Shown here one piece after another: positions 1 to 64,000 of a DNA stretch of 64,000 nucleotides (position 1 is the stretch's first letter; every line of letters begins with the position of its first letter). The position numbers were made by a program, and so were the translations under genes. The stretch spans positions 75,058-139,057 of the forward strand of contig JARKUZ010000067.1 of the NCBI GenBank assembly GCA_029851945.1, given 5' to 3'. This stretch comes from Terrisporobacter sp. Lineage in GTDB: Bacteria; Bacillota_A; Clostridia; Peptostreptococcales; Peptostreptococcaceae. Under the pieces are notes generated by a model that saw nothing but the letters and a program-made list of their open reading frames with translations, had not been told where the DNA came from and did no database searches.

Positions 1-405
1 TTTTAGATTTTCAATATATTCTAATATTTCATAGGCTTTTTCTTTTGCAAATAATCTCATATCAACTGCTACTTGATCATTTCTACTTCTTCCTGTATGT
101 AGCTTTTTGCCTACTTCCCCTATTCTTTTTATTAAATTAATTTCTACAAAACTATGTATATCTTCATAATTACCATCAAGACATAGAACACCATCTTCTA
201 TGTCTTTTTCAATGGATTTTAAACCCTTACTAATTAATTTTCCTTCTTCTTCATTTAATAAGCCAACTTGCACTTGCATATATACATGAGCTAAGCTACC
301 ATTAATATCTTGTTTATATAAAATAGAATCAAAGTCAAAAGACTTATTAAATTCTTCCATTAGTACATTTTCTTCGTCTCTAAAACGACCTCCCCAAAGT
401 TTCAT
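1..405 (-). CDS. argH: Argininosuccinate lyase, N-terminal 135 codons (cut by window edge)
   Basis: This is the 5' part of argH, whose enzyme splits argininosuccinate into arginine and fumarate in the cytosol. Translation from the ATG at 405 gives an MKLWGGRF start, the usual ArgH opening. Near residues 103-117 the motif LHTGRSRNDQVAVDMR appears, which forms part of the family's substrate-binding region. A GGGGTGG ribosome site lies just upstream of the ATG. The gene runs off the left edge, so the catalytic serine loop is not visible. It follows the Cof phosphatase gene on the same strand after 62 bases, with no clear terminator between them. Any companion argG would lie outside this window. 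Confidence 0.95.
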   Translation of the reverse strand, partial: MKLWGGRFRDEENVLMEEFNKSFDFDSILYKQDINGSLAHVYMQVQVGLLNEEEGKLISKGLKSIEKDIEDGVLCLDGNYEDIHSFVEINLIKRIGEVGKKLHTGRSRNDQVAVDMRLFAKEKAYEILEYIENLK

Positions 406-467
406 ATAATCCACCCCTTTAAAAACTTATGATTTAATATTTCTTATAATGGTATCACAATTGCTAA

Positions 468-1307
468 CTATATGCTAAAAGATTTTTCAAAAACTAACTT
501 ATCAATAGCCTTTGCTACACCACTTTCACTATTTGTATCTGTAACATAGTTAGCTATATTTTTTACATCTTCTTCTGCATTCCCCATAGCTACACCTGTT
601 CCCACAAATTCTATCATACTAACATCATTATAATTATCACCAAAAGCAATAATTTCTTCTCTATTGATATTCAATAAATTCGCAAGAAATTCTATAGCCT
701 TACCTTTAGTACTTCCTTCCGACATAATTTCTAAATTATTTCCCCAAGATGAAGTTATTTCAATTCCATCTATTTTGTTCAACTCATTTCTTGTTATATC
801 TATTAAATCCATTCTCTCAAGTTCCATTACATTAAACTTTAGTATATTCTTATTTTTTATATCATCTCTTAAATCTTTTTTAAATATAATTTCCGTTTTA
901 TCTGAAAATACTGTTTTTATAAAATCTATCATCATTTGCTTTTCTTCTTCATTATCATATTTTTGAAGAATTATCTCATCTGTATATATTTGATATTTTA
1001 AATGATATTTATCCAAAGTATCCATTATTCGTATACATTTATCCTCATCTATAGAGTTGCAATATAAGGCTTCATTTGTTATAGGATTCTTTATTATAGA
1101 ACCATTAGATGAAATTATAGGCATCTTTTCCTCTAAAAAATCTATATGAACCTTTGCCGATTCATGAAATCTCCCTGTCGCAAAAACAATTTTTATTCCT
1201 TTATCTTCTGCTTTCTTTAATGCAATTTTATTATCTTTTGTAATCTTATGATCTGTACCTAATACTGTACCATCCATGTCTGTGACTATCATTCTATAAT
1301 TATTCAT
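468..1307 (-). CDS. Cof-type HAD-superfamily phosphatase
   Basis: A 279-residue cytosolic phosphatase of the HAD superfamily, Cof/YbjI-like (subclass IIB). Motif I is DMDGTVLG near residues 10-17, with the nucleophile and acid aspartates. FATGR near residue 42 is the threonine-type motif II region. The GDNYNDVSMIEF stretch near residue 222 is the metal-binding motif IV. Family members dephosphorylate sugar phosphates, FMN or phosphorylated cofactors, and the substrate cannot be read from the sequence. Length is normal for the family. It stands between argH and an antiporter gene whose own terminator separates it from upstream transcription. Confidence 0.9.
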   Translation of the reverse strand: MNNYRMIVTDMDGTVLGTDHKITKDNKIALKKAEDKGIKIVFATGRFHESAKVHIDFLEEKMPIISSNGSIIKNPITNEALYCNSIDEDKCIRIMDTLDKYHLKYQIYTDEIILQKYDNEEEKQMMIDFIKTVFSDKTEIIFKKDLRDDIKNKNILKFNVMELERMDLIDITRNELNKIDGIEITSSWGNNLEIMSEGSTKGKAIEFLANLLNINREEIIAFGDNYNDVSMIEFVGTGVAMGNAEEDVKNIANYVTDTNSESGVAKAIDKLVFEKSFSI

Positions 1308-1410
1308 AAATCTTACCTCATCTCAAAATATTTAGCTATCTTATATCTTATCATAAATAGACTAAATCTAATTTTATAATAATTAATATTTATATCAAAA
1401 ATATTTCCCT

Positions 1411-1447
1411 AAAAAAAATAGTATAAATATTAATTATTTATACTATT
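1411..1447 (-). terminator. Intrinsic terminator after the antiporter gene
   Basis: A perfect 12-bp stem (1417-1428 pairing with 1436-1447) with a 7-base loop is followed on the minus strand by a run of T (plus-strand A run from 1411). It lies 42 bases beyond the antiporter stop codon. Confidence 0.85.
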
Positions 1448-1488
1448 TCATTATATTTTAATATTAAATTCTTGTGTTAATATTCATT

Positions 1489-2751
1489 TTACAAATCTTT
1501 ATGAGCCTCAATTAATGTCTCATCTTCTAATAAATCTAATTTCTTAGCTACAAGCTTAGTATTACTACCTTGAAGTATTAATGTGATAAGTATAGTCATA
1601 AAAACTATAGAAGAGATAATTTCATTTCCAGGTAGTTTCATAGCCGTTATTATACCACAAAGAGCTGCTGGTATAACACCTGTTTCTCTAACCCACATCA
1701 TAAATAATAATTGTTTTTTATTCCATCTAGCTTTTCTATCTACTAATGAACATAATAAAACACATATAGGTCTAACTATGAATATGAATGCTAGTACTGA
1801 AATTAAAGACGGAACAAAATACTTAAATAAAACATCTAATTTTACTTGGCTACCTAATATTATAAAAATACACATTCGACATATAGTACCCAAAGTTTCA
1901 ACAACATTTTTATCTGCATCATAATGTTTTTGATTTAACCACAATTTAAAATTCTGTTTATTACCAGTTATAAGTCCTACTATAAAACATGACATATATC
2001 CACTTCCACCTAAATATGTGGATAGTTCATAAACTATTATAACTGATAATATTGATATAATAGGTGTATAATCCTTAAAAATTCCTTTTGGACTGTCATT
2101 CACTAAAAATAATAATGTAAGTCCTGTAACTACACCTATTATTATACCTATTATAATCATCATAAAAAGATTGTATATATTCTCTTCTAAAGAAAATCTA
2201 CCACCTTGGATGATTGATAATATTGCAACTGTTAATATAGCCCCTGTTGCATCATTTAATGCTGACTCACTTATTACAGTCTGCTTAACTTTTTTATCTA
2301 TTTTAACTTGGTTAAATATAGGTACTATGGTTGCTGGATCTGTAGATGCAATTATAGCACCTGCCAATAAACAAGTCATAAAGCTTGCTTCAAAATTCAA
2401 ATCTATAAATTTACCCATTAAAAATGTAGAAACTGCTACTCCCAATGTTGATAATAATAAAACCGTCACTTTTACATTCTTTAATACTTTTAAACTGACT
2501 TCTTTACCTCCCAAATACAAAATAAATGCTGATCCAAAAGTTAATATTAATTGATTTTCCAATTGAAATTTACTTATATCAATCATATCTAAAACAGATG
2601 GACCTAAAAGTATCCCTACAATTAAAAACAAAACTACATCAGGTATATTTACTAATTCACTTCCCTTACTACAAATAATCCCTGTTATAGCTATTGTTGC
2701 AAAAATAATTAATATCTGATTACATGCTATTTCATGAATGGATGTTTCCAT
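1489..2751 (-). CDS. CPA1-type cation:proton antiporter (NhaP/NHE family)
   Basis: A 420-residue polytopic membrane protein with about a dozen hydrophobic segments. The diagnostic stretch SESALNDATGAI near residues 162-173 carries the Asn-Asp pair typical of electroneutral CPA1 exchangers. TDPATIVP near residue 137 matches the conserved unwound-helix region of the fold. It would exchange Na+ or K+ for protons across the cytoplasmic membrane and so help with pH and salt homeostasis. No C-terminal TrkA-C domain is present, as the protein stops soon after the last membrane segment. It forms a single-gene unit with its own terminator. Ion preference is unknown. Confidence 0.88.
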   Translation of the reverse strand: METSIHEIACNQILIIFATIAITGIICSKGSELVNIPDVVLFLIVGILLGPSVLDMIDISKFQLENQLILTFGSAFILYLGGKEVSLKVLKNVKVTVLLLSTLGVAVSTFLMGKFIDLNFEASFMTCLLAGAIIASTDPATIVPIFNQVKIDKKVKQTVISESALNDATGAILTVAILSIIQGGRFSLEENIYNLFMMIIIGIIIGVVTGLTLLFLVNDSPKGIFKDYTPIISILSVIIVYELSTYLGGSGYMSCFIVGLITGNKQNFKLWLNQKHYDADKNVVETLGTICRMCIFIILGSQVKLDVLFKYFVPSLISVLAFIFIVRPICVLLCSLVDRKARWNKKQLLFMMWVRETGVIPAALCGIITAMKLPGNEIISSIVFMTILITLILQGSNTKLVAKKLDLLEDETLIEAHKDL

Positions 2752-2822
2752 AATATCATCTCCCCACTTTTTTATGACTAATCCTTAAATTATTATTCAA
2801 TAATTTAATTATAGTATTTTAT

Positions 2823-2857
2823 AAAAAAAAATGACCATATACACATGGTCATTTTTT
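2823..2857 (-). terminator. Intrinsic terminator after ridA
   Basis: A 13-bp stem (2826-2838 with 2845-2857) encloses a 6-base loop with A/T tails on both sides, so it can work in either direction. It ends ridA transcription before the antiporter gene. Confidence 0.85.
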
Positions 2858-2882
2858 GTTAAATTTATGTTATGTTAAATTA

Positions 2883-3266
2883 TTATTTAACTACTGCTAT
2901 TACTTCTATTTCAACTTTTACGTCTTTAGGTAATCTAGCAACTTCTACACAAGCTCTAGCTGGTTTATTTTCTCCAAAGTATTCAGCATAAACTTCGTTT
3001 ATTTGAGCAAATTCGTTCATATCTTTTATGAAAACTGTAGTTTTAACTACATCAGAGAAATCAGCTCCTGCTTCTTTTAATATAGCTTGTAAGTTTTTTA
3101 AAGATTGAGCAGTTTGTGCTTTAACATCTCCTTCTACTATTTCCATTGTTTCTGGAACGAAAGGAACTTGTCCTGATATAAATAATAAATTTCCAGCTTT
3201 TATAGCTTGAGAGTATGGACCTATTGCCGCTGGCGCATTGTTTGTATGTATCACTTCATGTTTCAT
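2883..3266 (-). CDS. ridA: RidA family reactive intermediate deaminase
   Basis: A 127-residue YjgF/YER057c/UK114 protein that hydrolyses reactive enamine and imine intermediates made by PLP enzymes such as threonine dehydratase. Length is exactly typical. Visible family marks are [13 protein letters not shown] near residues 10-22, the conserved arginine in KPARACVEV near residues 101-109, and the glutamate in VEIEVIA near residues 117-123. It acts as a cytosolic homotrimer. An AGGAGG site lies 7 bases before the ATG. It is a single-gene unit bounded by terminators on both sides. Confidence 0.95.
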
Positions 3267-3433
3267 GTTATATAACCTCCTAAAATATGTTTATAAAACA
3301 TTTCCCTATATTATTATACTACCTATAACAAACATTGTATATATATTATTTGCAGTTACTCTTTCATTATGATATAAAACTTTCGATTAATTTATTAAAA
3401 ATATAACAATACTATATACATTTATATTATCAC

Positions 3434-3483
3434 CTCAAATAAAAAGATTACCTCCTTTAAATTAGGTAATCTTTTTATTTGAG
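3434..3483. terminator. Intrinsic terminator between mglC and ridA
   Basis: A 20-bp perfect inverted repeat (3434-3453 with 3464-3483) and a 10-base loop, with A/T-rich arms that supply T runs in either direction. It closes the mglBAC operon. Confidence 0.85.
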
Positions 3484-3504
3484 ATAAATTTCTATTTTCA
3501 AAAA

Positions 3505-4533
3505 TTATTTTTTCTTCATATATTTTCTTGTATCTAATGCAACTGCTGCTATTATAATTATACCTTTGATTATAAACTGTAAATATGTACTTACACCTAT
3601 AAACGAAAGTCCATAGTTAAGAACTTGGAATATAAGAACACCTGTTATTATTCCTCCTATACTACCAACACCACCAGCGAAAGAAACTCCACCGACAACA
3701 CAAGCTGCTATGGCATCCATCTCATACATAAATCCAGTATTATTTGTTGCAGAACCAACTCTAGCTGCTTCTAGAGATCCTGCAAGACCATATAATACTC
3801 CTGCTATTATATATATTATAATTAAGTTTCTAGCAACGTTAACTCCAGATACTTCTGCTGCTTCTGGGTTTCCACCTATGGCAAACATATTTTTACCAAG
3901 CTTAGTTTTATTCCATATAAACCACATTATTACACAAGCAATCACTGCATATATTATAAGGTATGGTAATCTAAAGCTTCCAATTTCTATAGCACCTGAT
4001 GCTAAGTTTTTAAAGTTTTTAGCAAGACCAGCTATTGGTTGAGCTCCGTATGGTGGTCTATCAAAGTATAAACTTGTAATACCATAAGCTAAAAGCATAG
4101 TACCCATAGTTGCTATGAATGGAGGTGTTTTTAATTTTGCAACAGCTAAACCATTTATCCCTCCCATGAATCCACATATAGCCATAGCTAATAAAATAGG
4201 TACAAATAAAGGTAATTCTTGCATGTTTGGATACATACGATAAGCATAATCAGTAGCTTGAAGTAATGATGCAGATACAACTGCTGCCAAACCTATAATA
4301 CGACCTGCAGAAAGGTCTGTACCTTGAGTTACAATTATACCACCAACCCCTAGTGCTATAATCATACGTGTAGAACATTGCGCTAATATGTTTGTTAAGT
4401 TCTTAATAGAAAGAAAACTAGGTTCTATAGCAATTATTCCTATCAATAAAAATACAAGAACTATTGTTATTGCATTATTGCCTGCCCATTCTTTAAAATT
4501 AAATCCTGATTTTTTACTAGTTAGTGACTGCAT
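3505..4533 (-). CDS. mglC: Galactose/methyl-galactoside ABC transporter permease
   Basis: The 342-residue membrane permease of the MglBAC sugar importer, of the BPD_transp_2 (RbsC/MglC) type, with 8-10 hydrophobic helices. The stretch [18 protein letters not shown] near residue 215 is the family's cytoplasmic coupling region. It accepts sugar from MglB and is driven by MglA. The start codon lies 17 bases inside mglA, an overlap typical of translational coupling. A GGGGGAGA ribosome site sits 9 bases upstream. The paralogous ribose permease RbsC is the main alternative, but the binding protein of this operon is MglB-like. Confidence 0.9.
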
Positions 4534-6058
4534 CTTTGTTATTCTCCCCCTCTATAAACTTCGCTGATAATTTCATTATCTCTTCTTGCGTAGTATTTTT
4601 TGAATCAACAATTCCAGCAACTCTACCGTTACTCATAACTAATATTCTATCTGTTACACCTATAAGCTCCGGCATTTCAGAAGATATCATGATAATCCCC
4701 TTCTCCTTACTTGCCAAGTCGTTTATAAGTTGATAAATTTCATATTTAGCACCTACATCTATCCCCCTCGTAGGCTCATCTAACATAAGAATTTCTGGAT
4801 TTGTTAAAAGCCATCTACCAATTATGACTTTTTGTTGGTTACCTCCAGATAAACTTCCTATGTTAGTTTTTTGTGAAGGAGTCTTAACATTCATAGATTC
4901 TATTACCCATTTTGTATCCTTCTCCATTTTTTTATCAGATAAAAAGCACCCATTCACTTTATATTTTCCCATATTAGATATTATAGAATTAAAATTAATA
5001 CTTAATTGTGGGAATATACCTGTACTTCTTCTTTCCTCTGTTACTAGTGCAAAACCATTTGTTATAGCTTTTTTAGGCGAAGTATTTTTTATAACATTAC
5101 TATGTAGCTTTACTTCTCCACTTTCTATATGTCTCATTCCAAATAATGCTTCTACAATTTCTGTTCTCTTAGATCCAACTAAACCTGCAATCCCAAGAAT
5201 TTCTCCTTTTCTAAGTTTAAAACTTACATCTTTAAATCCAAATTTATTACCTTCCGTAATTCCTTCAACTTCTAAAATCACTTCTCCTGGATGGTTATCT
5301 TTTGGTGGAAATCTGTTTGACATATCTCTACCAACCATCATACTTATTATAATATCTGTTGTTAAATCTGATGCATTTTTAGTCCCTATTAATTGACCAT
5401 CTCTCATAACTGTAACTTCATCTGAGATTTTTAAGATTTCTTCCATCTTGTGTGAAATGTAAATTATAGCTACATTATCTTTTTTAAGCTTGTTTATTAT
5501 TCTAAATAGGTGGTCTACTTCCTTTTCTGTAAGAGAAGAAGTTGGCTCATCCATTACTATAACCTTGGAGTTATAAGACACAGCTTTTGCTATTTCTATC
5601 ATTTGCATTTGTGATACAGATAAGTTTCCAACCTTCTCTCTTGGATCCAAGTCTATATCTAAGTCTTTAAATATTTTTTTTGTATCTTCATACATTTTAT
5701 TTTCATCTATAAATAATCCTTTTTTAGGATATCTTCCAAGCCAAATATTATCTAATATATTTCTTTGTCTAACCTGATTTAACTCTTGATGTACCATCGA
5801 TACACCATTATCTAGAGCTTGTCTAGTATTTTGAAATTCTATTTCTCTTCCTCCTAAGAAGATTTTTCCACCATTTTTTTTATAGATGCCAAATAAGCAT
5901 TTCATTAATGTTGATTTACCAGCTCCATTTTCTCCCATAAGAGCATGTACTGTCCCTGGTCTAACATTTAAACTTACATTATCTAACGCCTTTACCCCTG
6001 GAAATTCTTTAGTGATATCTACCATTTGTAGTATAAATCTATTGTTAACCTTTTCCAA
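4517..6058 (-). CDS. mglA: Galactose/methyl-galactoside ABC transporter ATPase (double domain)
   Basis: A 513-residue tandem ATPase of the sugar-importer class. The first half has an intact Walker A (GENGAGKST near residue 43), signature [14 protein letters not shown] and Walker B VIVMDEP. The second half has a degenerate Walker A (GLVGSKRTE) but a canonical LSGGNQQKV signature and LMLDEP. One intact and one degenerate site is the normal pattern for MglA and RbsA. It energises MglC on the inner membrane face. It lies 115 bases downstream of mglB and overlaps mglC by 17 bases. Confidence 0.93.
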
Positions 6059-6106
6059 AAGTTGCTACCCCCTTTAGACCTTCATAATCTTTACTATTAC
6101 TTTAGC

Positions 6107-6140
6107 ACCTAAGAAGATACAGAATTCGTACTTCTTAGGT
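6107..6140 (-). other. Stem-loop between mglB and mglA, probable mRNA-stabilising element
   Basis: A 10-bp perfect stem (6107-6116 with 6131-6140), extended inward by three more pairs, lies in the 115-base gap between mglB and mglA. It has no T run on the transcript, so it is unlikely to terminate. Such hairpins 3' of binding-protein genes usually protect that mRNA from 3' exonucleases, letting the binding protein be made in excess over ATPase and permease. That role is inference. Confidence 0.55.
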
Positions 6141-6173
6141 ACTAAGATTTTATATTCTATTTAGTTAGTAATA

Positions 6174-7202
6174 TTACTTAGCATCATCTAGATTATCTTT
6201 AGTTATACCTACATATGAAACACGAAGAGCCTTATTATCATCTAGTTTCCAATCAGTTCCTTCAACTGGATCTTTTCCATTAGCTAAATTTAAACTTAAA
6301 TCTATAACAGCTTTTGCTTGGTTTTTAGCATCATTTAATACTGTACCTATAACTTTACCTTCTTCAATTAAAGTTACTATTTCTGGTATAGCATCAACAC
6401 CTACAACAGGCATAAATTTGTCACCTTTGAAGTATCCTTCTTTTTCTAATGATGCAACTGCTCCAGAAGCCATACCATCATTGTTACATATAACGAATTC
6501 TATTTTATCACCAAATTTAGCTAACCATGCATCCATTTTTTCAGTAGCTTTAGCAGCATCCCACATTCCTGTATCTATTGCTAATTCTTCTGTTTCTATT
6601 CCTTTTTCATTTAAAGTTTTTACAGACCACTCAGTTCTTGCTTCTGCATCTGGATGACCTGGTTCACCTTTTATCATAACATATTGGATTTTTCCATCTC
6701 CATTTTTATCCCATTTTTCTTTATTAGCTTCCCATTGCTTAGCTATTACTTCACCTTGCATTACCCCTGATTCTTTTGAGTCAGTACCTACATAGTAAGC
6801 TTTATCATAGCTTGCTAGAGCATCAGCGTCTGGCTCTTTATTAAAGAATATTACTGGTAAATCAGCAGCTTCTGCTTTTTCTATAACTGATTCTGCAGCT
6901 TTTGGGTCAACTAAATTTATTGCTAAAACTTTTGCTCCCTTAGTAATCATAGTATCAATTTGATCCAATTGTTTTGCTTGGTCGTTTTGAGAATCATCAA
7001 CTGTTAATTCAGCTACACCTTCGGCATTTGTTTTTAACTCTCTAGCAACTGATGATATAAAATTATCGTCAGCTTTATAAACAGTTGCACCTATTTTTGG
7101 TAACTCAGCAGAATCTCCTTTTCCTCCCCCTGAGCTACACCCTACCATAGAAAATAACATCATAGTTGATAGACCTAGTGCTAAAATACCTTTTTTATTC
7201 AT
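6174..7202 (-). CDS. mglB: Galactose/glucose-binding lipoprotein of the Mgl importer
   Basis: A 342-residue type I periplasmic-binding-fold protein. A signal peptide ends in the lipobox SMVGC near residues 18-22, so it is anchored to the outer membrane face by a lipidated cysteine. The Ca2+-binding loop of MglB is visible (DKNGDGKIQ near residues 164-172), followed by KGEPGHPDAEART, which closely resembles enterobacterial MglB. This identifies galactose/glucose rather than ribose as the probable ligand. The ribosome site is GGGGGGAGA 7 bases before the ATG. It is the first gene of mglBAC, behind a sigma-A promoter and a LacI-type palindrome. Confidence 0.93.
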   Translation of the reverse strand: MNKKGILALGLSTMMLFSMVGCSSGGGKGDSAELPKIGATVYKADDNFISSVARELKTNAEGVAELTVDDSQNDQAKQLDQIDTMITKGAKVLAINLVDPKAAESVIEKAEAADLPVIFFNKEPDADALASYDKAYYVGTDSKESGVMQGEVIAKQWEANKEKWDKNGDGKIQYVMIKGEPGHPDAEARTEWSVKTLNEKGIETEELAIDTGMWDAAKATEKMDAWLAKFGDKIEFVICNNDGMASGAVASLEKEGYFKGDKFMPVVGVDAIPEIVTLIEEGKVIGTVLNDAKNQAKAVIDLSLNLANGKDPVEGTDWKLDDNKALRVSYVGITKDNLDDAK

Positions 7203-7240
7203 TATTAATCTCCCCCCAAAATTAAAAATTCTACGTTTTA

Positions 7241-7250
7241 AAAACGTTTT
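7241..7250. promoter_or_regulatory. Candidate LacI/GalR-family operator (AAAACGTTTT)
   Basis: A perfect 10-bp palindrome with the central CG typical of LacI-family and CcpA operators lies 8 bases downstream of the mglB -10 box, where a bound repressor would block transcription. The flanking sequence only partly matches the CcpA cre consensus. The regulator gene is not in this window. Confidence 0.4.
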
Positions 7251-7257
7251 CCATTTA

Positions 7258-7286
7258 ATTATAGAAGATTATTTGTGAAGATTCAA
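7258..7286 (-). promoter_or_regulatory. Sigma-A promoter of mglBAC
   Basis: On the minus strand, TTGAAT (7281-7286) and TATAAT (7258-7263) are separated by exactly 17 bases. The start of transcription would fall next to the AAAACGTTTT palindrome. Confidence 0.7.
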
Positions 7287-7333
7287 TAAACTGCTATTTT
7301 TTCATATTTTTTTTTATTTTATGTGAAATTTAA

Positions 7334-7372
7334 TTTTTTTACTATTTTTTACCGTTTTTTTACTGTTTTTTT
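7334..7372. other. Four helically phased A-tracts upstream of the mglB promoter
   Basis: T runs of 6-7 bases (A-tracts on the minus strand) begin at 7334, 7345, 7355 and 7366, that is every 10-11 bases, one turn of DNA. Such phasing gives intrinsic curvature. The block lies about 50-90 bases upstream of the -35 box. Confidence 0.6.
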
Positions 7373-7391
7373 CTATAAATATATTGTTCAT

Positions 7392-7429
7392 AAAAAAAAG
7401 CATATTTCATAATTGAAGTATGCTTTTTT
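7392..7429 (-). terminator. Intrinsic terminator of leuS
   Basis: A long stem (about 7393-7407 with 7415-7429, one G-U pair) followed on the minus strand by a run of eight T. It lies just beyond the leuS stop codon. Confidence 0.85.
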
Positions 7430-7436
7430 ACTGAGA

Positions 7437-9857
7437 TTATTTTACAACTATATTTATTAATTTTTTAGGAACAGCAATAACTTTTACTATATTTTTACCT
7501 TCTATTGCTACTTTAACTTTATCATTTTCTAAAGCTACTTTTTCCATATCCTCTTTTGATATATTAGTATCCATAGATATTTTAGCTCTTAATTTTCCAT
7601 TAACTTGAACAATTACTTCAACTTCATCTTGAACTAAAGCTGCTTCATCATATTTAGGCCAACTTATATCAAATACACTACCTTCTTTACCTATCATAGT
7701 CCATAATTCTTCACCAACATGTGGAGTAAACGGTGCTAAGATAGTTACTATAGTTTCAATACCTTCTCTTATTATTCCTTCATTTCTAGTATCTAACTCT
7801 TTATATTTGTACATTTCGTTTATTAATTCCATTAATGCTGCTATAGCAGTATTAAATCCGAATTTTTCACTTAAATCAGCAGTTACTTTTTTAAGCGTTG
7901 AATGTATAACTAATCTCATAGCCTTATCTTCTTTTGTTACAGCCTTTACTTCTGCATTAGATTTAGCTATTTTAGCTAATTCATCTACTAATCTATAAAC
8001 TCTATTTATAAATCTGAAACATCCTTCAACACCTTGCTCAGACCAGTCTAAATCTCTTTCTGGTGGAGCTGCGAATAATACAAATAATCTAGCCGTATCT
8101 GCACCATACTCGTCTATTATTTCAAGAGGTGATACGGTATTTCCTTTAGACTTACTCATTTTGCTACCATTCATTAAAACCATACCTTGAGTTAATAAGT
8201 TTTTAAATGGCTCATCAAAATCAACCATTCCCATTGATTTAAACGCTTTAATAAAGAATCTAGCATAAAGTAAGTGCATTATAGCATGCTCTACCCCACC
8301 TATGTATTGATCAACTGGCATCCATTTATTTACCATTTCTGTACTAAATGGTTCCTCAGTATTTTTAGGGTCTATGTATCTTAAGAAATACCAAGATGAA
8401 TCTACAAAAGTATCCATAGTATCAACTTCTCTTCTTGCTTCTTTTCCACAGTGTGGACATGGAGTAGTTTTAAATGCTTGCGAAGTTGTAAGTGGAGAAT
8501 CTCCTTTTCCTGTGAATTCTACATCTGTTGGTAATAATACTGGTAAGTCTTTTTTATCTACTGGTACTATTCCACAATCATCACAATAAACAACTGGTAT
8601 TGGACATCCCCAATATCTTTGTCTAGATAATAACCAGTCTCTTAATCTGTAGTTAGTAGTCTTTTTACCTCTATTATCTTTAGCTAGTTTTTCAACTATT
8701 TTTTCAAATGCTTCAGAAGCATCCATACCATTAAATTCTTCTGAATTTATCATTTTATTATCTTCATCTATAACTGGTATTACTTCTAAATCATATTTCT
8801 TAGCAAAATCACCATCTCTATCATCATGAGCTGGAACTGCCATTATTGCACCAGTACCATAATCAGCTAATACATAATTTGCTATCCAAACTGGTATTTT
8901 CTTACCATTTACTGGATTTATTACATATTTACCTATAAACATACCTTCTTTTTCAACATCAGAAGAAGTTCTTTCTATTTCAGTTTTAGTATGCATTTTA
9001 GCTATAAAAGCATTTACATCTTCTTCATACTCACTTCCTGCAACTAACTCTTGAACTAGTTCACTTTCTGGAGCTAAAACCATAAATGTAACACCGTAAG
9101 TAGTATCTGGTCTAGTAGTATAAACTGTTATAGATTTATCAGTTTCATCTACATCAAATACTAATTCAGCACCTTCTGATTTTCCTATCCAGTTTTTTTG
9201 CATTGTTTTAACTTTTTCTGGCCAACCATCTAATTTATCTAAATCATTTAATAATTCTTCTGCAAAAGCAGTAGTTTTGAAATACCATTGTTCTAAGTCT
9301 TTCTTAACTACTACAGTATCACATCTTTCACATTGACCTTGTACAACTTGCTCGTTAGCAAGAACAGTCTCACAAGATGGGCACCAGTTAACGAAAGATT
9401 TTTTCTTGTAAGCAAGTCCAGCTTCTAAGAATTTTAAGAATATTTCTTGAGTAAATCTATAATATTCTGGTGTAGAAGTAGCTACTTCTCTTTCCCAATC
9501 ATAACTTAATCCTAGTAACTTTAATTGACCTTTCATGTCTTCTATATTTTCCATAGTCCATTTATGTGGATGTATTCCATGCTTTATAGCAGCATTTTCA
9601 GCTGGTAAACCAAATGAATCCCATCCCATCGGATGAAGTACATTGTACCCTTCCATTTTCTTAAATCTAGCAACTACATCACCTATAGAGTAGTTTCTAA
9701 CATGTCCCATATGTATTTTCCCAGATGGGTATGGGAACATTTCTAAAGTGTAGTAATTTGGCTTTGAAGTATCAGTTGTATCAGTTTTATATTGATTATC
9801 TTCAACCCATTTTTGTTGCCATTTTTTTTCAATTTTCTTGAAATTATAAACGCTCAT
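7437..9857 (-). CDS. leuS: Leucyl-tRNA synthetase
   Basis: The 806-residue class Ia synthetase that charges tRNA-Leu. The HIGH motif appears as HMGH at residues 49-52 and KMSKS at residues 566-570. A zinc-knuckle-like CPSC...CERC region lies near residues 159-179, and the CP1 editing domain (TTRPDTTYG near residue 250) is present. The C-terminal anticodon-binding part contains the usual [11 protein letters not shown] stretch. Length matches bacterial LeuRS. It is controlled by a T-box leader with its own promoter upstream, so uncharged tRNA-Leu should switch expression on. Confidence 0.98.
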
Positions 9858-9946
9858 TATTTGCCTCCTCTGTTAATTTATTGAAATAATTACCATAGAT
9901 AATAGTTTATCCAATTTAACAAATTTTACTTTGTTTTATAAATATT

Positions 9947-10180
9947 AAAAAATCCCCGTCCTAAACTTTACGTTTAGGGACGAGGATATATTTTCGCGGT
10001 ACCACCCTAATTAGTTTACAAAAGTAAACTCTCTTAGATAGTCTTTATGCCAACTACGGCCAAATAATATGATGTTAGCAAGTTCAAAAATAGCTTATAT
10101 TAGTTTTCAGCACCCACTAACTCTCTGTAATAAGCAAAATTTTCTACTACTCTAACTTATTTGAATTTATTCTTTATTTT
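9947..10180 (-). promoter_or_regulatory. T-box riboswitch of leuS (specifier CUU, leucine)
   Basis: The conserved T-box sequence AGGGTGGTACCGCG is at 9995-10008 on the minus strand. A terminator stem (about 9952-9965 with 9972-9987) ending in a T run at 9947-9952 follows it. Upstream, stem I shows the GGGTGCTGAAAACTAA apical region, and a GAACTTG specifier segment around 10079-10085 presents the leucine codon CTT at 10080-10082. Uncharged tRNA-Leu binding would stabilise the antiterminator and allow leuS transcription. Mechanism is from known T-boxes. The specifier assignment is by eye. Confidence 0.92.
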
Positions 10181-10186
10181 TATATA

Positions 10187-10215
10187 ATATTAGCACTTTT
10201 ATGCTAAAGTGTCAA
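10187..10215 (-). promoter_or_regulatory. Sigma-A promoter of the leuS T-box transcript
   Basis: Minus-strand TTGACA (10210-10215) and TAATAT (10187-10192) are 17 bases apart. The -35 box lies inside the last codons of rsfS, so leuS has its own promoter overlapping the end of the upstream gene. Confidence 0.75.
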
Positions 10216-10549
10216 CATCAACATATGGAGCATCTTTCCATAATTTTTCTAAGTTATAGAATCCTCTATTTTCTTCGTCAAATACGTGAACCATAACATC
10301 GCCATAATCAAGTAACACCCATGTTTGACTTTCATATCCTTCTTTCGATCTTGGCTCTATTCCGTACTTTGTTAATTCATCTTGTACATTGTCAGCTATT
10401 GCTTTTACTTGTCTAGTTGATCCAGCTGTAGCTATTACAAAGTAATCACAAAGACTTGATACTTTTCCTATGTTTATTATTGATATATCTTGTCCTAATT
10501 TATCATCAATTGCATCGTATACAATTTTTGTCATTTGTTCAACAGTCAT
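10199..10549 (-). CDS. rsfS: Ribosomal silencing factor RsfS
   Basis: A 116-residue protein of the RsfS/YbeB/Iojap family. It binds ribosomal protein L14 on the 50S subunit and blocks subunit joining during nutrient limitation. Family landmarks are the CDYFVIATAGSTRQVKAIAD stretch near residues 32-51 and YGDVMVHVF near residues 88-96. Length is typical. It lies downstream of nadD and yqeK, the standard Firmicute order nadD-yqeK-rsfS. Its 3' end contains the leuS promoter. Confidence 0.96.
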   Translation of the reverse strand: MTVEQMTKIVYDAIDDKLGQDISIINIGKVSSLCDYFVIATAGSTRQVKAIADNVQDELTKYGIEPRSKEGYESQTWVLLDYGDVMVHVFDEENRGFYNLEKLWKDAPYVDVDTLA

Positions 10550-10643
10550 TTTCTGTCTCCTTTCGTTTTTAAAAGTACTTTAGATATTATAACATAAATA
10601 TTCAATTATATATACAAATAAAATTCACTACCCTTTATCTATA

Positions 10644-11249
10644 TTAGAGTATTTCCCTTAATATATAATTTCTAGCACTTACAGTTCTTGGATGTATTAA
10701 TTGATTGTTGTCCATAACAAATTTGATAGTATTATTAAAAGATAATAATAAAGCCTCATCTAAACTTCCATTGTAAGCTAATTCCCTTAATTTATCTACA
10801 AGAGGAAACTTTCTTCCTTCTTCTATCAAGTCTGCCATATATATAATTTTTTCCAGAATACTCATATTCTCTCTACCTGTTGTATGATATCTTACAGCAT
10901 TTATAATATCTTCATCCTTAATATTAAATGTCTCCTGTATAACATATGAACCTATAACACTATGTGATAGAGATATGTTATTTTCCTCTAAAGAATCTAA
11001 TTCTATATTAAATTTCTTAATACTATCTTCAACTTGATCATCATTAAAATATTTTGCACAGTCATGAATCAAACCTGCTAATTTGGCTTTTTCCATATCA
11101 TAACCGTATATTTCACTTAATTTCACAGCACACTGTGATACATTCATAGAATGCTTTAATCTTCTTTCAGGAAGCATTTCTTTTAATTTATATTCTATAT
11201 CTTTATAATTCAATTTATTCAACTCCATAATTATATAAACCTTTTTCAT
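10644..11249 (-). CDS. yqeK: HD-domain hydrolase YqeK (symmetrical Ap4A hydrolase family)
   Basis: An HD-superfamily phosphohydrolase of the YqeK family, which in Firmicutes symmetrically cleaves diadenosine tetraphosphate to ADP. Metal-binding residues are visible as H in RLKHSMNV, the HD doublet in GLIHDCAKYF near residues 61-70, and D in IIYMADLIEEGR. The ATG at 11249 overlaps nadD by 35 bases. A second ATG at 11226-11228 (MELNKL), overlapping by only 14 bases, would give a protein closer to the family's length and may be the true start. Neither has a strong ribosome site. The order nadD-yqeK-rsfS supports the call. Confidence 0.93.
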   Translation of the reverse strand: MKKVYIIMELNKLNYKDIEYKLKEMLPERRLKHSMNVSQCAVKLSEIYGYDMEKAKLAGLIHDCAKYFNDDQVEDSIKKFNIELDSLEENNISLSHSVIGSYVIQETFNIKDEDIINAVRYHTTGRENMSILEKIIYMADLIEEGRKFPLVDKLRELAYNGSLDEALLLSFNNTIKFVMDNNQLIHPRTVSARNYILREIL

Positions 11250-11904
11250 TTATGTATGTTTCCACATTTTCTGGTATTAAATATCTAACTGATTTTCCTT
11301 GGTTTAATTGATCTCTTATATATGTAGATGATATATCCAAAGATGGTACATACACATTTATTATCTTAGCACTGTATTTTTTTTCAAGCTTTTCAATATA
11401 ATCCTGAGCTCTTAGTAAGCTTATACCAGGTCTTGTTGCTGCTATAAATGTAGCTAATTTAAAATTTTCCGCAACATCTTTCCAAGCTTCTATATCACAT
11501 ATGGCGTCCGCACCTGTTATGAAAAACAATTCACATGTAGGATACATTTTCTTTAACTCTCTTAATGTATCTACAGTATAAGTCTTACCATTTTTCTCAA
11601 TTTCCATATCAGAAACTACAAAATTTTCATTTTTTACTGTAGCTAATAATACCATGTTATAACGATCTCTTTTATCTGTTATATTCCAAAATTTATGAGG
11701 AGGATTACCAGATGGTATGAAAATAACCTTATCTAAATTATATTTACATCTAATAAACTCTGCTGTTGCCAAATGAGCATAATGTATAGGGTCAAAAGTC
11801 CCTCCTAAAATCCCTATTTTTAGGTTGTTAGCATTATTCATAAAATCAGCTAGCTTTTCATTATTTTTCAATATAGACTTAATTACTATATCGTTAATCC
11901 TCAT
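11215..11904 (-). CDS. nadD: Nicotinate-nucleotide adenylyltransferase
   Basis: Transfers AMP from ATP to nicotinate mononucleotide, making deamido-NAD in NAD synthesis. The nucleotidyltransferase signature GGTFDPIHYAHL lies near residues 34-45, and the second motif, SSTYIRDQL, is near residue 195 (ISSTxIR). The protein carries about 28 residues before the usual start of the fold. The ATG at 11904 has an AAGGAG ribosome site, while the internal ATG at residue 22 has none, so the extension is probably translated. It overlaps yqeK. Confidence 0.95.
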   Translation of the reverse strand: MRINDIVIKSILKNNEKLADFMNNANNLKIGILGGTFDPIHYAHLATAEFIRCKYNLDKVIFIPSGNPPHKFWNITDKRDRYNMVLLATVKNENFVVSDMEIEKNGKTYTVDTLRELKKMYPTCELFFITGADAICDIEAWKDVAENFKLATFIAATRPGISLLRAQDYIEKLEKKYSAKIINVYVPSLDISSTYIRDQLNQGKSVRYLIPENVETYINEKGLYNYGVE

Positions 11905-12130
11905 TTTTATTCTCCTTTTATACCCTTTTATAATAACGATTGAATCTTTATAAGTTAAAATTCCTCATTTTAGTATATAATCATAAATATATATTTTTAT
12001 TAAATTATTTAGTTTTATTCATACTAATCCAGAAAAATTATTCACTATATTAATATATATAATAATTTTCCATATATAACAAGTTATTTTTAACAATTAT
12101 TTTACTAATTTAACATAAAGGAGACTTAAA

Positions 12131-12769
12131 ATGCCTATAATAACAAAAATTGAATCACAAAAGAAAAGTGAAGATAGGGTGAATATATATGTAGATGAAA
12201 AGTTTTTTATGGCTATTTATAAAGAGCTTGTATTCACATTTAATTTAAAAAAAGGAGATATCATAGAAGAAGATAACCTTAGAGAAATATTAAAAGATGA
12301 GATGTTTTTAAAAGGAAAAAACAAAGCATTAAATATTTTATCTAAAGCTAGCCAGTCTGAGAAAAAAATGAGAGAAAAACTAAAAGATGATTTTGAGGAA
12401 GATACTATAGATGATATAGTAGATTTCTTAAAAAAATACAATTTTATAAATGATAATGAGTTAGCCTCAAAAATCGTAACTACTAATGTTAATTTAAATA
12501 AATACGGAAAAAATAAAATAAAACAAAATCTTTATAATAAAGGTCTAGAAAAATCGTCTATTGATGGAGCCATATCAGAAATAGATCAGGATGTCGAATT
12601 TGAAAATGCTTTATACCTTGCCGAGAAAAGATATGAAAGGGTAAAAAAAGAAGATCCTAAAAAAGCTTATGCAAAAGTTGCTAACCACCTTGCTTATAAA
12701 GGCTTTAGTTATGATATAATAAAAAGCGTACTAAATAAAATATTCAAAAGTGACTATAATGACTATTAA
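12131..12769 (+). CDS. recX: Regulatory protein RecX
   Basis: A 212-residue RecX family protein. RecX binds RecA filaments and modulates recombination. The family's repeated three-helix units are apparent, with a central part (KNKALNILSKASQSEKKMREKL, positions about 65-86, seen in pieces) and the KYNFINDNELASKIV stretch near residues 100-114. It is lysine-rich, as usual in low-GC Firmicutes. An AAAGGAG site lies 8 bases before the ATG. recA is not in the window. A 25-codon gene and a terminator follow it. Confidence 0.92.
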   Translation: MPIITKIESQKKSEDRVNIYVDEKFFMAIYKELVFTFNLKKGDIIEEDNLREILKDEMFLKGKNKALNILSKASQSEKKMREKLKDDFEEDTIDDIVDFLKKYNFINDNELASKIVTTNVNLNKYGKNKIKQNLYNKGLEKSSIDGAISEIDQDVEFENALYLAEKRYERVKKEDPKKAYAKVANHLAYKGFSYDIIKSVLNKIFKSDYNDY

Positions 12770-12797
12770 TATATATTTTTACTGATTAGGAGGTTCT

Positions 12798-12875
12798 ATG
12801 AAAACAGTCATCGCAATACTTTGTGTATTATTATCAATATATAACATAAAACAATTATATAAGGAAGATAAATAG
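12798..12875 (+). CDS. 25-residue single-pass membrane microprotein
   Basis: A short open frame, MKTVIAILCVLLSIYNIKQLYKEDK, in two parts: a hydrophobic stretch of about 15 residues, then a charged lysine-rich tail ending at a TAG stop. A strong AGGAGG ribosome site lies 5 bases before the ATG, and an intrinsic terminator follows immediately. The gene starts 28 bases after the recX stop and is probably cotranscribed with recX. I do not recognise a family. The topology would be one membrane helix with the lysine-rich end inside. Expression is inferred from the ribosome site and terminator only. Confidence 0.55.
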   Translation: MKTVIAILCVLLSIYNIKQLYKEDK

Positions 12876-12880
12876 TTTAT

Positions 12881-12908
12881 AAGAGGTTATTTAATTAATC
12901 TCTTTTTT
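12881..12908 (+). terminator. Intrinsic terminator after recX and the microgene
   Basis: A 9-bp stem (12881-12889 with about 12896-12904, one G-U pair) followed by a run of T. It ends the recX unit before rnz. Confidence 0.75.
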
Positions 12909-13003
12909 CAATTGCTCATAAATGATGTTATTATTAATGAGACTTTAGTAAAAACTATTATATAATTAATAATAAAAATAGATGTATATTTAAGGAGATT
13001 AAT

Positions 13004-13921
13004 ATGATAGATTTAGTTTTATTAGGATGTGGAGGAAATGTTCCTATGCCAAACAGAAACCTTTCTTCTATATTTATAAATTATAGAGGTCATAAAATTT
13101 TAATAGACTGCGGTGAAGGTACACAAGTTTCTATGAGGATGAAAAATTGTGGATTTAAAGATATAGATTTAATATTAATTACACATCTTCATGGTGATCA
13201 TATAATCGGTTTAATTGGACTTTTATCAACTATTGGTAATAGTGGCAAAAGTGATAATTTAACTATCGTTGGGCCTAGAGGAATTACAGAAGCTATAAAT
13301 GCCATAAGAGTTTTAGTTGAATACTTACCTTATAAAATTAATATCATAGAAGATCCTAAAGAGACTTTTTCTATTGAAAATGATATTCTAAAAGATTTGG
13401 AGATTTCTACTCTTGAATTAGAGCATTCTACTGAATGTTTAGGATATAGTCTTTATTTTAATAGAACTCCAAAATTTAATGTACAAAAAGCCCTGAAAAA
13501 TAATGTTCCAAAAGAATTATGGAATAGATTACAAAACAATAATGAAATTTTCTATAATAATAGAACTTATACATCTGATATGGTTTTAGGGGATGATAGA
13601 AAGGGAATTAAAATCAGCTTTGTAACAGATACCAGACCTTTATTTACTATCCCTGACTTTATAAAAGATAGTGACTTATTCGTCTGTGAAGCTATGTATG
13701 GAAATGATATGGATATATCTAAAGCTGTGAAAAATAAACATATGACTTTTACAGAGGCTGCTAATTTAGCAAGACTTGGAGAAGTTAAAAAGTTACTTCT
13801 AACTCATTTTAGTCCCTCTCTTGAAAATCCTCATGAGTACTTAGGAAATGCTACGAGAATTTTTGAGAATACTATTATTGGTGAGGATAGATTATCTTTG
13901 TCTTTAAATTATGAAGATTAA
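13004..13921 (+). CDS. rnz: Ribonuclease Z (tRNA 3' endonuclease)
   Basis: A 305-residue metallo-beta-lactamase-fold endonuclease that cuts tRNA precursors after the discriminator base. The zinc motif HLHGDHIIG is near residues 64-72. GCGGNVPMPNRNLSS near the N-terminus is the RNase Z substrate loop region. Further histidine/aspartate ligands occur in LELEHSTECLGYS, FVTDTRP and LLTHFSP. Length is close to B. subtilis RNase Z (about 307). An AAGGAG site precedes the ATG. It is monocistronic with a convergent terminator after it. Confidence 0.94.
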   Translation: MIDLVLLGCGGNVPMPNRNLSSIFINYRGHKILIDCGEGTQVSMRMKNCGFKDIDLILITHLHGDHIIGLIGLLSTIGNSGKSDNLTIVGPRGITEAINAIRVLVEYLPYKINIIEDPKETFSIENDILKDLEISTLELEHSTECLGYSLYFNRTPKFNVQKALKNNVPKELWNRLQNNNEIFYNNRTYTSDMVLGDDRKGIKISFVTDTRPLFTIPDFIKDSDLFVCEAMYGNDMDISKAVKNKHMTFTEAANLARLGEVKKLLLTHFSPSLENPHEYLGNATRIFENTIIGEDRLSLSLNYED

Positions 13922-13925
13922 CAAT

Positions 13926-13968
13926 AAAAAAAGTAGTATCAAAATAATTAATATTTTATACTACTTTT
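13926..13968. terminator. Convergent terminator between rnz and the XRE regulator gene
   Basis: An 11-bp stem (13929-13939 with 13958-13968) with A/T tails on both sides serves rnz on the plus strand and the regulator gene on the minus strand. Confidence 0.75.
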
Positions 13969-13987
13969 ACATCTTCACAAAATATAT

Positions 13988-14218
13988 TTAGTCAATATTA
14001 TGTTTCTCTTCTTCATCGTCAATATATTCTAATATATCTCCCGGCTGACATTCTAGCACTTTACAGATTTCATTTAAAGTTGAAAATCTGACAGCCTTAG
14101 CCCTATTATTTTTTAATATTGATAGGTTAGCATTAGTAATATCTATTTTTTCAGCCAGGTCTTTAAGAGATATTTTTCTTTTTGCCATCATAACATCTAA
14201 ATTAACTATTATTGTCAT
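13988..14218 (-). CDS. Small XRE-family transcriptional regulator (YozG-like)
   Basis: A 76-residue Cro/C1-type helix-turn-helix protein that is almost all DNA-binding domain (SLKDLAEKIDITNANLSILK near residues 17-36), with an acidic tail. It is the YozG-like kind that occurs beside a DUF2975 membrane protein in many Firmicutes. Here it follows that gene after only 9 bases, with a GAGGTGA ribosome site. It probably regulates its own operon, which is inference from the family pairing. No effector domain is present. Confidence 0.85.
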   Translation of the reverse strand: MTIIVNLDVMMAKRKISLKDLAEKIDITNANLSILKNNRAKAVRFSTLNEICKVLECQPGDILEYIDDEEEKHNID

Positions 14219-14227
14219 AAGTCACCT

Positions 14228-14710
14228 CTATATAGTAAGATCGTTATCATTTTTTATTTTTATTGCCTGATTAAAAGCATCTGCTATTACAAAGCATAAT
14301 AAACCTGCTATAAAATATATAGTCATACCTGGTGTTATAAAAATCCCTGGAGCCACATCTATAAATCTTATCCCCGTTACTCCATTAAATAACATAGAAA
14401 CATAGTCCATTATTAAGTTTAAAAATAATAAATATCCTATCTGTCTAAATCTTTTTACATTTGCATCTATAAATATATTTATCTTTGAGCTACTTACTAT
14501 TTCTAATAACAAAATAATCATTATAAAATAAATAACTCCTAAAACGAACATCCCTACTCCCGAAACTATATTTGTAATATTACCAATGTTGTTAACGATA
14601 TATGGAACTCCCATAATAACAGCTATTAAAAGAATTAAACCTAATAGAAAAAATAGAATAATTAATGAAGTACTAAGTATATTTTTTATCTTCATTGAAT
14701 TCTTTAACAT
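14228..14710 (-). CDS. DUF2975 membrane protein (YoaS-like)
   Basis: A 160-residue protein with four predicted membrane helices (about residues 12-35, 48-70, 93-110 and 125-145). It matches the length and layout of the DUF2975/YoaS family, whose function is unknown. The downstream XRE gene forms the conserved YoaS-YozG pair. A hydrophobic segment begins close to the N-terminus and no signal cleavage site is seen. The stop codon is just 9 bases before the regulator's start, so they form one operon. Confidence 0.78.
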   Translation of the reverse strand: MLKNSMKIKNILSTSLIILFFLLGLILLIAVIMGVPYIVNNIGNITNIVSGVGMFVLGVIYFIMIILLLEIVSSSKINIFIDANVKRFRQIGYLLFLNLIMDYVSMLFNGVTGIRFIDVAPGIFITPGMTIYFIAGLLCFVIADAFNQAIKIKNDNDLTI

Positions 14711-14842
14711 TTATTACACCCCTTTTTATTTTATAATATTATATTATCAGGTTTCATATCGTTTTTCAATAATTTTATATTGCATTTTAATGTATTTTTA
14801 TTGAATAATATTAATTCATTAAAATACATTATAAAATAATTT

Positions 14843-14884
14843 AAAAAAATAAGGAAAGGCTATATTAAGCCTTTCCTTATTTTT
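14843..14884 (-). terminator. Intrinsic terminator after the PotD-like gene
   Basis: A stem of at least 11 bp (14851-14861 with 14868-14878), extended by A/T pairs, with a T run on the minus strand at 14843-14849. It lies just after the PotD-like stop codon. Confidence 0.85.
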
Positions 14885-14901
14885 AAAATTAATTTTTTTA
14901 T

Positions 14902-15960
14902 CTATTCATCTGCTTTTATGCTTATCCATGCTTTGTCATATATTTTTTTAATATTCATAGGCAAATCAAGATAAATTTCGCATCTATCCATTATTTCTTT
15001 AGGCATATACGCATTAGGATTATTTCTAACTTCTTCTGGTTGTTCTAGTTTTGCTTCTTTATTTGGAGTTGTATATCCAATTTCATCAGCTATTCTTAAC
15101 GCACTTTCCTTATCACTTACAAAGTTTATGAACTTTTCAGCCCCTTCTACATTTTCAGCATTAGCAGTTATACATAAACTATCAATCCAAAAGTTTGCGC
15201 CTTCTTTAGGTACTACATATTTTAAATTAGGATATTCTTCTTGAAGATTTAAACCTTCTCCAGACCATATCATATTAATATCAGTTTCTCCCGCTGGTAT
15301 CATTGTAGTCCCATTATCAACACCATATAGTGGTTTTACTAATTTTCTTTGTTCTAATAATAATTGCTTAGCTTTTTCTATTTCTTTTTCATTAGTTGAG
15401 TTTAAAGAGTATCCAAGTTTTTTTAAAGCTACTCCTATTGTATCTCTGTATGTATCAAACATAAAAATTTTATCTTTATACTTTTCATCCCATAATATGT
15501 CCCAACTATCTACTTCTTCTTTTACTACATCTGTATTATAAATAAGGCCTACTGTTCCAAACATATATGGTACTGAATACTTATTATCTGGATCTATTTC
15601 TAGATTTAAGTATTGTTCATCCATTTGAGATATATTAGGTATATTTTCTTTATTTAGCTCTTGAAGTAGATTTTTTTCAATCATTCTTGGCATTAAAGCA
15701 TCAGATACTAAAACAACATCATATTTACCTGCTCCACTACTAATTTTTTGGTACATAGCTTCCATATCATCAAAAGTTTCCATATTCACTTTTATACCAT
15801 ATTGCTTTTCAAACTCCCTTAGGGTTTCATCATCTATATTTTCTCCATAGTTAAAAAAGTTTATTTCTTGAGAATACTTCTTATTACTACATCCTACAAA
15901 AAATGCACTTATCACTAAGATACAAATCGATAGACTTAATAATTTACTTAATCTTTTCAT
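14902..15960 (-). CDS. Orphan polyamine-type ABC transporter substrate-binding lipoprotein (PotD-like)
   Basis: A 352-residue lipoprotein with a signal peptide ending in the lipobox FFVGC near residues 20-24. The body matches the PotD/PotF fold: FNYGENIDDETLREFEKQYG near residues 36-55, KYDVVLVSDALMPRM near residues 78-92, and the ligand-site stretches MIWSGEGL and FWIDSLCI. It would capture spermidine, putrescine or a similar cation outside the cell. No potA, potB or potC lies beside it; the gene stands alone between terminators. It may serve a transporter encoded elsewhere or be a sensor. Confidence 0.85.
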   Translation of the reverse strand: MKRLSKLLSLSICILVISAFFVGCSNKKYSQEINFFNYGENIDDETLREFEKQYGIKVNMETFDDMEAMYQKISSGAGKYDVVLVSDALMPRMIEKNLLQELNKENIPNISQMDEQYLNLEIDPDNKYSVPYMFGTVGLIYNTDVVKEEVDSWDILWDEKYKDKIFMFDTYRDTIGVALKKLGYSLNSTNEKEIEKAKQLLLEQRKLVKPLYGVDNGTTMIPAGETDINMIWSGEGLNLQEEYPNLKYVVPKEGANFWIDSLCITANAENVEGAEKFINFVSDKESALRIADEIGYTTPNKEAKLEQPEEVRNNPNAYMPKEIMDRCEIYLDLPMNIKKIYDKAWISIKADE

Positions 15961-16192
15961 ATTGCACTTCCTTCCATATTTTATTCTAAATATTCTTCTG
16001 GATTATATCATTATTTTAAATATATGTCTAATTATATGATATATACAAAAATAATCTATAAATATATAACAGTTCTAAATTACCCTTATTCATAATAATA
16101 TAAACAATTTATTGTTCATACTTAATAACAATTTTATATTTTAATCAAGATTATCTTATAAACTTTTCATATATAAAAATTTGCTATAAAGC

Positions 16193-16222
16193 AAAAAAGC
16201 GAACTTATTCAAGTCCGCTTTA
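16193..16222 (-). terminator. Intrinsic terminator of the obgE-yhbY operon
   Basis: An 11-bp stem (16196-16206 with 16211-16221, one G-U pair on the transcript) ends in a T run on the minus strand. It lies 35 bases beyond the yhbY stop codon. Confidence 0.85.
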
Positions 16223-16256
16223 AAATATATAATTATATATATTTACATTCCAACTA

Positions 16257-16625
16257 TTATCTACGAGATCTCTTAGTTGGTCTTCCTTTTTTAGTCATTC
16301 CCTCTTCTGCAACCTTTTTAACTGCTGGTTTTTGACCTGGGAAGAATATTTTTTGATTTTCTTGATTTTTTCTGTATATTGTAAATTTAAAACCTATAGC
16401 TTGAACAAATTCTGCTCTTAAAACTTTACATATAGCATTAGCTGTCTCTTTTGCATCAAGTCCAGCAGTTTCTAATATAGTTACTTTAACTATTTCTCTG
16501 GCATCTAACATTCCATCTAATTGATCTAAGAAACCTTCTGTAACACCATCTTTTCCTATTTGAGTTATAGGCTTAAGAGTGTTTGCTAAAGATCTTAAAT
16601 ATGCTCTTTGTCTTCCGTTTAACAT
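16257..16625 (-). CDS. yhbY: YhbY family RNA-binding protein
   Basis: A 122-residue CRS1/YhbY (CRM) domain protein that binds pre-50S ribosomal particles. The fold occupies residues 1-97, with LNGRQRAYLRSLANTLKPI at the N-terminus and the GKDGVTEGF loop near residues 24-32 (the GxxG RNA-binding loop appears as GKDG). It has a lysine/arginine-rich tail of about 25 residues, longer than in E. coli YhbY. It follows obgE after 25 bases, fitting a ribosome-assembly operon. Confidence 0.92.
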   Translation of the reverse strand: MLNGRQRAYLRSLANTLKPITQIGKDGVTEGFLDQLDGMLDAREIVKVTILETAGLDAKETANAICKVLRAEFVQAIGFKFTIYRKNQENQKIFFPGQKPAVKKVAEEGMTKKGRPTKRSRR

Positions 16626-16650
16626 CCTGTCACCTCTTTATAATTAAATT

Positions 16651-17937
16651 CTAGTTATAGAATTCAAATTCTATATCGTATATCTTAACTGTGTCTCCAT
16701 CCTCAATTCCCATTTCTCTAAGTCTGTCAAATACTCCTTGACTTTCCATAGTTTTTTGGAAGAATTGGATAGATTCCATATCTTCAAAGTTAACAGAGTA
16801 CATAATTCTTCTAAGTGCCTTACCAGTAACAACGTATACTCCATCTTCTATTTCAACATTTAATCCTTCTTCTTCTGTATCATCTAATTCTGGCACATAT
16901 AATTCTTCTTCAGAAACAATTTCTATTTCTTCTGCATCTTTCAGTAATTGAGATACATAAGTTATAACATCATCTATACCTTCTCTAGTCGCAGCAGACA
17001 TTTTGAATACTTTGTATCCTCTTTCTTCTAATGACTCTTTGAAATCTTCAAATACAGATTCATCTTCTAGTATATCTATTTTATTAGCTACTACTACTTG
17101 TGGTCTAGTAGATAGTTTTTCATTATATAGTTTTAATTCATCATTGATTTTATCAAAGTCTTCTAGAGCATCTCTACCTTCTATTCCAGATATATCAACT
17201 ATATGTATTAAAACTTTAGTTCTCTCAACATGTCTTAAGAAGTCATGTCCAAGTCCTACACCTTCAGCTGCTCCTTCTATAAGTCCAGGTATGTCAGCTA
17301 AAACAAAACTATCTCCAAATTTAGTTTTAACTACACCTAAGTTAGGTGTTAAAGTAGTAAAATGATAATTAGCTATTTTAGGCTTAGCCGCAGTAACTAC
17401 TGATAAGAATGTAGATTTACCTACGTTAGGGAATCCTAATAATCCCACATCAGCAATCATTTTAAGCTCTAATATAACCCATCTTTCTTCTCCATCAGTC
17501 CCTGATTTAGCAAAATTCGGAGCTTGTCTTACTGCATTAGCAAAGTGTTGGTTTCCTTTTCCGCCTCTACCACCTCTTGCAACTACAGCTCTATCTCCTT
17601 CATGCTTTAAATCAGCTATGATTTTATTAGTAGCTTCATCTCTTATAATTGTCCCTGCTGGCACTTTTAAAACTAAATCTTCACCATTTTTACCAGCTTG
17701 TCTTTTTTTACTTCCATCTCCACCTGGGGTAGCAACGTATTTTCTTTGATATTTAAAGTCCATTAGTGTTCTTAAGTCGTTATCAACTTCAAATATAACA
17801 CTAGCGCCTCTTCCTCCGTCTCCACCGTCTGGCCCACCTGCAGGAACATATTTTTCTCTTCTAAATGATACTGCACCGTTTCCACCATTTCCAGCTTTAA
17901 CAAATATTCTTGCCTTATCTATAAACAAAAGTGGCAC
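16651..17937 (-). CDS. obgE: GTPase ObgE/CgtA, ribosome assembly factor
   Basis: A 428-residue Obg GTPase acting in late 50S assembly and the stringent response. The glycine-rich Obg fold is at residues 1-158 (PAGGPDGGDGGRG near residues 31-43). The P-loop GFPNVGKS is at residues 168-175, and the switch II region DIPGLIEG and NKID base motif follow. The C-terminal OCT domain (residues about 350-428) is present, as usual in Gram-positives. It lies downstream of rpmA, with a hairpin terminator between them that may lower its expression relative to the ribosomal protein genes. Confidence 0.97.
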   Translation of the reverse strand: MPLLFIDKARIFVKAGNGGNGAVSFRREKYVPAGGPDGGDGGRGASVIFEVDNDLRTLMDFKYQRKYVATPGGDGSKKRQAGKNGEDLVLKVPAGTIIRDEATNKIIADLKHEGDRAVVARGGRGGKGNQHFANAVRQAPNFAKSGTDGEERWVILELKMIADVGLLGFPNVGKSTFLSVVTAAKPKIANYHFTTLTPNLGVVKTKFGDSFVLADIPGLIEGAAEGVGLGHDFLRHVERTKVLIHIVDISGIEGRDALEDFDKINDELKLYNEKLSTRPQVVVANKIDILEDESVFEDFKESLEERGYKVFKMSAATREGIDDVITYVSQLLKDAEEIEIVSEEELYVPELDDTEEEGLNVEIEDGVYVVTGKALRRIMYSVNFEDMESIQFFQKTMESQGVFDRLREMGIEDGDTVKIYDIEFEFYN

Positions 17938-17978
17938 CTCCTATACAAAATTTGCTTTTATATCCAATTTCCTATATT

Positions 17979-18008
17979 TAAAAAGAAAAGGAGTGTACAT
18001 ACACTCCT
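17979..18008 (-). terminator. Hairpin terminator/attenuator between rpmA and obgE
   Basis: A near-perfect inverted repeat (17989-17997 with 18000-18008) followed by a T-rich stretch on the minus strand. It sits between rpmA and obgE in the same operon, so partial read-through is likely. Confidence 0.65.
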
Positions 18009-18017
18009 CTCCCTTTA

Positions 18018-18308
18018 TTATTCAGCAACTTGTACTGGATATATACTTACTTTTTTTCTTTTTTTGTCTTTTCTTTCGAATTTAACTGTACCATCTATTA
18101 ATGCGAATAAAGTGTCATCTCCACCTTTACCTACATTAGTTCCTGGATGTATTTTAGTACCTCTTTGTCTTACTATTATACTACCAGCAGTAACTAGTTG
18201 TCCGTCATATCTTTTAACACCTAATCTTTTAGCTATAGAATCTCTACCATTTTTAGAAGACCCTACCCCTTTTTTAGATGCTAATAATTGTAAGTTCATG
18301 TTTAACAT
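18018..18308 (-). CDS. rpmA: 50S ribosomal protein L27 with a cleavable N-terminal leader
   Basis: A 96-residue L27 whose start differs from E. coli L27. It opens [10 protein letters not shown] before [14 protein letters not shown], the mature sequence. In Firmicutes this leader (LQFFA in S. aureus) is removed by the cysteine protease Prp, and the mature N-terminus then reaches the peptidyl transferase centre. The Prp gene lies directly upstream here, 13 bases away. The leader reads LQLLA rather than LQFFA, a variant worth noting. The remaining domain ([20 protein letters not shown]) is canonical. Confidence 0.97.
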
Positions 18309-18321
18309 TTGGAGTCACCCC

Positions 18322-18642
18322 CTACTTTTTTAGAATTTTTATATTGTTCGGATAATCCTTTTTAATTGATTTCATTGTTAATTCAAAATGTTCTAATAAT
18401 AAATCAGTTTTTTCATTTAAACTTTCTTCATTAACCAGACATTCAATAAAACCTTCTTGGCCGATTACAGAGTCAAATTTCACTTTAACTATTGCATCTA
18501 ATGAATTGATAATACCAATGCTATTAGATGTAACAGCTGCACATACTATATCTTGTCCTATTGGAGCAAAATCAGCATGTCCTTTTATTGTAAAACCTTT
18601 ACGTCTGAAGTCGTCTGTATAATGATATTTAATCTTTATCAT
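18322..18642 (-). CDS. prp: Ribosomal-processing cysteine protease Prp (YsxB)
   Basis: A 106-residue protease of the Prp/DUF464 family that trims the N-terminal leader of L27 before its assembly into the 50S subunit. The catalytic residues fall exactly where the family has them: His22 in GHADF and Cys34 in DIVCAAVTS. It lies between rplU and rpmA, the conserved Firmicute order rplU-prp-rpmA. Length and fold pattern are typical. Confidence 0.96.
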   Translation of the reverse strand: MIKIKYHYTDDFRRKGFTIKGHADFAPIGQDIVCAAVTSNSIGIINSLDAIVKVKFDSVIGQEGFIECLVNEESLNEKTDLLLEHFELTMKSIKKDYPNNIKILKK

Positions 18643-18657
18643 TTTACTTACCTAATA

Positions 18658-18972
18658 CTAAGCGTTTATTTTTTCGATAACTATCTTAGTGTATGGTTGA
18701 CGATGACCTTGTTTTCTTCTGTAGTCTTTTTTAGCTTTATATTTGAAAACTATAACTTTTTTAGCTTTACCTTGTTCTACTACTTTAGCAGTAACAGAAG
18801 CACCTTCTACAACTGGAGCACCAACAACTAATTCTCCTTCTGCATTAGTACAAGCTAATACTTCGTTTAAAGTTACTTCTTCACCAGCTTGTGCTTCTAA
18901 CTTTTCAACGAATAATACATCACCTTCAGCAACTTTGTATTGCTTTCCACCTGTTTTAACTATAGCGTACAT
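18658..18972 (-). CDS. rplU: 50S ribosomal protein L21
   Basis: A 104-residue L21, a 23S rRNA-binding protein of the large subunit. It begins [14 protein letters not shown], the family signature, and ends with the basic [19 protein letters not shown] stretch. The ribosome site AGGAGG lies 8 bases before the ATG. It is the first gene of rplU-prp-rpmA-obgE-yhbY, behind a promoter and structured leader. Confidence 0.98.
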
Positions 18973-19060
18973 TAATATACACCTCCTCGGTCTAAGAACT
19001 CGCCATCAAGGTACTTCCCTTGAGAAGATTTTCACCTTTTCTGTGCGGCATTACAGTTAT
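18973..19060 (-). promoter_or_regulatory. Structured 5' leader of rplU (L21 leader type)
   Basis: The region between the rplU promoter and ATG contains a CAAGG...CCTTG stem-loop (around 19007-19022) and the GCCGCACAGAAAAGG segment. This resembles the Firmicute L21 leader, which mediates autoregulation of rplU by its product. I base this on position and visible hairpins. A covariance-model match to Rfam RF00559 would confirm it. Confidence 0.6.
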
Positions 19061-19062
19061 AA

Positions 19063-19091
19063 ATAATACTACTTATTGAACAAAATGTCAA
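19063..19091 (-). promoter_or_regulatory. Sigma-A promoter of rplU-prp-rpmA-obgE-yhbY
   Basis: Minus-strand TTGACA (19086-19091) and TATTAT (19063-19068) are 17 bases apart, a consensus -35 box. The -35 box starts immediately after the rng stop codon at 19092. Confidence 0.82.
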
Positions 19092-20495
19092 CTAGCTTGC
19101 AAAAATTATTTTATATTTTTCATTACTAATTTTTTCATTTTCTTTAAGTGAAATATCCACTTTATATTTTTCACATATTTTATAAATTATATCCATATAA
19201 TTACTTTTTATCTTTTTTAAAGTAATTGGACTCAACTGTAAATCTAAATTATTATAAGAGGTATGATATTTAATTCTCATTACTTCTTTTTCAATATCAT
19301 CAATTAAATAATTAATAGACTTTGTAGATAAAATACTATCACATAATGTACAATCTTCTAAATAATACTTACTTATTGAATTTTTTTCTCTTCGTCTTGC
19401 AACTTCTACAAGTCCAAGTCTTGTCATTCCTAACACTTCAGATTTTCTTTTATCCTTTTCCATATGACTATTTAAAGTTTTTAATAAATTTTCTTTATTT
19501 TTCTTTTTAATCATATCAATAAAATCTATTATTATTATTCCACCAATATCTCTAAGTCTAAGTTGTCTTGCAATTTCTTTACAAGCTTCTAAGTTAGTTT
19601 TATATACAGTATCTTCTCTATTTCCACTTCCAGTAAATTTACCTGTGTTAACATCTATTACAGTTAAGGCTTCGGTTTTTTCTATTATTAGATATCCACC
19701 ACTTTTTAACCATACTTTTTTATTGAGACTTCTTTCTATTTGATTTTGTATTCTATATAAATCAAATATATCTTCATTTTCTTGTAACTTTAGTTTACTT
19801 ATATAGTCTTTATTAATACGTTTTAAAATATTTTTTATTTCTTCATATTTTTGTGCATCATTTAAAACTATTTGTTCCACATCTTCATTAACATTGTCTT
19901 TTATATATTTAGATGAAAAATCAAGTTCTTTATATAGTAACTTAGGTCCTATACCTAACTTAAATTCTTTGCAAATTAAATCATATTTTTCTTTTAATTC
20001 ATTAAAGTCATTTTCTAACTCTTCTTTGCTACAACCATTTGCTTCTGTTCTAATTATTATTCCACACTCTTTTCCAACAAAAGATCTAACAAGTTTTTTT
20101 AACCTAAAACGTTCGTCTTCATCTTGAAGCCTATTAGATATTGTTATTCTATCGTTAGATGGAATATATACTAAGAAACGCCCTGAAAGGCTTATTTCTT
20201 CACTTAACTTTGCTCCTTTAGTTCCAATTGCTTCTTTATTAATTTGAACCATTATATCCATACCCGATTTTATATTAGAATCCTTTTTTAAAGGTAGATA
20301 GGCTAACTTTTCAAATCCAATATCTACAAAGCAGGCCTCAAGGCCTGCTTTTACATTTTTAACTATTCCTCTATAGATATTGGATACTAGTTTGTTATTT
20401 TTATTTTCTTCTATTAATAATTCTACTAATTTATCATCTTCAACTATTGCAGTTTTTTGAGATAAAACTAGAGATTCTATTATTATTCTTTTCAT
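19092..20495 (-). CDS. rng: Ribonuclease G/E family endoribonuclease
   Basis: A 467-residue RNase G-type enzyme. An S1-like RNA-binding domain is at residues about 36-115, and the catalytic core includes TVIDVNTGKFTG near residue 280 and IIIDFIDM near residue 322, which hold the metal-binding aspartates. A zinc-link-like C-x-x-C (CTLC) is near residue 390. Length resembles RNase G (about 489) rather than RNase E, and no C-terminal degradosome scaffold exists. It cuts structured RNAs and 16S precursors. It follows the DUF2344 gene by 11 bases. Confidence 0.93.
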   Translation of the reverse strand: MKRIIIESLVLSQKTAIVEDDKLVELLIEENKNNKLVSNIYRGIVKNVKAGLEACFVDIGFEKLAYLPLKKDSNIKSGMDIMVQINKEAIGTKGAKLSEEISLSGRFLVYIPSNDRITISNRLQDEDERFRLKKLVRSFVGKECGIIIRTEANGCSKEELENDFNELKEKYDLICKEFKLGIGPKLLYKELDFSSKYIKDNVNEDVEQIVLNDAQKYEEIKNILKRINKDYISKLKLQENEDIFDLYRIQNQIERSLNKKVWLKSGGYLIIEKTEALTVIDVNTGKFTGSGNREDTVYKTNLEACKEIARQLRLRDIGGIIIIDFIDMIKKKNKENLLKTLNSHMEKDKRKSEVLGMTRLGLVEVARRREKNSISKYYLEDCTLCDSILSTKSINYLIDDIEKEVMRIKYHTSYNNLDLQLSPITLKKIKSNYMDIIYKICEKYKVDISLKENEKISNEKYKIIFAS

Positions 20496-20506
20496 AGATT
20501 TTTTTA

Positions 20507-21214
20507 TTATAACGGAGTTACTAACTCCCCATCTTCCATAGCATATAAGTCTCTTCTTATAACTTCTACTTCTCTTGGATCCATTTCTACATTTAATATT
20601 TCTAATATCTTAGGTACTAATATATTTATATTTAAATTAGCTTTAGATCCAGTTGCTATTGTAGCTTCAAAAGTAACTTTTTCATCATCTAAGCTAACTA
20701 AATCAAAGTTTCTTATTAGTGGTCTTATATCAGATTCTACTATTTTACCTTTTTTATTTTTTTTAGTTATCATTATTGATTCACTTTTTACAAAATCTAA
20801 TACTCTAGATTTAACTAATTCTTTACTAAGTGGTTTCTCTAAATCTATATTAAATAAATATTCTCCATAAACTATTTCAGATGATAAAGAAGGAGTACTT
20901 GAAGTTATTTCTTTAGCTTTTATAAACTCAACACCTACAGGAAGTTTTTCATTTATTCTTTTTAAGAATTCTTCAATAGTTATATCATCTTCAATTTCTA
21001 TATCAACGTACTCTCCTTGACTTTCCACACCTAAAGCTAATGCATTACCATAACTCATTTTAGGGTGAGGATTAAATCCTAGAGAATAAGATAAATTTAT
21101 CTCTGCTCTTCTAAAAGCTCTTTGTAAAAGTCTTTGTAAGTCAAGATGAGATATAAATATCATATCATCTTCTTTTTTATATTTAGCTCTAATTATCTTA
21201 CTCATAATTAGCAT
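20507..21214 (-). CDS. DUF2344 / TIGR03936 family protein
   Basis: A 235-residue protein of the TIGR03936 (DUF2344) family, which is conserved beside or fused to the TIGR03960 radical SAM protein in many Firmicutes. The stretches LDLQRLLQRAFRRAEI near residues 23-38 and SYSLGFNPHPKMSYGNALALG near residues 41-61 (in parts) mark the family. Its precise activity is not established. The 7-base overlap with the upstream radical SAM gene implies coupled translation, so they very probably act together. A tRNA- or ribosome-related role is suggested by the neighbours rng and rplU. Confidence 0.85.
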   Translation of the reverse strand: MLIMSKIIRAKYKKEDDMIFISHLDLQRLLQRAFRRAEINLSYSLGFNPHPKMSYGNALALGVESQGEYVDIEIEDDITIEEFLKRINEKLPVGVEFIKAKEITSSTPSLSSEIVYGEYLFNIDLEKPLSKELVKSRVLDFVKSESIMITKKNKKGKIVESDIRPLIRNFDLVSLDDEKVTFEATIATGSKANLNINILVPKILEILNVEMDPREVEVIRRDLYAMEDGELVTPL

Positions 21215-23052
21215 AGCCCCCTTCCTATATCATTTGTATTAACTCCACAGCCATTACATCTATGTCTACAATCTACAGTTACTGCATCTTCTTTTGCTTT
21301 ATTATTTTCTCTTATTAAGAATTTTTTAGTTACACCTACATCTATGTGATCCCATGCAAATACTTCATCATAACTTCTTTCTCTATGAGCATACCAGCTT
21401 ATATCTAAGTTATTTTTAGCCATAGCTTCTAGCCATATATCTAAATTGAAATATTCTGACCATCCATCAAACTTAGCTCCAGCTTTAAATGCATCATAAA
21501 TAACTTTACCTATTCTTCTATCTCCTCTAGAAACAACAGCTTCCATTAAACTTGTCTTAGAGTCATGATAAATATATTTTATATCTCTATTTCTTAATGC
21601 TTTAACTAAATATTGTTGTTTTTCTCTGACAACATCTCCCGTGTCTTGTCCATGCCATTGGAAAGGAGTGAATGGTTTTGGAACAAATGTTGATGTACTT
21701 ACTGTTACAGAGAATTTTCTTGATAGTTTTCCTCCATGTACTTCTCTGTAAGTATCTATTACATTATAAGCTAGGTCTCTTATACCATCTAGGTCATCGT
21801 ATCTTTCTGTAGGAAGACCTATCATGAAGTAAAGTTTTACACTATTCCATCCCATTTCAAATGCTTTTCTAGTAGCATCCTTTAAATCTTGCTCACTTAC
21901 ACCTTTATTTATAACGTCTCTCATTCTTTGGCTTCCTGCCTCTGGTGCAAATGTTAAACCTGATTTTCTAACTTGTTGTATTTTTTCCGCAATCTCCATA
22001 GTAAAGTTATCAAGTCTAAGTGATGGAAGAGATATACCTATATTTTTACTTGCATATTCTTCTACTAATACATCTGTAAGCTCACTTAATTTAGAGTAAT
22101 CACTTGTAGAAAGAGATGATAAAGACACTTCATCATATCCTGTACTTTTTATTAGCTTATCTAAAGATTCTTTTAACCTTTCTACACTCTTTTCTCTTAT
22201 AGGTCTATATATCATACCAGCTTGACAGAATCTACATCCTCTTGTACATCCTCTGAATAGTTCTAGCACTACTCTTTCATGAACAGTTTCGATATATGGA
22301 ACTATTAAAGCTTCTGGATAATAAACTTCATCCATATTTTTTATTATTCTTTTTCTAGGATGCGCTGGTATTCCTTCTCTATTTGGTACAGTTTCTTTTA
22401 CTGTATTATCTTCATTATATGTAACATCATAGAAACTTGGTATATAAACACCTTCTATTTTAGATACTCTCATTAAGAAATCTTCTCTAGTTGTTTTATT
22501 TTTTCTCCATTCTTTGTATTCATTTAATACTTCTAAGTTTACTTCTTCACCTTCACCAAGTATTACAATATCTACAAAATCGGCAAGAGGTTCTGAATTA
22601 TATGCACATGGTCCTCCAACCATAATGAATGGATCATCTAATTTTCTATCTTTAGCTAATATTTCTATATTACCTAAATCTAATATATTTAATATATTTG
22701 TGTAAGAAAGTTCATATTGAAGTGTAAATGTAACAAAATCGAAGTTAGTTATTGATTCTCTAGATTCTAATGCAAATAGAGGTATATTCTTTTCTCTTAA
22801 TATTTCTTCCATATCAACCGCTGGAGAATATACTCTTTCACAATAAACACCTTCATCTTTATTTAATACTCTATATAGTATTTGACTGCCTAAATGACTC
22901 ATCCCTACTTCATATATATCTGGGAAGCATTGAGCATATCTTACTAATTCTTTATTACTAGTATCTTTATGTATTGAATTTATCTCATTTCCTAAATATC
23001 TAGCCGGCTTTTCAACCTTTTTTAAAATTTTCTTAAATTCTGCTTTGTCCAT
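21208..23052 (-). CDS. TIGR03960-type B12-binding-domain radical SAM protein
   Basis: A 614-residue radical SAM enzyme. The N-terminal half has a cobalamin-binding-like fold (residues about 35-190, MVGGPCAYNSEPLADF near residue 146). The central part carries the iron-sulfur motif CTRGCRFC (CxxxCxxC) near residue 263. FAPEAGSQRMR near residue 363 lies in the SAM barrel, and a cysteine pair near the end (CRHRCNGCGVN) suggests another cluster or metal site. The substrate is unknown. Transcription starts from a clear promoter just upstream, and its stop overlaps the DUF2344 gene. Confidence 0.9.
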   Translation of the reverse strand: MDKAEFKKILKKVEKPARYLGNEINSIHKDTSNKELVRYAQCFPDIYEVGMSHLGSQILYRVLNKDEGVYCERVYSPAVDMEEILREKNIPLFALESRESITNFDFVTFTLQYELSYTNILNILDLGNIEILAKDRKLDDPFIMVGGPCAYNSEPLADFVDIVILGEGEEVNLEVLNEYKEWRKNKTTREDFLMRVSKIEGVYIPSFYDVTYNEDNTVKETVPNREGIPAHPRKRIIKNMDEVYYPEALIVPYIETVHERVVLELFRGCTRGCRFCQAGMIYRPIREKSVERLKESLDKLIKSTGYDEVSLSSLSTSDYSKLSELTDVLVEEYASKNIGISLPSLRLDNFTMEIAEKIQQVRKSGLTFAPEAGSQRMRDVINKGVSEQDLKDATRKAFEMGWNSVKLYFMIGLPTERYDDLDGIRDLAYNVIDTYREVHGGKLSRKFSVTVSTSTFVPKPFTPFQWHGQDTGDVVREKQQYLVKALRNRDIKYIYHDSKTSLMEAVVSRGDRRIGKVIYDAFKAGAKFDGWSEYFNLDIWLEAMAKNNLDISWYAHRERSYDEVFAWDHIDVGVTKKFLIRENNKAKEDAVTVDCRHRCNGCGVNTNDIGRGLC

Positions 23053-23414
23053 CTATTATTGAAACCTCCGATTAACTAATTGTAATTCACATAAATTTTA
23101 TTATACACTATAAAATATTCGGTATCAAAATATTTTAAATTTAATCCTATTATTACCTATATTTTATATTATCACTATATTCTTATCCATTATACTAGAT
23201 TTACAATATATTTCTATTGTTAATTCGATCAACTTTTAACTATAATTATAATTATATATTACCTAAATTAAACAATATTGTTTTTTTTACTTGTTTTTTT
23301 TAATAAAAATACAGATAATATAATAATAATGTGAATTATATTTTTAGTTTCATATAAATAAAATTTGGGTATATAAAATTTGTGCTATGATTTTTTATAT
23401 TTAGGAGGTTTGCA
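23053..23414. other. 362-base AT-rich divergent intergenic region
   Basis: It separates the radical SAM gene (minus) from fprA (plus). It holds the minus-strand promoter near 23100-23128 listed separately. The fprA side has a strong AGGAGG ribosome site 7 bases before the ATG, but no convincing -35/-10 pair was found by eye. No RNA gene or further open frame is seen. Confidence 0.6.
23100..23128 (-). promoter_or_regulatory. Sigma-A promoter of the radical SAM-DUF2344-rng operon
   Basis: Minus-strand TTGATA (23123-23128) and TATAAT (23100-23105) are 17 bases apart, about 48 bases before the radical SAM start codon. Confidence 0.75.
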
Positions 23415-24608
23415 ATGAGCAGTGTTTTTGAAATAAAACCAGATATATTCTATACTGGTGTTGTAGATAAGGATTTAAAAATATTCGATATTATAATGGA
23501 AACAGAATATGGTACAACTTATAATTCTTATCTAATAAAAGATGAAAAAGTTGTTTTATTTGATACTGTAAAAGATTGTTTTAAAGATGAATTTTTAAGT
23601 AACTTACGTGAAATAGTTGATATTAAAGATATTGATTATGTAGTTATTCATCATACTGAACCTGATCATGCAGGTTGTTTAAAATATATATTAGAAATAA
23701 ATCCAGACATACAAGTTATTGCTACTAAAGCAGCACATATGTACTTAAAAGATCAAATCAATAAACCTTTTAACTGTACAACTGTAAAAACTGGAGATTC
23801 TTTAAACATAGGCAAGAGAACTCTTGAATTTATTCAAGCTCCTTTCTTACACTGGGCTGATACAATGTTTACTTATGTTCCTCAAGATAAAATATTATTA
23901 ACTTGTGATGCTTTCGGATGTCACTATTCTGAATTCGACTGCAAGGCTATAGATGATGAAGGATATTTACCATCATCAAAATTATATTATGATTGCATAG
24001 TAAAACCATATGCAAAATATGTTTTAGAAGCTGTTAATAAAGTAGTAGAGCTTGGATTAGACTTTGATACTATATTAACTTCTCATGGACCTATACTTTC
24101 AGAAAGACCTATGGAGCAAGTTGAAAGATATGTAAAATGGTCAAAAGAGGTAATAGAGGAAACTAATAATCAACATATGGCTATATTCTACTTATCAGCT
24201 TATACAAATACTTTTGAAATGGCTAAGAAAATACAGCAAGGTGCTTTATCACAAGATGTTAAGGTTAAATTATATGACTTAGAAAAATTAACTCTAAAAG
24301 AGATGCACGATGCTGTAGTTTCAGCTAAAGTTGTTTTAGTAGGTTCTCCTACAATAAACAAAACTATGGTTAAACCTATGTGGGACTTATTCTCAGTAAT
24401 AGATCCAATGGCTAATAAAGGAACTGTTGCAGGAGTATTTGGTTCTTACGGATGGAGTGGTGAAGGTATAACAATGGCAGAAAACTTATTTAAAGCTATG
24501 TCATTCAAAGTTCCTGCTCCAGCTCTTAAAAAGAAATTCTTCCCTAGTGATGATACATTCAAAGAATGTTTCGATTACGGTGTTGAATTTGCACAATATT
24601 TAAAATAG
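23415..24608 (+). CDS. fprA: A-type flavoprotein FprA (flavodiiron O2/NO reductase)
   Basis: A 397-residue flavodiiron protein that reduces O2 to water (or NO to N2O) in anaerobes. The N-terminal metallo-beta-lactamase domain has the diiron ligands HTEPDH near residues 77-82, HWAD near residue 144, CDAFGCH near 162-168 and TSHGP near residue 222. A C-terminal flavodoxin domain (residues about 250-397) holds FMN (YSAYTNTFEMA-like loop and GSYGWSGEG). All iron ligands appear intact. It is monocistronic and in an oxygen-sensitive organism would protect iron-sulfur enzymes such as the Rnf complex. Confidence 0.95.
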   Translation: MSSVFEIKPDIFYTGVVDKDLKIFDIIMETEYGTTYNSYLIKDEKVVLFDTVKDCFKDEFLSNLREIVDIKDIDYVVIHHTEPDHAGCLKYILEINPDIQVIATKAAHMYLKDQINKPFNCTTVKTGDSLNIGKRTLEFIQAPFLHWADTMFTYVPQDKILLTCDAFGCHYSEFDCKAIDDEGYLPSSKLYYDCIVKPYAKYVLEAVNKVVELGLDFDTILTSHGPILSERPMEQVERYVKWSKEVIEETNNQHMAIFYLSAYTNTFEMAKKIQQGALSQDVKVKLYDLEKLTLKEMHDAVVSAKVVLVGSPTINKTMVKPMWDLFSVIDPMANKGTVAGVFGSYGWSGEGITMAENLFKAMSFKVPAPALKKKFFPSDDTFKECFDYGVEFAQYLK

Positions 24609-24612
24609 AAAT

Positions 24613-24669
24613 TAAATAAGGTTAATGTATGTGAAGTTTAAAACTTCTAATACATTAACCTTTTATTTA
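24613..24669. terminator. Convergent terminator between fprA and mgsA
   Basis: A long stem (24614-24630 with 24650-24666) capped by an inner GAAGTTT/AAACTTC stem, with A/T tails on both sides. It ends fprA (plus) and the mgsA transcript (minus). Confidence 0.85.
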
Positions 24670-24672
24670 ATA

Positions 24673-25089
24673 CTATACTCTTTGACTTGTAGTTTTTCTA
24701 ACTTCTCTAAATGAAAATTCTCCTCTATCTAGAGCTTTTATAAATATCTCCGCTGAAGCCAAATTTGTAGCTATTGGTACATAATATACATCACATAATC
24801 TTATTAAAGCTTGTATATCTGTTTCATGAGCTTGAGAAGTAAGTGGGTCTCTTAAGAATATAACTAAATCTACTTCTTGATTTACTATAAGTGATCCTAT
24901 TTGTTGGTCTCCCCCTAGAGGACCAGATGCAAGTCTTTCAATCTCTAGTCCTGTTTCATCCATTACTATCTTTCCAGTAGTTCCTGTTGCATAGATTTTA
25001 TATTTTTTTAAAATATCCTCATAAGCAATACAAAAACCTACCATAGTTTTTTTCATCTTATCATGTGCTACTAATGCTATTTTCATCAT
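24673..25089 (-). CDS. mgsA: Methylglyoxal synthase
   Basis: A 138-residue enzyme that converts dihydroxyacetone phosphate to methylglyoxal and phosphate, a bypass for phosphate-starved glycolysis. GTTGKIV near residues 37-43 binds the phosphate. [10 protein letters not shown] near residues 58-67 holds the catalytic aspartate, and FLRDPL near residues 76-81 with H in QAHETD completes the site. Length is typical (130-152). It is the last gene of the maf-to-mgsA cluster, 36 bases after rodA. A glyoxalase-fold gene at 41748 could dispose of its product. Confidence 0.95.
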
Positions 25090-25125
25090 TATTCTCTACT
25101 CCTCCTTCTTATCTACTCATATATT

Positions 25126-26241
25126 TTAAAAGTTTATTTTCTTCCTTCTCATACATACATTTAGAATCAGACCTAAAGTTGCCATAGATGTAAGTACAGA
25201 ACTTCCTCCATAACTTATAAACGGTAGTGTAACCCCTGTAACAGGTATCAGTGATACCGTCATACCTATATTTTGAATAATTTGATAAGCAAACATACAG
25301 GTAATTCCCACTGATACTAGAGCTCCATATTCATCTTTTGCCTCCCTGGATATTTCTAACATTCTAAACAAGAAGTAAGCAAATAAACCTATTAATACTA
25401 CCATGCCAACTACTCCTAATTCTTCACCAACAACAGCAAATATAAAGTCACTATCTTGTATCGGTAGAAAATCTTCTTGATTTTGAGTTCCTTTGAATAG
25501 ACCTTTGCCTAAGAAACCACCTGAACCTATAGCAATATTCGATTGCATAACTTGATAGTTTCCTTGTATAGTCGTATCCTCAGGGTGTAAAAATCCTAAT
25601 ATCCTAGATTGTTGATATTCATCTATACTTAAATATACTAGCGGAAGTGCAATAACCCCCACTATCATTACTTTTCTTAAGATTTTATAGTCTATTCCTG
25701 CCGTAAATATTATACCTGCTATTATACAACAGTATACTATAGCTGTTCCTAGGTCTGGTTGAGCAATTAATAAGCCTATTATAGGCAGTGCATACATTAG
25801 TAAATTGATAATATCTTTAATATTATCCATCTTACCTTTTTTTAGCTCAACAATTTTAGCATAACTAAGTATAAATGTAAGTTTAACAATTTCTGCCGTT
25901 TGTAAATCCAATGGTCCAAAGGATAAAGTTGATTTCGCTCCTCCTCTAATAGCACCAAGTGGAGTTAGAACTATAACTAACAAAAACACACTTACCACAT
26001 ATAGTTCTTTATAATATTTTCCCATTACGTTATAATCAAATATCAACATAAACAATACTATTACTAAACCAAGTACAAAGGCCACAGTTTGTTTTATCAT
26101 CCTAGAATAATCTCCTGTTTGATTTACATGTGTAGCACTACTTAAAATTATTATACCAAAAGTAAATATAATTAAAAGAGTAACAATTAATTTCCAGTCT
26201 AACTGTTTTAGTAATTTAAATTTATTTTTATAATTAACCAA
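25126..26241 (-). CDS. rodA: SEDS-family peptidoglycan glycosyltransferase RodA/FtsW
   Basis: A 371-residue protein with about ten membrane helices, of the SEDS family that polymerises lipid II into glycan strands. The family signatures are YQVMQSNIAIGSGGFLGKGL near residues 228-247 and SYGGSSVL near residue 344. It lies downstream of pbp2 and the min genes in the elongation-machinery cluster, so RodA is more likely than FtsW or SpoVE. It would work with the bifunctional-like PBP2 encoded upstream and be guided by MreB. Confidence 0.9.
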   Translation of the reverse strand: MVNYKNKFKLLKQLDWKLIVTLLIIFTFGIIILSSATHVNQTGDYSRMIKQTVAFVLGLVIVLFMLIFDYNVMGKYYKELYVVSVFLLVIVLTPLGAIRGGAKSTLSFGPLDLQTAEIVKLTFILSYAKIVELKKGKMDNIKDIINLLMYALPIIGLLIAQPDLGTAIVYCCIIAGIIFTAGIDYKILRKVMIVGVIALPLVYLSIDEYQQSRILGFLHPEDTTIQGNYQVMQSNIAIGSGGFLGKGLFKGTQNQEDFLPIQDSDFIFAVVGEELGVVGMVVLIGLFAYFLFRMLEISREAKDEYGALVSVGITCMFAYQIIQNIGMTVSLIPVTGVTLPFISYGGSSVLTSMATLGLILNVCMRRKKINF

Positions 26242-26323
26242 GTCATCACCGTCTTTCTAATTCTCAAGATAAACTTAAATAGGGAATATACCTTAAGTAT
26301 ATCCCCCTTTATAAAGACTGAGT

Positions 26324-26608
26324 TTACATTCTTCTGTCTTTTAAATTTTTAAGTGGTATATTTGCAACTAAGGCAGACACAGGCCTGTCATCATTTTCGC
26401 CTCTAGTTTTAGACATCTTTATTTCAAGACCATATTCCTCTATATCAGCATAATTAGATATAACCTTTAATATATCATCTTTTATAAGATTCAAAAGTTG
26501 AGGAGAACAGTCAACTCTATCATGCACAAGAACTAGTTTTAACCTTTCTTTAGCTACATTCTTGCTAGTCTTATTTTCATTTGAAAAAGATTTAAAAAGA
26601 TCAAACAT
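26324..26608 (-). CDS. minE: Cell division topological specificity factor MinE
   Basis: A 94-residue MinE that stimulates MinD ATPase at the membrane and drives pole-to-pole or ring dynamics of MinCD. The anti-MinCD region (VAKERLKLVLVHDRVD near residues 18-33) is clear, followed by the topological domain. Length is typical. It is the last gene of minCDE, 16 bases after minD, with a GGGGGAT ribosome site. Confidence 0.95.
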   Translation of the reverse strand: MFDLFKSFSNENKTSKNVAKERLKLVLVHDRVDCSPQLLNLIKDDILKVISNYADIEEYGLEIKMSKTRGENDDRPVSALVANIPLKNLKDRRM

Positions 26609-26624
26609 GAATATCCCCCTTACT

Positions 26625-27422
26625 TTATTTAGCTACGCCAAAAATTTTTTTAATTTTATCAAAGAAATTAGTCTGAGTTTCAATTTCTTGTATTGGAATA
26701 TTGTTACCTAATATTCTTTGTGCGATATTTTTGTAAGCTCTACCTGCATTAGATTTAACATCTAAAATTGCTGGCTCTCCCTTATTTGTAGATATAATTA
26801 TACTTTCATCATCAGGAACTATCCCAAGTAGGTTTATAGCTAATATTTCAACAATATCTTGCTTGTCCATCATATCTCCACGTTTAACCATATCTTGTCT
26901 TATTCTATTTATAACTAATTGAATATCACTTATTTCATTAGCTTCTAATAAGCCTATTATTCTATCAGCATCTCTTACTGCAGAGACTTCAGGATTTGTT
27001 ACAACAATCGCTCTATCTGCACCTGCTATGGCATTCTTAAACCCTTGTTCAATACCTGCAGGACAATCTATTATAATGAAATCAAAGCTTTCTCTTAACT
27101 TTTCGCATAATGTAGACATTTGCTCAACAGATACAGCATTTTTGTCCCTCGTTTGAGCTGCCGGTAATAAGTATAAATTTTCAAATCTCTTATCTTTTAT
27201 TAAAGCCTGTTTTAATTTACAAGTCCCCTCTACAACATCAACTATATCATAAACTATTCTATTTTCTAAGCCCATTACTACGTCTAAGTTTCTTAATCCT
27301 ATATCTGCATCAACTACAACAGTCCTTCTATTTTCTAAACTTAATGCTGTACCTAAATTAGCTACAGTAGTTGTTTTTCCAACTCCACCTTTACCTGAAG
27401 TTATAACTATGACCTCGCTCAT
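26625..27422 (-). CDS. minD: Septum site-determining ATPase MinD
   Basis: A 265-residue deviant Walker ATPase of the MinD/ParA group. GKGGVGKTT near residues 10-18 is the deviant Walker A and IIIDCPAGIE near residues 116-125 the switch II/Walker B region. The C-terminal amphipathic membrane-targeting helix is visible (FFDKIKKIFGV). It recruits MinC to the membrane and is stimulated by MinE. Its start lies 4 bases after the minC stop. Confidence 0.96.
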   Translation of the reverse strand: MSEVIVITSGKGGVGKTTTVANLGTALSLENRRTVVVDADIGLRNLDVVMGLENRIVYDIVDVVEGTCKLKQALIKDKRFENLYLLPAAQTRDKNAVSVEQMSTLCEKLRESFDFIIIDCPAGIEQGFKNAIAGADRAIVVTNPEVSAVRDADRIIGLLEANEISDIQLVINRIRQDMVKRGDMMDKQDIVEILAINLLGIVPDDESIIISTNKGEPAILDVKSNAGRAYKNIAQRILGNNIPIQEIETQTNFFDKIKKIFGVAK

Positions 27423-27426
27423 CCTA

Positions 27427-28134
27427 CTACCCCCTGTACATTTCCTTATTTTTCAAAATTTTAGGTAAATAACTTTCTATAACTATTCTTTCTTTACTAA
27501 CAAAAGCTATTTCAGGTATGATTTGTTCAACAACCTGACTCTCATCATAATCATCATCCGGTGCCTCAGCTATATTATCTGCTATTTGTAATATCTTAGG
27601 GCATAAACTATTTGCAATAACATAAGCAGAAACATTTCCTTTCGCTCCAGCATGTACAAATCCTCTCACTTCACCCATAACAACAATATTTCCATTAGCC
27701 ACAACCTTTGCTCCCGGATGTATATTTCCCATGACAACAACGTTCCTAGTGGAATTTACTTGTGAACCTGGGTTCATATCACTCATAACTACTACATCTC
27801 CATCAAAAACGATATTTTCTCCAGATCTCATAGTATCCACATATTTTGTCTCATAAGTATTTATATCGCATTCTTTTTCTTCTTCGACAAACTCTATATC
27901 AAACTTAGATGTGATTGCTTCTTCTATCATAAGCATTTGTACATCTTTTAAATAATCACAGTTAATCTGATATATTTTAGCCCCACAAAAAAATCCAATA
28001 TTTTCTTCTAATCTATCTATTATACTTTTTTGAACTTGTTCAAAAGGTGCAACATTTTTAATATTTATAATTAATCCTCTTTTATTCCCCTTAAATTCTA
28101 CAAGTTCTTCTGTAGAAAATTCTCTTAAAGACAT
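27427..28134 (-). CDS. minC: Septum site-determining protein MinC
   Basis: A 235-residue FtsZ-assembly inhibitor with the normal two-domain layout: an N-terminal domain that acts on FtsZ (residues about 10-100) and a C-terminal beta-helix (residues about 110-200) with the repeated turns VVVMSDMNPGSQV, VVVMGNIHPGAKV and IVVMGEVRGFVHAGAKG. The latter binds MinD. A ribosome site precedes the ATG. Gene order minC-minD-minE is conserved. A tail of about 35 residues follows the beta-helix. Confidence 0.94.
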   Translation of the reverse strand: MSLREFSTEELVEFKGNKRGLIINIKNVAPFEQVQKSIIDRLEENIGFFCGAKIYQINCDYLKDVQMLMIEEAITSKFDIEFVEEEKECDINTYETKYVDTMRSGENIVFDGDVVVMSDMNPGSQVNSTRNVVVMGNIHPGAKVVANGNIVVMGEVRGFVHAGAKGNVSAYVIANSLCPKILQIADNIAEAPDDDYDESQVVEQIIPEIAFVSKERIVIESYLPKILKNKEMYRG

Positions 28135-28196
28135 AACAACCTCCAGAGTGATATTAATCTATTTACTATATTCTTCATAAATATATTAATCACCTT

Positions 28197-31100
28197 TTAT
28201 TTTTTCAATTGAGTCGAAAAATTTATACTCTCTTCTTTTAAATTATTGTCATTTTCCTCATTTTCTGTCTTCTCGTTAGTTTTAGTAGAAGATTTTCCTT
28301 CTAACCCCATGTAATAACCAATTATATCTCTCATTGGTAAAAGAGCATGAGTACTTGAATCACCTTGTGGCATCATTACGTATATAGCTATTTCTGGATT
28401 ATCAGCTGGTGCAAACGCTGCTGCCTCGGCAAAGTTATCATAAGTTTCTTTAAATGCATCTATTTGTTCATCAGTTATTTTAGGATTAAGTTCTTTAATC
28501 GCTCTTCTTAAATAAGCCGCATTTATTCTATCATTGTCTGTAGGAAGTTTTTCTGAAACTCCATCTTTCAATTCTTTTTCTAGTTCAGCTTTTGTTTTGT
28601 CACTGATATCCTTGTCTGCTAATTGCTCTTTTATTTCTTCAATTCTAGCTTTAGTTAATTCTACTTCTCTTTCAGCTCTTAATTTATTGTATACTTCAAG
28701 TACTTCATCTTTTTCTACTTTATATGATGATAAGTGACTTATTAAGTACTCATATTCATTTTCAGTTGGTATTTTGGTACTTTTTTGAGCCGTACCGGTT
28801 TTAGCCGCAATTGATACTCCAAGATCTCCAAGTACCTTTTTAGCTGTACCATCAGTAACAACTCTCTTCATACCAGTAACTAAATCTTTTAAGTTATTTG
28901 AATCTACAAATTTAATTTTTTCTGATTTTTGTTCTTTTATATCCACCTCACTGTAATCAGCAGATATTGATTTTTGAACTAAATATAATTTATTTAAGTA
29001 TCCACCATTTGCTATAGCTGATATATATCTTACCATTTGCGCTGGAGTATATGCATTTTCCCCCTGACCTATAGCTAAGTTGAATGCATCTGATGTAGTC
29101 CATCTAGCAAACTTCAGATAAGTATATACGATTTCATCAGCAAGAGGTTCTAAATCGTCTTCTTTAACTTTTAATTTTTTAAGTCTTTCTAATACTGTAG
29201 CTTTACTTGGAGCTGTTTCTTCATCACACCAACTTGCGATTTCTTCTATTCTAGCTTTAAATTCTTCCGAATTATTATCTTTAGTTATATCAGTGAAGCT
29301 ATTTTTCATAGCTCTATTTAAATATGATTTAAGCATAGATTTCATAGATTCTATTTTCTTTTCTTCACTCGGAACAGTACCTTTACTTTCCTCTATATCA
29401 TCAATTAAACCTGTATACTCATCTAGCCCAAATAGCTTAGCATAATCCATTACTTCTTTAGGACCTATTTTGGCACTAGGCTGATTACTACCAACTCGAT
29501 TCTCTCCAGTACCTATAGTAAAGAAGTATATGTTACAAGATTCTTGTAGTGCTTTATAAAGATCTGTTGCACCATGATTTCCTCTACCTGAATTCCATAC
29601 AGAATCACCATATGACTTCTTACCAAGCCAAATAACACCTGGATCCATTATAGTATAATTAGGATTTAATCCATGTTCCAATGCAGCCATACCTGTTATC
29701 ATCTTAAATGTTGAACCTGGTTGGAATGCACCTTGAGTGACTAAATTTAAAAGCGGTGCAGGTGCAAGTAAATCATTTTTATTTTCTGGCATAAGTTTTT
29801 TGTAATCCTCAGATGATATTCCTGATACAAATAGGTTAGGATCGAAATTTGGATAACTTGCAGAAGCTAGAGTTTCTCCTGTCTTTACATCTACAACTAT
29901 TATAGCTCCAGATGCAGCATTCTTAGCTCCTCCTGATACTGATATATTTCCATATTCACTTTCATAAATTCCACCATATTTAGCTGCTTTTATGGCTTTT
30001 TCTAAAGCTTTTTCTGTTACTTCCTGTAAGTCTTTATCTAAAGTAAGATATAAAGTATCTCCAGATACTGGCTCTACAACTTCTAATTCATCTGTTATAT
30101 TACCTACTGCATCAACTTTTACCTTTTTATAACCATCTTTACCATGTAATTTTTCTTCATATTTTCCTTCAACACCAGAAAGTCCTACAATATCACTCTT
30201 AGAGTAACCTTTTTCTAAGTATGACTGTTCTTTTGATGATGGTATTTTTCCTACGTATCCTAATACATGAGATGCTAAATTTCCATTTGGATAACTCCTA
30301 ACAGGCTCATTAGATACACTAACACCAGGAAGTTCCATAGCCATTTCTTTTATTTCAGCAATAGTTTCTTCACTTATGTTTTGAGCTATAGTTACTGGTT
30401 GATATTTTGTATATCCTTGAGATTTAATTAAATCTCTAACAATAAGAATTTTTCTTGCCTGTTCATCACTTAAATCTGGATCGATTAAATAATAGTCTCT
30501 TATTGCTTTAAATGCTGTTTTAGCATCTATATTCTTTTTATTAATTTCATTTTCTTTAAGCCATTTTTTTACTTTATAGCCTTCTAACCAGTCATTTTTT
30601 TCTTTTTGAGCTGTAAATTTAAAATTTGAAACTAATATAGGAGGGTATGTCCCTGCTTCATTCACCTTTTTTTGTAATTCACTTGGCTTTAAATTTTTAT
30701 CTTCCTCTGTTAGTTTTCCTTCTTCTATCATTCTATCTACTATATAATAAAATGTTTCTTTTGCATTGTACTCTAAAGGTACATTATTCTCTGTTTTAAA
30801 TTCTTTTATTTCCTCATCAAATGTGTAATAGTACTTATTACCTTTTATTACTATAGGAAATTCATCTTTATATTCTTCTCCATTTTGCTCTAGCAATTTA
30901 ATAAGTTTTAAAGAAGTGTTGTTAGCTTTAGACTTATCTTCTTTAGTATCATTTCTAGTGAATTCATTTATAGATATTTGCGCTGTAAATTGATTAATAT
31001 TTCCAGCTAATAATCTACCATATCTATCTCTGATTTCTCCCCTCGATGCTTTAATCGTGACTTCTTTATATGTTTTATTATTTGCTAGTGATGTATAATA

Positions 31101-31211
31101 ATCATATTTAAATATGTTCATATATAAAATTTTAACTATTATAGCTATGAAGGCAAAAAGAAATACCTTTTGTATTATCTTAGTTCTATCGTTAATTCTT
31201 TTTTCATCCAT
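28197..31211 (-). CDS. mrdA: Penicillin-binding protein 2 (class B transpeptidase), extended
   Basis: A 1004-residue class B PBP, the transpeptidase partner of RodA in lateral wall synthesis. It has an N-terminal membrane helix (residues about 13-32) and a dimerisation/pedestal region. The transpeptidase motifs are S500-T-F-K503, S558-C-N560 and K804-T-G. The protein is far longer than the usual 600-700 residues. Extra parts are a linker between the SxN and KTG motifs and about 110 residues, helical and charged, after KTGTAQ (roughly 815-925) before the FAPADNPEIAIYV strand. A charged tail ends it. It sits between mreD and minC. Confidence 0.93.
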   Translation of the reverse strand: MDEKRINDRTKIIQKVFLFAFIAIIVKILYMNIFKYDYYTSLANNKTYKEVTIKASRGEIRDRYGRLLAGNINQFTAQISINEFTRNDTKEDKSKANNTSLKLIKLLEQNGEEYKDEFPIVIKGNKYYYTFDEEIKEFKTENNVPLEYNAKETFYYIVDRMIEEGKLTEEDKNLKPSELQKKVNEAGTYPPILVSNFKFTAQKEKNDWLEGYKVKKWLKENEINKKNIDAKTAFKAIRDYYLIDPDLSDEQARKILIVRDLIKSQGYTKYQPVTIAQNISEETIAEIKEMAMELPGVSVSNEPVRSYPNGNLASHVLGYVGKIPSSKEQSYLEKGYSKSDIVGLSGVEGKYEEKLHGKDGYKKVKVDAVGNITDELEVVEPVSGDTLYLTLDKDLQEVTEKALEKAIKAAKYGGIYESEYGNISVSGGAKNAASGAIIVVDVKTGETLASASYPNFDPNLFVSGISSEDYKKLMPENKNDLLAPAPLLNLVTQGAFQPGSTFKMITGMAALEHGLNPNYTIMDPGVIWLGKKSYGDSVWNSGRGNHGATDLYKALQESCNIYFFTIGTGENRVGSNQPSAKIGPKEVMDYAKLFGLDEYTGLIDDIEESKGTVPSEEKKIESMKSMLKSYLNRAMKNSFTDITKDNNSEEFKARIEEIASWCDEETAPSKATVLERLKKLKVKEDDLEPLADEIVYTYLKFARWTTSDAFNLAIGQGENAYTPAQMVRYISAIANGGYLNKLYLVQKSISADYSEVDIKEQKSEKIKFVDSNNLKDLVTGMKRVVTDGTAKKVLGDLGVSIAAKTGTAQKSTKIPTENEYEYLISHLSSYKVEKDEVLEVYNKLRAEREVELTKARIEEIKEQLADKDISDKTKAELEKELKDGVSEKLPTDNDRINAAYLRRAIKELNPKITDEQIDAFKETYDNFAEAAAFAPADNPEIAIYVMMPQGDSSTHALLPMRDIIGYYMGLEGKSSTKTNEKTENEENDNNLKEESINFSTQLKK

Positions 31212-31222
31212 TAAATCACCAA

Positions 31223-31711
31223 CTAATCTTCTTTAAGTTTTAATATTGATTTAGCAAAAATTTTATACAATATTAATGCTATTAAACTATTTAATAGTGG
31301 TAATATTACTATACCTCTTATTATTAATCTCATAGCAGTAAAACTACTATATGCAACTATAGATGTTAATATATTTATTAATGAACTAAATATCGTTGTT
31401 GCAAGAATTAATGTGAATATAGTAACTTTACTTTCTTTATATATTTTGTTTCTTGAATAACTAACTATAAAGCATATGGCAAAGTAAATCAATCCATTAA
31501 CTCCAAATATACCTCCTACAGTTATATCCTGAATCAGTCCAATAATAGCCCCAATTAAACTACTTTCTAATTCAGCTGTATATAAAGATATGATTGTTAA
31601 ATAGATTAATATAAAGTCAATACTTACTCCTAGTATATTTATATAGTTAGTTACACTGTTTTCAATTATCAGTATAGCTATTCCAAAAAGACAAAGTAAA
31701 ACTTTTTTCAT
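31223..31711 (-). CDS. mreD: Rod shape-determining protein MreD
   Basis: A 162-residue integral membrane protein with five or six hydrophobic segments covering almost all its length, as usual for MreD. The GLIQDITVGGIFGVNGL stretch near residues 59-75 resembles the conserved family loop (xxxDxxxG). It links MreC/MreB to PBP2-RodA in the elongation complex. It lies 14 bases after mreC and 11 before pbp2. Identification rests on position as well as sequence, since MreD proteins diverge. Confidence 0.9.
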   Translation of the reverse strand: MKKVLLCLFGIAILIIENSVTNYINILGVSIDFILIYLTIISLYTAELESSLIGAIIGLIQDITVGGIFGVNGLIYFAICFIVSYSRNKIYKESKVTIFTLILATTIFSSLINILTSIVAYSSFTAMRLIIRGIVILPLLNSLIALILYKIFAKSILKLKED

Positions 31712-31725
31712 AATTGTTTTCCCCT

Positions 31726-32616
31726 TTATCCTATATTTCTTGGTTCAACGATCATAACATCATCTATATTTTTAAAGTCAACATTAGGCTTTACTACAAC
31801 ATATTTTAAGGAGTTATTTTTGTCTTCTATAACTTTTTCCACCTTACCTATAACAATTCCTTCTGGATATAGTCCAAGACCTGATGTTGTAACAACATCT
31901 CCTGGTAATACATCATATTGTGAGTCAAACATATATCCTTGAAGTAGTCCCTGATTCCTATAGTCATCTTTTTCATCCATATTTTGACCATATGTTATAA
32001 TCCCTTTACAATTTGAGTCCTTTGCTAACTTAAAGCTTACCGATGATTTTGTATCTAATAATGAAATAGCTTTACAGTAATTTGCAGAAACTTCATATAC
32101 GATTCCTACAAGGCCACTACCATTAATTACTAAGCTATCTTTTTTAACTCCGTCTTTACTACCTGCAGATACTACAAAACTTGTATACCAGTTCCCATCG
32201 TTTTTACTTACAACTTTTGCCGATAAAGAATTGGCCACATATTTTTCATCTACAAATTTAAGAGCTGTTTTTAAACTTTGTAAAGACTCAGTGTCATCTA
32301 GTTTCCCTTGTAATTCTATTACTTGTGCTTCTAATTCATTATTTTCTTTTTCTAAACTTTCAACTTTTTTTGCATTAGAATAGAAGTGTATAATATTATT
32401 GAATCCACTCTTTACATAAGTAAACCCCTTATTTATCGTACTTCCAATAGACGAAAATGTGTTCATTCCAACATTAGCCCCTATTGGATTTTGTCCATTA
32501 CTTCTACCTAATGACATCCCCACAATTCCAATTAAAGTGATAGCAACTGCACCCGTTGCTATCACTTTTAAATTAATCTTTTTTTTATTATTATTCTCAA
32601 ATTTCAAGGTAAGCAC
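31726..32616 (-). CDS. mreC: Rod shape-determining protein MreC
   Basis: A 296-residue bitopic protein with a membrane helix at residues about 18-36, a coiled coil at about 84-110 (SLEKENNELEAQVIELQGKL) and the extracytoplasmic beta-domain (SLVINGSGLVGIVYEVS near residues 155-171). It bridges MreB inside the cell to the PBPs outside. It is 8 bases downstream of mreB, in the standard mreBCD order. Length is typical. Confidence 0.94.
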   Translation of the reverse strand: MLTLKFENNNKKKINLKVIATGAVAITLIGIVGMSLGRSNGQNPIGANVGMNTFSSIGSTINKGFTYVKSGFNNIIHFYSNAKKVESLEKENNELEAQVIELQGKLDDTESLQSLKTALKFVDEKYVANSLSAKVVSKNDGNWYTSFVVSAGSKDGVKKDSLVINGSGLVGIVYEVSANYCKAISLLDTKSSVSFKLAKDSNCKGIITYGQNMDEKDDYRNQGLLQGYMFDSQYDVLPGDVVTTSGLGLYPEGIVIGKVEKVIEDKNNSLKYVVVKPNVDFKNIDDVMIVEPRNIG

Positions 32617-32624
32617 CTACTTTA

Positions 32625-33701
32625 TTACTTTTTATTATTCATCATTAATACTTTTTCAAATATTTCTGCATCTTCAACTGATTTACCAGTACCTATAGCA
32701 ACACAATCAAGTGGGTTTTCTGCTATTTTAACAGGCATACCAGTTTCTTCTTTAACTAATTTATCAAGTCCTCTAAGTAGAGCTCCTCCTCCAGTTAACA
32801 TTATTCCATTTTCCATTATGTCTGAAGCTAACTCTGGTGGAGTTTTTTCTAATGTTGATTTTATACCATCTACGATAGAATTAACTGATTCTCTTAAAGC
32901 ATCTCTAACTTCTGAAGAAGATATTTGCATAGTCTTTGGAAGACCAGTTATAAGATCTCTACCTCTTATTTCCATTTCAACTTCATCGCCTTCTTTGTAA
33001 GCTGAACCTATTTTTATTTTAACATCTTCAGCCGTTCTCTCTCCAATCATTAAACTGTATTCTTTTTTAACATAGTTAACTATAGCTTCATCTAACTCGT
33101 CTCCACCAAGTCTTATTGATTTAGCAGTAACTATACCACCTAATGATATTATTGCTATTTCAGAAGTACCACCACCTATATCTACTACCATGTTTCCTTC
33201 TGGTTCTTCTATTCTAAGACCAGCTCCTATTGCAGCAGCCATTGGTTCTTCTATTAAGAAAGCATCTTTAGCTCCAGCTGTTCTTGCAGCCTCTTCTATT
33301 GCTCTTTTTTCAACTTCTGTAACACCAAAAGGCACACATATAGCTATCCTTGGACTTACTACACCTTTCTTAGCTGCAGCTTTTTGTATAAAGTAGCTTA
33401 ACATTGATTGAGTTACATCAAAATCAGCTATAACTCCATCTTTCATTGGTCTTATAGCTACTATATTTCCTGGTGTTCTTCCTATCATTCTTTTAGCTTC
33501 TTCACCAACTGCTAAAACTTCTTTACTATCATCTCTTATCGCAACAACAGATGGTTCTCTTACTACGATACCTTGTCCTTTTATATAAACTAATGTATTA
33601 GCTGTACCTAAGTCTATTCCCATATCTTTAGTTGTTTTTCCAAATCCAAATAAAGATTTAAAACCTCTTTTTTCTTTTTTCTCTTTTTTTTCTTTAGCCA
33701 T
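32625..33701 (-). CDS. mreB: Rod shape-determining actin homologue MreB
   Basis: A 358-residue bacterial actin that guides cell-wall elongation. The nucleotide-binding motifs are clear: [14 protein letters not shown] near residues 27-40, [12 protein letters not shown] near residues 168-179, and [10 protein letters not shown] near residues 305-314. The N-terminus carries an unusual lysine-rich run of about 15 residues ([13 protein letters not shown]) before the usual start of the fold. This adds positive charge next to the membrane-binding region. The ATG has a GGAAGG site. It is the first of the mreBCD genes. Confidence 0.96.
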
Positions 33702-33749
33702 TCTAATGCACCTTCCTTATTTTTTTATTCTATTCTACTTACCATCTAC

Positions 33750-34445
33750 TTAAATCATCATATTTTCTTTAAAACTAAAATAAATTCCGTCTCCAATAAT
33801 GATGTGATCAATCACTTCTATACCTATTAATTCGCCACATTCTTTTAATCTAGAAGTCACGTTTTTATCCTCTTTTGATGGCTCAACATCTCCAGAAGGA
33901 TGATTGTGTAATAATATAATTTTATTACTGCTTCTTCTTATTGCTTCTCTAAAAACTTCTCTTGGGTGAACTAGGGATGAATTTAACGTTCCTATTGAAA
34001 TATCCACATCAGTTATTATTTCATTTTTTGTATTCAAAAGAACTACCTTAAAAATCTCTTTATATTGATATCTTAAACTTTCCATATAATATTTGTATAT
34101 ATCCCATGGATTCTTAATTTTGTATTTTTTAGGCTTATAAGATGCTACTCTAACACCTAATTCTAATGCCGCTTTAATTTGAGCTGCTTTAGAAAGTCCT
34201 ATTCCATTAATACTTCTTAATTCATCTATGGTCATATCTTGTAAACATCTTATGTTATCAGCTTTATTTATTATCTTTTGCGCTAGTTGAATTGCATTTA
34301 ATTCTTTATTTCCACTTCTAATAAGAATTGCTAATAATTCCGCATCCGATAAACTACTCACACCATTGGAAATCATTTTTTCTCTTGGTCTGTCCTCTAA
34401 TGTCATCTCTTTTATATTTAAAGATAATTTAGAAGAGTTATTCAA
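33750..34445 (-). CDS. radC: DNA repair protein homologue RadC (JAB/MPN domain)
   Basis: A 231-residue RadC family protein. An N-terminal UPF0758 helix-hairpin-helix part (GIGLSKAAQIKAALELG near residues 76-92) precedes the JAB metalloprotease-like domain, whose zinc motif is HNHPSGDVEPSKED near residues 177-190. The role in DNA repair is historical; the true substrate is unknown. It lies between maf and mreB, a conserved Firmicute arrangement (maf-radC-mreB). Confidence 0.95.
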   Translation of the reverse strand: MNNSSKLSLNIKEMTLEDRPREKMISNGVSSLSDAELLAILIRSGNKELNAIQLAQKIINKADNIRCLQDMTIDELRSINGIGLSKAAQIKAALELGVRVASYKPKKYKIKNPWDIYKYYMESLRYQYKEIFKVVLLNTKNEIITDVDISIGTLNSSLVHPREVFREAIRRSSNKIILLHNHPSGDVEPSKEDKNVTSRLKECGELIGIEVIDHIIIGDGIYFSFKENMMI

Positions 34446-34449
34446 TAAA

Positions 34450-35034
34450 TCAACCTCCGTAAAAAAGATTTATATCAAAGTGATCTTTTAAGCAATCGCT
34501 AATTTTAGATATGGGTAATCCTACTATGTTAAAATAATCACCTTCGATATTATTAACTAATAGCGCACCATACCCTTGTATCCCATAAGCTCCAGCTTTA
34601 TCTAAAGACTCTTTAGTTTGTATATAATCTTTAATACAATCATTCGATAATTCTTTAAAAGTAACCTTACTTATTTGGTGGTCAATTACCTTTTTATCTA
34701 AACTTAAATTTATCAAAGCGAAACCTGTAATTACATAGTGAGTTTTCCCAGACAATAACTTAATCATGTCATATGCCTCTTGCTCATCTTTTGGCTTTCC
34801 TAAAATAGTGTCATTTATCACAACTATTGTGTCTGCGCCGATCACTAGTGCATCTTTATTATCTTTTGATATATCTAGTGCTTTTTCGTATGCAAGTCTC
34901 ATTACAGTTTCTTCTGGTGATTCATTGTCTTTAATGATCTCGTTAATATGACTCCCTTTAACTGAAAATCTCACCTTAGTATTTTCTAAGATTTCTCTTC
35001 TTCTAGGTGAATTCGATGCTAAAATTATATTCAT
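34450..35034 (-). CDS. maf: Nucleotide pyrophosphatase Maf
   Basis: A 194-residue Maf/YhdE-family pyrophosphatase that hydrolyses dTTP, UTP or modified nucleotides and is linked to septum control in B. subtilis. The N-terminal ASNSPRRREIL near residues 5-15 is the substrate loop, DTIV near residue 68 holds the catalytic aspartate, and GKTHYVITG near residue 94 and KAGAYGIQGYG near residue 145 are conserved. It starts the minus-strand cell-shape cluster and sits 4 bases before radC. Confidence 0.95.
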   Translation of the reverse strand: MNIILASNSPRRREILENTKVRFSVKGSHINEIIKDNESPEETVMRLAYEKALDISKDNKDALVIGADTIVVINDTILGKPKDEQEAYDMIKLLSGKTHYVITGFALINLSLDKKVIDHQISKVTFKELSNDCIKDYIQTKESLDKAGAYGIQGYGALLVNNIEGDYFNIVGLPISKISDCLKDHFDINLFYGG

Positions 35035-35206
35035 ACTATCACCTCACCTTGTACTATATTTTTGTACTAATTAAGTTTATCATTATATTGTAAAAATTTC
35101 AATGTAAATGTCGAGTCTTTTAATTACATAATTGTTATATTTTCAAATCATTTAGGTATTTTTTCTAACTAAAATTACCAATGATTTTTTTGTAGTAATT
35201 TTTAAC

Positions 35207-35245
35207 AAAAATAAGGGTATGGAGCTATTCCATACCCTTATTTTA
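35207..35245 (-). terminator. Intrinsic terminator of the rnf operon
   Basis: A 17-bp stem (35207-35223 with 35229-35245) with a 5-base loop and A/T flanks. It closes the rnfCDGEAB transcript 45 bases after the rnfB stop and insulates it from maf. Confidence 0.88.
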
Positions 35246-35289
35246 TCCATAATCAATATATTTTAATATCAATTTGACGATATCAATCG

Positions 35290-36282
35290 TTAGTTCACAG
35301 CTTTAACTTCTTCGACTAGACTCATAGCTCCTTTTTTACACTTCGGCAAGCATAAATGACACCCTCTACATTTATCTAAATCTATTCTATGAGGCTGTTT
35401 CTTTTCACCCTCTATTGCACCAAACTTACATTGTCTTGCACATGCTGTACATCCTATACATTTTTCTTCGTCGATAGTAACCTTCCTTCTATCTTTTATC
35501 TCTCCAACTATTACTTTAGTTGGACAGCTAACAACACATTCTTTACATCCTATGCATTTTTCATGATTAATTTTCGCAAGTTTATTTTCAAAAATTATAG
35601 CATCTACTGGACATGCTTTCGAACATTTTCCACATCCAATACAACCTACGCTACACTTTTCTTTTACGGCTTTACCAAATTCGTTACTATTACATTGAAC
35701 AAAAATTTCTTTACTCGCTGGCTTTTTAACTATTAAAGCCTTTGGACATACTTCCATGCATTTTCCACATAAAACACATTTATCTTCATCTACTACAGCA
35801 ACTCCATCTACTATTTTGATAGCATCAAATTTACATACTGAGACACAAGTACCAAATCCTAAGCATCCTGATTTACAAGCCTTTTGTCCACCATTTAGAA
35901 CTGCTGCTGCCATACAGTCTTTAAGACCTTGGTGTATGTACTTATTTTTGGTTTTGTCACAAGTTCCTTTACATTTAACAGCAGCTACCATTCTTTCTCC
36001 ACTATCGGCAGCTACCCCCATAATTTCTCCAACTTTAGCAGCAACAGCTGCTCCACCAACTGGACATCCATTAACTGGTGCTTCACCTTTTGCTATTGCA
36101 GCTGCTAAACCTCCACATCCAGGGAATCCACAACCACCACAATTAGCTCCAGGAAGTACTGCAAGTATTTTTTCTTCCCTCTCATCTACTTCAACAGCAA
36201 ATTTTTTAGATGCATAAGCTAGAATTGCTCCGAATGCCAATCCTAATCCACCTAAAATTATAATTGCTTTTATTATACTCAC
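35290..36282 (-). CDS. rnfB: Rnf complex subunit RnfB (iron-sulfur)
   Basis: A 330-residue subunit that accepts electrons from ferredoxin for the Rnf complex. It has an N-terminal membrane helix (residues about 3-25) and then the GANCGGCGFPGCGG cluster motif (residues 46-59). Several ferredoxin-type CxxCxxCxxxC motifs follow (for example CVLCGKCMEVCP, CIGCGKCSKACP, CIGCKECVVSCP, CIGCTACARQC, CRGCHLCLPKC). The multi-cluster C-terminus is typical of clostridial RnfB. The start is GTG with a GGGGGTGA ribosome site. It is the last gene of the operon, 16 bases after rnfA. Confidence 0.95.
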   Translation of the reverse strand: MSIIKAIIILGGLGLAFGAILAYASKKFAVEVDEREEKILAVLPGANCGGCGFPGCGGLAAAIAKGEAPVNGCPVGGAAVAAKVGEIMGVAADSGERMVAAVKCKGTCDKTKNKYIHQGLKDCMAAAVLNGGQKACKSGCLGFGTCVSVCKFDAIKIVDGVAVVDEDKCVLCGKCMEVCPKALIVKKPASKEIFVQCNSNEFGKAVKEKCSVGCIGCGKCSKACPVDAIIFENKLAKINHEKCIGCKECVVSCPTKVIVGEIKDRRKVTIDEEKCIGCTACARQCKFGAIEGEKKQPHRIDLDKCRGCHLCLPKCKKGAMSLVEEVKAVN

Positions 36283-36298
36283 AAAATCACCCCCTATT

Positions 36299-36874
36299 TT
36301 ATAATTTTATTAATCCTGTAAATCCTAAGAAAGCTATAGACATTAAAGCTGCTGCTATTAATGTTATTGGGAAACCTTGGAATGATTCTGGTATATCTGC
36401 TAATTCCAATCTTTCTCTTATTCCAGCGAATAATACTATTGCTAATGTAAAACCAACACCTGCACCAACACCATTTATTAGTGTAGCAACTATGTTATAG
36501 TTATTTTGAACATTAACTAAAGCTATACCTAAAACAGCGCAGTTAGTTGTTATAAGTGGTAAATAAACACCAAGTGCTTGATATAAAGATGGACTCATCT
36601 TTTTTATTACCATCTCAACAAACTGAACGATAGAAGCTATTACTAGTATAAACGCTATAGTTTGTAGGTATCCAGTAGATGTTATATTTAATAATTTTTG
36701 TATAAAATAAGTAATCACTGAAGCTAATCCTAAAACAAAAGTAACAGCGGCTCCCATTCCAACTGCTGTATCAACTTTCTTAGAAACCCCTAAAAACGGA
36801 CATATACCTAAGAATTGCGATGTTATAACATTATTTACAAGCACAATACTTAGAAATAATAATATATAATTCAT
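36299..36874 (-). CDS. rnfA: Rnf complex membrane subunit RnfA
   Basis: A 191-residue membrane subunit with six helices, homologous to RnfE and NqrE. It opens with a membrane helix and then NNVITSQFLGICPFLGVSKK near residues 14-33, whose cysteine is in the conserved membrane-embedded iron-sulfur position. A second such cysteine is in TTNCAVLGIAL near residue 113. Together with RnfE it forms the core through which electrons cross and ions move. It lies between rnfE and rnfB. Confidence 0.95.
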   Translation of the reverse strand: MNYILLFLSIVLVNNVITSQFLGICPFLGVSKKVDTAVGMGAAVTFVLGLASVITYFIQKLLNITSTGYLQTIAFILVIASIVQFVEMVIKKMSPSLYQALGVYLPLITTNCAVLGIALVNVQNNYNIVATLINGVGAGVGFTLAIVLFAGIRERLELADIPESFQGFPITLIAAALMSIAFLGFTGLIKL

Positions 36875-36889
36875 ATGACTTCCCCCTTA

Positions 36890-37483
36890 TTAAGCTTTTT
36901 TCTTTACTACTTTGTTAAATAGTGCCATTAAGAACCCTAAAGTTAAAAATGCACCTGGAGGTAGTATAAATAATAATGCTGGTTGATAAGAAGCACCGAA
37001 TATACTTAAACCAAATATTGATCCTGCTCCTAATAATTCTCTAACTGCACCTAAAGATGTAAGAGCCAAAGTAAATCCAAGACCCATTGCTATACCATCA
37101 ACCGCAGATTCTATTGGTCCATTTTTAGATGCAAAACTTTCTGCACGAGCTAATATTAGACAGTTAACAACTATCAATGGAATATATAATCCAAGAGCTT
37201 GATCTAACGCTGGAACAAAAGCTTTTAAAATCATTTGAACGATTGTAACGAATGTTGCTATTACAACTACAAAGGCTGGTATTCTTATTTTATCTGGTAT
37301 TACTTTTCTAAGTAGTGATATCGCTATATTTGAACATGCTAAAACTAGTGCTGTTGAAAGTCCCATACCTATACCATTTATAGCAGAACTTGTTACAGCT
37401 AGAGTCGGACACATACCTATAACTTGAACGAAGGTTGGGTTCTCGTCTATAATACCATTTTTAAATACTTTCCCTAGACTCAT
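36890..37483 (-). CDS. rnfE: Rnf complex membrane subunit RnfE
   Basis: A 197-residue six-helix membrane subunit, homologous to RnfA and NqrD. FKNGIIDENPTFVQVIGMCPTLAVTS near residues 7-32 (in parts) is the RnfE signature with the membrane cysteine, and a second cysteine lies in VNCLILARAE near residue 110. It pairs with RnfA. A GGGGGAAAAAA ribosome site precedes the ATG, 16 bases after rnfG. Confidence 0.95.
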   Translation of the reverse strand: MSLGKVFKNGIIDENPTFVQVIGMCPTLAVTSSAINGIGMGLSTALVLACSNIAISLLRKVIPDKIRIPAFVVVIATFVTIVQMILKAFVPALDQALGLYIPLIVVNCLILARAESFASKNGPIESAVDGIAMGLGFTLALTSLGAVRELLGAGSIFGLSIFGASYQPALLFILPPGAFLTLGFLMALFNKVVKKKA

Positions 37484-37499
37484 ATTTTTTCCCCCTATC

Positions 37500-38087
37500 C
37501 TATTTATTATTAATGCTATAATATACTTCTACGGCTGCATTAACCCCTGTTGTCACAGCTGTAGATGTAATAGTAGCTCCTGATATAGCCTGTATTTCTG
37601 TTTCTCCTGCAGGTCCACTTTTTACAACACTAAGCTCATCCGCTGGCTTTCCTGCATATTGACCATAAAATGTCTCTTCCTTTGCTTTAGCTCCAAGACC
37701 TGGAGTTTCTGTCATATTACCTATATTGACACCTGATATAGTTCCATCAGATTTTATCCCTACCATAAGTTCTATCTCTCCACCATAACCACTTGGAAGA
37801 ACTTTAATAGTATATCCTGCTATATTAGAACCATTTAATCCTTTATAAACTTCTACTGTTTCTACTTCACCATTTTTCCCATAATCATTTGGGTCTATTA
37901 ACTCAAAGTTATTAGCATCTGGTAGTACCATTTTTCTAGCTTCATTATTTGCTTGTTCATTTCTCTGTGCTATTATTGGTTCTGTCAATTGATTTGTTCC
38001 TGCTAATAAACCAGCAGCAACTGCACAAATTATAAATAAATTCAATCCTAATTTTAAGATACTATTCACTCTTAGCCACCTCCCCAA
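37500..38087 (-). CDS. rnfG: Rnf complex flavoprotein subunit RnfG
   Basis: A 195-residue subunit with one N-terminal membrane helix (residues about 8-30) and an extracytoplasmic FMN-binding domain. The motif SGATITSTAV near residues 169-178 contains the threonine that ApbE-type transferases modify with FMN (S/TGATxT). It passes electrons between the iron-sulfur clusters of the complex. Its start overlaps rnfD by 26 bases, which suggests coupled translation. An apbE gene is not in this window. Confidence 0.94.
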   Translation of the reverse strand: MGRWLRVNSILKLGLNLFIICAVAAGLLAGTNQLTEPIIAQRNEQANNEARKMVLPDANNFELIDPNDYGKNGEVETVEVYKGLNGSNIAGYTIKVLPSGYGGEIELMVGIKSDGTISGVNIGNMTETPGLGAKAKEETFYGQYAGKPADELSVVKSGPAGETEIQAISGATITSTAVTTGVNAAVEVYYSINNK

Positions 38088-39048
38088 ATATTCTGTTATT
38101 AACGTATTTATCTATAAGCGGAGTAGCTACATTAGCTAATAATATTGAGTACGAACATCCCTCTGGATATCCACCATATAATCTTATAACAGTTGCTATT
38201 ACACCTGCTAAAACTGCATAAATTATTTGACCTTTTTTTGTCATAGGAGATGTGGTATAGTCAGTTAACATGAAAAATCCACCTAATAATACACCACCAG
38301 CTAAAACTTGGAATAAAGCAAACTCAAAATTAAATCCACCTAATATAAAAGATAAAACAAATATTGTTCCTATGTAAAAGACTGGCATGATGTAACTTAT
38401 TATTCCTCTATAAATTAAGTAAACTCCTCCAAGCATTATCAAAACTGCACATGTTTCACCTATACATCCACTAATATTACCCAACGTCATATCAATTAAA
38501 GATATTCCACTTTCTTTTAAAGGAGCTAAACCTGCTGCCCCTTCTTTTAGAAAACTTAATGGTGTTGCAGTTGTAACTGCATCTAAACTTCCGCTACCAA
38601 CCCAGTTTACACCTGTTTTAGTCCAAGTTGTCATAGCAACTGGAAATGATGCTAATAAGAATGCTCTCCCTGCAAGGGCTGGATTAACAAAGTTATTACC
38701 AATCCCTCCAAATACCATTTTTACAACTATTATTGAAAATACTCCCCCTGATATACACATCCACCATGGAAGTGACGCTGGTACATTAAATGCTAGTAAT
38801 AAACCTGTTACTACTGCAGAAAAGTCTCCTATGGTACTTTTTTGCTTTGATATTTTTTGATATAAAAATTCAGATCCCACTGTACCTAGTATACAAAAAA
38901 ACATTACATACAATGCGCTAGCTCTAAAGTAATATACGGCTGCAAGTGCTGCTGGTACAAGAGCTAATATTACTTGCTTCATTATATAAGAAGTATCTTC
39001 ATTACTTCTTATGTGAGGTGATGACGATACTATAAACTTGTTTTCCAT
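38062..39048 (-). CDS. rnfD: Rnf complex membrane flavoprotein subunit RnfD
   Basis: A 328-residue membrane subunit with about ten helices. It begins IVSSSPHIRSNEDTSYIM near residues 5-22, typical of RnfD and NqrB. The DAVTTATPL segment near residue 163 contains the threonine expected to carry covalent FMN. FFMLTDYTTSPMTKKGQIIY near residues 257-276 is another conserved stretch. It contributes the ion-translocating core. It lies downstream of rnfC by 18 bases. Confidence 0.95.
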   Translation of the reverse strand: MENKFIVSSSPHIRSNEDTSYIMKQVILALVPAALAAVYYFRASALYVMFFCILGTVGSEFLYQKISKQKSTIGDFSAVVTGLLLAFNVPASLPWWMCISGGVFSIIVVKMVFGGIGNNFVNPALAGRAFLLASFPVAMTTWTKTGVNWVGSGSLDAVTTATPLSFLKEGAAGLAPLKESGISLIDMTLGNISGCIGETCAVLIMLGGVYLIYRGIISYIMPVFYIGTIFVLSFILGGFNFEFALFQVLAGGVLLGGFFMLTDYTTSPMTKKGQIIYAVLAGVIATVIRLYGGYPEGCSYSILLANVATPLIDKYVNNRIFGEVAKSE

Positions 39049-39066
39049 ATTATTTCCCCCTAACTA

Positions 39067-40407
39067 TTATTTGTTAGCTGCCTGCTGTTTCCTTCTCATC
39101 GCTTGAATTTGTCTCTTAGCATTTCTTATAGATTCAACTAAAGGCCTTCTAGCAGGACATATAAATGAACAAGAACCACACTCTATACAATCAAGAGCTC
39201 TATGTTCATCTGCTCTTTCAAAATCCCCCTTTAGTGAATTAGCACTTATATATAGTGGTTGTAAAAATGCTGGACATACTTCTGTACATCTACCACATCT
39301 TAAACAATTACTTGGTTCATCTATTTTTGCTTCTTCTACAGATATACAAAGTATTCCAGAAGATCCTTTATTAGTAACTACATTAGTAGTATATTGAGTC
39401 ATCCCCATCATAGGTCCACCCATTATAAACTTTCCTACTTTAACATTATCTTTAAATCCACCACATTGGTCTATTATTTCAGAAACAACTGTACCTACTT
39501 TTGTTACTAAGTTTGCAGGCTCTTTTATACAACTTCCTGTAACAGTTGTAATTCTTTCTATTAAAGGCATTCCTGTTTTTATAGTTCTTGCTACTTGTGC
39601 TGCTGTACCAACATTATCAACTACTGCTCCTGCAGCTGCTGGTAAAGCTCCTGATGGAACTTCTCTTCCTGTACAAGCATATATTAATTGCTTTTCTGCA
39701 CCTTGTGGATATTTAACTTCAAGACCTACTACTTCTACCTCATTATAATTGTTTGCAGCTTTAGTAACAGCCTCTATAGCATCTGGCTTATTAACTTCTA
39801 TGGCGATATATCCCTTTTTAACATTTAAAGCTTTCATTATTACTCTTAATCCAAATACTACATCTTCTGGATTCTCTACCATAAGTCTATGGTCTGCTGT
39901 AAGATACGGTTCACATTCCGCACCGTTTAATATAACAACATCAATGTTTGTATTTGGTGGCGGTGATAATTTTACATGAGTTGGAAATGTTGCTCCTCCC
40001 ATACCAACGATACCAGCCTCTTGTATGTATTTCACAATATCCTTAGGATATAAGCTTTCTAAATCTCCTTTAGGACTTACACTTTCGTGAATTTCTTCTT
40101 TGAAATTGTTTTCAATTACAACACATAGTCCATTTCCTCCTGGGATGTCATGCTGTTCTATTCCGATTACCTTACCTGAAACAGATGAATGTATATTACT
40201 TGATACAAATCCCTGAGACTCACCTATTTTTTGTCCTACTTTCACCTCATCTCCCACAGCAACTATAGGGTTTGCTGGAGCACCTATATGTTGTTGTAAA
40301 GGTATATAAACTACTTTTGGAGCTTCAGCTTTTCTTATAGCTATTTGATTTGTATACTCTTTATTATATGGAGGATGTATTCCTCCTTTAAATGTTAAGA
40401 GTTTCAT
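39067..40407 (-). CDS. rnfC: Rnf complex NADH-binding subunit RnfC
   Basis: A 446-residue peripheral subunit that exchanges electrons with NAD. Features in order are a KGGIHP start, a lipoyl-like SLBB-type fold, the FMN/NADH-binding region GIVGMGGATFPTHVK near residue 133, and two ferredoxin motifs near the C-terminus (CLRCGRCTEVCP near 367 and CIECGSCSFICP near 407). The complex couples ferredoxin oxidation to NAD reduction and pumps Na+ or H+, giving anaerobes an ion gradient. First gene of the operon; upstream lies an 18-bp palindrome. Confidence 0.96.
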   Translation of the reverse strand: MKLLTFKGGIHPPYNKEYTNQIAIRKAEAPKVVYIPLQQHIGAPANPIVAVGDEVKVGQKIGESQGFVSSNIHSSVSGKVIGIEQHDIPGGNGLCVVIENNFKEEIHESVSPKGDLESLYPKDIVKYIQEAGIVGMGGATFPTHVKLSPPPNTNIDVVILNGAECEPYLTADHRLMVENPEDVVFGLRVIMKALNVKKGYIAIEVNKPDAIEAVTKAANNYNEVEVVGLEVKYPQGAEKQLIYACTGREVPSGALPAAAGAVVDNVGTAAQVARTIKTGMPLIERITTVTGSCIKEPANLVTKVGTVVSEIIDQCGGFKDNVKVGKFIMGGPMMGMTQYTTNVVTNKGSSGILCISVEEAKIDEPSNCLRCGRCTEVCPAFLQPLYISANSLKGDFERADEHRALDCIECGSCSFICPARRPLVESIRNAKRQIQAMRRKQQAANK

Positions 40408-40447
40408 TTTACTCCCTCCCCATACTGTTTTTAACTTTATGCTATTA

Positions 40448-40465
40448 TTTATAGTATACTATAAA
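40448..40465. promoter_or_regulatory. 18-bp perfect palindrome upstream of rnfC
   Basis: TTTATAGTATACTATAAA is perfectly self-complementary and includes TATACT, a good -10 box on the minus strand, 40-60 bases before the rnfC start. A clear -35 box at 17 bases was not found. A dimeric regulator could bind here. No known operator was recognised. Confidence 0.4.
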
Positions 40466-40610
40466 ATTGGTAAAATTTAATAATTGTTAAAAAAATATCC
40501 TTTTTTCTAACTTTATAACAAAATTTTTAAACCATTATCAATAAATCAATTTAAATAATTAAGTATTTTTAAATTAAATATATTAAATATCACATTATTT
40601 TTTTATACAT

Positions 40611-40638
40611 AAAAAAAGGTTGATAAAACAACCCTTTA
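40611..40638 (-). terminator. Intrinsic terminator after the SPOR-like gene
   Basis: A 9-bp stem (about 40615-40623 with 40628-40636, one G-U pair) followed by a T run on the minus strand, immediately after the SPOR-like gene stop codon. Confidence 0.75.
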
Positions 40639-40643
40639 ATTAT

Positions 40644-41552
40644 CTATTTCATTGAATTTACAAATAAATAGTAACCTTGTATTGAAGATAATAATGCACC
40701 TTGACTTATGTAATTTTTATTTTCATTAGCACTTTTTGAAGATATTAATATTTTTTCCTCAACTTCATCTATATATGAAATTAAATTTTCTTTAAATTTA
40801 TCCATCTTTGAATAATTAATTTTATTTATATTTTTCTTTAAATTATCTAAAATCGTATTTCTACTTGTTAAAATTTCGTTATAAGTTTCTAGATTTTTTT
40901 CTCCTAAATCCCAATATTCACTCTCTTTTTTATAATTTTCAATTAAATTATTTAATCCCTTTGCTATGTCTTCCATATAAGAATAGCTATCTGTATATTG
41001 TAAAGATAACATTGGAATTTCTATTTTAGTTAAAAAAGCGTCCGAAAAATATGTCCTTGTATCCTCTAAATTTTCTCTTACTTTGTCTTCTTTAAGAGAG
41101 GCATATACTTGCACTTTTTTAGTGTTGTCTAAGTCCATATTAGCAGAAGGAAATTTATACTCTTCCATTACATCTTCAACCTTTTTTAAATCATTTTTAT
41201 TTTCTATAGACGCAACCTGTATGGTGTATATTTCCATCTCATTAACACTTGCTACTTTTGCATTTTCCTCACTATCCTTATTTTCTTCCAAGTCTCCTAA
41301 CTCCGATGAAATATCACTTGATGTTATTACATCACTTTTATTAAATAACTTCTTTAATCCATCCCATACAGATAAATTTTTGATACTACTCATAACACTT
41401 ACACTCTCAAGCTTGTCCGAAAGGCCTTTATCTTTTAGGTTTATATATGCATAAGAACCTATGATACATATACATAACATGATTGTTATACCTTTTGTAG
41501 CATTAAACTTTTTTCTCTTATTGAAATTTCTGTAAAATTTTCTTTTGCTCAT
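40644..41552 (-). CDS. Single-pass membrane protein with a SPOR-like domain
   Basis: A 302-residue protein with a strongly basic N-terminus (residues 1-19), one membrane helix (about 21-40) and an extracytoplasmic region. Residues about 105-180 (YTIQVASIENKNDLKKVEDVM onward, read in parts) look like a SPOR domain, which binds denuded glycan strands at division sites. The rest (about 185-300) is helical and charged. SPOR assignment is from the opening YTIQVAS and overall layout, so it is moderate. Monocistronic, with a GAGGGGAC ribosome site and a terminator. Confidence 0.65.
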   Translation of the reverse strand: MSKRKFYRNFNKRKKFNATKGITIMLCICIIGSYAYINLKDKGLSDKLESVSVMSSIKNLSVWDGLKKLFNKSDVITSSDISSELGDLEENKDSEENAKVASVNEMEIYTIQVASIENKNDLKKVEDVMEEYKFPSANMDLDNTKKVQVYASLKEDKVRENLEDTRTYFSDAFLTKIEIPMLSLQYTDSYSYMEDIAKGLNNLIENYKKESEYWDLGEKNLETYNEILTSRNTILDNLKKNINKINYSKMDKFKENLISYIDEVEEKILISSKSANENKNYISQGALLSSIQGYYLFVNSMK

Positions 41553-41622
41553 AAGTTGTCCCCTCCTAAATAGTTTTTAATAATATATATTTAGAAGATG
41601 TCCAAATTATGTATAATCGTAT

Positions 41623-41658
41623 AAAAAAACTACACTTAAAATTTTAAGCGTAGTTTTT
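41623..41658 (-). terminator. Intrinsic terminator downstream of the glyoxalase-fold gene
   Basis: A stem-loop of about 16 bp (one G-U pair on the minus-strand transcript) flanked by A7 and T6 runs. It lies 90 bases after the glyoxalase-fold stop codon; the 195-base gap holds no other feature that I see. Confidence 0.7.
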
Positions 41659-41747
41659 TATATTAAGCAAATATTCTTTCTCCTAATAATACATTTCATA
41701 ATATCCAGAAAAACAATGATAAAGCCAAGTATACAACAGCTTTATTT

Positions 41748-42119
41748 TTATCTATTTTTTGGTAATATTTCTATCCAGTAGTTATCTGGATCTGCAATGA
41801 AGTATATTCCCATTGCTTTATTTTCAAAACAGATACATCCCATTTCTTTATGTAATTCATATGCCTTATTGAAATCTTCAACTTCTAAAGCTAGATGGAA
41901 TTCATTATCTCCTAGGTTGTATGGTCTATCCCAATCTCTTAACCAAGTTAATTCTAAGCTATGGCTTGTAACTCCATCTCCTAAATAAACTAATATAAAG
42001 CTTCCATCTTCAGCTTCTTTACGTCTAACTTCTTTTAATCCTAATGATTTTTCATAAAACTCTAAACTTTTTTCTAGGTTAAGAACATTAAAATTATTAT
42101 GACAAAATGTAAATTTCAT
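41748..42119 (-). CDS. Glyoxalase I-like VOC-superfamily protein
   Basis: A 123-residue vicinal-oxygen-chelate protein resembling lactoylglutathione lyase. Candidate metal ligands sit where glyoxalase I has them: His7 in FCHNNFNV, Glu in SLELTW near residue 57, His in EFHLALEV near residue 74 and Glu in YWIEILP near residue 118. It could detoxify methylglyoxal made by MgsA in this window, or act on another thiol adduct. Glutathione is not expected in this group, so the thiol cofactor is open. Monocistronic, with an AGGAGG ribosome site. Confidence 0.85.
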   Translation of the reverse strand: MKFTFCHNNFNVLNLEKSLEFYEKSLGLKEVRRKEAEDGSFILVYLGDGVTSHSLELTWLRDWDRPYNLGDNEFHLALEVEDFNKAYELHKEMGCICFENKAMGIYFIADPDNYWIEILPKNR

Positions 42120-42185
42120 ATTATTTTCCTCCTAAATTTTAACTAAAATCATATATAATTCATATATCATACAGTTATTTTATAA

Positions 42186-42914
42186 TTATATCTTTAATTT
42201 TGCAATAATTGGATAGTGATCTGACATTTTTTTTATTAATACTTTATAATCTATGGGTTCTACATCAGAAGATGTAAAAATGTAATCGATTCTTTCTATT
42301 CCTAAAGAAAATGTTAACGTATTAGACTGCTCCAATTCCTTAGCCACATCTATCGTATCATTTAAACTTATGTCTGGTTCATTAAAATCACCTGCTATTA
42401 TGTAAGTTTCATCCCCTAAATTATCTATAAACTCTTGCACTTCCTTAAGTTGGATTTCTTGCTCTTGTGTATTTGCAGATAAATGTAAATTAATAATATT
42501 CACCTTTTTACCTCTCACATCTATTACTGTATGTAAAAGACCCCTTTGCTCATTTTCACTACTCAAATACACATGATTCTTACTTATTATTTTATATTTT
42601 GAATATGTAACTAAACCATAACTAGAATTTGCATTAACAACATTAGCTCCATAATGTGAATTCATACCTAACTCTTCTTTTAAACTACTAACTTGAAATC
42701 CAACTTTAGCCGACTCATTAACTTCTTGTAAACATATTATATCTGCATCAGAATTCTTTAAAAAATCTATAGTATCAAAAAGTGTAGGAAACATATCTTT
42801 ATCTACACCACTATGTATGTTATAACTCACTATTTTTATTTCTTGATCTAAATGTCCTTCATTAATATTTACATTGCTTATAAGTATGCTTGATATAAAT
42901 ATTATAAAAAACAA
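42186..42914 (-). CDS. Exported endonuclease/exonuclease/phosphatase-fold hydrolase, unclear start
   Basis: About 242 residues with a hydrophobic N-terminus and an EEP domain: VSYNIHSGVDKD near residues 30-41, CLQEVNE (metal-binding Glu), GDFNEPD near residue 168 (Asp and Asn of the active site) and KMSDHYPI near the end (the catalytic Asp-His pair). Likely a phosphodiesterase or nuclease outside or at the membrane. The listed start is a TTG at 42914 with no ribosome site. The frame stays open upstream to 42938 and would add FINFRKIF, which completes a signal peptide. A GGGAG site lies before it. See the start-codon finding. Confidence 0.8.
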   Translation of the reverse strand: MFFIIFISSILISNVNINEGHLDQEIKIVSYNIHSGVDKDMFPTLFDTIDFLKNSDADIICLQEVNESAKVGFQVSSLKEELGMNSHYGANVVNANSSYGLVTYSKYKIISKNHVYLSSENEQRGLLHTVIDVRGKKVNIINLHLSANTQEQEIQLKEVQEFIDNLGDETYIIAGDFNEPDISLNDTIDVAKELEQSNTLTFSLGIERIDYIFTSSDVEPIDYKVLIKKMSDHYPIIAKLKI

Positions 42915-42972
42915 AAATATTTTTCTAAAATTAATAAATCATCAACTCCCTTTTGCTCTTTTAATTCTTGTT

Positions 42973-43000
42973 CAAAATTAAAGACGCCATAAGCGCCTTT
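42973..43000 (-). terminator. Weak intrinsic terminator after the repeat protein gene
   Basis: An 8-bp stem (42980-42987 with 42993-43000, one G-U pair) with a short T-rich tail on the minus strand, just after the stop codon of the gene at 43005. Confidence 0.5.
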
Positions 43001-43004
43001 AAAA

Positions 43005-43613
43005 TTAATGATTTTTCTTTACAACCTTCTCTTTAATAATATAATTTATAACTTTTTTTCTTATGTCTTCGGCTGAATCTTCATCTATCACATCTATATC
43101 TAGTAATTTAGCAATAGATTGCATATCTCCTCTTGTTTTAGATTTATAACTTTCTATTAAATCCCCTTTAATTTTATCAGGCTCTATTACATATTCTTGA
43201 CTATTTCTACTATATAAAACGTATTTTTTAGAATAAGATTTTCTATTATCATAAATATACCTAGATACAGTCTTTAATATTTGATTATAAGAGTGTTTGC
43301 TATTAACTCTTATACCTAAATAATTTGCAAATTTTATTAATTCTCCTTTAGATTTAAACATTTCTTGACTTCTAATTATCTTTCCTACTGAAACTACATT
43401 TTCTTGATATGCACCATATTTTAATACTTTTAAATAGGTTCTATTTACACTAGATTCTTTGCTTATTTTCTTTATATAATTATTAATAATTTTATCTATA
43501 TTGCCCTCAAAGTATTTTTGTGCGCCTTTTTGAGATATATAATTTTCAAGTTCCTTATGGGCCATATCAAGTATCATTTTTTTTAAATCATCTTTATAAT
43601 ATCTAGATTCCAT
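43005..43613 (-). CDS. Unrecognised lysine-rich protein with two helix-loop-helix repeats
   Basis: A 202-residue cytosolic protein I do not recognise. It has no membrane segment or signal peptide. Two ungapped 33-residue repeats are visible at 88-120 (SKGELIKFANYLGIRVN...) and 160-192 (TRGDMQSIAKLLDIDVI...). They share 11 identities and a pattern of S/T-K/R-G-E/D-L/M, A, L, I, V, S, I, K, V, YI. That layout suggests SAP-, LEM- or Rho-N-like helix-loop-helix units, which often bind nucleic acid. The basic composition would fit DNA or RNA binding. Strong GGGGGAGG ribosome site 4 bases before the ATG. Confidence 0.75.
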   Translation of the reverse strand: MESRYYKDDLKKMILDMAHKELENYISQKGAQKYFEGNIDKIINNYIKKISKESSVNRTYLKVLKYGAYQENVVSVGKIIRSQEMFKSKGELIKFANYLGIRVNSKHSYNQILKTVSRYIYDNRKSYSKKYVLYSRNSQEYVIEPDKIKGDLIESYKSKTRGDMQSIAKLLDIDVIDEDSAEDIRKKVINYIIKEKVVKKNH

Positions 43614-43794
43614 GATACCTCCCCCTTCTGTATATAAGCAATATTACTCTCATTTATTATATTCAAGTATTTTTAAATTGGTGAATTTGTTAATTTTTTG
43701 ATTGTTATTTAATTATATGATTTTTATAGAAAATTATTAAATTCTTTTAAATTTATGTATAAATTAATTTGATTTGGAAAAAATACTATTATAA

Positions 43795-43860
43795 AATCAA
43801 ACATACTCAATCTCCCCCATTTAGACTTCTATTTTCCCCCATAAATAGAAGTCTTTTTTT
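43795..43860 (+). ncRNA. Candidate trans-acting small RNA with two UCCCCCAU motifs
   Basis: A plus-strand segment ends in a perfect 12-bp terminator stem (43823-43834 with 43843-43854) and a T run to 43860. TCCCCCAT occurs twice: in the single-stranded part (43813-43820) and as the whole terminator loop (43835-43842). C-rich loops of this kind are how Firmicute small RNAs pair with Shine-Dalgarno sequences. The 10-mer AATCTCCCCC (43809-43818 region) is exactly complementary to the mglB ribosome site. The 5' end is not defined; a weak TATTAT/TATAAA lies at about 43787-43794. Expression is unproven. Confidence 0.5.
43823..43860 (+). terminator. Terminator of the candidate small RNA
   Basis: A perfect 12-bp stem, an 8-base loop reading TCCCCCAT and six or more T residues. 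The T run is on the plus strand only, so the transcript must be plus-strand, opposite to both neighbouring genes. Confidence 0.85.
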
Positions 43861-43917
43861 CATATAATAACACTAAATTATACATAATAAGTTTTTTAAT
43901 TTGACTTTTAGTAAATA

Positions 43918-43952
43918 AAAAAATAGTAAACAAAATTCGTTTACTATTTTTT
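43918..43952 (-). terminator. Terminator of the two-component operon
   Basis: A 14-bp stem (43918-43931 with 43939-43952) with T run on the minus strand. The stop codon of the PH-like gene at 43944-43946 lies inside its stem. Confidence 0.85.
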
Positions 43953-44363
43953 AATATATTCAACTTTATTCACTAATTTTTTATAAGTTTTTTCAGTATC
44001 CTCACGATTTCCATCATTATATATAATAATTTTATCATCTAATTCAATTCTTATATAAGGGTTTTTATCTCTATATACATAAACTTTACCAACTTCACTT
44101 CCATTATTAATTTTAAAAGTTCCTCTAAGATATTTTAAAGTTCCTGTACCTTTAATTCTACTTCCAATATTAATATCATCTAAAAGCTCAATATCTTTAA
44201 TCTCTTCAATATCAAATATTTCTGATTTTATTTTTATCTTGTCATCTATTACCTCTAGTTTATGACCTGATGGATCCACTATATTTAGAAGTAATGCTGT
44301 TATAGTACATATTAATAATAATAAAATAACTGCTACTTTTCCATATATATTAGTTTTAGTCAT
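43944..44363 (-). CDS. Small membrane protein with a PH-like domain
   Basis: A 139-residue protein with one membrane helix (residues about 8-28), then a beta-rich soluble part. VEVIDDKIKIKS, IEEIKDIELLDDI and KVYVYRDKNPYIRIEL near residues 93-108 resemble the bacterial PH-domain (bPH_2-like) strands. Such proteins are common in Firmicute membrane and bacteriocin loci; their function is unknown. It is the last gene of the five-gene two-component operon. Its ribosome site includes an 8-base G run (44372-44379), a possible slippage tract. Confidence 0.7.
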   Translation of the reverse strand: MTKTNIYGKVAVILLLLICTITALLLNIVDPSGHKLEVIDDKIKIKSEIFDIEEIKDIELLDDINIGSRIKGTGTLKYLRGTFKINNGSEVGKVYVYRDKNPYIRIELDDKIIIYNDGNREDTEKTYKKLVNKVEYIKK

Positions 44364-44406
44364 GTTTATAACCCCCCCCTTAGAGTGAATTAGTTTATAG
44401 TTTAAA

Positions 44407-44799
44407 TTATTTTATATAAAATCCAGTTAATTTCATATCTTCATTATAACTTATAGTAAATTGAGCTTTTCCATTTTTAAATTTAGTCAAAGTAACTACT
44501 GTTGCTTGATTATCTTTCCCCACTACAGCTTCTTTTTCATATGAATCAAATTCACCTAAATCTTTTTCTATTGGTCCCCATACTTCTTTTAATTTAGCTG
44601 TAACTCCTGCATCTATTAGCTCTTGTCCAGATATTCCTTCAATTTTATTATACTCTCCGTTACATAACATTTGGATTACATTTTGAGTCATAGTCTTTAA
44701 CTCATCTTCACTAAATTCATCACTTAACTTATTAGTAGAACATCCTGCTAATGTTAAACAGCTTAAAGCCATAACTAAAAATAATCTTAATTTTCTCAT
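44407..44799 (-). CDS. Small DUF3887-like lipoprotein
   Basis: A 130-residue lipoprotein. The start is ATG 44799 (MRKLRLFLV), since the GGGAGAG ribosome site lies 6 bases before it. The longer frame to 44814 would begin with TTG inside that site. The signal peptide ends in LTLAGC, a consensus lipobox. The mature part (residues about 20-130) resembles DUF3887 domains, with VIQMLCNGEYNKI near residue 42 and AKLKEVWGPIEKDLGEF. Function is unknown. It lies 30 bases downstream of the YhfC-like protease gene. Confidence 0.78.
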   Translation of the reverse strand: MRKLRLFLVMALSCLTLAGCSTNKLSDEFSEDELKTMTQNVIQMLCNGEYNKIEGISGQELIDAGVTAKLKEVWGPIEKDLGEFDSYEKEAVVGKDNQATVVTLTKFKNGKAQFTISYNEDMKLTGFYIK

Positions 44800-44829
44800 T
44801 TTAATCTCTCCCAATATTTTATATTTCTT

Positions 44830-45609
44830 CTAAACTTTTTTATCATCTAACTTAGCAAATACATCTTTAAATATAAATATAGAATATAAAAGTACTAAAG
44901 CACATATTAATACATATATCTCCATACCTCCAATACTTATATTAAATATTTGTGGTAAAATTACAACTCCTGCATCCACTAAACCATGAAGTAATATTGC
45001 CAAAAATAAGTATCTAATTTTATTAATTCTTATTCCATATAAAACAATCATAGTAAACGAAACATGTATACTCATAGTAAGTAATCTTTCAATACCCATA
45101 ATATAAGCATTCATCGTTGTTAAAGATGACAGCTGATTAGATACTAAACTTAATAGTGAAGGGCTACTATAATCTATACCACTTTTTATTGCTATAGTTC
45201 CAAATAAAAATATAGCTGCATTTATTCCTACAAGTAATAATGCTTCTATTCCCCAGTGGCCAAAACCAAAATATAATCCATCTATATATCTATAATTACT
45301 TTTCAGGAAATATTTAAATCCTATATATCTACCTATTTCTTCAAAAATACCCGCTGTTAGTCCTAAAAATACCCCATGTAAATATGGGTTTAAGCTTAAT
45401 TTAATATACCAACTTTGATTTGATAAAATATAAGATATTATTGGTATTCGTAAAACTATTTGAGATATAAAAAATACTAAAGCACCTACTACAAATGATT
45501 TTAATATTTTATTTTTTGAAAATATACAGTAAATTAATATTACTATAGGTATTATTAACGTTATTATTGTACTAAATCCTAAACCTATTATTACTGAATT
45601 TTCAATCAT
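44830..45609 (-). CDS. YhfC-like intramembrane glutamic protease
   Basis: A 259-residue protein with about seven to eight membrane helices. The protease motif is visible as E90-E91-xx-R94 (FEEIGRY), H118 with E122 in GHWGIEA, and H208-x-x-x-D212 in LHGLVDAGV. This is the YhfC/DUF2324 family, related to the CAAX/PrsW glutamic proteases that cut peptides inside the membrane. Within the operon it lies directly after the kinase and before the lipoprotein, so it might process a signal peptide or membrane partner. Substrate unknown. Confidence 0.85.
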   Translation of the reverse strand: MIENSVIIGLGFSTIITLIIPIVILIYCIFSKNKILKSFVVGALVFFISQIVLRIPIISYILSNQSWYIKLSLNPYLHGVFLGLTAGIFEEIGRYIGFKYFLKSNYRYIDGLYFGFGHWGIEALLLVGINAAIFLFGTIAIKSGIDYSSPSLLSLVSNQLSSLTTMNAYIMGIERLLTMSIHVSFTMIVLYGIRINKIRYLFLAILLHGLVDAGVVILPQIFNISIGGMEIYVLICALVLLYSIFIFKDVFAKLDDKKV

Positions 45610-45629
45610 AAGCTCTCACTTCCTATTAT

Positions 45630-46850
45630 TTAAATTGGAATTACAACATTAACCTTAAAGTTTGTATCATCATAATCAATAACCATAGTTCCTTCATATT
45701 TTTTCAACGTTTTTCTTATATTTTCAAGTCCAAGTCCTTCATGATTTGATTTTGTGCTTTGAATTTTACTATTCTTAATGGTCGGTTTTTCTTTCATTGA
45801 GTTTATAATATTTATAACTATAAAATCATTGAATTTATTAACATGAAATTTAATATAACTATTATCCTCAACCTTTTTTGCAGATTCTATTGAGTTATCC
45901 AAAAGATTTGCAAATATTGTGGTTATATCTATTTCTTTCATAAAATCCAAGTCAATTTCTCCAATTTTACAATCTAAATCTATATTCGCATTTCTTATAA
46001 TTTGAAATTTATCATTTAAAATAATATTTAAGACCCTATTACTTGTATAATACTTTTGATTTAATTCATTAAGCATGAGATGTATGTCATTTGTATATTC
46101 TTTGGCTTTTTCAGCATCTTTTATTTCATAAAGTCTTTCTATAGATTGCAAATGGTTTCTAATATCATGAATTAATTTTCTTGATTCTTTATATTTATTT
46201 TCTAAGTTATCATAGTACTTATGCTGTAACTCACTTTGTTGATGATATAGATTAACTTCATTTTGTAATATATTATTTTTTGATATTGCATCAAATATAT
46301 GAGTTACATAAATATTTAAAATCAGAACCAATATAATATTTATTACTAATAATATAGATTCTTGAAGTCCTGTGTATATTTGTAATACTGAAACTAAAGT
46401 TATTATATATATAACACTAAAAGTAGGTATAACTAAAAAACTTAAACTTTGTTTTTTGCTTATATATTTACCTTTTCTTCTATTTATGAAATTGGTGAAT
46501 AGTTTAATATAAACATATTCTATCATTCTAATTATAAATATCATTGCTATTTGCAAATAAGCCATGCTCGTAAAATAAACTTCATTCATCATAACAATAG
46601 TAGGTATCATCCAAGCTAACAGTAAGTCTATAAATAAAAAACAAATTGAAAATACACAGTAATATAGTAAGTAAACTTTAGAATCATTGTATAAGAAGTG
46701 GCCAATAATTAATATTCCACTAGTAAATCCAATTATATTTATTAATAAACTTCCTGACATAGCTGTTAAAAATAGTACTATATTAAAAACTATAAATGCT
46801 ATTATATAAGCAATTTTAGTTCTATATATATTTCTATCTATTTTTTTCAA
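45630..46850 (-). CDS. AgrC-like GHKL histidine kinase (start probably further upstream)
   Basis: At least 406 residues: an N-terminal multi-helix membrane sensor (about six helices, residues 10-190), then a coiled coil and the kinase. RKLIHDIRNHLQSI near residues 223-236 holds the phospho-histidine. NLLDNSIESAKK near residues 316-327 is the N-box, and EGLGLENIRKTLKKYEG near residues 376-392 the G-box. The listed TTG start has no ribosome site. The frame stays open upstream, and from 46934 would add a further membrane helix next to GGGGG. That start codon would be ATA, as discussed in findings. Confidence 0.9.
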   Translation of the reverse strand: MKKIDRNIYRTKIAYIIAFIVFNIVLFLTAMSGSLLINIIGFTSGILIIGHFLYNDSKVYLLYYCVFSICFLFIDLLLAWMIPTIVMMNEVYFTSMAYLQIAMIFIIRMIEYVYIKLFTNFINRRKGKYISKKQSLSFLVIPTFSVIYIITLVSVLQIYTGLQESILLVINIILVLILNIYVTHIFDAISKNNILQNEVNLYHQQSELQHKYYDNLENKYKESRKLIHDIRNHLQSIERLYEIKDAEKAKEYTNDIHLMLNELNQKYYTSNRVLNIILNDKFQIIRNANIDLDCKIGEIDLDFMKEIDITTIFANLLDNSIESAKKVEDNSYIKFHVNKFNDFIVINIINSMKEKPTIKNSKIQSTKSNHEGLGLENIRKTLKKYEGTMVIDYDDTNFKVNVVIPI

Positions 46851-46939
46851 AAACTCAAAACAAGTATAAATTATAAATGCACTCCCTATTATGGGTAATA
46901 TTAAAAATGCAACTACATTAATATAATTATTTATAACCC

Positions 46940-47656
46940 TTACCCCCTTATCTGTTTCTCAATATGATTACTAAGATAAATATTAAGAGAATTTCTAAAT
47001 TCTGTTGATTTCTTTTGCGATAAAGGTATTATACTTCCGTTCATCATATAAATGTCATATCCTTTTATGGATTTTACATTATATAAATTTACAACAAAAC
47101 TTTTATGAGGCATTTCGAATCCATGTTCTTTCATCTTAGTGCTTATATCTGAAATTTTTTCTTTAAGTATGTATGTTTTATCATAAGTTTTCATCAATAC
47201 TTTTCTAGATTCATATTCAAAGTAATATATTTTATTTAAATCTACTCTAACTAATCCTTCATTTGTAATAAACTCCATCAAATATTCTTTATCTTCTTTT
47301 ATATAAGAAAGTACTTCATCCAGTTGTTCATGTAAGTCTTTTTCTTTAATAGGTTTAACTAAATAAGCAAAAGCATGAACACTAAAAGCTGAATATGTGT
47401 AGTCAGTATAATTAGTTATGTAAATTATTTTTACTTGCTTATCATATGTCCTTATTCTTTTTGCAGTTTCTATACCATTAATTCCATTCATATCTATATC
47501 TAAAAATATAATGTCAAATTTATTATTACTTTCAATTAGCTCTTCTCCACTTTTATATACATATATATAAAAATCTTTTATTTTATAATTTTCTATTAAT
47601 TTTTTGGTGTGATTAAGAGTTATCAACTCATCATCACATATAGCTATTTTAATCAT
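46940..47656 (-). CDS. LytTR-family response regulator (AgrA-like)
   Basis: A 238-residue regulator. The receiver domain (residues 1-120) has D8/D9 (CDDEL), the phosphoacceptor in DIIFLDIDMNG near residue 54, and K103 in VKPIKEKD. A LytTR DNA-binding domain (residues about 137-235) contains YYFEYESRKVLM near residue 143 and FVVNLYNVKSI near residue 205. This combination with a GHKL kinase is the AgrC/AgrA type that answers a peptide signal. First gene of the five-gene operon, behind a good promoter. Confidence 0.93.
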   Translation of the reverse strand: MIKIAICDDELITLNHTKKLIENYKIKDFYIYVYKSGEELIESNNKFDIIFLDIDMNGINGIETAKRIRTYDKQVKIIYITNYTDYTYSAFSVHAFAYLVKPIKEKDLHEQLDEVLSYIKEDKEYLMEFITNEGLVRVDLNKIYYFEYESRKVLMKTYDKTYILKEKISDISTKMKEHGFEMPHKSFVVNLYNVKSIKGYDIYMMNGSIIPLSQKKSTEFRNSLNIYLSNHIEKQIRG

Positions 47657-47691
47657 TGGCCAATTCCTCTTTCCTCATCTTACTTGTTTAA

Positions 47692-47721
47692 AGTATAAAC
47701 TAATAAATAATTATATTTCAA
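47692..47721 (-). promoter_or_regulatory. Sigma-A promoter of the two-component operon
   Basis: Minus-strand TTGAAA (47716-47721) and TATACT (47692-47697) are 18 bases apart, about 36 bases before the response regulator start. No LytTR direct-repeat site was recognised nearby. Confidence 0.65.
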
Positions 47722-47760
47722 TAGATGTGCATAAGGTATATTTTTATACATAAGTTACAG

Positions 47761-47797
47761 AAAAAAAGTAAGTGAAATAAATCACTTACTTTTTTTA
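47761..47797. terminator. Intrinsic terminator after the copper-chaperone-like gene
   Basis: A 15-bp stem (47761-47775 with 47782-47796), 6-base loop and A7/T7 tails. It separates the HMA gene from the two-component operon. Confidence 0.85.
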
Positions 47798-47805
47798 TTA
47801 TTTCT

Positions 47806-48018
47806 TTATATAACACTTACTAAACTAAATCCTAAATCTTCGATTATAGCTTTAACTTCATCCATACTTGCTTCTTCACCCATATCGATTACTGCATATT
47901 TGCCTTCTAAGTTAATTTCTAAAACTTTTACTCCTTTTATATCTTCTGTAAGAGCATCTTGTAAATTTCCTACACAATGACTACATTTCATCCCTTCTAT
48001 AGATAATTTCCTTTTCAT
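47806..48018 (-). CDS. HMA-domain heavy-metal-binding protein (CopZ-like)
   Basis: A 70-residue ferredoxin-like HMA protein. The metal-binding motif is GMKCSHC at residues 9-15, and the second half is a shortened HMA fold. Such proteins carry Cu(I) to a P-type ATPase or regulator. No copper ATPase or CsoR-like gene is near, so it is an orphan in this window. It has a GGGAGG ribosome site and stands between a terminator and the peptide-binding lipoprotein gene. Length is normal for CopZ (about 69). Confidence 0.88.
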   Translation of the reverse strand: MKRKLSIEGMKCSHCVGNLQDALTEDIKGVKVLEINLEGKYAVIDMGEEASMDEVKAIIEDLGFSLVSVI

Positions 48019-48042
48019 ATAATTATCCTCCCTTAAAATATT

Positions 48043-49719
48043 TTATTTGTTCATTTGTAAATTTGAAATTCCTTTGTAAGTATCAAAATCATTTGGATAG
48101 ATTTTACCCTCTAATCTTTTATTTGTAACAATAAAATTATCAAGTACACCTAAACTAATGAATGATGCATTATCAACTATATATTTTTGAAGTTGATTAT
48201 ATACTTTTTTAGTTTCATTTTCTGACTTAGTATTTCCTAAAGAGTCAATATATTTTGTTATTTGCTCATCTTTTATATTAGAAGCTTGTATTATACCTCT
48301 AGCATCAGGTATACTGGATAAAGAATATCCTAATATTGCCAAGTCATAATCTTTAGTATTTAATGCTTTTGTCATTTCTTCAGAGTCTAACTCTTCTATA
48401 ACACTTTTTATACCTATATTGTATAAATTTGAACTTAATATATTTGCAAATTTAATTCTTTCACTATTATCTTTGGATACTACTATTTTTAGTTCAACTT
48501 CCTTTAGTATTTCTTTTACTTCTTCTTTACTTAAATCTGTATTTAATTTTCCTTTACTAGAATTATCCTCAATTACGCCATTTAAACCTTTTGATTTTTC
48601 CTTATTTTCATTCGCTTGTTCTTTATCGGATATACCTTGGCTTATGTCTTTAAGTGCTGAACCTAAGTATTCTTTTGCTTTTTCTTTGCTATATTTTAAA
48701 GGTTCTATTTTTTCATCATAGTATTTAGACTTTGTATTTAGAGGAAAATTAGATAAAGTTCCATATCCTACATAAGCCTCTTTTAGGATTTTTTCTCTAT
48801 CTATTGAAGATACAATAGCTTTTCTGAAATCAGTATTATTTAAATATTCATTATCATAATTAAATACAACCATTTCATAATCTCTACCTTCATATTTTGT
48901 AATATTAAACTCTTTTTTATCTTCAAATTTACTTAATTCACCTATGTTTACACTTGCAATATCACTATCTAAAGACATTACCATTTCAGTTTGTGATTCT
49001 TTATCAGGAACTATTTTAACGAATATTGACTTACGATTTTTTGGCAAGTCACCAAAATAATCTTCATTCGCCTCAAGTATCATATATTTTCTATCTACAT
49101 ATTCTTTGATACTATATGGACCATTTCCAACTAAGTTATATTTTTTTTCTAATAATTCACTCGATTTTAAATTAGAAAGTTCATCTCTTGAAACAATAGG
49201 AAATGTTAGCTTATCTATTGCAAAAGGATCACTTTCGCTTAAAATTATAGTAAAGTTTTTATTATCTTTTACATTTATACTTCTAATATTTTTTACTAAG
49301 TCAAAATATGGACTCGTTTCATTTTTTTTAATCAAGTCAACTGTAAAATCAACATCTCTTGATGTTACTTCACTTTTATTATGCCATTTAGCATCTGAAA
49401 CTAAACTAATATCTATACTAAGCCCATCAGAAGATACTTCATATTTTTCAACTAAATTAGGTTCTACATCATAACTTTCATCAACTCCAAATAAGCCATC
49501 ATATAGTAAGTTCATAATGTAGCTTACTGATTTATCAGTATTTAATATAGGATTAATTGTTTTAGGCACTAACATAGTTAAATGAATATAATTAGACTCT
49601 TGAATATTATTTTTAACTCCTTCATTTTCTTTGTTGTCTTCATTGCCTTTACTACAGCCAACAATTGAGAGAACTAGGGTTAAAACCATTGTCAAAAGTT
49701 TTATCTTTCTTTTCTTCAT
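48043..49719 (-). CDS. Peptide ABC transporter substrate-binding lipoprotein (SBP_bac_5)
   Basis: A 558-residue lipoprotein with signal peptide ending in LSIVGC near residues 17-22. It belongs to family 5 (OppA/DppA-type) binding proteins, with LTMLVPKTINPILNTDKSV near residue 48 and NKNFTIILSESDPFAIDKL. A lysine/glutamate-rich insert (about residues 365-400) is low complexity and unusual. No permease or ATPase genes are adjacent. The start overlaps the stop of the lytic transglycosylase gene by one base (TAATG). Confidence 0.85.
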   Translation of the reverse strand: MKKRKIKLLTMVLTLVLSIVGCSKGNEDNKENEGVKNNIQESNYIHLTMLVPKTINPILNTDKSVSYIMNLLYDGLFGVDESYDVEPNLVEKYEVSSDGLSIDISLVSDAKWHNKSEVTSRDVDFTVDLIKKNETSPYFDLVKNIRSINVKDNKNFTIILSESDPFAIDKLTFPIVSRDELSNLKSSELLEKKYNLVGNGPYSIKEYVDRKYMILEANEDYFGDLPKNRKSIFVKIVPDKESQTEMVMSLDSDIASVNIGELSKFEDKKEFNITKYEGRDYEMVVFNYDNEYLNNTDFRKAIVSSIDREKILKEAYVGYGTLSNFPLNTKSKYYDEKIEPLKYSKEKAKEYLGSALKDISQGISDKEQANENKEKSKGLNGVIEDNSSKGKLNTDLSKEEVKEILKEVELKIVVSKDNSERIKFANILSSNLYNIGIKSVIEELDSEEMTKALNTKDYDLAILGYSLSSIPDARGIIQASNIKDEQITKYIDSLGNTKSENETKKVYNQLQKYIVDNASFISLGVLDNFIVTNKRLEGKIYPNDFDTYKGISNLQMNK

Positions 49720-50276
49720 TAGTTCCTTCCTTCCTTGCCATATAACTTATTATATTGTACATGATATTTTTTTACTTTGTCTAAATAACGATCTGTCTCT
49801 GGAAAAGGTATTGTATGTATATTTTCACCATCATGGCTATATTCTTTATCCGATAACCATTTTTTCACATTTCCAGATCCACCATTATAAGACATTATTA
49901 CTAATTCTGTATCTCCAAACTCTCTATATAATCTGTTAAGATACCAACATCCTATCCTTATATTTGTTTCCGGATCATAAATATCAATATCTTCACTTAA
50001 TTCTAATTCTTCTATTGCCCAATCTCTAGTTATATCGGCTATTTGCATAAGGCCCTTTGCTCCTCTGCGAGATATAGCCTTCTCATCAAATTTACTTTCT
50101 GCTTTCATAATACTATACACTAGATTTTCATCTAAATTATACTCTTTAGCATATTGTTGTACATATATAGAGTATTTTCTAGGATATAAGAATTCGTATA
50201 TCTTATCCTTTTCAATATATAGTGCACTACCTAAGATTATAATAACAGATAAGATTATAATGCTCTTTTTATTCAC
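49719..50276 (-). CDS. Lytic transglycosylase, SLT-domain, membrane-anchored
   Basis: A 185-residue protein with an N-terminal membrane helix (residues about 5-22) and a Slt70-like domain. The catalytic glutamate lies in IMKAESKFDEKAIS near residues 55-68. RRGAKGLMQIADITRDWA near residues 70-87 and VIMSYNGGSGNVKKWL near residues 128-143 are the remaining family motifs. It cleaves glycan strands to anhydromuropeptides. It is between coaE and the peptide-binding lipoprotein; overlap with coaE is 8 bases. Confidence 0.92.
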   Translation of the reverse strand: MNKKSIIILSVIIILGSALYIEKDKIYEFLYPRKYSIYVQQYAKEYNLDENLVYSIMKAESKFDEKAISRRGAKGLMQIADITRDWAIEELELSEDIDIYDPETNIRIGCWYLNRLYREFGDTELVIMSYNGGSGNVKKWLSDKEYSHDGENIHTIPFPETDRYLDKVKKYHVQYNKLYGKEGRN

Positions 50277-50871
50277 TACAATTCTCCTTTATATAATTCA
50301 TAAATATAGAAGCTTTTTCTTTCAATTCGTCAAATGTACCTGTATTATCTATTATATAATCTGCGTATTTTTCTTTTTCCGATTGACTCATTTGAGATTT
50401 AATTCTACTTATTGCTTCTTCTCGTGTACAATTATCTCTATTTTTTATTCTTTCTATTTGAACCTCTTCATCACATGTAACTAAAAGCAGCTTATCAATA
50501 TGCTTTAAATAATCTGATTCTATAAGCAAAGCTGCATCTAGAACTATAATTTTTTTATTTTCAGTTCTTAAATTTTCAATTTCATTTAATATTTTTTTTC
50601 TTATTGCAGGATGAGTTAAATTATTTAGTTTAACTAATTCTTTATCATCATTAAAAACAATACTTCCTAATGCTTTTCTATTTAGTGTGTTATCTTCATT
50701 TTTTATAGTTGGACCAAAAGTTTCAAATACTTTATTTAGTAACTCTTTATCTTCAAATATTTGTCTTGCAACTATATCTGCATCAACTATATCTATTCCT
50801 TCTTGAATAAATATAGCTGATAAACTACTTTTTCCACAACCAATATTCCCTGTTAAACCTATAATAATCAT
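50269..50871 (-). CDS. coaE: Dephospho-CoA kinase
   Basis: A 200-residue kinase making the last step of coenzyme A synthesis (dephospho-CoA + ATP). The P-loop GLTGNIGCGKSS is at residues 5-16. VDADIVARQIF near residues 32-42 holds the conserved Asp (DAD), and LNRKALGSIVF near residues 63-73 and HPAIRKKI near residue 86 bind substrates. It is 8 bases downstream of polA, a common Firmicute order. Confidence 0.97.
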   Translation of the reverse strand: MIIIGLTGNIGCGKSSLSAIFIQEGIDIVDADIVARQIFEDKELLNKVFETFGPTIKNEDNTLNRKALGSIVFNDDKELVKLNNLTHPAIRKKILNEIENLRTENKKIIVLDAALLIESDYLKHIDKLLLVTCDEEVQIERIKNRDNCTREEAISRIKSQMSQSEKEKYADYIIDNTGTFDELKEKASIFMNYIKENCSE

Positions 50872-50879
50872 AAAGACAC

Positions 50880-53525
50880 CTACTTTGTTTCAAACCATGA
50901 AGTTCCAATATTCAAATCTACGTCTAAATGAACATGTAGATTTACAGCTGATTCCATTTCTTCTCTTACTATTATAGATACTTTTTCTAACTCTTCTTCG
51001 ACAGCTTCAACTATAAGTTCATCGTGTACTTGTAATATTAATTTAGATTTTAAGTTCTCATCTTTTAATCTGGTATAAACATTAACCATCGCTATTTTTA
51101 TTATATCTGCTGCACTTCCTTGGATTGGAGCATTCATAGCAAATCTTTCACCTTGTTTTCTAACCATAAAATTACTTGAGTTTATCTCTGGAATATATCT
51201 TCTTCTATTAAATATAGTTAAAACATATCCTTTTTCTTTTCCTTCACTTATTGCTGAGTCCATAACATCTTTTATCTTGCTATAATTTTCAAAATAACTA
51301 TCTATGTAAGCTTTAGCTTTTGCCACTGGTATATTTAAATCTTGAGAAAGACCAAAATCAGTTTTCCCATATACTATACCAAAGTTTATAGCTTTTGCTT
51401 CACTTCTTTGTAAACTAGTTACTTCATTTATGTCAACACCAAATATTTGTGATGCAGTTTTAGCGTGTATATCTTCATCATTTTGGAATGCTTCTATCAT
51501 ATGCTCATCTTCACTCATATGAGCTAACACCCTAAGCTCAACTTGAGAGTAGTCCGCATCTACTAATTTACAGTTATCATCTGCTATGAAAACTTTTCTT
51601 ATTTCTCTACCCATTTCAGTTTTAACAGGTATGTTTTGTAAGTTAGGTTCAGTAGAAGATATTCTTCCTGTAGTTGTTATAGTCTGATTAAATGAAGAAT
51701 GTATTCTTCCACTTATAGGATTTATTATTCCAACTAGACCTTCAACGTAAGTTGAGTTTAGCTTAACAATTTGTCTATATTCAGTAATTTTATCAATTAT
51801 TTCATGTTTATCTCTAAGTTTCTCTAATACATCTGCATTAGTTGAATATCCAGTTTTAGTTTTCTTTACAACTGGTAATTCTAATTTTTCAAATAAAATT
51901 ACACCTAATTGTTTTGGAGAATTTATATTGAATTTTTCTCCAGCTAATTCAAATATCTCTTCTTCAAGCTTAGTTATTATTCCTTTAAACTTTTCCCCTA
52001 ACTCATTTAATTGGTTTCTGTCAACTTTCATCCCTTCATACTCCATAGAGCCTAATACTTCAACTAATGGCATTTCCACATCATAGAATAGGTATTCCAT
52101 ATCCATATGTTTAACTGTTTTTTCCATCATAGCACTTGCAGAATATACTACATTTAATATTGTAGCAAAGTAAGTTGAAAGTTCCTCCAAGTCTAAGTCT
52201 TGGAACTTTTTAGCCTTAGCACCTTTTCCAAGTAAATCCTCTTCTGATTTTACTTTTCTAGTTAAGTACTTCATTGCTATGGCACTACATTCATAAGAAG
52301 TTGATGATTTAGAATCTATTAGATATTCAGCTATTGTTATATCAAAATAAATATTTTTTATTTCAACACCATATGGTTTGAAAGCTAAGTAATCATCCTT
52401 TAAATTGTAACCTATTTTCTTAATTTCTTCATTGGAAATTATATCTTTTATTAAATCTAATTCATCTTCTTTGATATAGTAGATATCATCTCCATTTGCA
52501 GTTATAAAAACATAAAGTATTTTTTTATCTAATATATTACCAACTCTGCTAACTGTTTTTATGTAAAGTTTTTTATTATTTTCTACTTCTTTTTTAAATT
52601 CTTCTATATTATCTAAATGCTTAATATTTAAAGCTACCTCTTCTTCAGTAGATCCGTCTCCATCCATATCCATAACTTGTTTTATTAATGTATTAAATCC
52701 AAATCTCTTAAATTCTTCTATAACCTTACTTCTATCGTAATCTCCATAAGATAATTCATCTAGATTTATTTCTATAGGAACATCTCTTATTATAGTAGCA
52801 AGCTTTTTACTAAATACAGCTTGTTCTTTATTTTCTTCTATTTTTTTCTTAACACTGCCTTTTAACTTATCTGTATTTTCTATTAAGTTTTCTATTGAAG
52901 AAAATTCTTTTATAAGTTTTATTCCTGTTTTTTCTCCTATACCGGGAACCCCTGGTATATTATCTGATTTATCTCCCATTAATCCTTTTAGATCTATAAA
53001 TTGAGTAGGAGTCATTTCATATCTTTCTATAACTGAATCATAGTTATATTCTTCAACTTCTCCCACACCTTTTTTAGTAATTAATGTAGTTGTTTTATTT
53101 GAAGCAAGCTGAATAGCATCTTTATCTCCAGTAACTATGTAAACTGTATAATCATTATCTTCTCCCATTTTAGATACTGTACCTATTAAGTCATCTGCCT
53201 CATATCCTGCCATTTCCATTCTATGTATATTGAAAACATCTAATAGTTCTTTTAACGGCTCTAATTGTTGTCTTAATTCATCTGGCATTTTCTTTCTTCC
53301 AGCTTTATAGTCAGCAAATTCTTGATGCCTAAATGTAGGCGCTTTTTTATCGAAAGCAACACTTATATGTGTTGGCTTATAATCATCTATTATTTTAAAT
53401 AACATTCTTGTAAAACCATATATAGCATTTGTTTTTAATCCTTCACTATTACTCATATCTGGTAATGCATAAAATGCTCTATTTATAATTGAATTTCCAT
53501 CTATAATTATTAATCTTTTATTCAA
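50880..53525 (-). CDS. polA: DNA polymerase I
   Basis: An 881-residue Pol I if translation begins at TTG 53525. There an AGGAG site lies 8 bases upstream and the sequence NKRLIIIDGNS matches the family's start. Domains are a 5'-3' exonuclease (residues 1-290, IDGNSIINRAFYALP and the GDKSDNIPG loop), a 3'-5' exonuclease-like part that lacks the first acidic motif (no DTET), and the polymerase (TGRISSTEPNLQNIP, DYSQVELRVLAH, QVHDEL). The proofreading part is therefore probably inactive, as in B. subtilis. It fills gaps in repair and replaces Okazaki primers. Confidence 0.96.
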   Translation of the reverse strand: MNKRLIIIDGNSIINRAFYALPDMSNSEGLKTNAIYGFTRMLFKIIDDYKPTHISVAFDKKAPTFRHQEFADYKAGRKKMPDELRQQLEPLKELLDVFNIHRMEMAGYEADDLIGTVSKMGEDNDYTVYIVTGDKDAIQLASNKTTTLITKKGVGEVEEYNYDSVIERYEMTPTQFIDLKGLMGDKSDNIPGVPGIGEKTGIKLIKEFSSIENLIENTDKLKGSVKKKIEENKEQAVFSKKLATIIRDVPIEINLDELSYGDYDRSKVIEEFKRFGFNTLIKQVMDMDGDGSTEEEVALNIKHLDNIEEFKKEVENNKKLYIKTVSRVGNILDKKILYVFITANGDDIYYIKEDELDLIKDIISNEEIKKIGYNLKDDYLAFKPYGVEIKNIYFDITIAEYLIDSKSSTSYECSAIAMKYLTRKVKSEEDLLGKGAKAKKFQDLDLEELSTYFATILNVVYSASAMMEKTVKHMDMEYLFYDVEMPLVEVLGSMEYEGMKVDRNQLNELGEKFKGIITKLEEEIFELAGEKFNINSPKQLGVILFEKLELPVVKKTKTGYSTNADVLEKLRDKHEIIDKITEYRQIVKLNSTYVEGLVGIINPISGRIHSSFNQTITTTGRISSTEPNLQNIPVKTEMGREIRKVFIADDNCKLVDADYSQVELRVLAHMSEDEHMIEAFQNDEDIHAKTASQIFGVDINEVTSLQRSEAKAINFGIVYGKTDFGLSQDLNIPVAKAKAYIDSYFENYSKIKDVMDSAISEGKEKGYVLTIFNRRRYIPEINSSNFMVRKQGERFAMNAPIQGSAADIIKIAMVNVYTRLKDENLKSKLILQVHDELIVEAVEEELEKVSIIVREEMESAVNLHVHLDVDLNIGTSWFETK

Positions 53526-53764
53526 GTTTATCACTCCTATAATTTTCAATATTATATAATCATATATACTATTATATACCTATATTTCATTATTTAATAA
53601 TACCATAATAATCAAATTATATTAAGGTGTTTAAAAATGAAAATTATATTTCTTCAAAATAAATATTAATTTTAAATTACTATTTATTATTATATTTAAT
53701 ATATTTTTTAGTTTGGTAACTATCTTAAAATATATTTTATTTATGATTAAATAAATCTATATAC

Positions 53765-53793
53765 TTGCTTTTCTTTTTGTCATTTGTTATAAT
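53765..53793 (+). promoter_or_regulatory. Promoter of tRNA-Leu(CAA)
   Basis: TTGCTT (53765-53770) and TATAAT (53788-53793) are 17 bases apart, 20 bases before the tRNA. The -35 box is a weak match and the -10 box perfect. Confidence 0.55.
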
Positions 53794-53812
53794 TTATTAT
53801 AACTTAAATTAA

Positions 53813-53899
53813 GCCGAATTGCTGGAACTGGTAGACGGGGAGGACTCAAAATCCTTTGCTAGAAATAGCGTGTGGGTTCGATTCCCACATTCGGCACCA
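53813..53899 (+). tRNA. tRNA-Leu (anticodon CAA)
   Basis: A 7-bp acceptor stem GCCGAAT/ATTCGGC and an encoded 3' ACCA. The anticodon arm is GAGGA-CTCAAAA-TCCTT, giving CAA, which reads leucine UUG. A long variable arm (TTTGCTAGAAATAGCGTG) marks a class II tRNA, and the T-loop GGTTCGATTCC is canonical. Length is 87 bases including CCA. It is preceded by a promoter and followed by a terminator. Confidence 0.97.
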
Positions 53900-53914
53900 A
53901 TTTTAAAATTAATA

Positions 53915-53946
53915 AAAAAGACTACTAAGCTTAGTAGTCTTTTTTA
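53915..53946. terminator. Convergent terminator after tRNA-Leu and the SH3-SGNH gene
   Basis: A perfect inverted repeat of about 30 bases centred on AAGCTT with A and T runs on each end. It lies 16 bases past tRNA-Leu and about 70 bases past the minus-strand gene. Confidence 0.85.
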
Positions 53947-54015
53947 TTATCTATTATTTCTATTCTCTTTTTTATAACTTTTTCTTTAAACTATTCAATC
54001 TTATCACTAATTTAA

Positions 54016-55620
54016 TTATTTTCCTTTTTCAGCTATTTTAATAGCACTTAGTATATTATTATAGAAAGTATTCGAGTAACTTCCAGATATATGTAATCCA
54101 TCTCCATTATGATGTATTAAATATCCATCACTATCAACAAATCCTGTTGTCGTATCTATAAATTTCACATTTGATTTTGTTTCGCAATGAGATTCTATCA
54201 CACTATTTAAACTAGCTATACTTTTATTAAATGAAGCTGGATTTGCACCCGTAAATGCTCTCCCTACAGGGAATACTTTTTGAACATATATTGTTTTATT
54301 TGGATATTTTGCAGACAGCTTGTTTATTAAAGTTTTTACATCTGATTTATTAGCTGATGTACTTGCTCCGTTAACTCCTATTAATAAACATACACCATCA
54401 ATTTTACTACTATTTGGCATCGAGTCTATTTTATCTAACCAATATGATGGTCTACTTCCACTCTTAGCATATACATAGGCATTATTATTTTTAGAATTTA
54501 TTATGTTTTGTATTCCTACTGTGAATGAATCACCTATAAATAAAAAATTATTTAAGTTATTTCGTTCTCCTGCTATATTTATATAAGAACTACTCACATA
54601 GCCATATCCATCTTTATATTTAATTTTATACCATCCATTAGATTCAATATTTACTATCTCTACTGTAGTTCCTCTTGATAAAGATCCTATCTTTTCATAA
54701 GTTGTAGATGGTCCACTCCTAACATTAAGAGAGTTAGTGTTTGTCGTACCTATGTTTATTACTTGTGTTTCATTTGAAGAATTTGATGAGGCCACATTTG
54801 ATATATAATCTCCACTTATATAGCCATATCCATTATTAAATTTAATCTTATACCATCCATTACTCAGTTTATCTACTATATTTACCTTTGTTCCTCTTGA
54901 TAATGATCCTATTTTTGAAGATGATGCACTTCCTTCACTTCTTACATTAAGTGAGCTTGCATTTACCACTCCTGTATGAGTCACTGTTGTTGCTTGTGAT
55001 GTATTTGAACTTGAATTATTCGAAGAACCTACTTCAACTATATTCACTATGTAGTCTCCACTTATATATCCATACCCATTATTAAATTTAATCTTATACC
55101 ATCCATTACTTAGTTTATCTACTATATTTACCTTTGTTCCCCTTGATAGCGCTCCTATTTTAGAAGATGATGTGCTTCCTTCACTTCTTACATTAAGTGA
55201 GCTTGCATTTACCACTCCTGTATGAGTCACAGTTGTCTCTTGTGATATATTGGAATTTGAGTTTGACGAGATATTTATATATAATTCACTAACATACCCA
55301 TATCCACTTCCATATTTTATTTTATACCATCCACTTGATTCTTTATTTAAGATTTCAACAGTCTGTCCTTTTTGTACAAATCCAACTATTAGAGCATTAG
55401 TAGATGGTTCTTTTCTAACATTTAATGAAGTTGCTGTAACGATACCTTTATTAGTAACGTTTCTATTTTCTAAAAAATTAGCTGTCATATCTTCATCTTC
55501 AATTATGCTATCTAATTCATAAGCTAATACATCTGTAACTAAAGAGCTACCACATAATAATCCTGATAATGCGATTGAAACTTGTTTTTTTATTTTATTA
55601 TCTATAATTTCCACCCCCAT
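54016..55620 (-). CDS. Exported SGNH/GDSL hydrolase with four bacterial SH3 domains
   Basis: A 534-residue secreted protein. A hydrophobic signal segment (about residues 11-33) is followed by four SH3b domains (about 58-115, 130-195, 212-277, 285-350), each with the SLNVR...GWYKIKY...GYGYVS pattern. The C-terminus (about 355-534) is an SGNH hydrolase: FIGDSFTVG holds the nucleophile Ser, LLIGVNG the Gly/Asn residues and DGLHISG the Asp-His pair. Such enzymes de-O-acylate cell-wall or surface polysaccharides, with the SH3 domains binding the wall. Domains 2 and 3 are recent duplicates. An alternative start inside the GGGGGTGG is possible. Confidence 0.9.
   Translation of the reverse strand: MGVEIIDNKIKKQVSIALSGLLCGSSLVTDVLAYELDSIIEDEDMTANFLENRNVTNKGIVTATSLNVRKEPSTNALIVGFVQKGQTVEILNKESSGWYKIKYGSGYGYVSELYINISSNSNSNISQETTVTHTGVVNASSLNVRSEGSTSSSKIGALSRGTKVNIVDKLSNGWYKIKFNNGYGYISGDYIVNIVEVGSSNNSSSNTSQATTVTHTGVVNASSLNVRSEGSASSSKIGSLSRGTKVNIVDKLSNGWYKIKFNNGYGYISGDYISNVASSNSSNETQVINIGTTNTNSLNVRSGPSTTYEKIGSLSRGTTVEIVNIESNGWYKIKYKDGYGYVSSSYINIAGERNNLNNFLFIGDSFTVGIQNIINSKNNNAYVYAKSGSRPSYWLDKIDSMPNSSKIDGVCLLIGVNGASTSANKSDVKTLINKLSAKYPNKTIYVQKVFPVGRAFTGANPASFNKSIASLNSVIESHCETKSNVKFIDTTTGFVDSDGYLIHHNGDGLHISGSYSNTFYNNILSAIKIAEKGK
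54808..54991. repeat. Tandem SH3 unit, copy B (domain 3)
   Basis: DNA encoding SH3 domain 3. It matches the copy at 55054-55237 with only a few base changes, at an offset of 246 bases (82 codons). Encoded proteins differ at few positions (for example A/T and S/A in the SEGS loop). Confidence 0.85.
55054..55237. repeat. Tandem SH3 unit, copy A (domain 2)
   Basis: The partner of the 54808-54991 unit, encoding SH3 domain 2. High nucleotide identity shows a recent in-frame duplication, a source of variable repeat number. Confidence 0.85.
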
Positions 55621-55646
55621 TTTTGTACTCTATAATTTATATTAAT

Positions 55647-55675
55647 ATTCTATCATTTAAGCATTAATGTAACAA
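55647..55675 (-). promoter_or_regulatory. Candidate promoter of the SH3-SGNH gene
   Basis: Minus-strand TTGTTA (55670-55675) and TAGAAT (55647-55652) at 17-base spacing, about 27 bases before the start codon. Both boxes are imperfect. Confidence 0.45.
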
Positions 55676-55830
55676 CAACCTTCATAAATCTTATATCTAT
55701 TTTAATTTTATTTATAGAAATATTAAAATAAATAGAAGATATTATCTATAAAATATAATTTATAAATTTAACTATATGTATAAAGTTCATTATATATCTA
55801 GGTATTTAAAATATTTCCGTATTTATACAT

Positions 55831-55860
55831 AAAAATAAGTCAGCATTTACGCTGACTTTT
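55831..55860 (-). terminator. Intrinsic terminator of pdxST
   Basis: A stem with GTCAGC/GCTGAC core (37-44 with 51-58 of 55800s) and T-rich tail on the minus strand, 35 bases after the pdxT stop. Confidence 0.7.
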
Positions 55861-55894
55861 ATTATTTAAGCTTCTATATTTTAAATTATTGTTC

Positions 55895-56476
55895 TTAATT
55901 ATTATCAATATTTGATTTCACCATATTAATAAAGTATTTATGTACTCTATTATCATTAGTTAACTCTGGATGAAAAGATGTAACAATCATATTCTTTTCC
56001 ATCGCCGCAACTATATTTCCATCAACAATAGATAATACATCTACCCCTTCTCCTACACTTTTAATATATGGTGCTCTTATAAATACCATCTCTATATCTT
56101 CACCAATTCCTTTGACATAAGATTTTGTATTAAAACTACCCAATTGTCTTCCATAAGCATTTCTAACTACCTCAATATTCATAGTTGCTAAATGTTTTGT
56201 GTCATCATTATAAATAATTTTTGCTAATAAAATCATTCCTGCACAAGTTCCCCATACTGGCAGACCTTCTTCTATCATTTCTTTTAAATCATTATATAAA
56301 TCTGATGTCTTAATTAATTTTCCCATAGTAGTGCTTTCACCGCCAGGAATTATTAACCCATCTATTCCTTTTAACTCTTCTTTATTTCTTATCTCAATGG
56401 CATCAATATTTAAACCTCTTAAAATGCTTAAGTGCTCTTTATAAGCACCTTGCATGGCTAATACCCCTATTTTCAT
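55895..56476 (-). CDS. pdxT: Pyridoxal 5'-phosphate synthase glutaminase subunit PdxT
   Basis: A 193-residue class I glutaminase that supplies ammonia to PdxS. The oxyanion/binding region GGESTTMGKL is near residues 46-55, the nucleophile Cys lies in WGTCAGMI near residue 79, and the His-Glu pair in SFHPELT near residue 168. It is the second gene of pdxST; only 1 base separates it from pdxS. Function requires PdxS and glutamine. Confidence 0.97.
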   Translation of the reverse strand: MKIGVLAMQGAYKEHLSILRGLNIDAIEIRNKEELKGIDGLIIPGGESTTMGKLIKTSDLYNDLKEMIEEGLPVWGTCAGMILLAKIIYNDDTKHLATMNIEVVRNAYGRQLGSFNTKSYVKGIGEDIEMVFIRAPYIKSVGEGVDVLSIVDGNIVAAMEKNMIVTSFHPELTNDNRVHKYFINMVKSNIDNN

Positions 56477-56477
56477 A

Positions 56478-57353
<876 letters not shown>

Positions 57354-57387
57354 ATTGTACCCCCTAATATTTTTATTTTATAAATAA

Positions 57388-57416
57388 ATAGTAGTACAAT
57401 ACGAATTGTATTACAA
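57388..57416 (-). promoter_or_regulatory. Promoter of pdxST with an operator in its spacer
   Basis: Minus-strand TTGTAA (57411-57416) and TACTAT (57388-57393) are 17 bases apart. The spacer is the palindrome TACAAT-N4-ATTGTA (57395-57410), so a dimeric regulator would sit between the two boxes. Distance to the pdxS start is about 35 bases. Confidence 0.55.
57395..57410. promoter_or_regulatory. Palindrome TACAAT-N4-ATTGTA in the pdxS promoter
   Basis: A dyad of two 6-base arms. Its core AATACGAATTGTATT (on the plus strand) is matched at one mismatch, in reverse, by the element at 57441-57455. Confidence 0.5.
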
Positions 57417-57440
57417 TAATCCTTAATATTCTTCTATATA

Positions 57441-57455
57441 AATACAAATCGTATT
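57441..57455. promoter_or_regulatory. Second pdxS upstream element AATACAAATCGTATT
   Basis: A 15-base element with AATAC...GTATT arms, 31 bases from the first. Its reverse complement differs from the first by one base. Two such sites suggest cooperative binding. A PdxR-type MocR regulator is a candidate, but no such gene is in this window. Confidence 0.45.
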
Positions 57456-57546
57456 AATACAATTCATATAAAATATAAGTATTTGCTATAACCTTATTAA
57501 ATTTTTAAATTTTCACAATAGCATTTACTCTAAAGTTTTCTTAACA

Positions 57547-57593
57547 TAAAAAGCTATACACTTGAACATTCTTCGTCTAAGTATATAGCTTTT
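57547..57593 (-). terminator. Terminator of the ABC exporter operon
   Basis: A 15-16 bp stem (57547-57562 with 57579-57593, one G-U pair) and T run on the minus strand, next to the last permease stop. Confidence 0.85.
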
Positions 57594-57597
57594 GGCT

Positions 57598-58743
57598 TTA
57601 TATATCTGATACTATCTCTCTTTTAATTCTTCTAATAAGCATAACTGATGAAATTAAGATCAATAATCCATATATTATGTGCAATGTATACTTAGAATAA
57701 TAAGTAGTAGTTAAATAATACATCCCAATAGCTTTTAACCAACATCCAAATATAAATAATATTGGTATTTGAATACCTATTGCACTTATATATGTACTTG
57801 TTCTAGATGATACACAAATTGTCACAATAGATGTAATAATTGATACAATATAAGTTAAAATCACCGACAGAATTATATATTGACCAAATGTCATATCATA
57901 CCAAGATGACATATCACTTATAAATGAACTTATACTACAATCCCAGAACATATAAGTATTATTAGATTTATACACTGTAAACAAAATACCTAAGTGTATT
58001 GTAGTTATAACTATAGATGATATTAAACTTGCAATCACTTTTTTGCTAAAAAGTTTTCTTCCTGTCTTTGTACTATATTGAATATAATTCACTTTATTTT
58101 TATTATCATTGATAAAAATAGGACATATTAAAATAGGAACACATATTAAGACTAATAAATTTATTCCAAATATTAAACTATTGTAATTTCTAAATATCAT
58201 AAAATTTAAAGGAGAATTAGCTCCGTCGCTATCTCTAATTTCTTTATACATAGCTTTTTGAGCTTGACTTTCATCTTCACCTCCCGAACTTATCCAAAAC
58301 TCCTTATCTTCATATCGTTCTATAAAATAGTCTAAACTTTGTAACTCCCAGAATACTTCTACATTATCTTCAAACATTACTTTACTTATTAAGTTATCTG
58401 CTTTTTGATTATACCCCATTTTACTTGTAAAACTTATATAATCCTCATAACTATTAATATTTTCCTTTGCAAATTCCTCATCACTTAATAAATATCTATT
58501 AGCTTCTTTTATTTTTTCTTCTCTATATTTCTTAAAATCTTTAAACTCTTCTTCATCCATAGATGTTCCGTAATTTTTCAGCATATATACGCTAGTATCA
58601 TAATCATAAGCCTGAGATCCATTTGGAAAATTCTCTATGTTAAAGCTTATAAATAAAAACCATATTATAATTGTTATTAAAGCCACTACAATCATATTTA
58701 TTGGATTAAATATCTTTTTTATCTCATTTTTAATTATGTTCAT
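57598..58743 (-). CDS. ABC-2-type permease of the sigma-linked exporter (second)
   Basis: A 381-residue membrane protein: an N-terminal helix (residues about 18-34), a large extracytoplasmic loop (about 40-185) rich in charged residues, then five to six helices. This layout matches ABC-2/ABC-type permeases of the bacitracin- or lantibiotic-resistance kind. FLFISFNI near residue 30 and NDNKNKVNYIQYSTKTGR near residue 214 are not diagnostic. It pairs with the upstream permease and ATPase. 10 bases separate it from the upstream permease gene. Confidence 0.8.
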   Translation of the reverse strand: MNIIKNEIKKIFNPINMIVVALITIIIWFLFISFNIENFPNGSQAYDYDTSVYMLKNYGTSMDEEEFKDFKKYREEKIKEANRYLLSDEEFAKENINSYEDYISFTSKMGYNQKADNLISKVMFEDNVEVFWELQSLDYFIERYEDKEFWISSGGEDESQAQKAMYKEIRDSDGANSPLNFMIFRNYNSLIFGINLLVLICVPILICPIFINDNKNKVNYIQYSTKTGRKLFSKKVIASLISSIVITTIHLGILFTVYKSNNTYMFWDCSISSFISDMSSWYDMTFGQYIILSVILTYIVSIITSIVTICVSSRTSTYISAIGIQIPILFIFGCWLKAIGMYYLTTTYYSKYTLHIIYGLLILISSVMLIRRIKREIVSDI

Positions 58744-58753
58744 AATCTCTCCC

Positions 58754-60025
58754 TTAATTTATATCTTCATTTTTAAATCTATTTATAGTAAATAAGCTTC
58801 CTAAAATAATAACCATACCATTAATAACTATCGTAATAAGCTCATAATTCTTAAACATTACAGGTCCCATATCCATAAACCACATATGCGGATTACATAT
58901 TAATTGAAATATATTATAATGAGAATATAATAAAAGTGGTGACCTCTTACTTACTAGTGATGGTATCATCAGACTTATTCCAAATATTATAAAGAATATA
59001 AAAAACACTAAGTAACTATTTTTTATTAAGCTAGAAATTATAAATGAAATTGATACAAACATTACAGCACACATTATCACTATTAATACACTTAGTATTA
59101 AATGTTCTATAAAACTATTATTAAACCAACTTATATAAGGCGTATTATACTCCCAATTAAAAGCTGTGGTTATTGGTACATTTAAAACTTCACTATAATC
59201 AAACATAGTAAAGTAATAAGATAATGTAATTCCTAGAATTATAATACTTACTATCAATGATGCAAGTATGCATACTATAGACTTATCTCTTATATTTTTT
59301 CTTCCTCTTTTTGTAGAATAAACTAATAAATTAGTTTTATTATCAAATTCAAAATTAATTAAATAAGCAGTTATAAGAACTACTAATATCATTATTTCAT
59401 AAATACATTTTGAAAAAATATCTCTAAATAATAAGGAATGCATTCTATATGTTTGTCCTAAGAAAAATAAATTTTTATGTTCTTTATTTCCCTTTATCTC
59501 TTCAAATCTATTTGCTAACTCTTTATAATTTTCCCTTGCTAATCGAGCTGCACCTCCGCTTAATCCATAAGCTTCTATTGCCCTTTCTCCCATTTCCATA
59601 ATATTTATATCTTCATAAGACTGAACTAGGCTTACACTTTGATTTGAATATAAGTCTAATAATGCAACTTGAGAAAAAAACTCTAATTCATCTTTTGTAA
59701 AAACTCCATCTTCATAATTATTAGAATAGTATTCATCACTAGCCATAAATTCACTTACGCTTTTATATGTTTTATTTATCTTTTCCTTCGTTATCTTATT
59801 TAACTCCTTCAAACTATCTTTATACTTAGCCTTCATATTATTTATCATTTCATTGTCTATTTCATATCCAAACTCTGAAATCATATTATTTATTATTTTT
59901 ATATCTTCTTGAAGATATTTATTTTGATTTATAGTAATTATATTGAATAAAATAAAAACTACAGTTAGTCCAATAATTACAGGAGAAGATACAATTTTCT
60001 TAATTTCATGTACTTTTATATTCAT
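58754..60025 (-). CDS. ABC-2-type permease of the sigma-linked exporter (first)
   Basis: A 423-residue membrane protein with the same layout as its downstream neighbour: an N-terminal helix (about residues 14-33), a long extracytoplasmic loop (about 35-200), then several helices. The YSTKRGRKNIRDKS stretch near residue 233 parallels YSTKTGRKLFSKK in the neighbour, so the two permeases are probably paralogues that form a heterodimer. It lies 3 bases after the ATPase. Confidence 0.8.
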   Translation of the reverse strand: MNIKVHEIKKIVSSPVIIGLTVVFILFNIITINQNKYLQEDIKIINNMISEFGYEIDNEMINNMKAKYKDSLKELNKITKEKINKTYKSVSEFMASDEYYSNNYEDGVFTKDELEFFSQVALLDLYSNQSVSLVQSYEDINIMEMGERAIEAYGLSGGAARLARENYKELANRFEEIKGNKEHKNLFFLGQTYRMHSLLFRDIFSKCIYEIMILVVLITAYLINFEFDNKTNLLVYSTKRGRKNIRDKSIVCILASLIVSIIILGITLSYYFTMFDYSEVLNVPITTAFNWEYNTPYISWFNNSFIEHLILSVLIVIMCAVMFVSISFIISSLIKNSYLVFFIFFIIFGISLMIPSLVSKRSPLLLYSHYNIFQLICNPHMWFMDMGPVMFKNYELITIVINGMVIILGSLFTINRFKNEDIN

Positions 60026-60028
60026 AAA

Positions 60029-60901
60029 TTAAACCTCAGCTACTTCATCTTTATATTCATATAAAAATACATCTTCTAAGCTTGGATATGCTAAGTTCCA
60101 ATTTTTATCATACTCACCTTCACAAATAAATCTTACCTTAACTTTTCCATGTTCTTGTTTTTCTGATAGTGATAAGTATTTTTTCCTAAAATCCATTAAT
60201 TCTTTATTTTCTAATTCTGTTTCAAATACTTTACCATGTATTTTTTCACAAATATTTTCTATGTTATCTTTATAAAGTAACTCCTTATCCTTTATCATTA
60301 CTACTTCATTTGATATAAATTCTATATCCGAGACTATATGCGTAGATACTATTATTATTCTATCTCTAGATAATTCACTTAATAAGTTTCTAAATCTAAC
60401 TCTTTCCTTAGGATCTAGACCTGCTGTTGGTTCATCTAAAATTAATATCTTAGGATCATTTAAAAGAGCTTGTGCTATTCCTACCCTTTGTAACATTCCT
60501 CCTGAAAATTTCTTCATTTTTTTATCAGCCACATCTTCTAAAGCCACTAATTTTAGTAGATTCTTTATTTTTTCCTTAGCCACAGTTTTTTCTATACCTT
60601 TTAATGCAGCTAAATACATTAAGAATTTATTAGGAGAATAATTTTTATAATATCCAAAATCTTGTGGTAAATATCCAAGTATTTCTCTATATCTATCGTC
60701 CATAGTGATTATATTCTCTCCTTTATAAAGGATTTCTCCTTCAGTTGGATAGATTAATGTTGCTATCATTTTTATTAAAGTAGTTTTGCCAGCTCCATTT
60801 GGCGCAAGAAGACCGTAGACTCCATTTTCAAATTCCATATTTATATTTTTTAAAGCACAAAAATCTCCATAATTTTTCGTTATGTTTTTTATTGTTAACA
60901 T
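60029..60901 (-). CDS. ABC transporter ATPase of the sigma-linked exporter
   Basis: A 290-residue BcrA/CcmA-like ATPase. The P-loop GLLAPNGAGKTT is near residues 30-41, Q-loop in GYLPQDFGYY near residue 83, signature FSGGMLQRVGIAQA near residues 138-151, Walker B LILDEPTAGLDP near 158-169, and the H-loop STHIVSD near residue 192. It powers the two permeases. An AGGAGG-like GGAGGAA ribosome site precedes it, and the sigma-specific promoter motif lies 60 bases upstream. Confidence 0.92.
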   Translation of the reverse strand: MLTIKNITKNYGDFCALKNINMEFENGVYGLLAPNGAGKTTLIKMIATLIYPTEGEILYKGENIITMDDRYREILGYLPQDFGYYKNYSPNKFLMYLAALKGIEKTVAKEKIKNLLKLVALEDVADKKMKKFSGGMLQRVGIAQALLNDPKILILDEPTAGLDPKERVRFRNLLSELSRDRIIIVSTHIVSDIEFISNEVVMIKDKELLYKDNIENICEKIHGKVFETELENKELMDFRKKYLSLSEKQEHGKVKVRFICEGEYDKNWNLAYPSLEDVFLYEYKDEVAEV

Positions 60902-60960
60902 GAATTTCCTCCATTATTTTGTAAGTATATATTTAATTGCAATTAAATTCTTCATATATT

Positions 60961-60988
60961 TATTCGTATTTGCCTTTTAAATAGTTTT
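60961..60988 (-). promoter_or_regulatory. ECF-type promoter motif upstream of the ABC exporter
   Basis: Minus-strand AAAACT (60983-60988), then 13 bases, then ATACGAATA (60961-60969). The same words at the same spacing occur before the sigma gene (62376-62403). AAAC-like -35 and CGAA-like -10 are typical ECF shapes. The ATPase start lies 60 bases downstream. Confidence 0.65.
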
Positions 60989-61026
60989 ATATTTTTATTT
61001 ATTTTTTAATTAGTATAATTTTTTCT

Positions 61027-61785
61027 TTACATACTACTTAATTCTAATTTTACTGATTTATTATAATTAGATAATATTTTTATATTTTTTAAATAAATAA
61101 ATATTGATACTATACTTACTAAAGCATATACAGCTAAAGGTAGTGATTGTAAAAATTCAAAATATTGATTAGAGCTTAATCTAAGTAAAGCACCATTTCC
61201 TATGATCCAACCTACTATGACTATATATCTTGCTGCATAGTATTTTATTTTCGTAATTGAGTATAAAAATAATGCTGAAAATAAAAATATAGAAGTAATA
61301 GAAATCATAATTCCTCTAAGTAAATTTATTTGATTATGCAATCCTAATACAAATACCATACTTGAAAAAATTGAAATCACACTAAACACTAGCATTCTAA
61401 GTGCTGCTACTTGATACAAATTATATTTACAAATCATCTCTATATCATAAGTATTATTTTCTTTTACATTAATTAGTGAAAATACATTTGTTAATAAGTA
61501 ATATAGAGGTGAGATTATAAATATGAACATATATATTTTTTCTTTTGATATCATGTAGTCATTTCTTATAGATAGCATCATAAAAACTACAATTGAGATA
61601 AATAGCACTCCTATAAATATAAGTTCTGATGAATCATGAAATAAATTTTTAAAACCTATATTTTTATACATTTCCTTCATATATAAATAAAATGATTTCT
61701 TATTTTCTAGCCCTTTATCTAAAATTAAATTAACTTGTCTTTTTATTTCTAAATCATTGGGTATATCTATATTAAATTTTTCCAT
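61027..61785 (-). CDS. Membrane protein coupled to the ECF sigma factor (possible anti-sigma or partner)
   Basis: About 252 residues from ATG 61785, where AAGGAGG lies 7 bases before the start. The longer frame reaches into the sigma gene and is less likely. About 55 residues of cytosolic N-terminus precede six membrane helices (about 60-245). No zinc anti-sigma motif (HxxxCxxC) is seen. Tight coupling to the sigma gene (10 bases after its stop) suggests a regulator of it, possibly through the short cytosolic part. Family not recognised. Confidence 0.7.
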   Translation of the reverse strand: MEKFNIDIPNDLEIKRQVNLILDKGLENKKSFYLYMKEMYKNIGFKNLFHDSSELIFIGVLFISIVVFMMLSIRNDYMISKEKIYMFIFIISPLYYLLTNVFSLINVKENNTYDIEMICKYNLYQVAALRMLVFSVISIFSSMVFVLGLHNQINLLRGIMISITSIFLFSALFLYSITKIKYYAARYIVIVGWIIGNGALLRLSSNQYFEFLQSLPLAVYALVSIVSIFIYLKNIKILSNYNKSVKLELSSM

Positions 61786-61795
61786 TTTAGCCTCC

Positions 61796-62341
61796 TTAAA
61801 CTTCATTAAATTCTTTTTTAATTTTCTTGATAATTGAGTAGTATTTAGTTTTAACGGTGGATTCACTAAGCTCTAATATTTTGGAAATTTCCAAAAAAGT
61901 TGATTCTAAAAAAATCTTTAATCTAAATATTTCTTGATATTCACTGCTTAGTTTATTTACTATTGCTTGTATTTTTTCTACATCTTCTTTATGTTCTAAA
62001 TTAACTGTAAAATCTGTAGTATCTTCTATTTGTCTATCTTCTATGGTTTCTACTAAAGTTGCATATTTATAATTCTTAGATCTAAAATAATCTACTACTT
62101 TATTTGTAGCTATTCTATATAGCCAAGTTCTAAAAGATGATTTATTTTCATCAAAGCTATGTAGGCTTTTCAACATACTTATAAAAATCTCTTGTGTTAA
62201 GTCCATAGAAGTCTCTTTATCTGATGTTTGTTTAAATACATAAATATATATTTCTTTATAGTAATTAGAAATTAACTCGTCTGATGCACTTCTACTATTT
62301 CGTTTTTTAATTTTCTTAATAAGTCTTAAATCTTTATCCAT
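61796..62341 (-). CDS. ECF-type RNA polymerase sigma factor
   Basis: A 181-residue sigma-70 family protein with only regions 2 and 4, the ECF layout. Region 2: ELISNYYKEIYIYVFKQT, DLTQEIFISMLKSLHSF near residues 48-64 and WLYRIATNKVVDYFRSK near residues 73-89. Region 4: LEISKILELSESTVKTKYYSIIKKIK near residues 150-175. Its own promoter region carries the AAAACT-N13-ATACGAATA motif, as does the ABC exporter. Likely a cell-envelope or peptide-stress sensor circuit. Confidence 0.92.
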   Translation of the reverse strand: MDKDLRLIKKIKKRNSRSASDELISNYYKEIYIYVFKQTSDKETSMDLTQEIFISMLKSLHSFDENKSSFRTWLYRIATNKVVDYFRSKNYKYATLVETIEDRQIEDTTDFTVNLEHKEDVEKIQAIVNKLSSEYQEIFRLKIFLESTFLEISKILELSESTVKTKYYSIIKKIKKEFNEV

Positions 62342-62375
62342 TACTTGCCCTCATCATTTATTTTATACTTTTATA

Positions 62376-62403
62376 TATTCGTATTTATATTATAAAAAGT
62401 TTT
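62376..62403 (-). promoter_or_regulatory. ECF-type promoter motif upstream of the sigma gene
   Basis: Minus-strand AAAACT (62398-62403), 13 bases, ATACGAATA (62376-62384), 35 bases before the sigma start codon. It matches the exporter promoter exactly in words and spacing, which indicates autoregulation. Confidence 0.65.
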
Positions 62404-62485
62404 AATGTTTTTTAATATTTTTTATAATAAAAGATTTGATATAAATTTTCTAAAATATTATATTTTTAATCTTTTTCAATCATAT

Positions 62486-62527
62486 AAAATAAGTTAGCAT
62501 CTAGATGTATTATCTAAATGCTAACTT
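62486..62527 (-). terminator. Terminator of the gltS-hutD operon
   Basis: A 16-bp stem (62491-62506 with 62512-62527, one G-U pair) with T run on the minus strand, about 46 bases after the hutD stop. Confidence 0.85.
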
Positions 62528-62573
62528 ATCAAAACTTCAAAATATGTTTTTCTAAAAAGTTTTTAAATGCTTT

Positions 62574-63188
62574 TTAATTAAAATATAATCTGTTAATAAT
62601 TAAATGTGATTCTTCATTTAATTTATTGTAAATACTTATTTTTTCTGCATTACTATTTTTATCAGAAGTAAATACAAATAAATCTCCTTCATATAAATCT
62701 ACCTTTTCTTCTACCGCTATTGATACTTGACCATTTACACAATATAAGATAATCAATGATTTATCATATATTTCATGTTTATCAAATTTGATGTCATTAT
62801 TACTTCCTATTTCCACCTTAATATGTTCTATAGTTCCATAACAGCCTTTGTTCATCATAAGATTAAAATCAGTTACTTTTCCATAACTTCTTGTACTCCA
62901 ATCTCCACTAAAACAATCTTTATCAAATCTACTTAATCTAGTAGTATGATGACCTTCATGTTTTAATACTAATTCTCCATCTATAATCATTATTTCTCTA
63001 TTTATGTCAGGCAAGTGTGTAAATACAGATTCATCGACTTCAACCTTAGCCGAACTTATTCTAAATAAAAAGTTTCTCTTATCATACTCTGATTCCTCTG
63101 GATATATGTATAATTGAGTAGTAGTTCCACCAGACCATCGACTTGTTTTATGTTCATTCTTTCTTATTATCTTTATCTCATTGCTCAC
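62574..63188 (-). CDS. hutD: HutD/Ves family protein
   Basis: A 204-residue cupin-like protein of the HutD family. GTG 63188 is the better start, with AGGAGG 7 bases upstream; the frame to 63215 would put the ribosome site inside the gene. Landmarks are TSRWSGGTTTQLYIYPE near residues 15-31 and FRISSAKVEVDESVFTHLPDINRE near residues 41-64 (in parts). In Pseudomonas it limits histidine degradation; its role here is unknown. It follows gltS after 41 bases, so both are likely in one operon. Confidence 0.87.
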   Translation of the reverse strand: MSNEIKIIRKNEHKTSRWSGGTTTQLYIYPEESEYDKRNFLFRISSAKVEVDESVFTHLPDINREIMIIDGELVLKHEGHHTTRLSRFDKDCFSGDWSTRSYGKVTDFNLMMNKGCYGTIEHIKVEIGSNNDIKFDKHEIYDKSLIILYCVNGQVSIAVEEKVDLYEGDLFVFTSDKNSNAEKISIYNKLNEESHLIINRLYFN

Positions 63189-63229
63189 TATGATTCCTCC
63201 TAAAATTATAGACATTTATATTTTATCTA

Positions 63230-64000
63230 TTAACTAAAGAAATTTATAAATGTTACTATAGTTGGTAAAGCTATTAAATCTATTAAAAAAGCACCTACTA
63301 ATGGAACTATTAACATCGCTTTTATAGAATTACCATATTTAGATGTTACAGCATTTATATTTGCTAATGCATTTGGTGTAGCTCCTAATCCGTGCCCTAA
63401 TAATCCTGCAACCATTATCGCTGCATCAAAGTCTTTTCCTAATAGTTTGAATACTACAAATACAGCAAATAAAGCTATAAATATAACTTGAGCTGCAAGT
63501 ATAATAAGCATTGGCCCTGCTAAATCTGCCAGCTCCCATAACTTCATAGTCATAAGTGCCATTGTTAAAAATATTCCTAAGCATACATTACTTATTATAT
63601 CTATAGAATATAAATCTAAATTTACAAGTTTTAATTTATCATTTATATTTCTGAATATTACAGCTATAAACATCGCTCCAACGTATCCTGGGAGAACAAT
63701 ATCTGTCATACTAGTAAACCATGCACTAACAACACTTCCTATTGTCATACATGATGCTATAACAGCGATTTGTGTAATCATAGTATTTGAATTAAATGAC
63801 TCACTAATTTTTATACCCGCAACCTCCTCTATTGATATGCTTCCTCCAACTATATTGCTATCATTATCCTGTGAACTTGTATCTTCAGTAGGTGTTAAAT
63901 TATTTTTATCTATTAAATATCTTGCTATTGGTCCACCTATAAGACCTCCACATACTACTCCAAATGTTGCTGCTGCCATCCCTATAGTTAAAGCTCCATT
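63230..64000 (-). CDS. gltS: Sodium/glutamate symporter GltS, C-terminal part (cut by window edge)
   Basis: The last 256 codons of a GltS-type symporter; the frame is open to the window end at 64000. NGALTIGMAAATFG, CGGLIGGPIARYLI near the edge and GLLGHGLGATPNALANINAVTSKYG near residues 200-224 are family motifs, the second a re-entrant loop. About seven helices are visible. It imports glutamate with Na+. The N-terminal half is outside the window. It is upstream of hutD on the same strand. Confidence 0.92.
   Translation of the reverse strand, partial: NGALTIGMAAATFGVVCGGLIGGPIARYLIDKNNLTPTEDTSSQDNDSNIVGGSISIEEVAGIKISESFNSNTMITQIAVIASCMTIGSVVSAWFTSMTDIVLPGYVGAMFIAVIFRNINDKLKLVNLDLYSIDIISNVCLGIFLTMALMTMKLWELADLAGPMLIILAAQVIFIALFAVFVVFKLLGKDFDAAIMVAGLLGHGLGATPNALANINAVTSKYGNSIKAMLIVPLVGAFLIDLIALPTIVTFINFFS

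What the first reader, a model, noticed from the sequence alone, without database searches (positions are those of the whole stretch)
57598..62403. One ECF sigma factor likely controls itself and a three-gene ABC exporter through an identical promoter word
Before the sigma gene (62376-62403) and before the ABC ATPase gene (60961-60988) the minus strand carries AAAACT, exactly 13 bases, then ATACGAATA. Six and nine bases match exactly at identical spacing, while the spacers differ. AAAAC and CGAA are shaped like ECF -35 and -10 elements. The sigma gene is tightly coupled to a six-helix protein without a zinc anti-sigma motif, and the exporter has two paralogous ABC-2 permeases. This could be an undescribed sensor-and-exporter module for a peptide or envelope stress. 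What is seen is the sequence match; the regulon model is inference.
Basis: partly seen in the sequence, partly recalled or inferred. Interest (0 to 1): 0.72.

Follow-up and report, generated by a model that had tools for sequence, protein, structure and literature searches.

The report
Self-switching sigma factor drives membrane exporter
A bacterial gene-switch protein appears to turn on both itself and a membrane pump through one very specific DNA word that is kept in dozens of related bacteria, and the protein that may hold the switch off has the predicted fold of a pump part.

Summary
AAAACT-N13-ATACGAATA lies exactly at 62376-62403 and 60961-60988; about 0.002 exact words are expected by chance. 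Among 60 genome records from Clostridia and Bacillales plus the window, 50 of 61 show all five genes in order: ECF sigma, six-helix partner, ABC ATPase, two permeases. The strict site AAAC-N17-CG[AG][AC]TA precedes the sigma gene in 55 of 59 loci and in 13 of 18 loci not used to define it; the nine others carry recognisable variants. A second copy before the ATPase occurs in 4 of 4 split operons (one with a mismatch) and 0 of 53 contiguous ones. In 28 Bacillales genomes 25 of 29 near-exact hits are the sigma promoter. Four loci with a different -35 also have a different sigma recognition helix. So the regulon model is well supported, by comparison only. New here: the partner is predicted to have an ABC-2 permease fold with a conserved coupling-helix region. 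I propose a permease-like anti-sigma factor sensing the exporter's substrate; that role, signal and substrate are inferred. The sigma may belong to the uncharacterised group ECF257.

The parts
61796..62341 (-). ECF sigma factor gene (181 aa; sigma regions 2 and 4 matched, no region 3 match)
   Evidence: Pfam Sigma70_r2 and Sigma70_r4_2; TIGR02937 above cut-off
62376..62403 (-). Predicted autoregulatory promoter of the sigma gene: AAAACT (62403-62398), N13, ATACGAATA (62384-62376); AAAC starts 61 nt before the ATG
   Evidence: strict site in 55 of 59 loci, window included
61027..61785 (-). Partner protein (252 aa): conserved N-terminal element, then predicted ABC-2-permease-like six-helix fold; putative anti-sigma factor and sensor
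   Evidence: next to the sigma gene
60961..60988 (-). Second copy of the promoter, before the ATPase gene (AAAC starts 86 nt before the ATG)
   Evidence: similar place in the split operons L002 and L018, and with one mismatch in L003
60029..60901 (-). ABC transporter ATPase
   Evidence: Pfam ABC_tran 106 bits, AAA_21 39 bits
58754..60025 (-). Permease 1 (423 aa), ABC-2 type
   Evidence: ABC2_membrane_2 matched in 5 of 30 homologues at E <= 1, best 6.4e-9; the window protein itself only E 0.034; paralogue of permease 2
57598..58743 (-). Permease 2 (381 aa)
   Evidence: paralogue of permease 1, probability 99.9%, E 1.7e-33; no convincing Pfam family of its own
57549..57593 (-). Hairpin after permease 2, terminator-like by eye
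   Evidence: 15-nt arms, 93% complementary, 15 nt apart; not called by the terminator scan, whose loop limit is 8
62489..62529 (.). Hairpin between the hutD-like gene and the sigma promoter; may separate the sigma unit from upstream genes (inferred)
   Evidence: 18-nt arms, 94% complementary; not called by the terminator scan

Best explanation
The five genes form a self-contained response module. The ECF sigma factor reads AAACTwTTT-N10-TACGAATATA, activates its own gene and the exporter, and little else. In most of the relatives found the five genes are one operon under one such promoter; in the window and three relatives the exporter part has its own copy. The partner, a membrane protein with a predicted ABC-2 permease fold plus a conserved cytoplasmic N-terminal element, most likely holds the sigma inactive and releases it when the membrane-active compound that the exporter removes is present. 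Shown by sequence comparison: gene order, promoter conservation, near-closed set of sites, promoter-sigma covariation. Predicted by model: partner fold. Inferred: anti-sigma role, signal, substrate, export direction. My separate estimates: promoters read by this sigma 0.95; partner ABC-2-like 0.9; partner is the anti-sigma 0.65; exporter acts on an antimicrobial peptide or similar compound 0.45.
Against: No transcription or binding data. The anti-sigma role rests on gene position alone; the co-evolution test did not single out the partner, permease 2 scored higher. Partner and permeases show no profile similarity, Foldseek alone gave no match at E <= 0.001, Pfam ABC-2 models match the partner family only weakly, and the tool warns that helical proteins can reach such Z by common arrangement. 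The relative's model is of low confidence (pLDDT 66.7). These genomes hold many ECF sigma factors (11, 22 and 18 matches to one ECF model in three genomes), so another could share the site. The four loci with the changed -35 may be one evolutionary event, and L159-L161 have a somewhat changed helix (GSVKS) with the usual AAACT.
Confidence: 0.7

Rival explanations
1. The partner is simply a third membrane subunit of the exporter. The sigma is controlled in some other way (its own synthesis, proteolysis, or an unlinked anti-sigma).
For: ABC-2-like predicted fold with conserved coupling-helix region; a few sources name relatives of the partner 'ABC-2 family transporter protein' or 'ABC-2 transporter permease' (distant family) or 'ABC-type multidrug transport system permease subunit' (P0190), though most named ones are 'hypothetical protein'; a review lists ECF257 as lacking an anti-sigma factor.
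Against: The exporter already has two paralogous permeases. A sigma match lies within 400 nt before the partner in 59 of 59 loci with upstream DNA, the two frames overlap in 46 of 53 loci by longest-frame starts, and the partner stays with the sigma when the exporter is split off. It carries an extra conserved N-terminal element before the ABC-2 part.
Confidence: 0.25
2. The two sites are real promoters but are read by a different ECF sigma factor.
For: Many ECF paralogues per genome.
Against: The site accompanies this sigma gene in Bacillales and Clostridia, near-exact copies elsewhere in those genomes are at background level, and its -35 changes with this sigma's recognition helix.
Confidence: 0.04
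3. The match is a coincidence in AT-rich DNA.
For: AT-rich window (28% GC).
Against: Expected 0.0016, found 2, and conserved in relatives.
Confidence: 0.01

Closest known systems
ECF257 (classification of Casas-Pastor et al. 2021, as listed in review PMC8999054)
   Same: ABC transporters and AAA ATPases as conserved neighbours, no recognised anti-sigma, unknown mechanism; example from Kurthia massiliensis (passages seen). The window ATPase matches both ABC_tran and AAA_21.
   Different: The primary paper is not held, so membership, promoter motif and any partner are unchecked.
Bacillus subtilis SigY operon (sigY-yxlCDEFG; layout and autoregulation recalled)
   Same: ECF sigma first, small partner genes, ABC ATPase and permease at the end; YxlF2G2 tabled as exporter of unknown function (PMC11466899, passages).
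   Different: The window sigma is far below the SigY cut-off (82.6 against 194 bits). SigY's small partners differ from a 252-aa six-helix protein (recalled).
CarQ-CarR of Myxococcus xanthus
   Same: Six-helix membrane anti-sigma encoded in a translationally coupled operon with its autoregulated ECF sigma (PMC8156234, passages).
   Different: CarR is a DUF1109 protein, a group described there as largely proteobacterial; no ABC exporter in the carQRS operon. DUF1109 is not among the families shown for the window partner family (25 of 44 shown in 55).
LytTR regulatory systems (HdrRM, BrsRM and relatives)
   Same: Autoregulated regulator plus membrane inhibitor, some with ABC transporter genes (PMC6193735, passages).
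   Different: The regulator is a LytTR transcription factor, not a sigma factor.
BceAB-BceS type flux-sensing modules (recalled)
   Same: A transporter informs the regulator that controls it, if the novel reading is right.
   Different: Two-component system, not an ECF sigma; different permease type.

Membership tests
ECF sigma factors | Sigma-70 regions 2 and 4 present, region 3 absent | tested here: met
   Pfam Sigma70_r2 63 bits and Sigma70_r4_2 38 bits, no region 3 match at E <= 0.001; TIGR02937 98.7 against cut-off 42.9
ECF sigma factors | Autoregulated, AAC-type -35 in its own promoter (common, not universal: PMC8103513, passages) | tested here: met
   By conservation only: strict site in 55 of 59 loci
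SigY, SigW, SigM or SigV families | Score above the curated NCBIfam cut-off | tested here: not met
   82.6/194, 78.8/209, 90.8/148, 57.3/190 bits
ECF257 | Sequence falls in the ECF257 cluster | not testable with these tools
Zinc class I anti-sigma (ZAS) | HxxxCxxC motif | tested here: not met
   0 of 72 partner homologues
Anti-sigma factor in general | Binds and inhibits its sigma | not testable with these tools
   Gene position only; mirror-tree inconclusive
CarR / DUF1109 six-helix anti-sigma | Pfam match | tested here: inconclusive
   Not among the 11 families nor the 25 of 44 shown
ABC-2 permease superfamily (partner) | Fold: six membrane helices, cytoplasmic coupling helix after TM2, short element before TM6 (recalled) | tested here: met
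ABC-2 permease superfamily (partner) | Pfam ABC2 family above gathering score | tested here: not met
   ABC2_membrane_2 in 3 of 72 members, best E 0.53
ABC-2 exporter (ATPase and permeases) | ABC ATPase with ABC-2 permeases | tested here: met
   ABC_tran 106 bits; permease 1 homologues reach ABC2_membrane_2 6.4e-9 in 5 of 30; permease 2 paralogous. Direction of transport not tested

The most novel reading that the evidence does not exclude
An ABC-2 permease has been turned into an anti-sigma factor. It keeps its coupling helix, docks on the operon's ATPase together with or in competition with the two permeases, and releases the sigma according to transport activity, so that an ECF sigma senses exporter flux directly.
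Probability: 0.25. Interest if true: 0.82.

Novelty: new variant of a known kind. Interest (0 to 1): 0.6.

Why it matters
It gives a testable case of an ECF sigma circuit with almost no predicted regulon beyond itself and one exporter, with a promoter specific enough to try as an orthogonal switch. If the permease-like partner is the anti-sigma, it would be a new way of controlling an ECF sigma and could explain a group listed as of unknown mechanism. The natural change of -35 together with the recognition helix gives a built-in specificity test.

Tried and rejected
Coincidence rejected. A wider regulon: four extra near-exact hits in 28 genomes (three in G105, one in G085), against seven for the reversed control pattern; by eye, two lie in importer-permease-like genes, one among phage-like genes, one before a small HTH-like gene, no common theme. 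The 28 genomes are a choice from about 48 Bacillales loci. In 11 clostridial genomes the pattern at up to one mismatch gave 61 hits (8 exact, 53 with one mismatch) against 143 for the reversed control; 4 of the 53 are operon sites (L003 ATPase; L004, L006, L025 sigma), the rest read as background. Co-evolution: partial correlation of sigma distances was 0.39 with permease 2, 0.25 with the partner, 0.24 with the ATPase, 0.01 with permease 1, using 42 of 61 sequences with all five proteins complete; inconclusive. Direct homology of the partner to the two permeases by profiles: none. Partner profile against PDB sequences: two chance-level hits. Link to ECF257: the last protein search named Rummeliibacillus, Solibacillus, Sporosarcina and others but no Kurthia (only the 7996 candidates sharing most words were scored). 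Plasmid search with the sigma: 100 records, all under 60% identity. Papers seen as passages only and little used: PMC7438776 (C. difficile ECF consensus sequences unknown), PMC7406223 (class I anti-sigma domains), PMC8103513 (ECF overview).
Full report
What is there. On the minus strand the window holds, in order, an ECF sigma gene (61796-62341), a six-helix membrane protein (61027-61785), an ABC ATPase (60029-60901) and two permeases (58754-60025, 57598-58743). Hairpins at 62489-62529 and 57549-57593 bound the set; the terminator scan, which allows loops up to 8, called neither. AAAACT-N13-ATACGAATA occurs exactly twice, with AAAC 61 nt before the sigma start and 86 nt before the ATPase start. 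The expected number from base composition is 0.0016. The best-matching relative of the partner among genome records is a Terrisporobacter MAG (95% identity), so the window is probably from that genus or close to it (inference).

Relatives. The partner has no Pfam or NCBIfam match of note. A protein search found 42 homologues, and a scan of one genome per species found 60 loci, in Clostridia and Bacillales (two of them, L034 and L043, lie in one MAG). With the window that makes 61 sequences. All five genes in the order sigma, partner, ATPase, permease 1, permease 2 are found in 50 of 61. Of the other 11, seven lie on contigs that begin or end inside the series (L001, L004, L006, L018, L035, L046, L057), L020 and L023 appear to have broken frames, and L017 and L058 (Saccharibacillus) have a divergent permease part. 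The module is patchy: 5 of 71 genomes of one clostridial family at E <= 1e-10, two of these being distant cousins; 16 of 200 and 6 of 104 genomes of two Bacillales families at 1e-20; and 2 of 398 genomes drawn from the phylum at 1e-15. These counts include the centre genomes.

Promoter conservation. 59 of the 61 sequences have the sigma gene with enough upstream DNA. The strict pattern AAAC-N17-CG[AG][AC]TA lies 58-130 nt before the sigma start in 55 of them, with 53 different 27-mers. Outside the sigma and ATPase promoters there are 7 matches in 1.09 Mb on both strands. The four misses (L007, L017, L051, L058) carry variants at the same place, read by eye; those of L017 and L058 are the weakest. 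The base counts give AAACTwTTT, ten mostly free bases, then TACGAATATA. AAAC, CG and the first TA are demanded by the pattern; the T after AAAC (52 of 55), the T of TACG (54 of 55) and the final TA (52 and 54 of 55) are not, and so show real conservation. A fresh set gave 25 loci, 7 of them already seen. Of the 18 new ones 13 have the strict site; four have a changed -35 with the same -10, and one has a single changed base at the end of the pattern.

The split operons. Partner end and ATPase start could be placed in 57 of 61 sequences. In 53 they are adjacent (gap up to 50 nt) and none has the strict site before the ATPase. In 4 (window, L002, L003, L018) they are apart, and all 4 have the site there, 75-86 nt before the ATPase; L003's has one mismatch.

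Regulon size. In 28 Bacillales genomes, chosen from about 48 such loci, the extended pattern with up to one mismatch gave 29 hits, 25 of them the sigma promoter, one in each of 25 genomes. The three genomes without a hit have sigma sites ending CGACTA. The four other hits are within the background, as the reversed pattern gave 7. The pattern with one extra spacer base gave none. In 11 clostridial genomes all 8 zero-mismatch hits are sigma or ATPase promoters; hits with one mismatch there are at or below the reversed control. So the regulon looks to be essentially the module itself, within what these patterns can see.

Promoter and sigma change together. Among 77 sigma loci, four (L138, L152, L153, L155) have CAACGATT in place of AAACTwTTT with the same -10. 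The same four, and only they, have (E/A)(R/K)IKA(Q/R) where the others have mostly STVKT(K/R/N) in the predicted recognition helix of region 4. L159-L161 have GSVKS with the usual AAACT, so not each helix change shows in the site. The four may reflect a single event, but they link this sigma to this site.

Mechanism. Sigma and partner frames overlap in 46 of 53 loci by longest-frame starts and nearly touch in most others, the usual layout of sigma and anti-sigma pairs. I take the partner as a permease-derived anti-sigma factor that senses the compound the exporter handles. The co-evolution test neither supports nor opposes this. A plain third permease remains the main rival.

What is known. 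An autoregulated ECF sigma with an ABC exporter is known in kind (SigY, recalled; YxlFG). Six-helix anti-sigma factors are known (CarR). The review PMC8999054 lists ECF257 with ABC transporters and AAA ATPases and an unknown mechanism; this module may be that group. The listings of the ten searches made (named under Tried and rejected) showed no description of this promoter or of an ABC-2-fold partner.

Noticed in passing
60931-60948; L003 and L002 upstream of the ATPase gene: A perfect palindrome ATTTAATTGCAATTAAAT lies between the ATPase promoter and its start codon; L003 has ATTTAATTATAATTAAAT there, and L002 has AATGACCACT...AGTGGTCATT around its -10 (read by eye). Possible second control of the exporter; not tested against chance.
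   Followed up: partly
L001:4463-5575, L002:10773-11984, L003:10674-11885: A third permease gene similar to permease 2 follows the partner in these three relatives (cut by the contig end in L001); the window lacks it.
   Followed up: partly
L135:3200-6658, L136:3815-7287: Cousin module (ECF sigma, partner relative, ATPase, permease) whose upstream DNA reads AAAAC(C/T)TTTTAT and CTCGTTATATA: same -35 type, different -10. Proteins of this partner family are listed from Terrisporobacter, Romboutsia and Metaclostridioides; their context was not seen.
   Followed up: partly
57380-57460: AATACGAATTGTATT and similar repeats upstream of the pdxS-like gene (56478-57353) look like operator sites (by eye; gene name recalled).
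   Followed up: no
L125:126-1348: A SigY-like sigma (182 bits to the SigY model, cut-off 194) followed by 94-aa and 132-aa genes, resembling a sigY-yxlC-yxlE layout (recalled), in the same Romboutsia genome (G002) that carries this module.
   Followed up: no
L001:689-2714: A different ECF sigma (183 aa) followed by a 500-aa protein lies just upstream of the module in the Terrisporobacter MAG.
   Followed up: no
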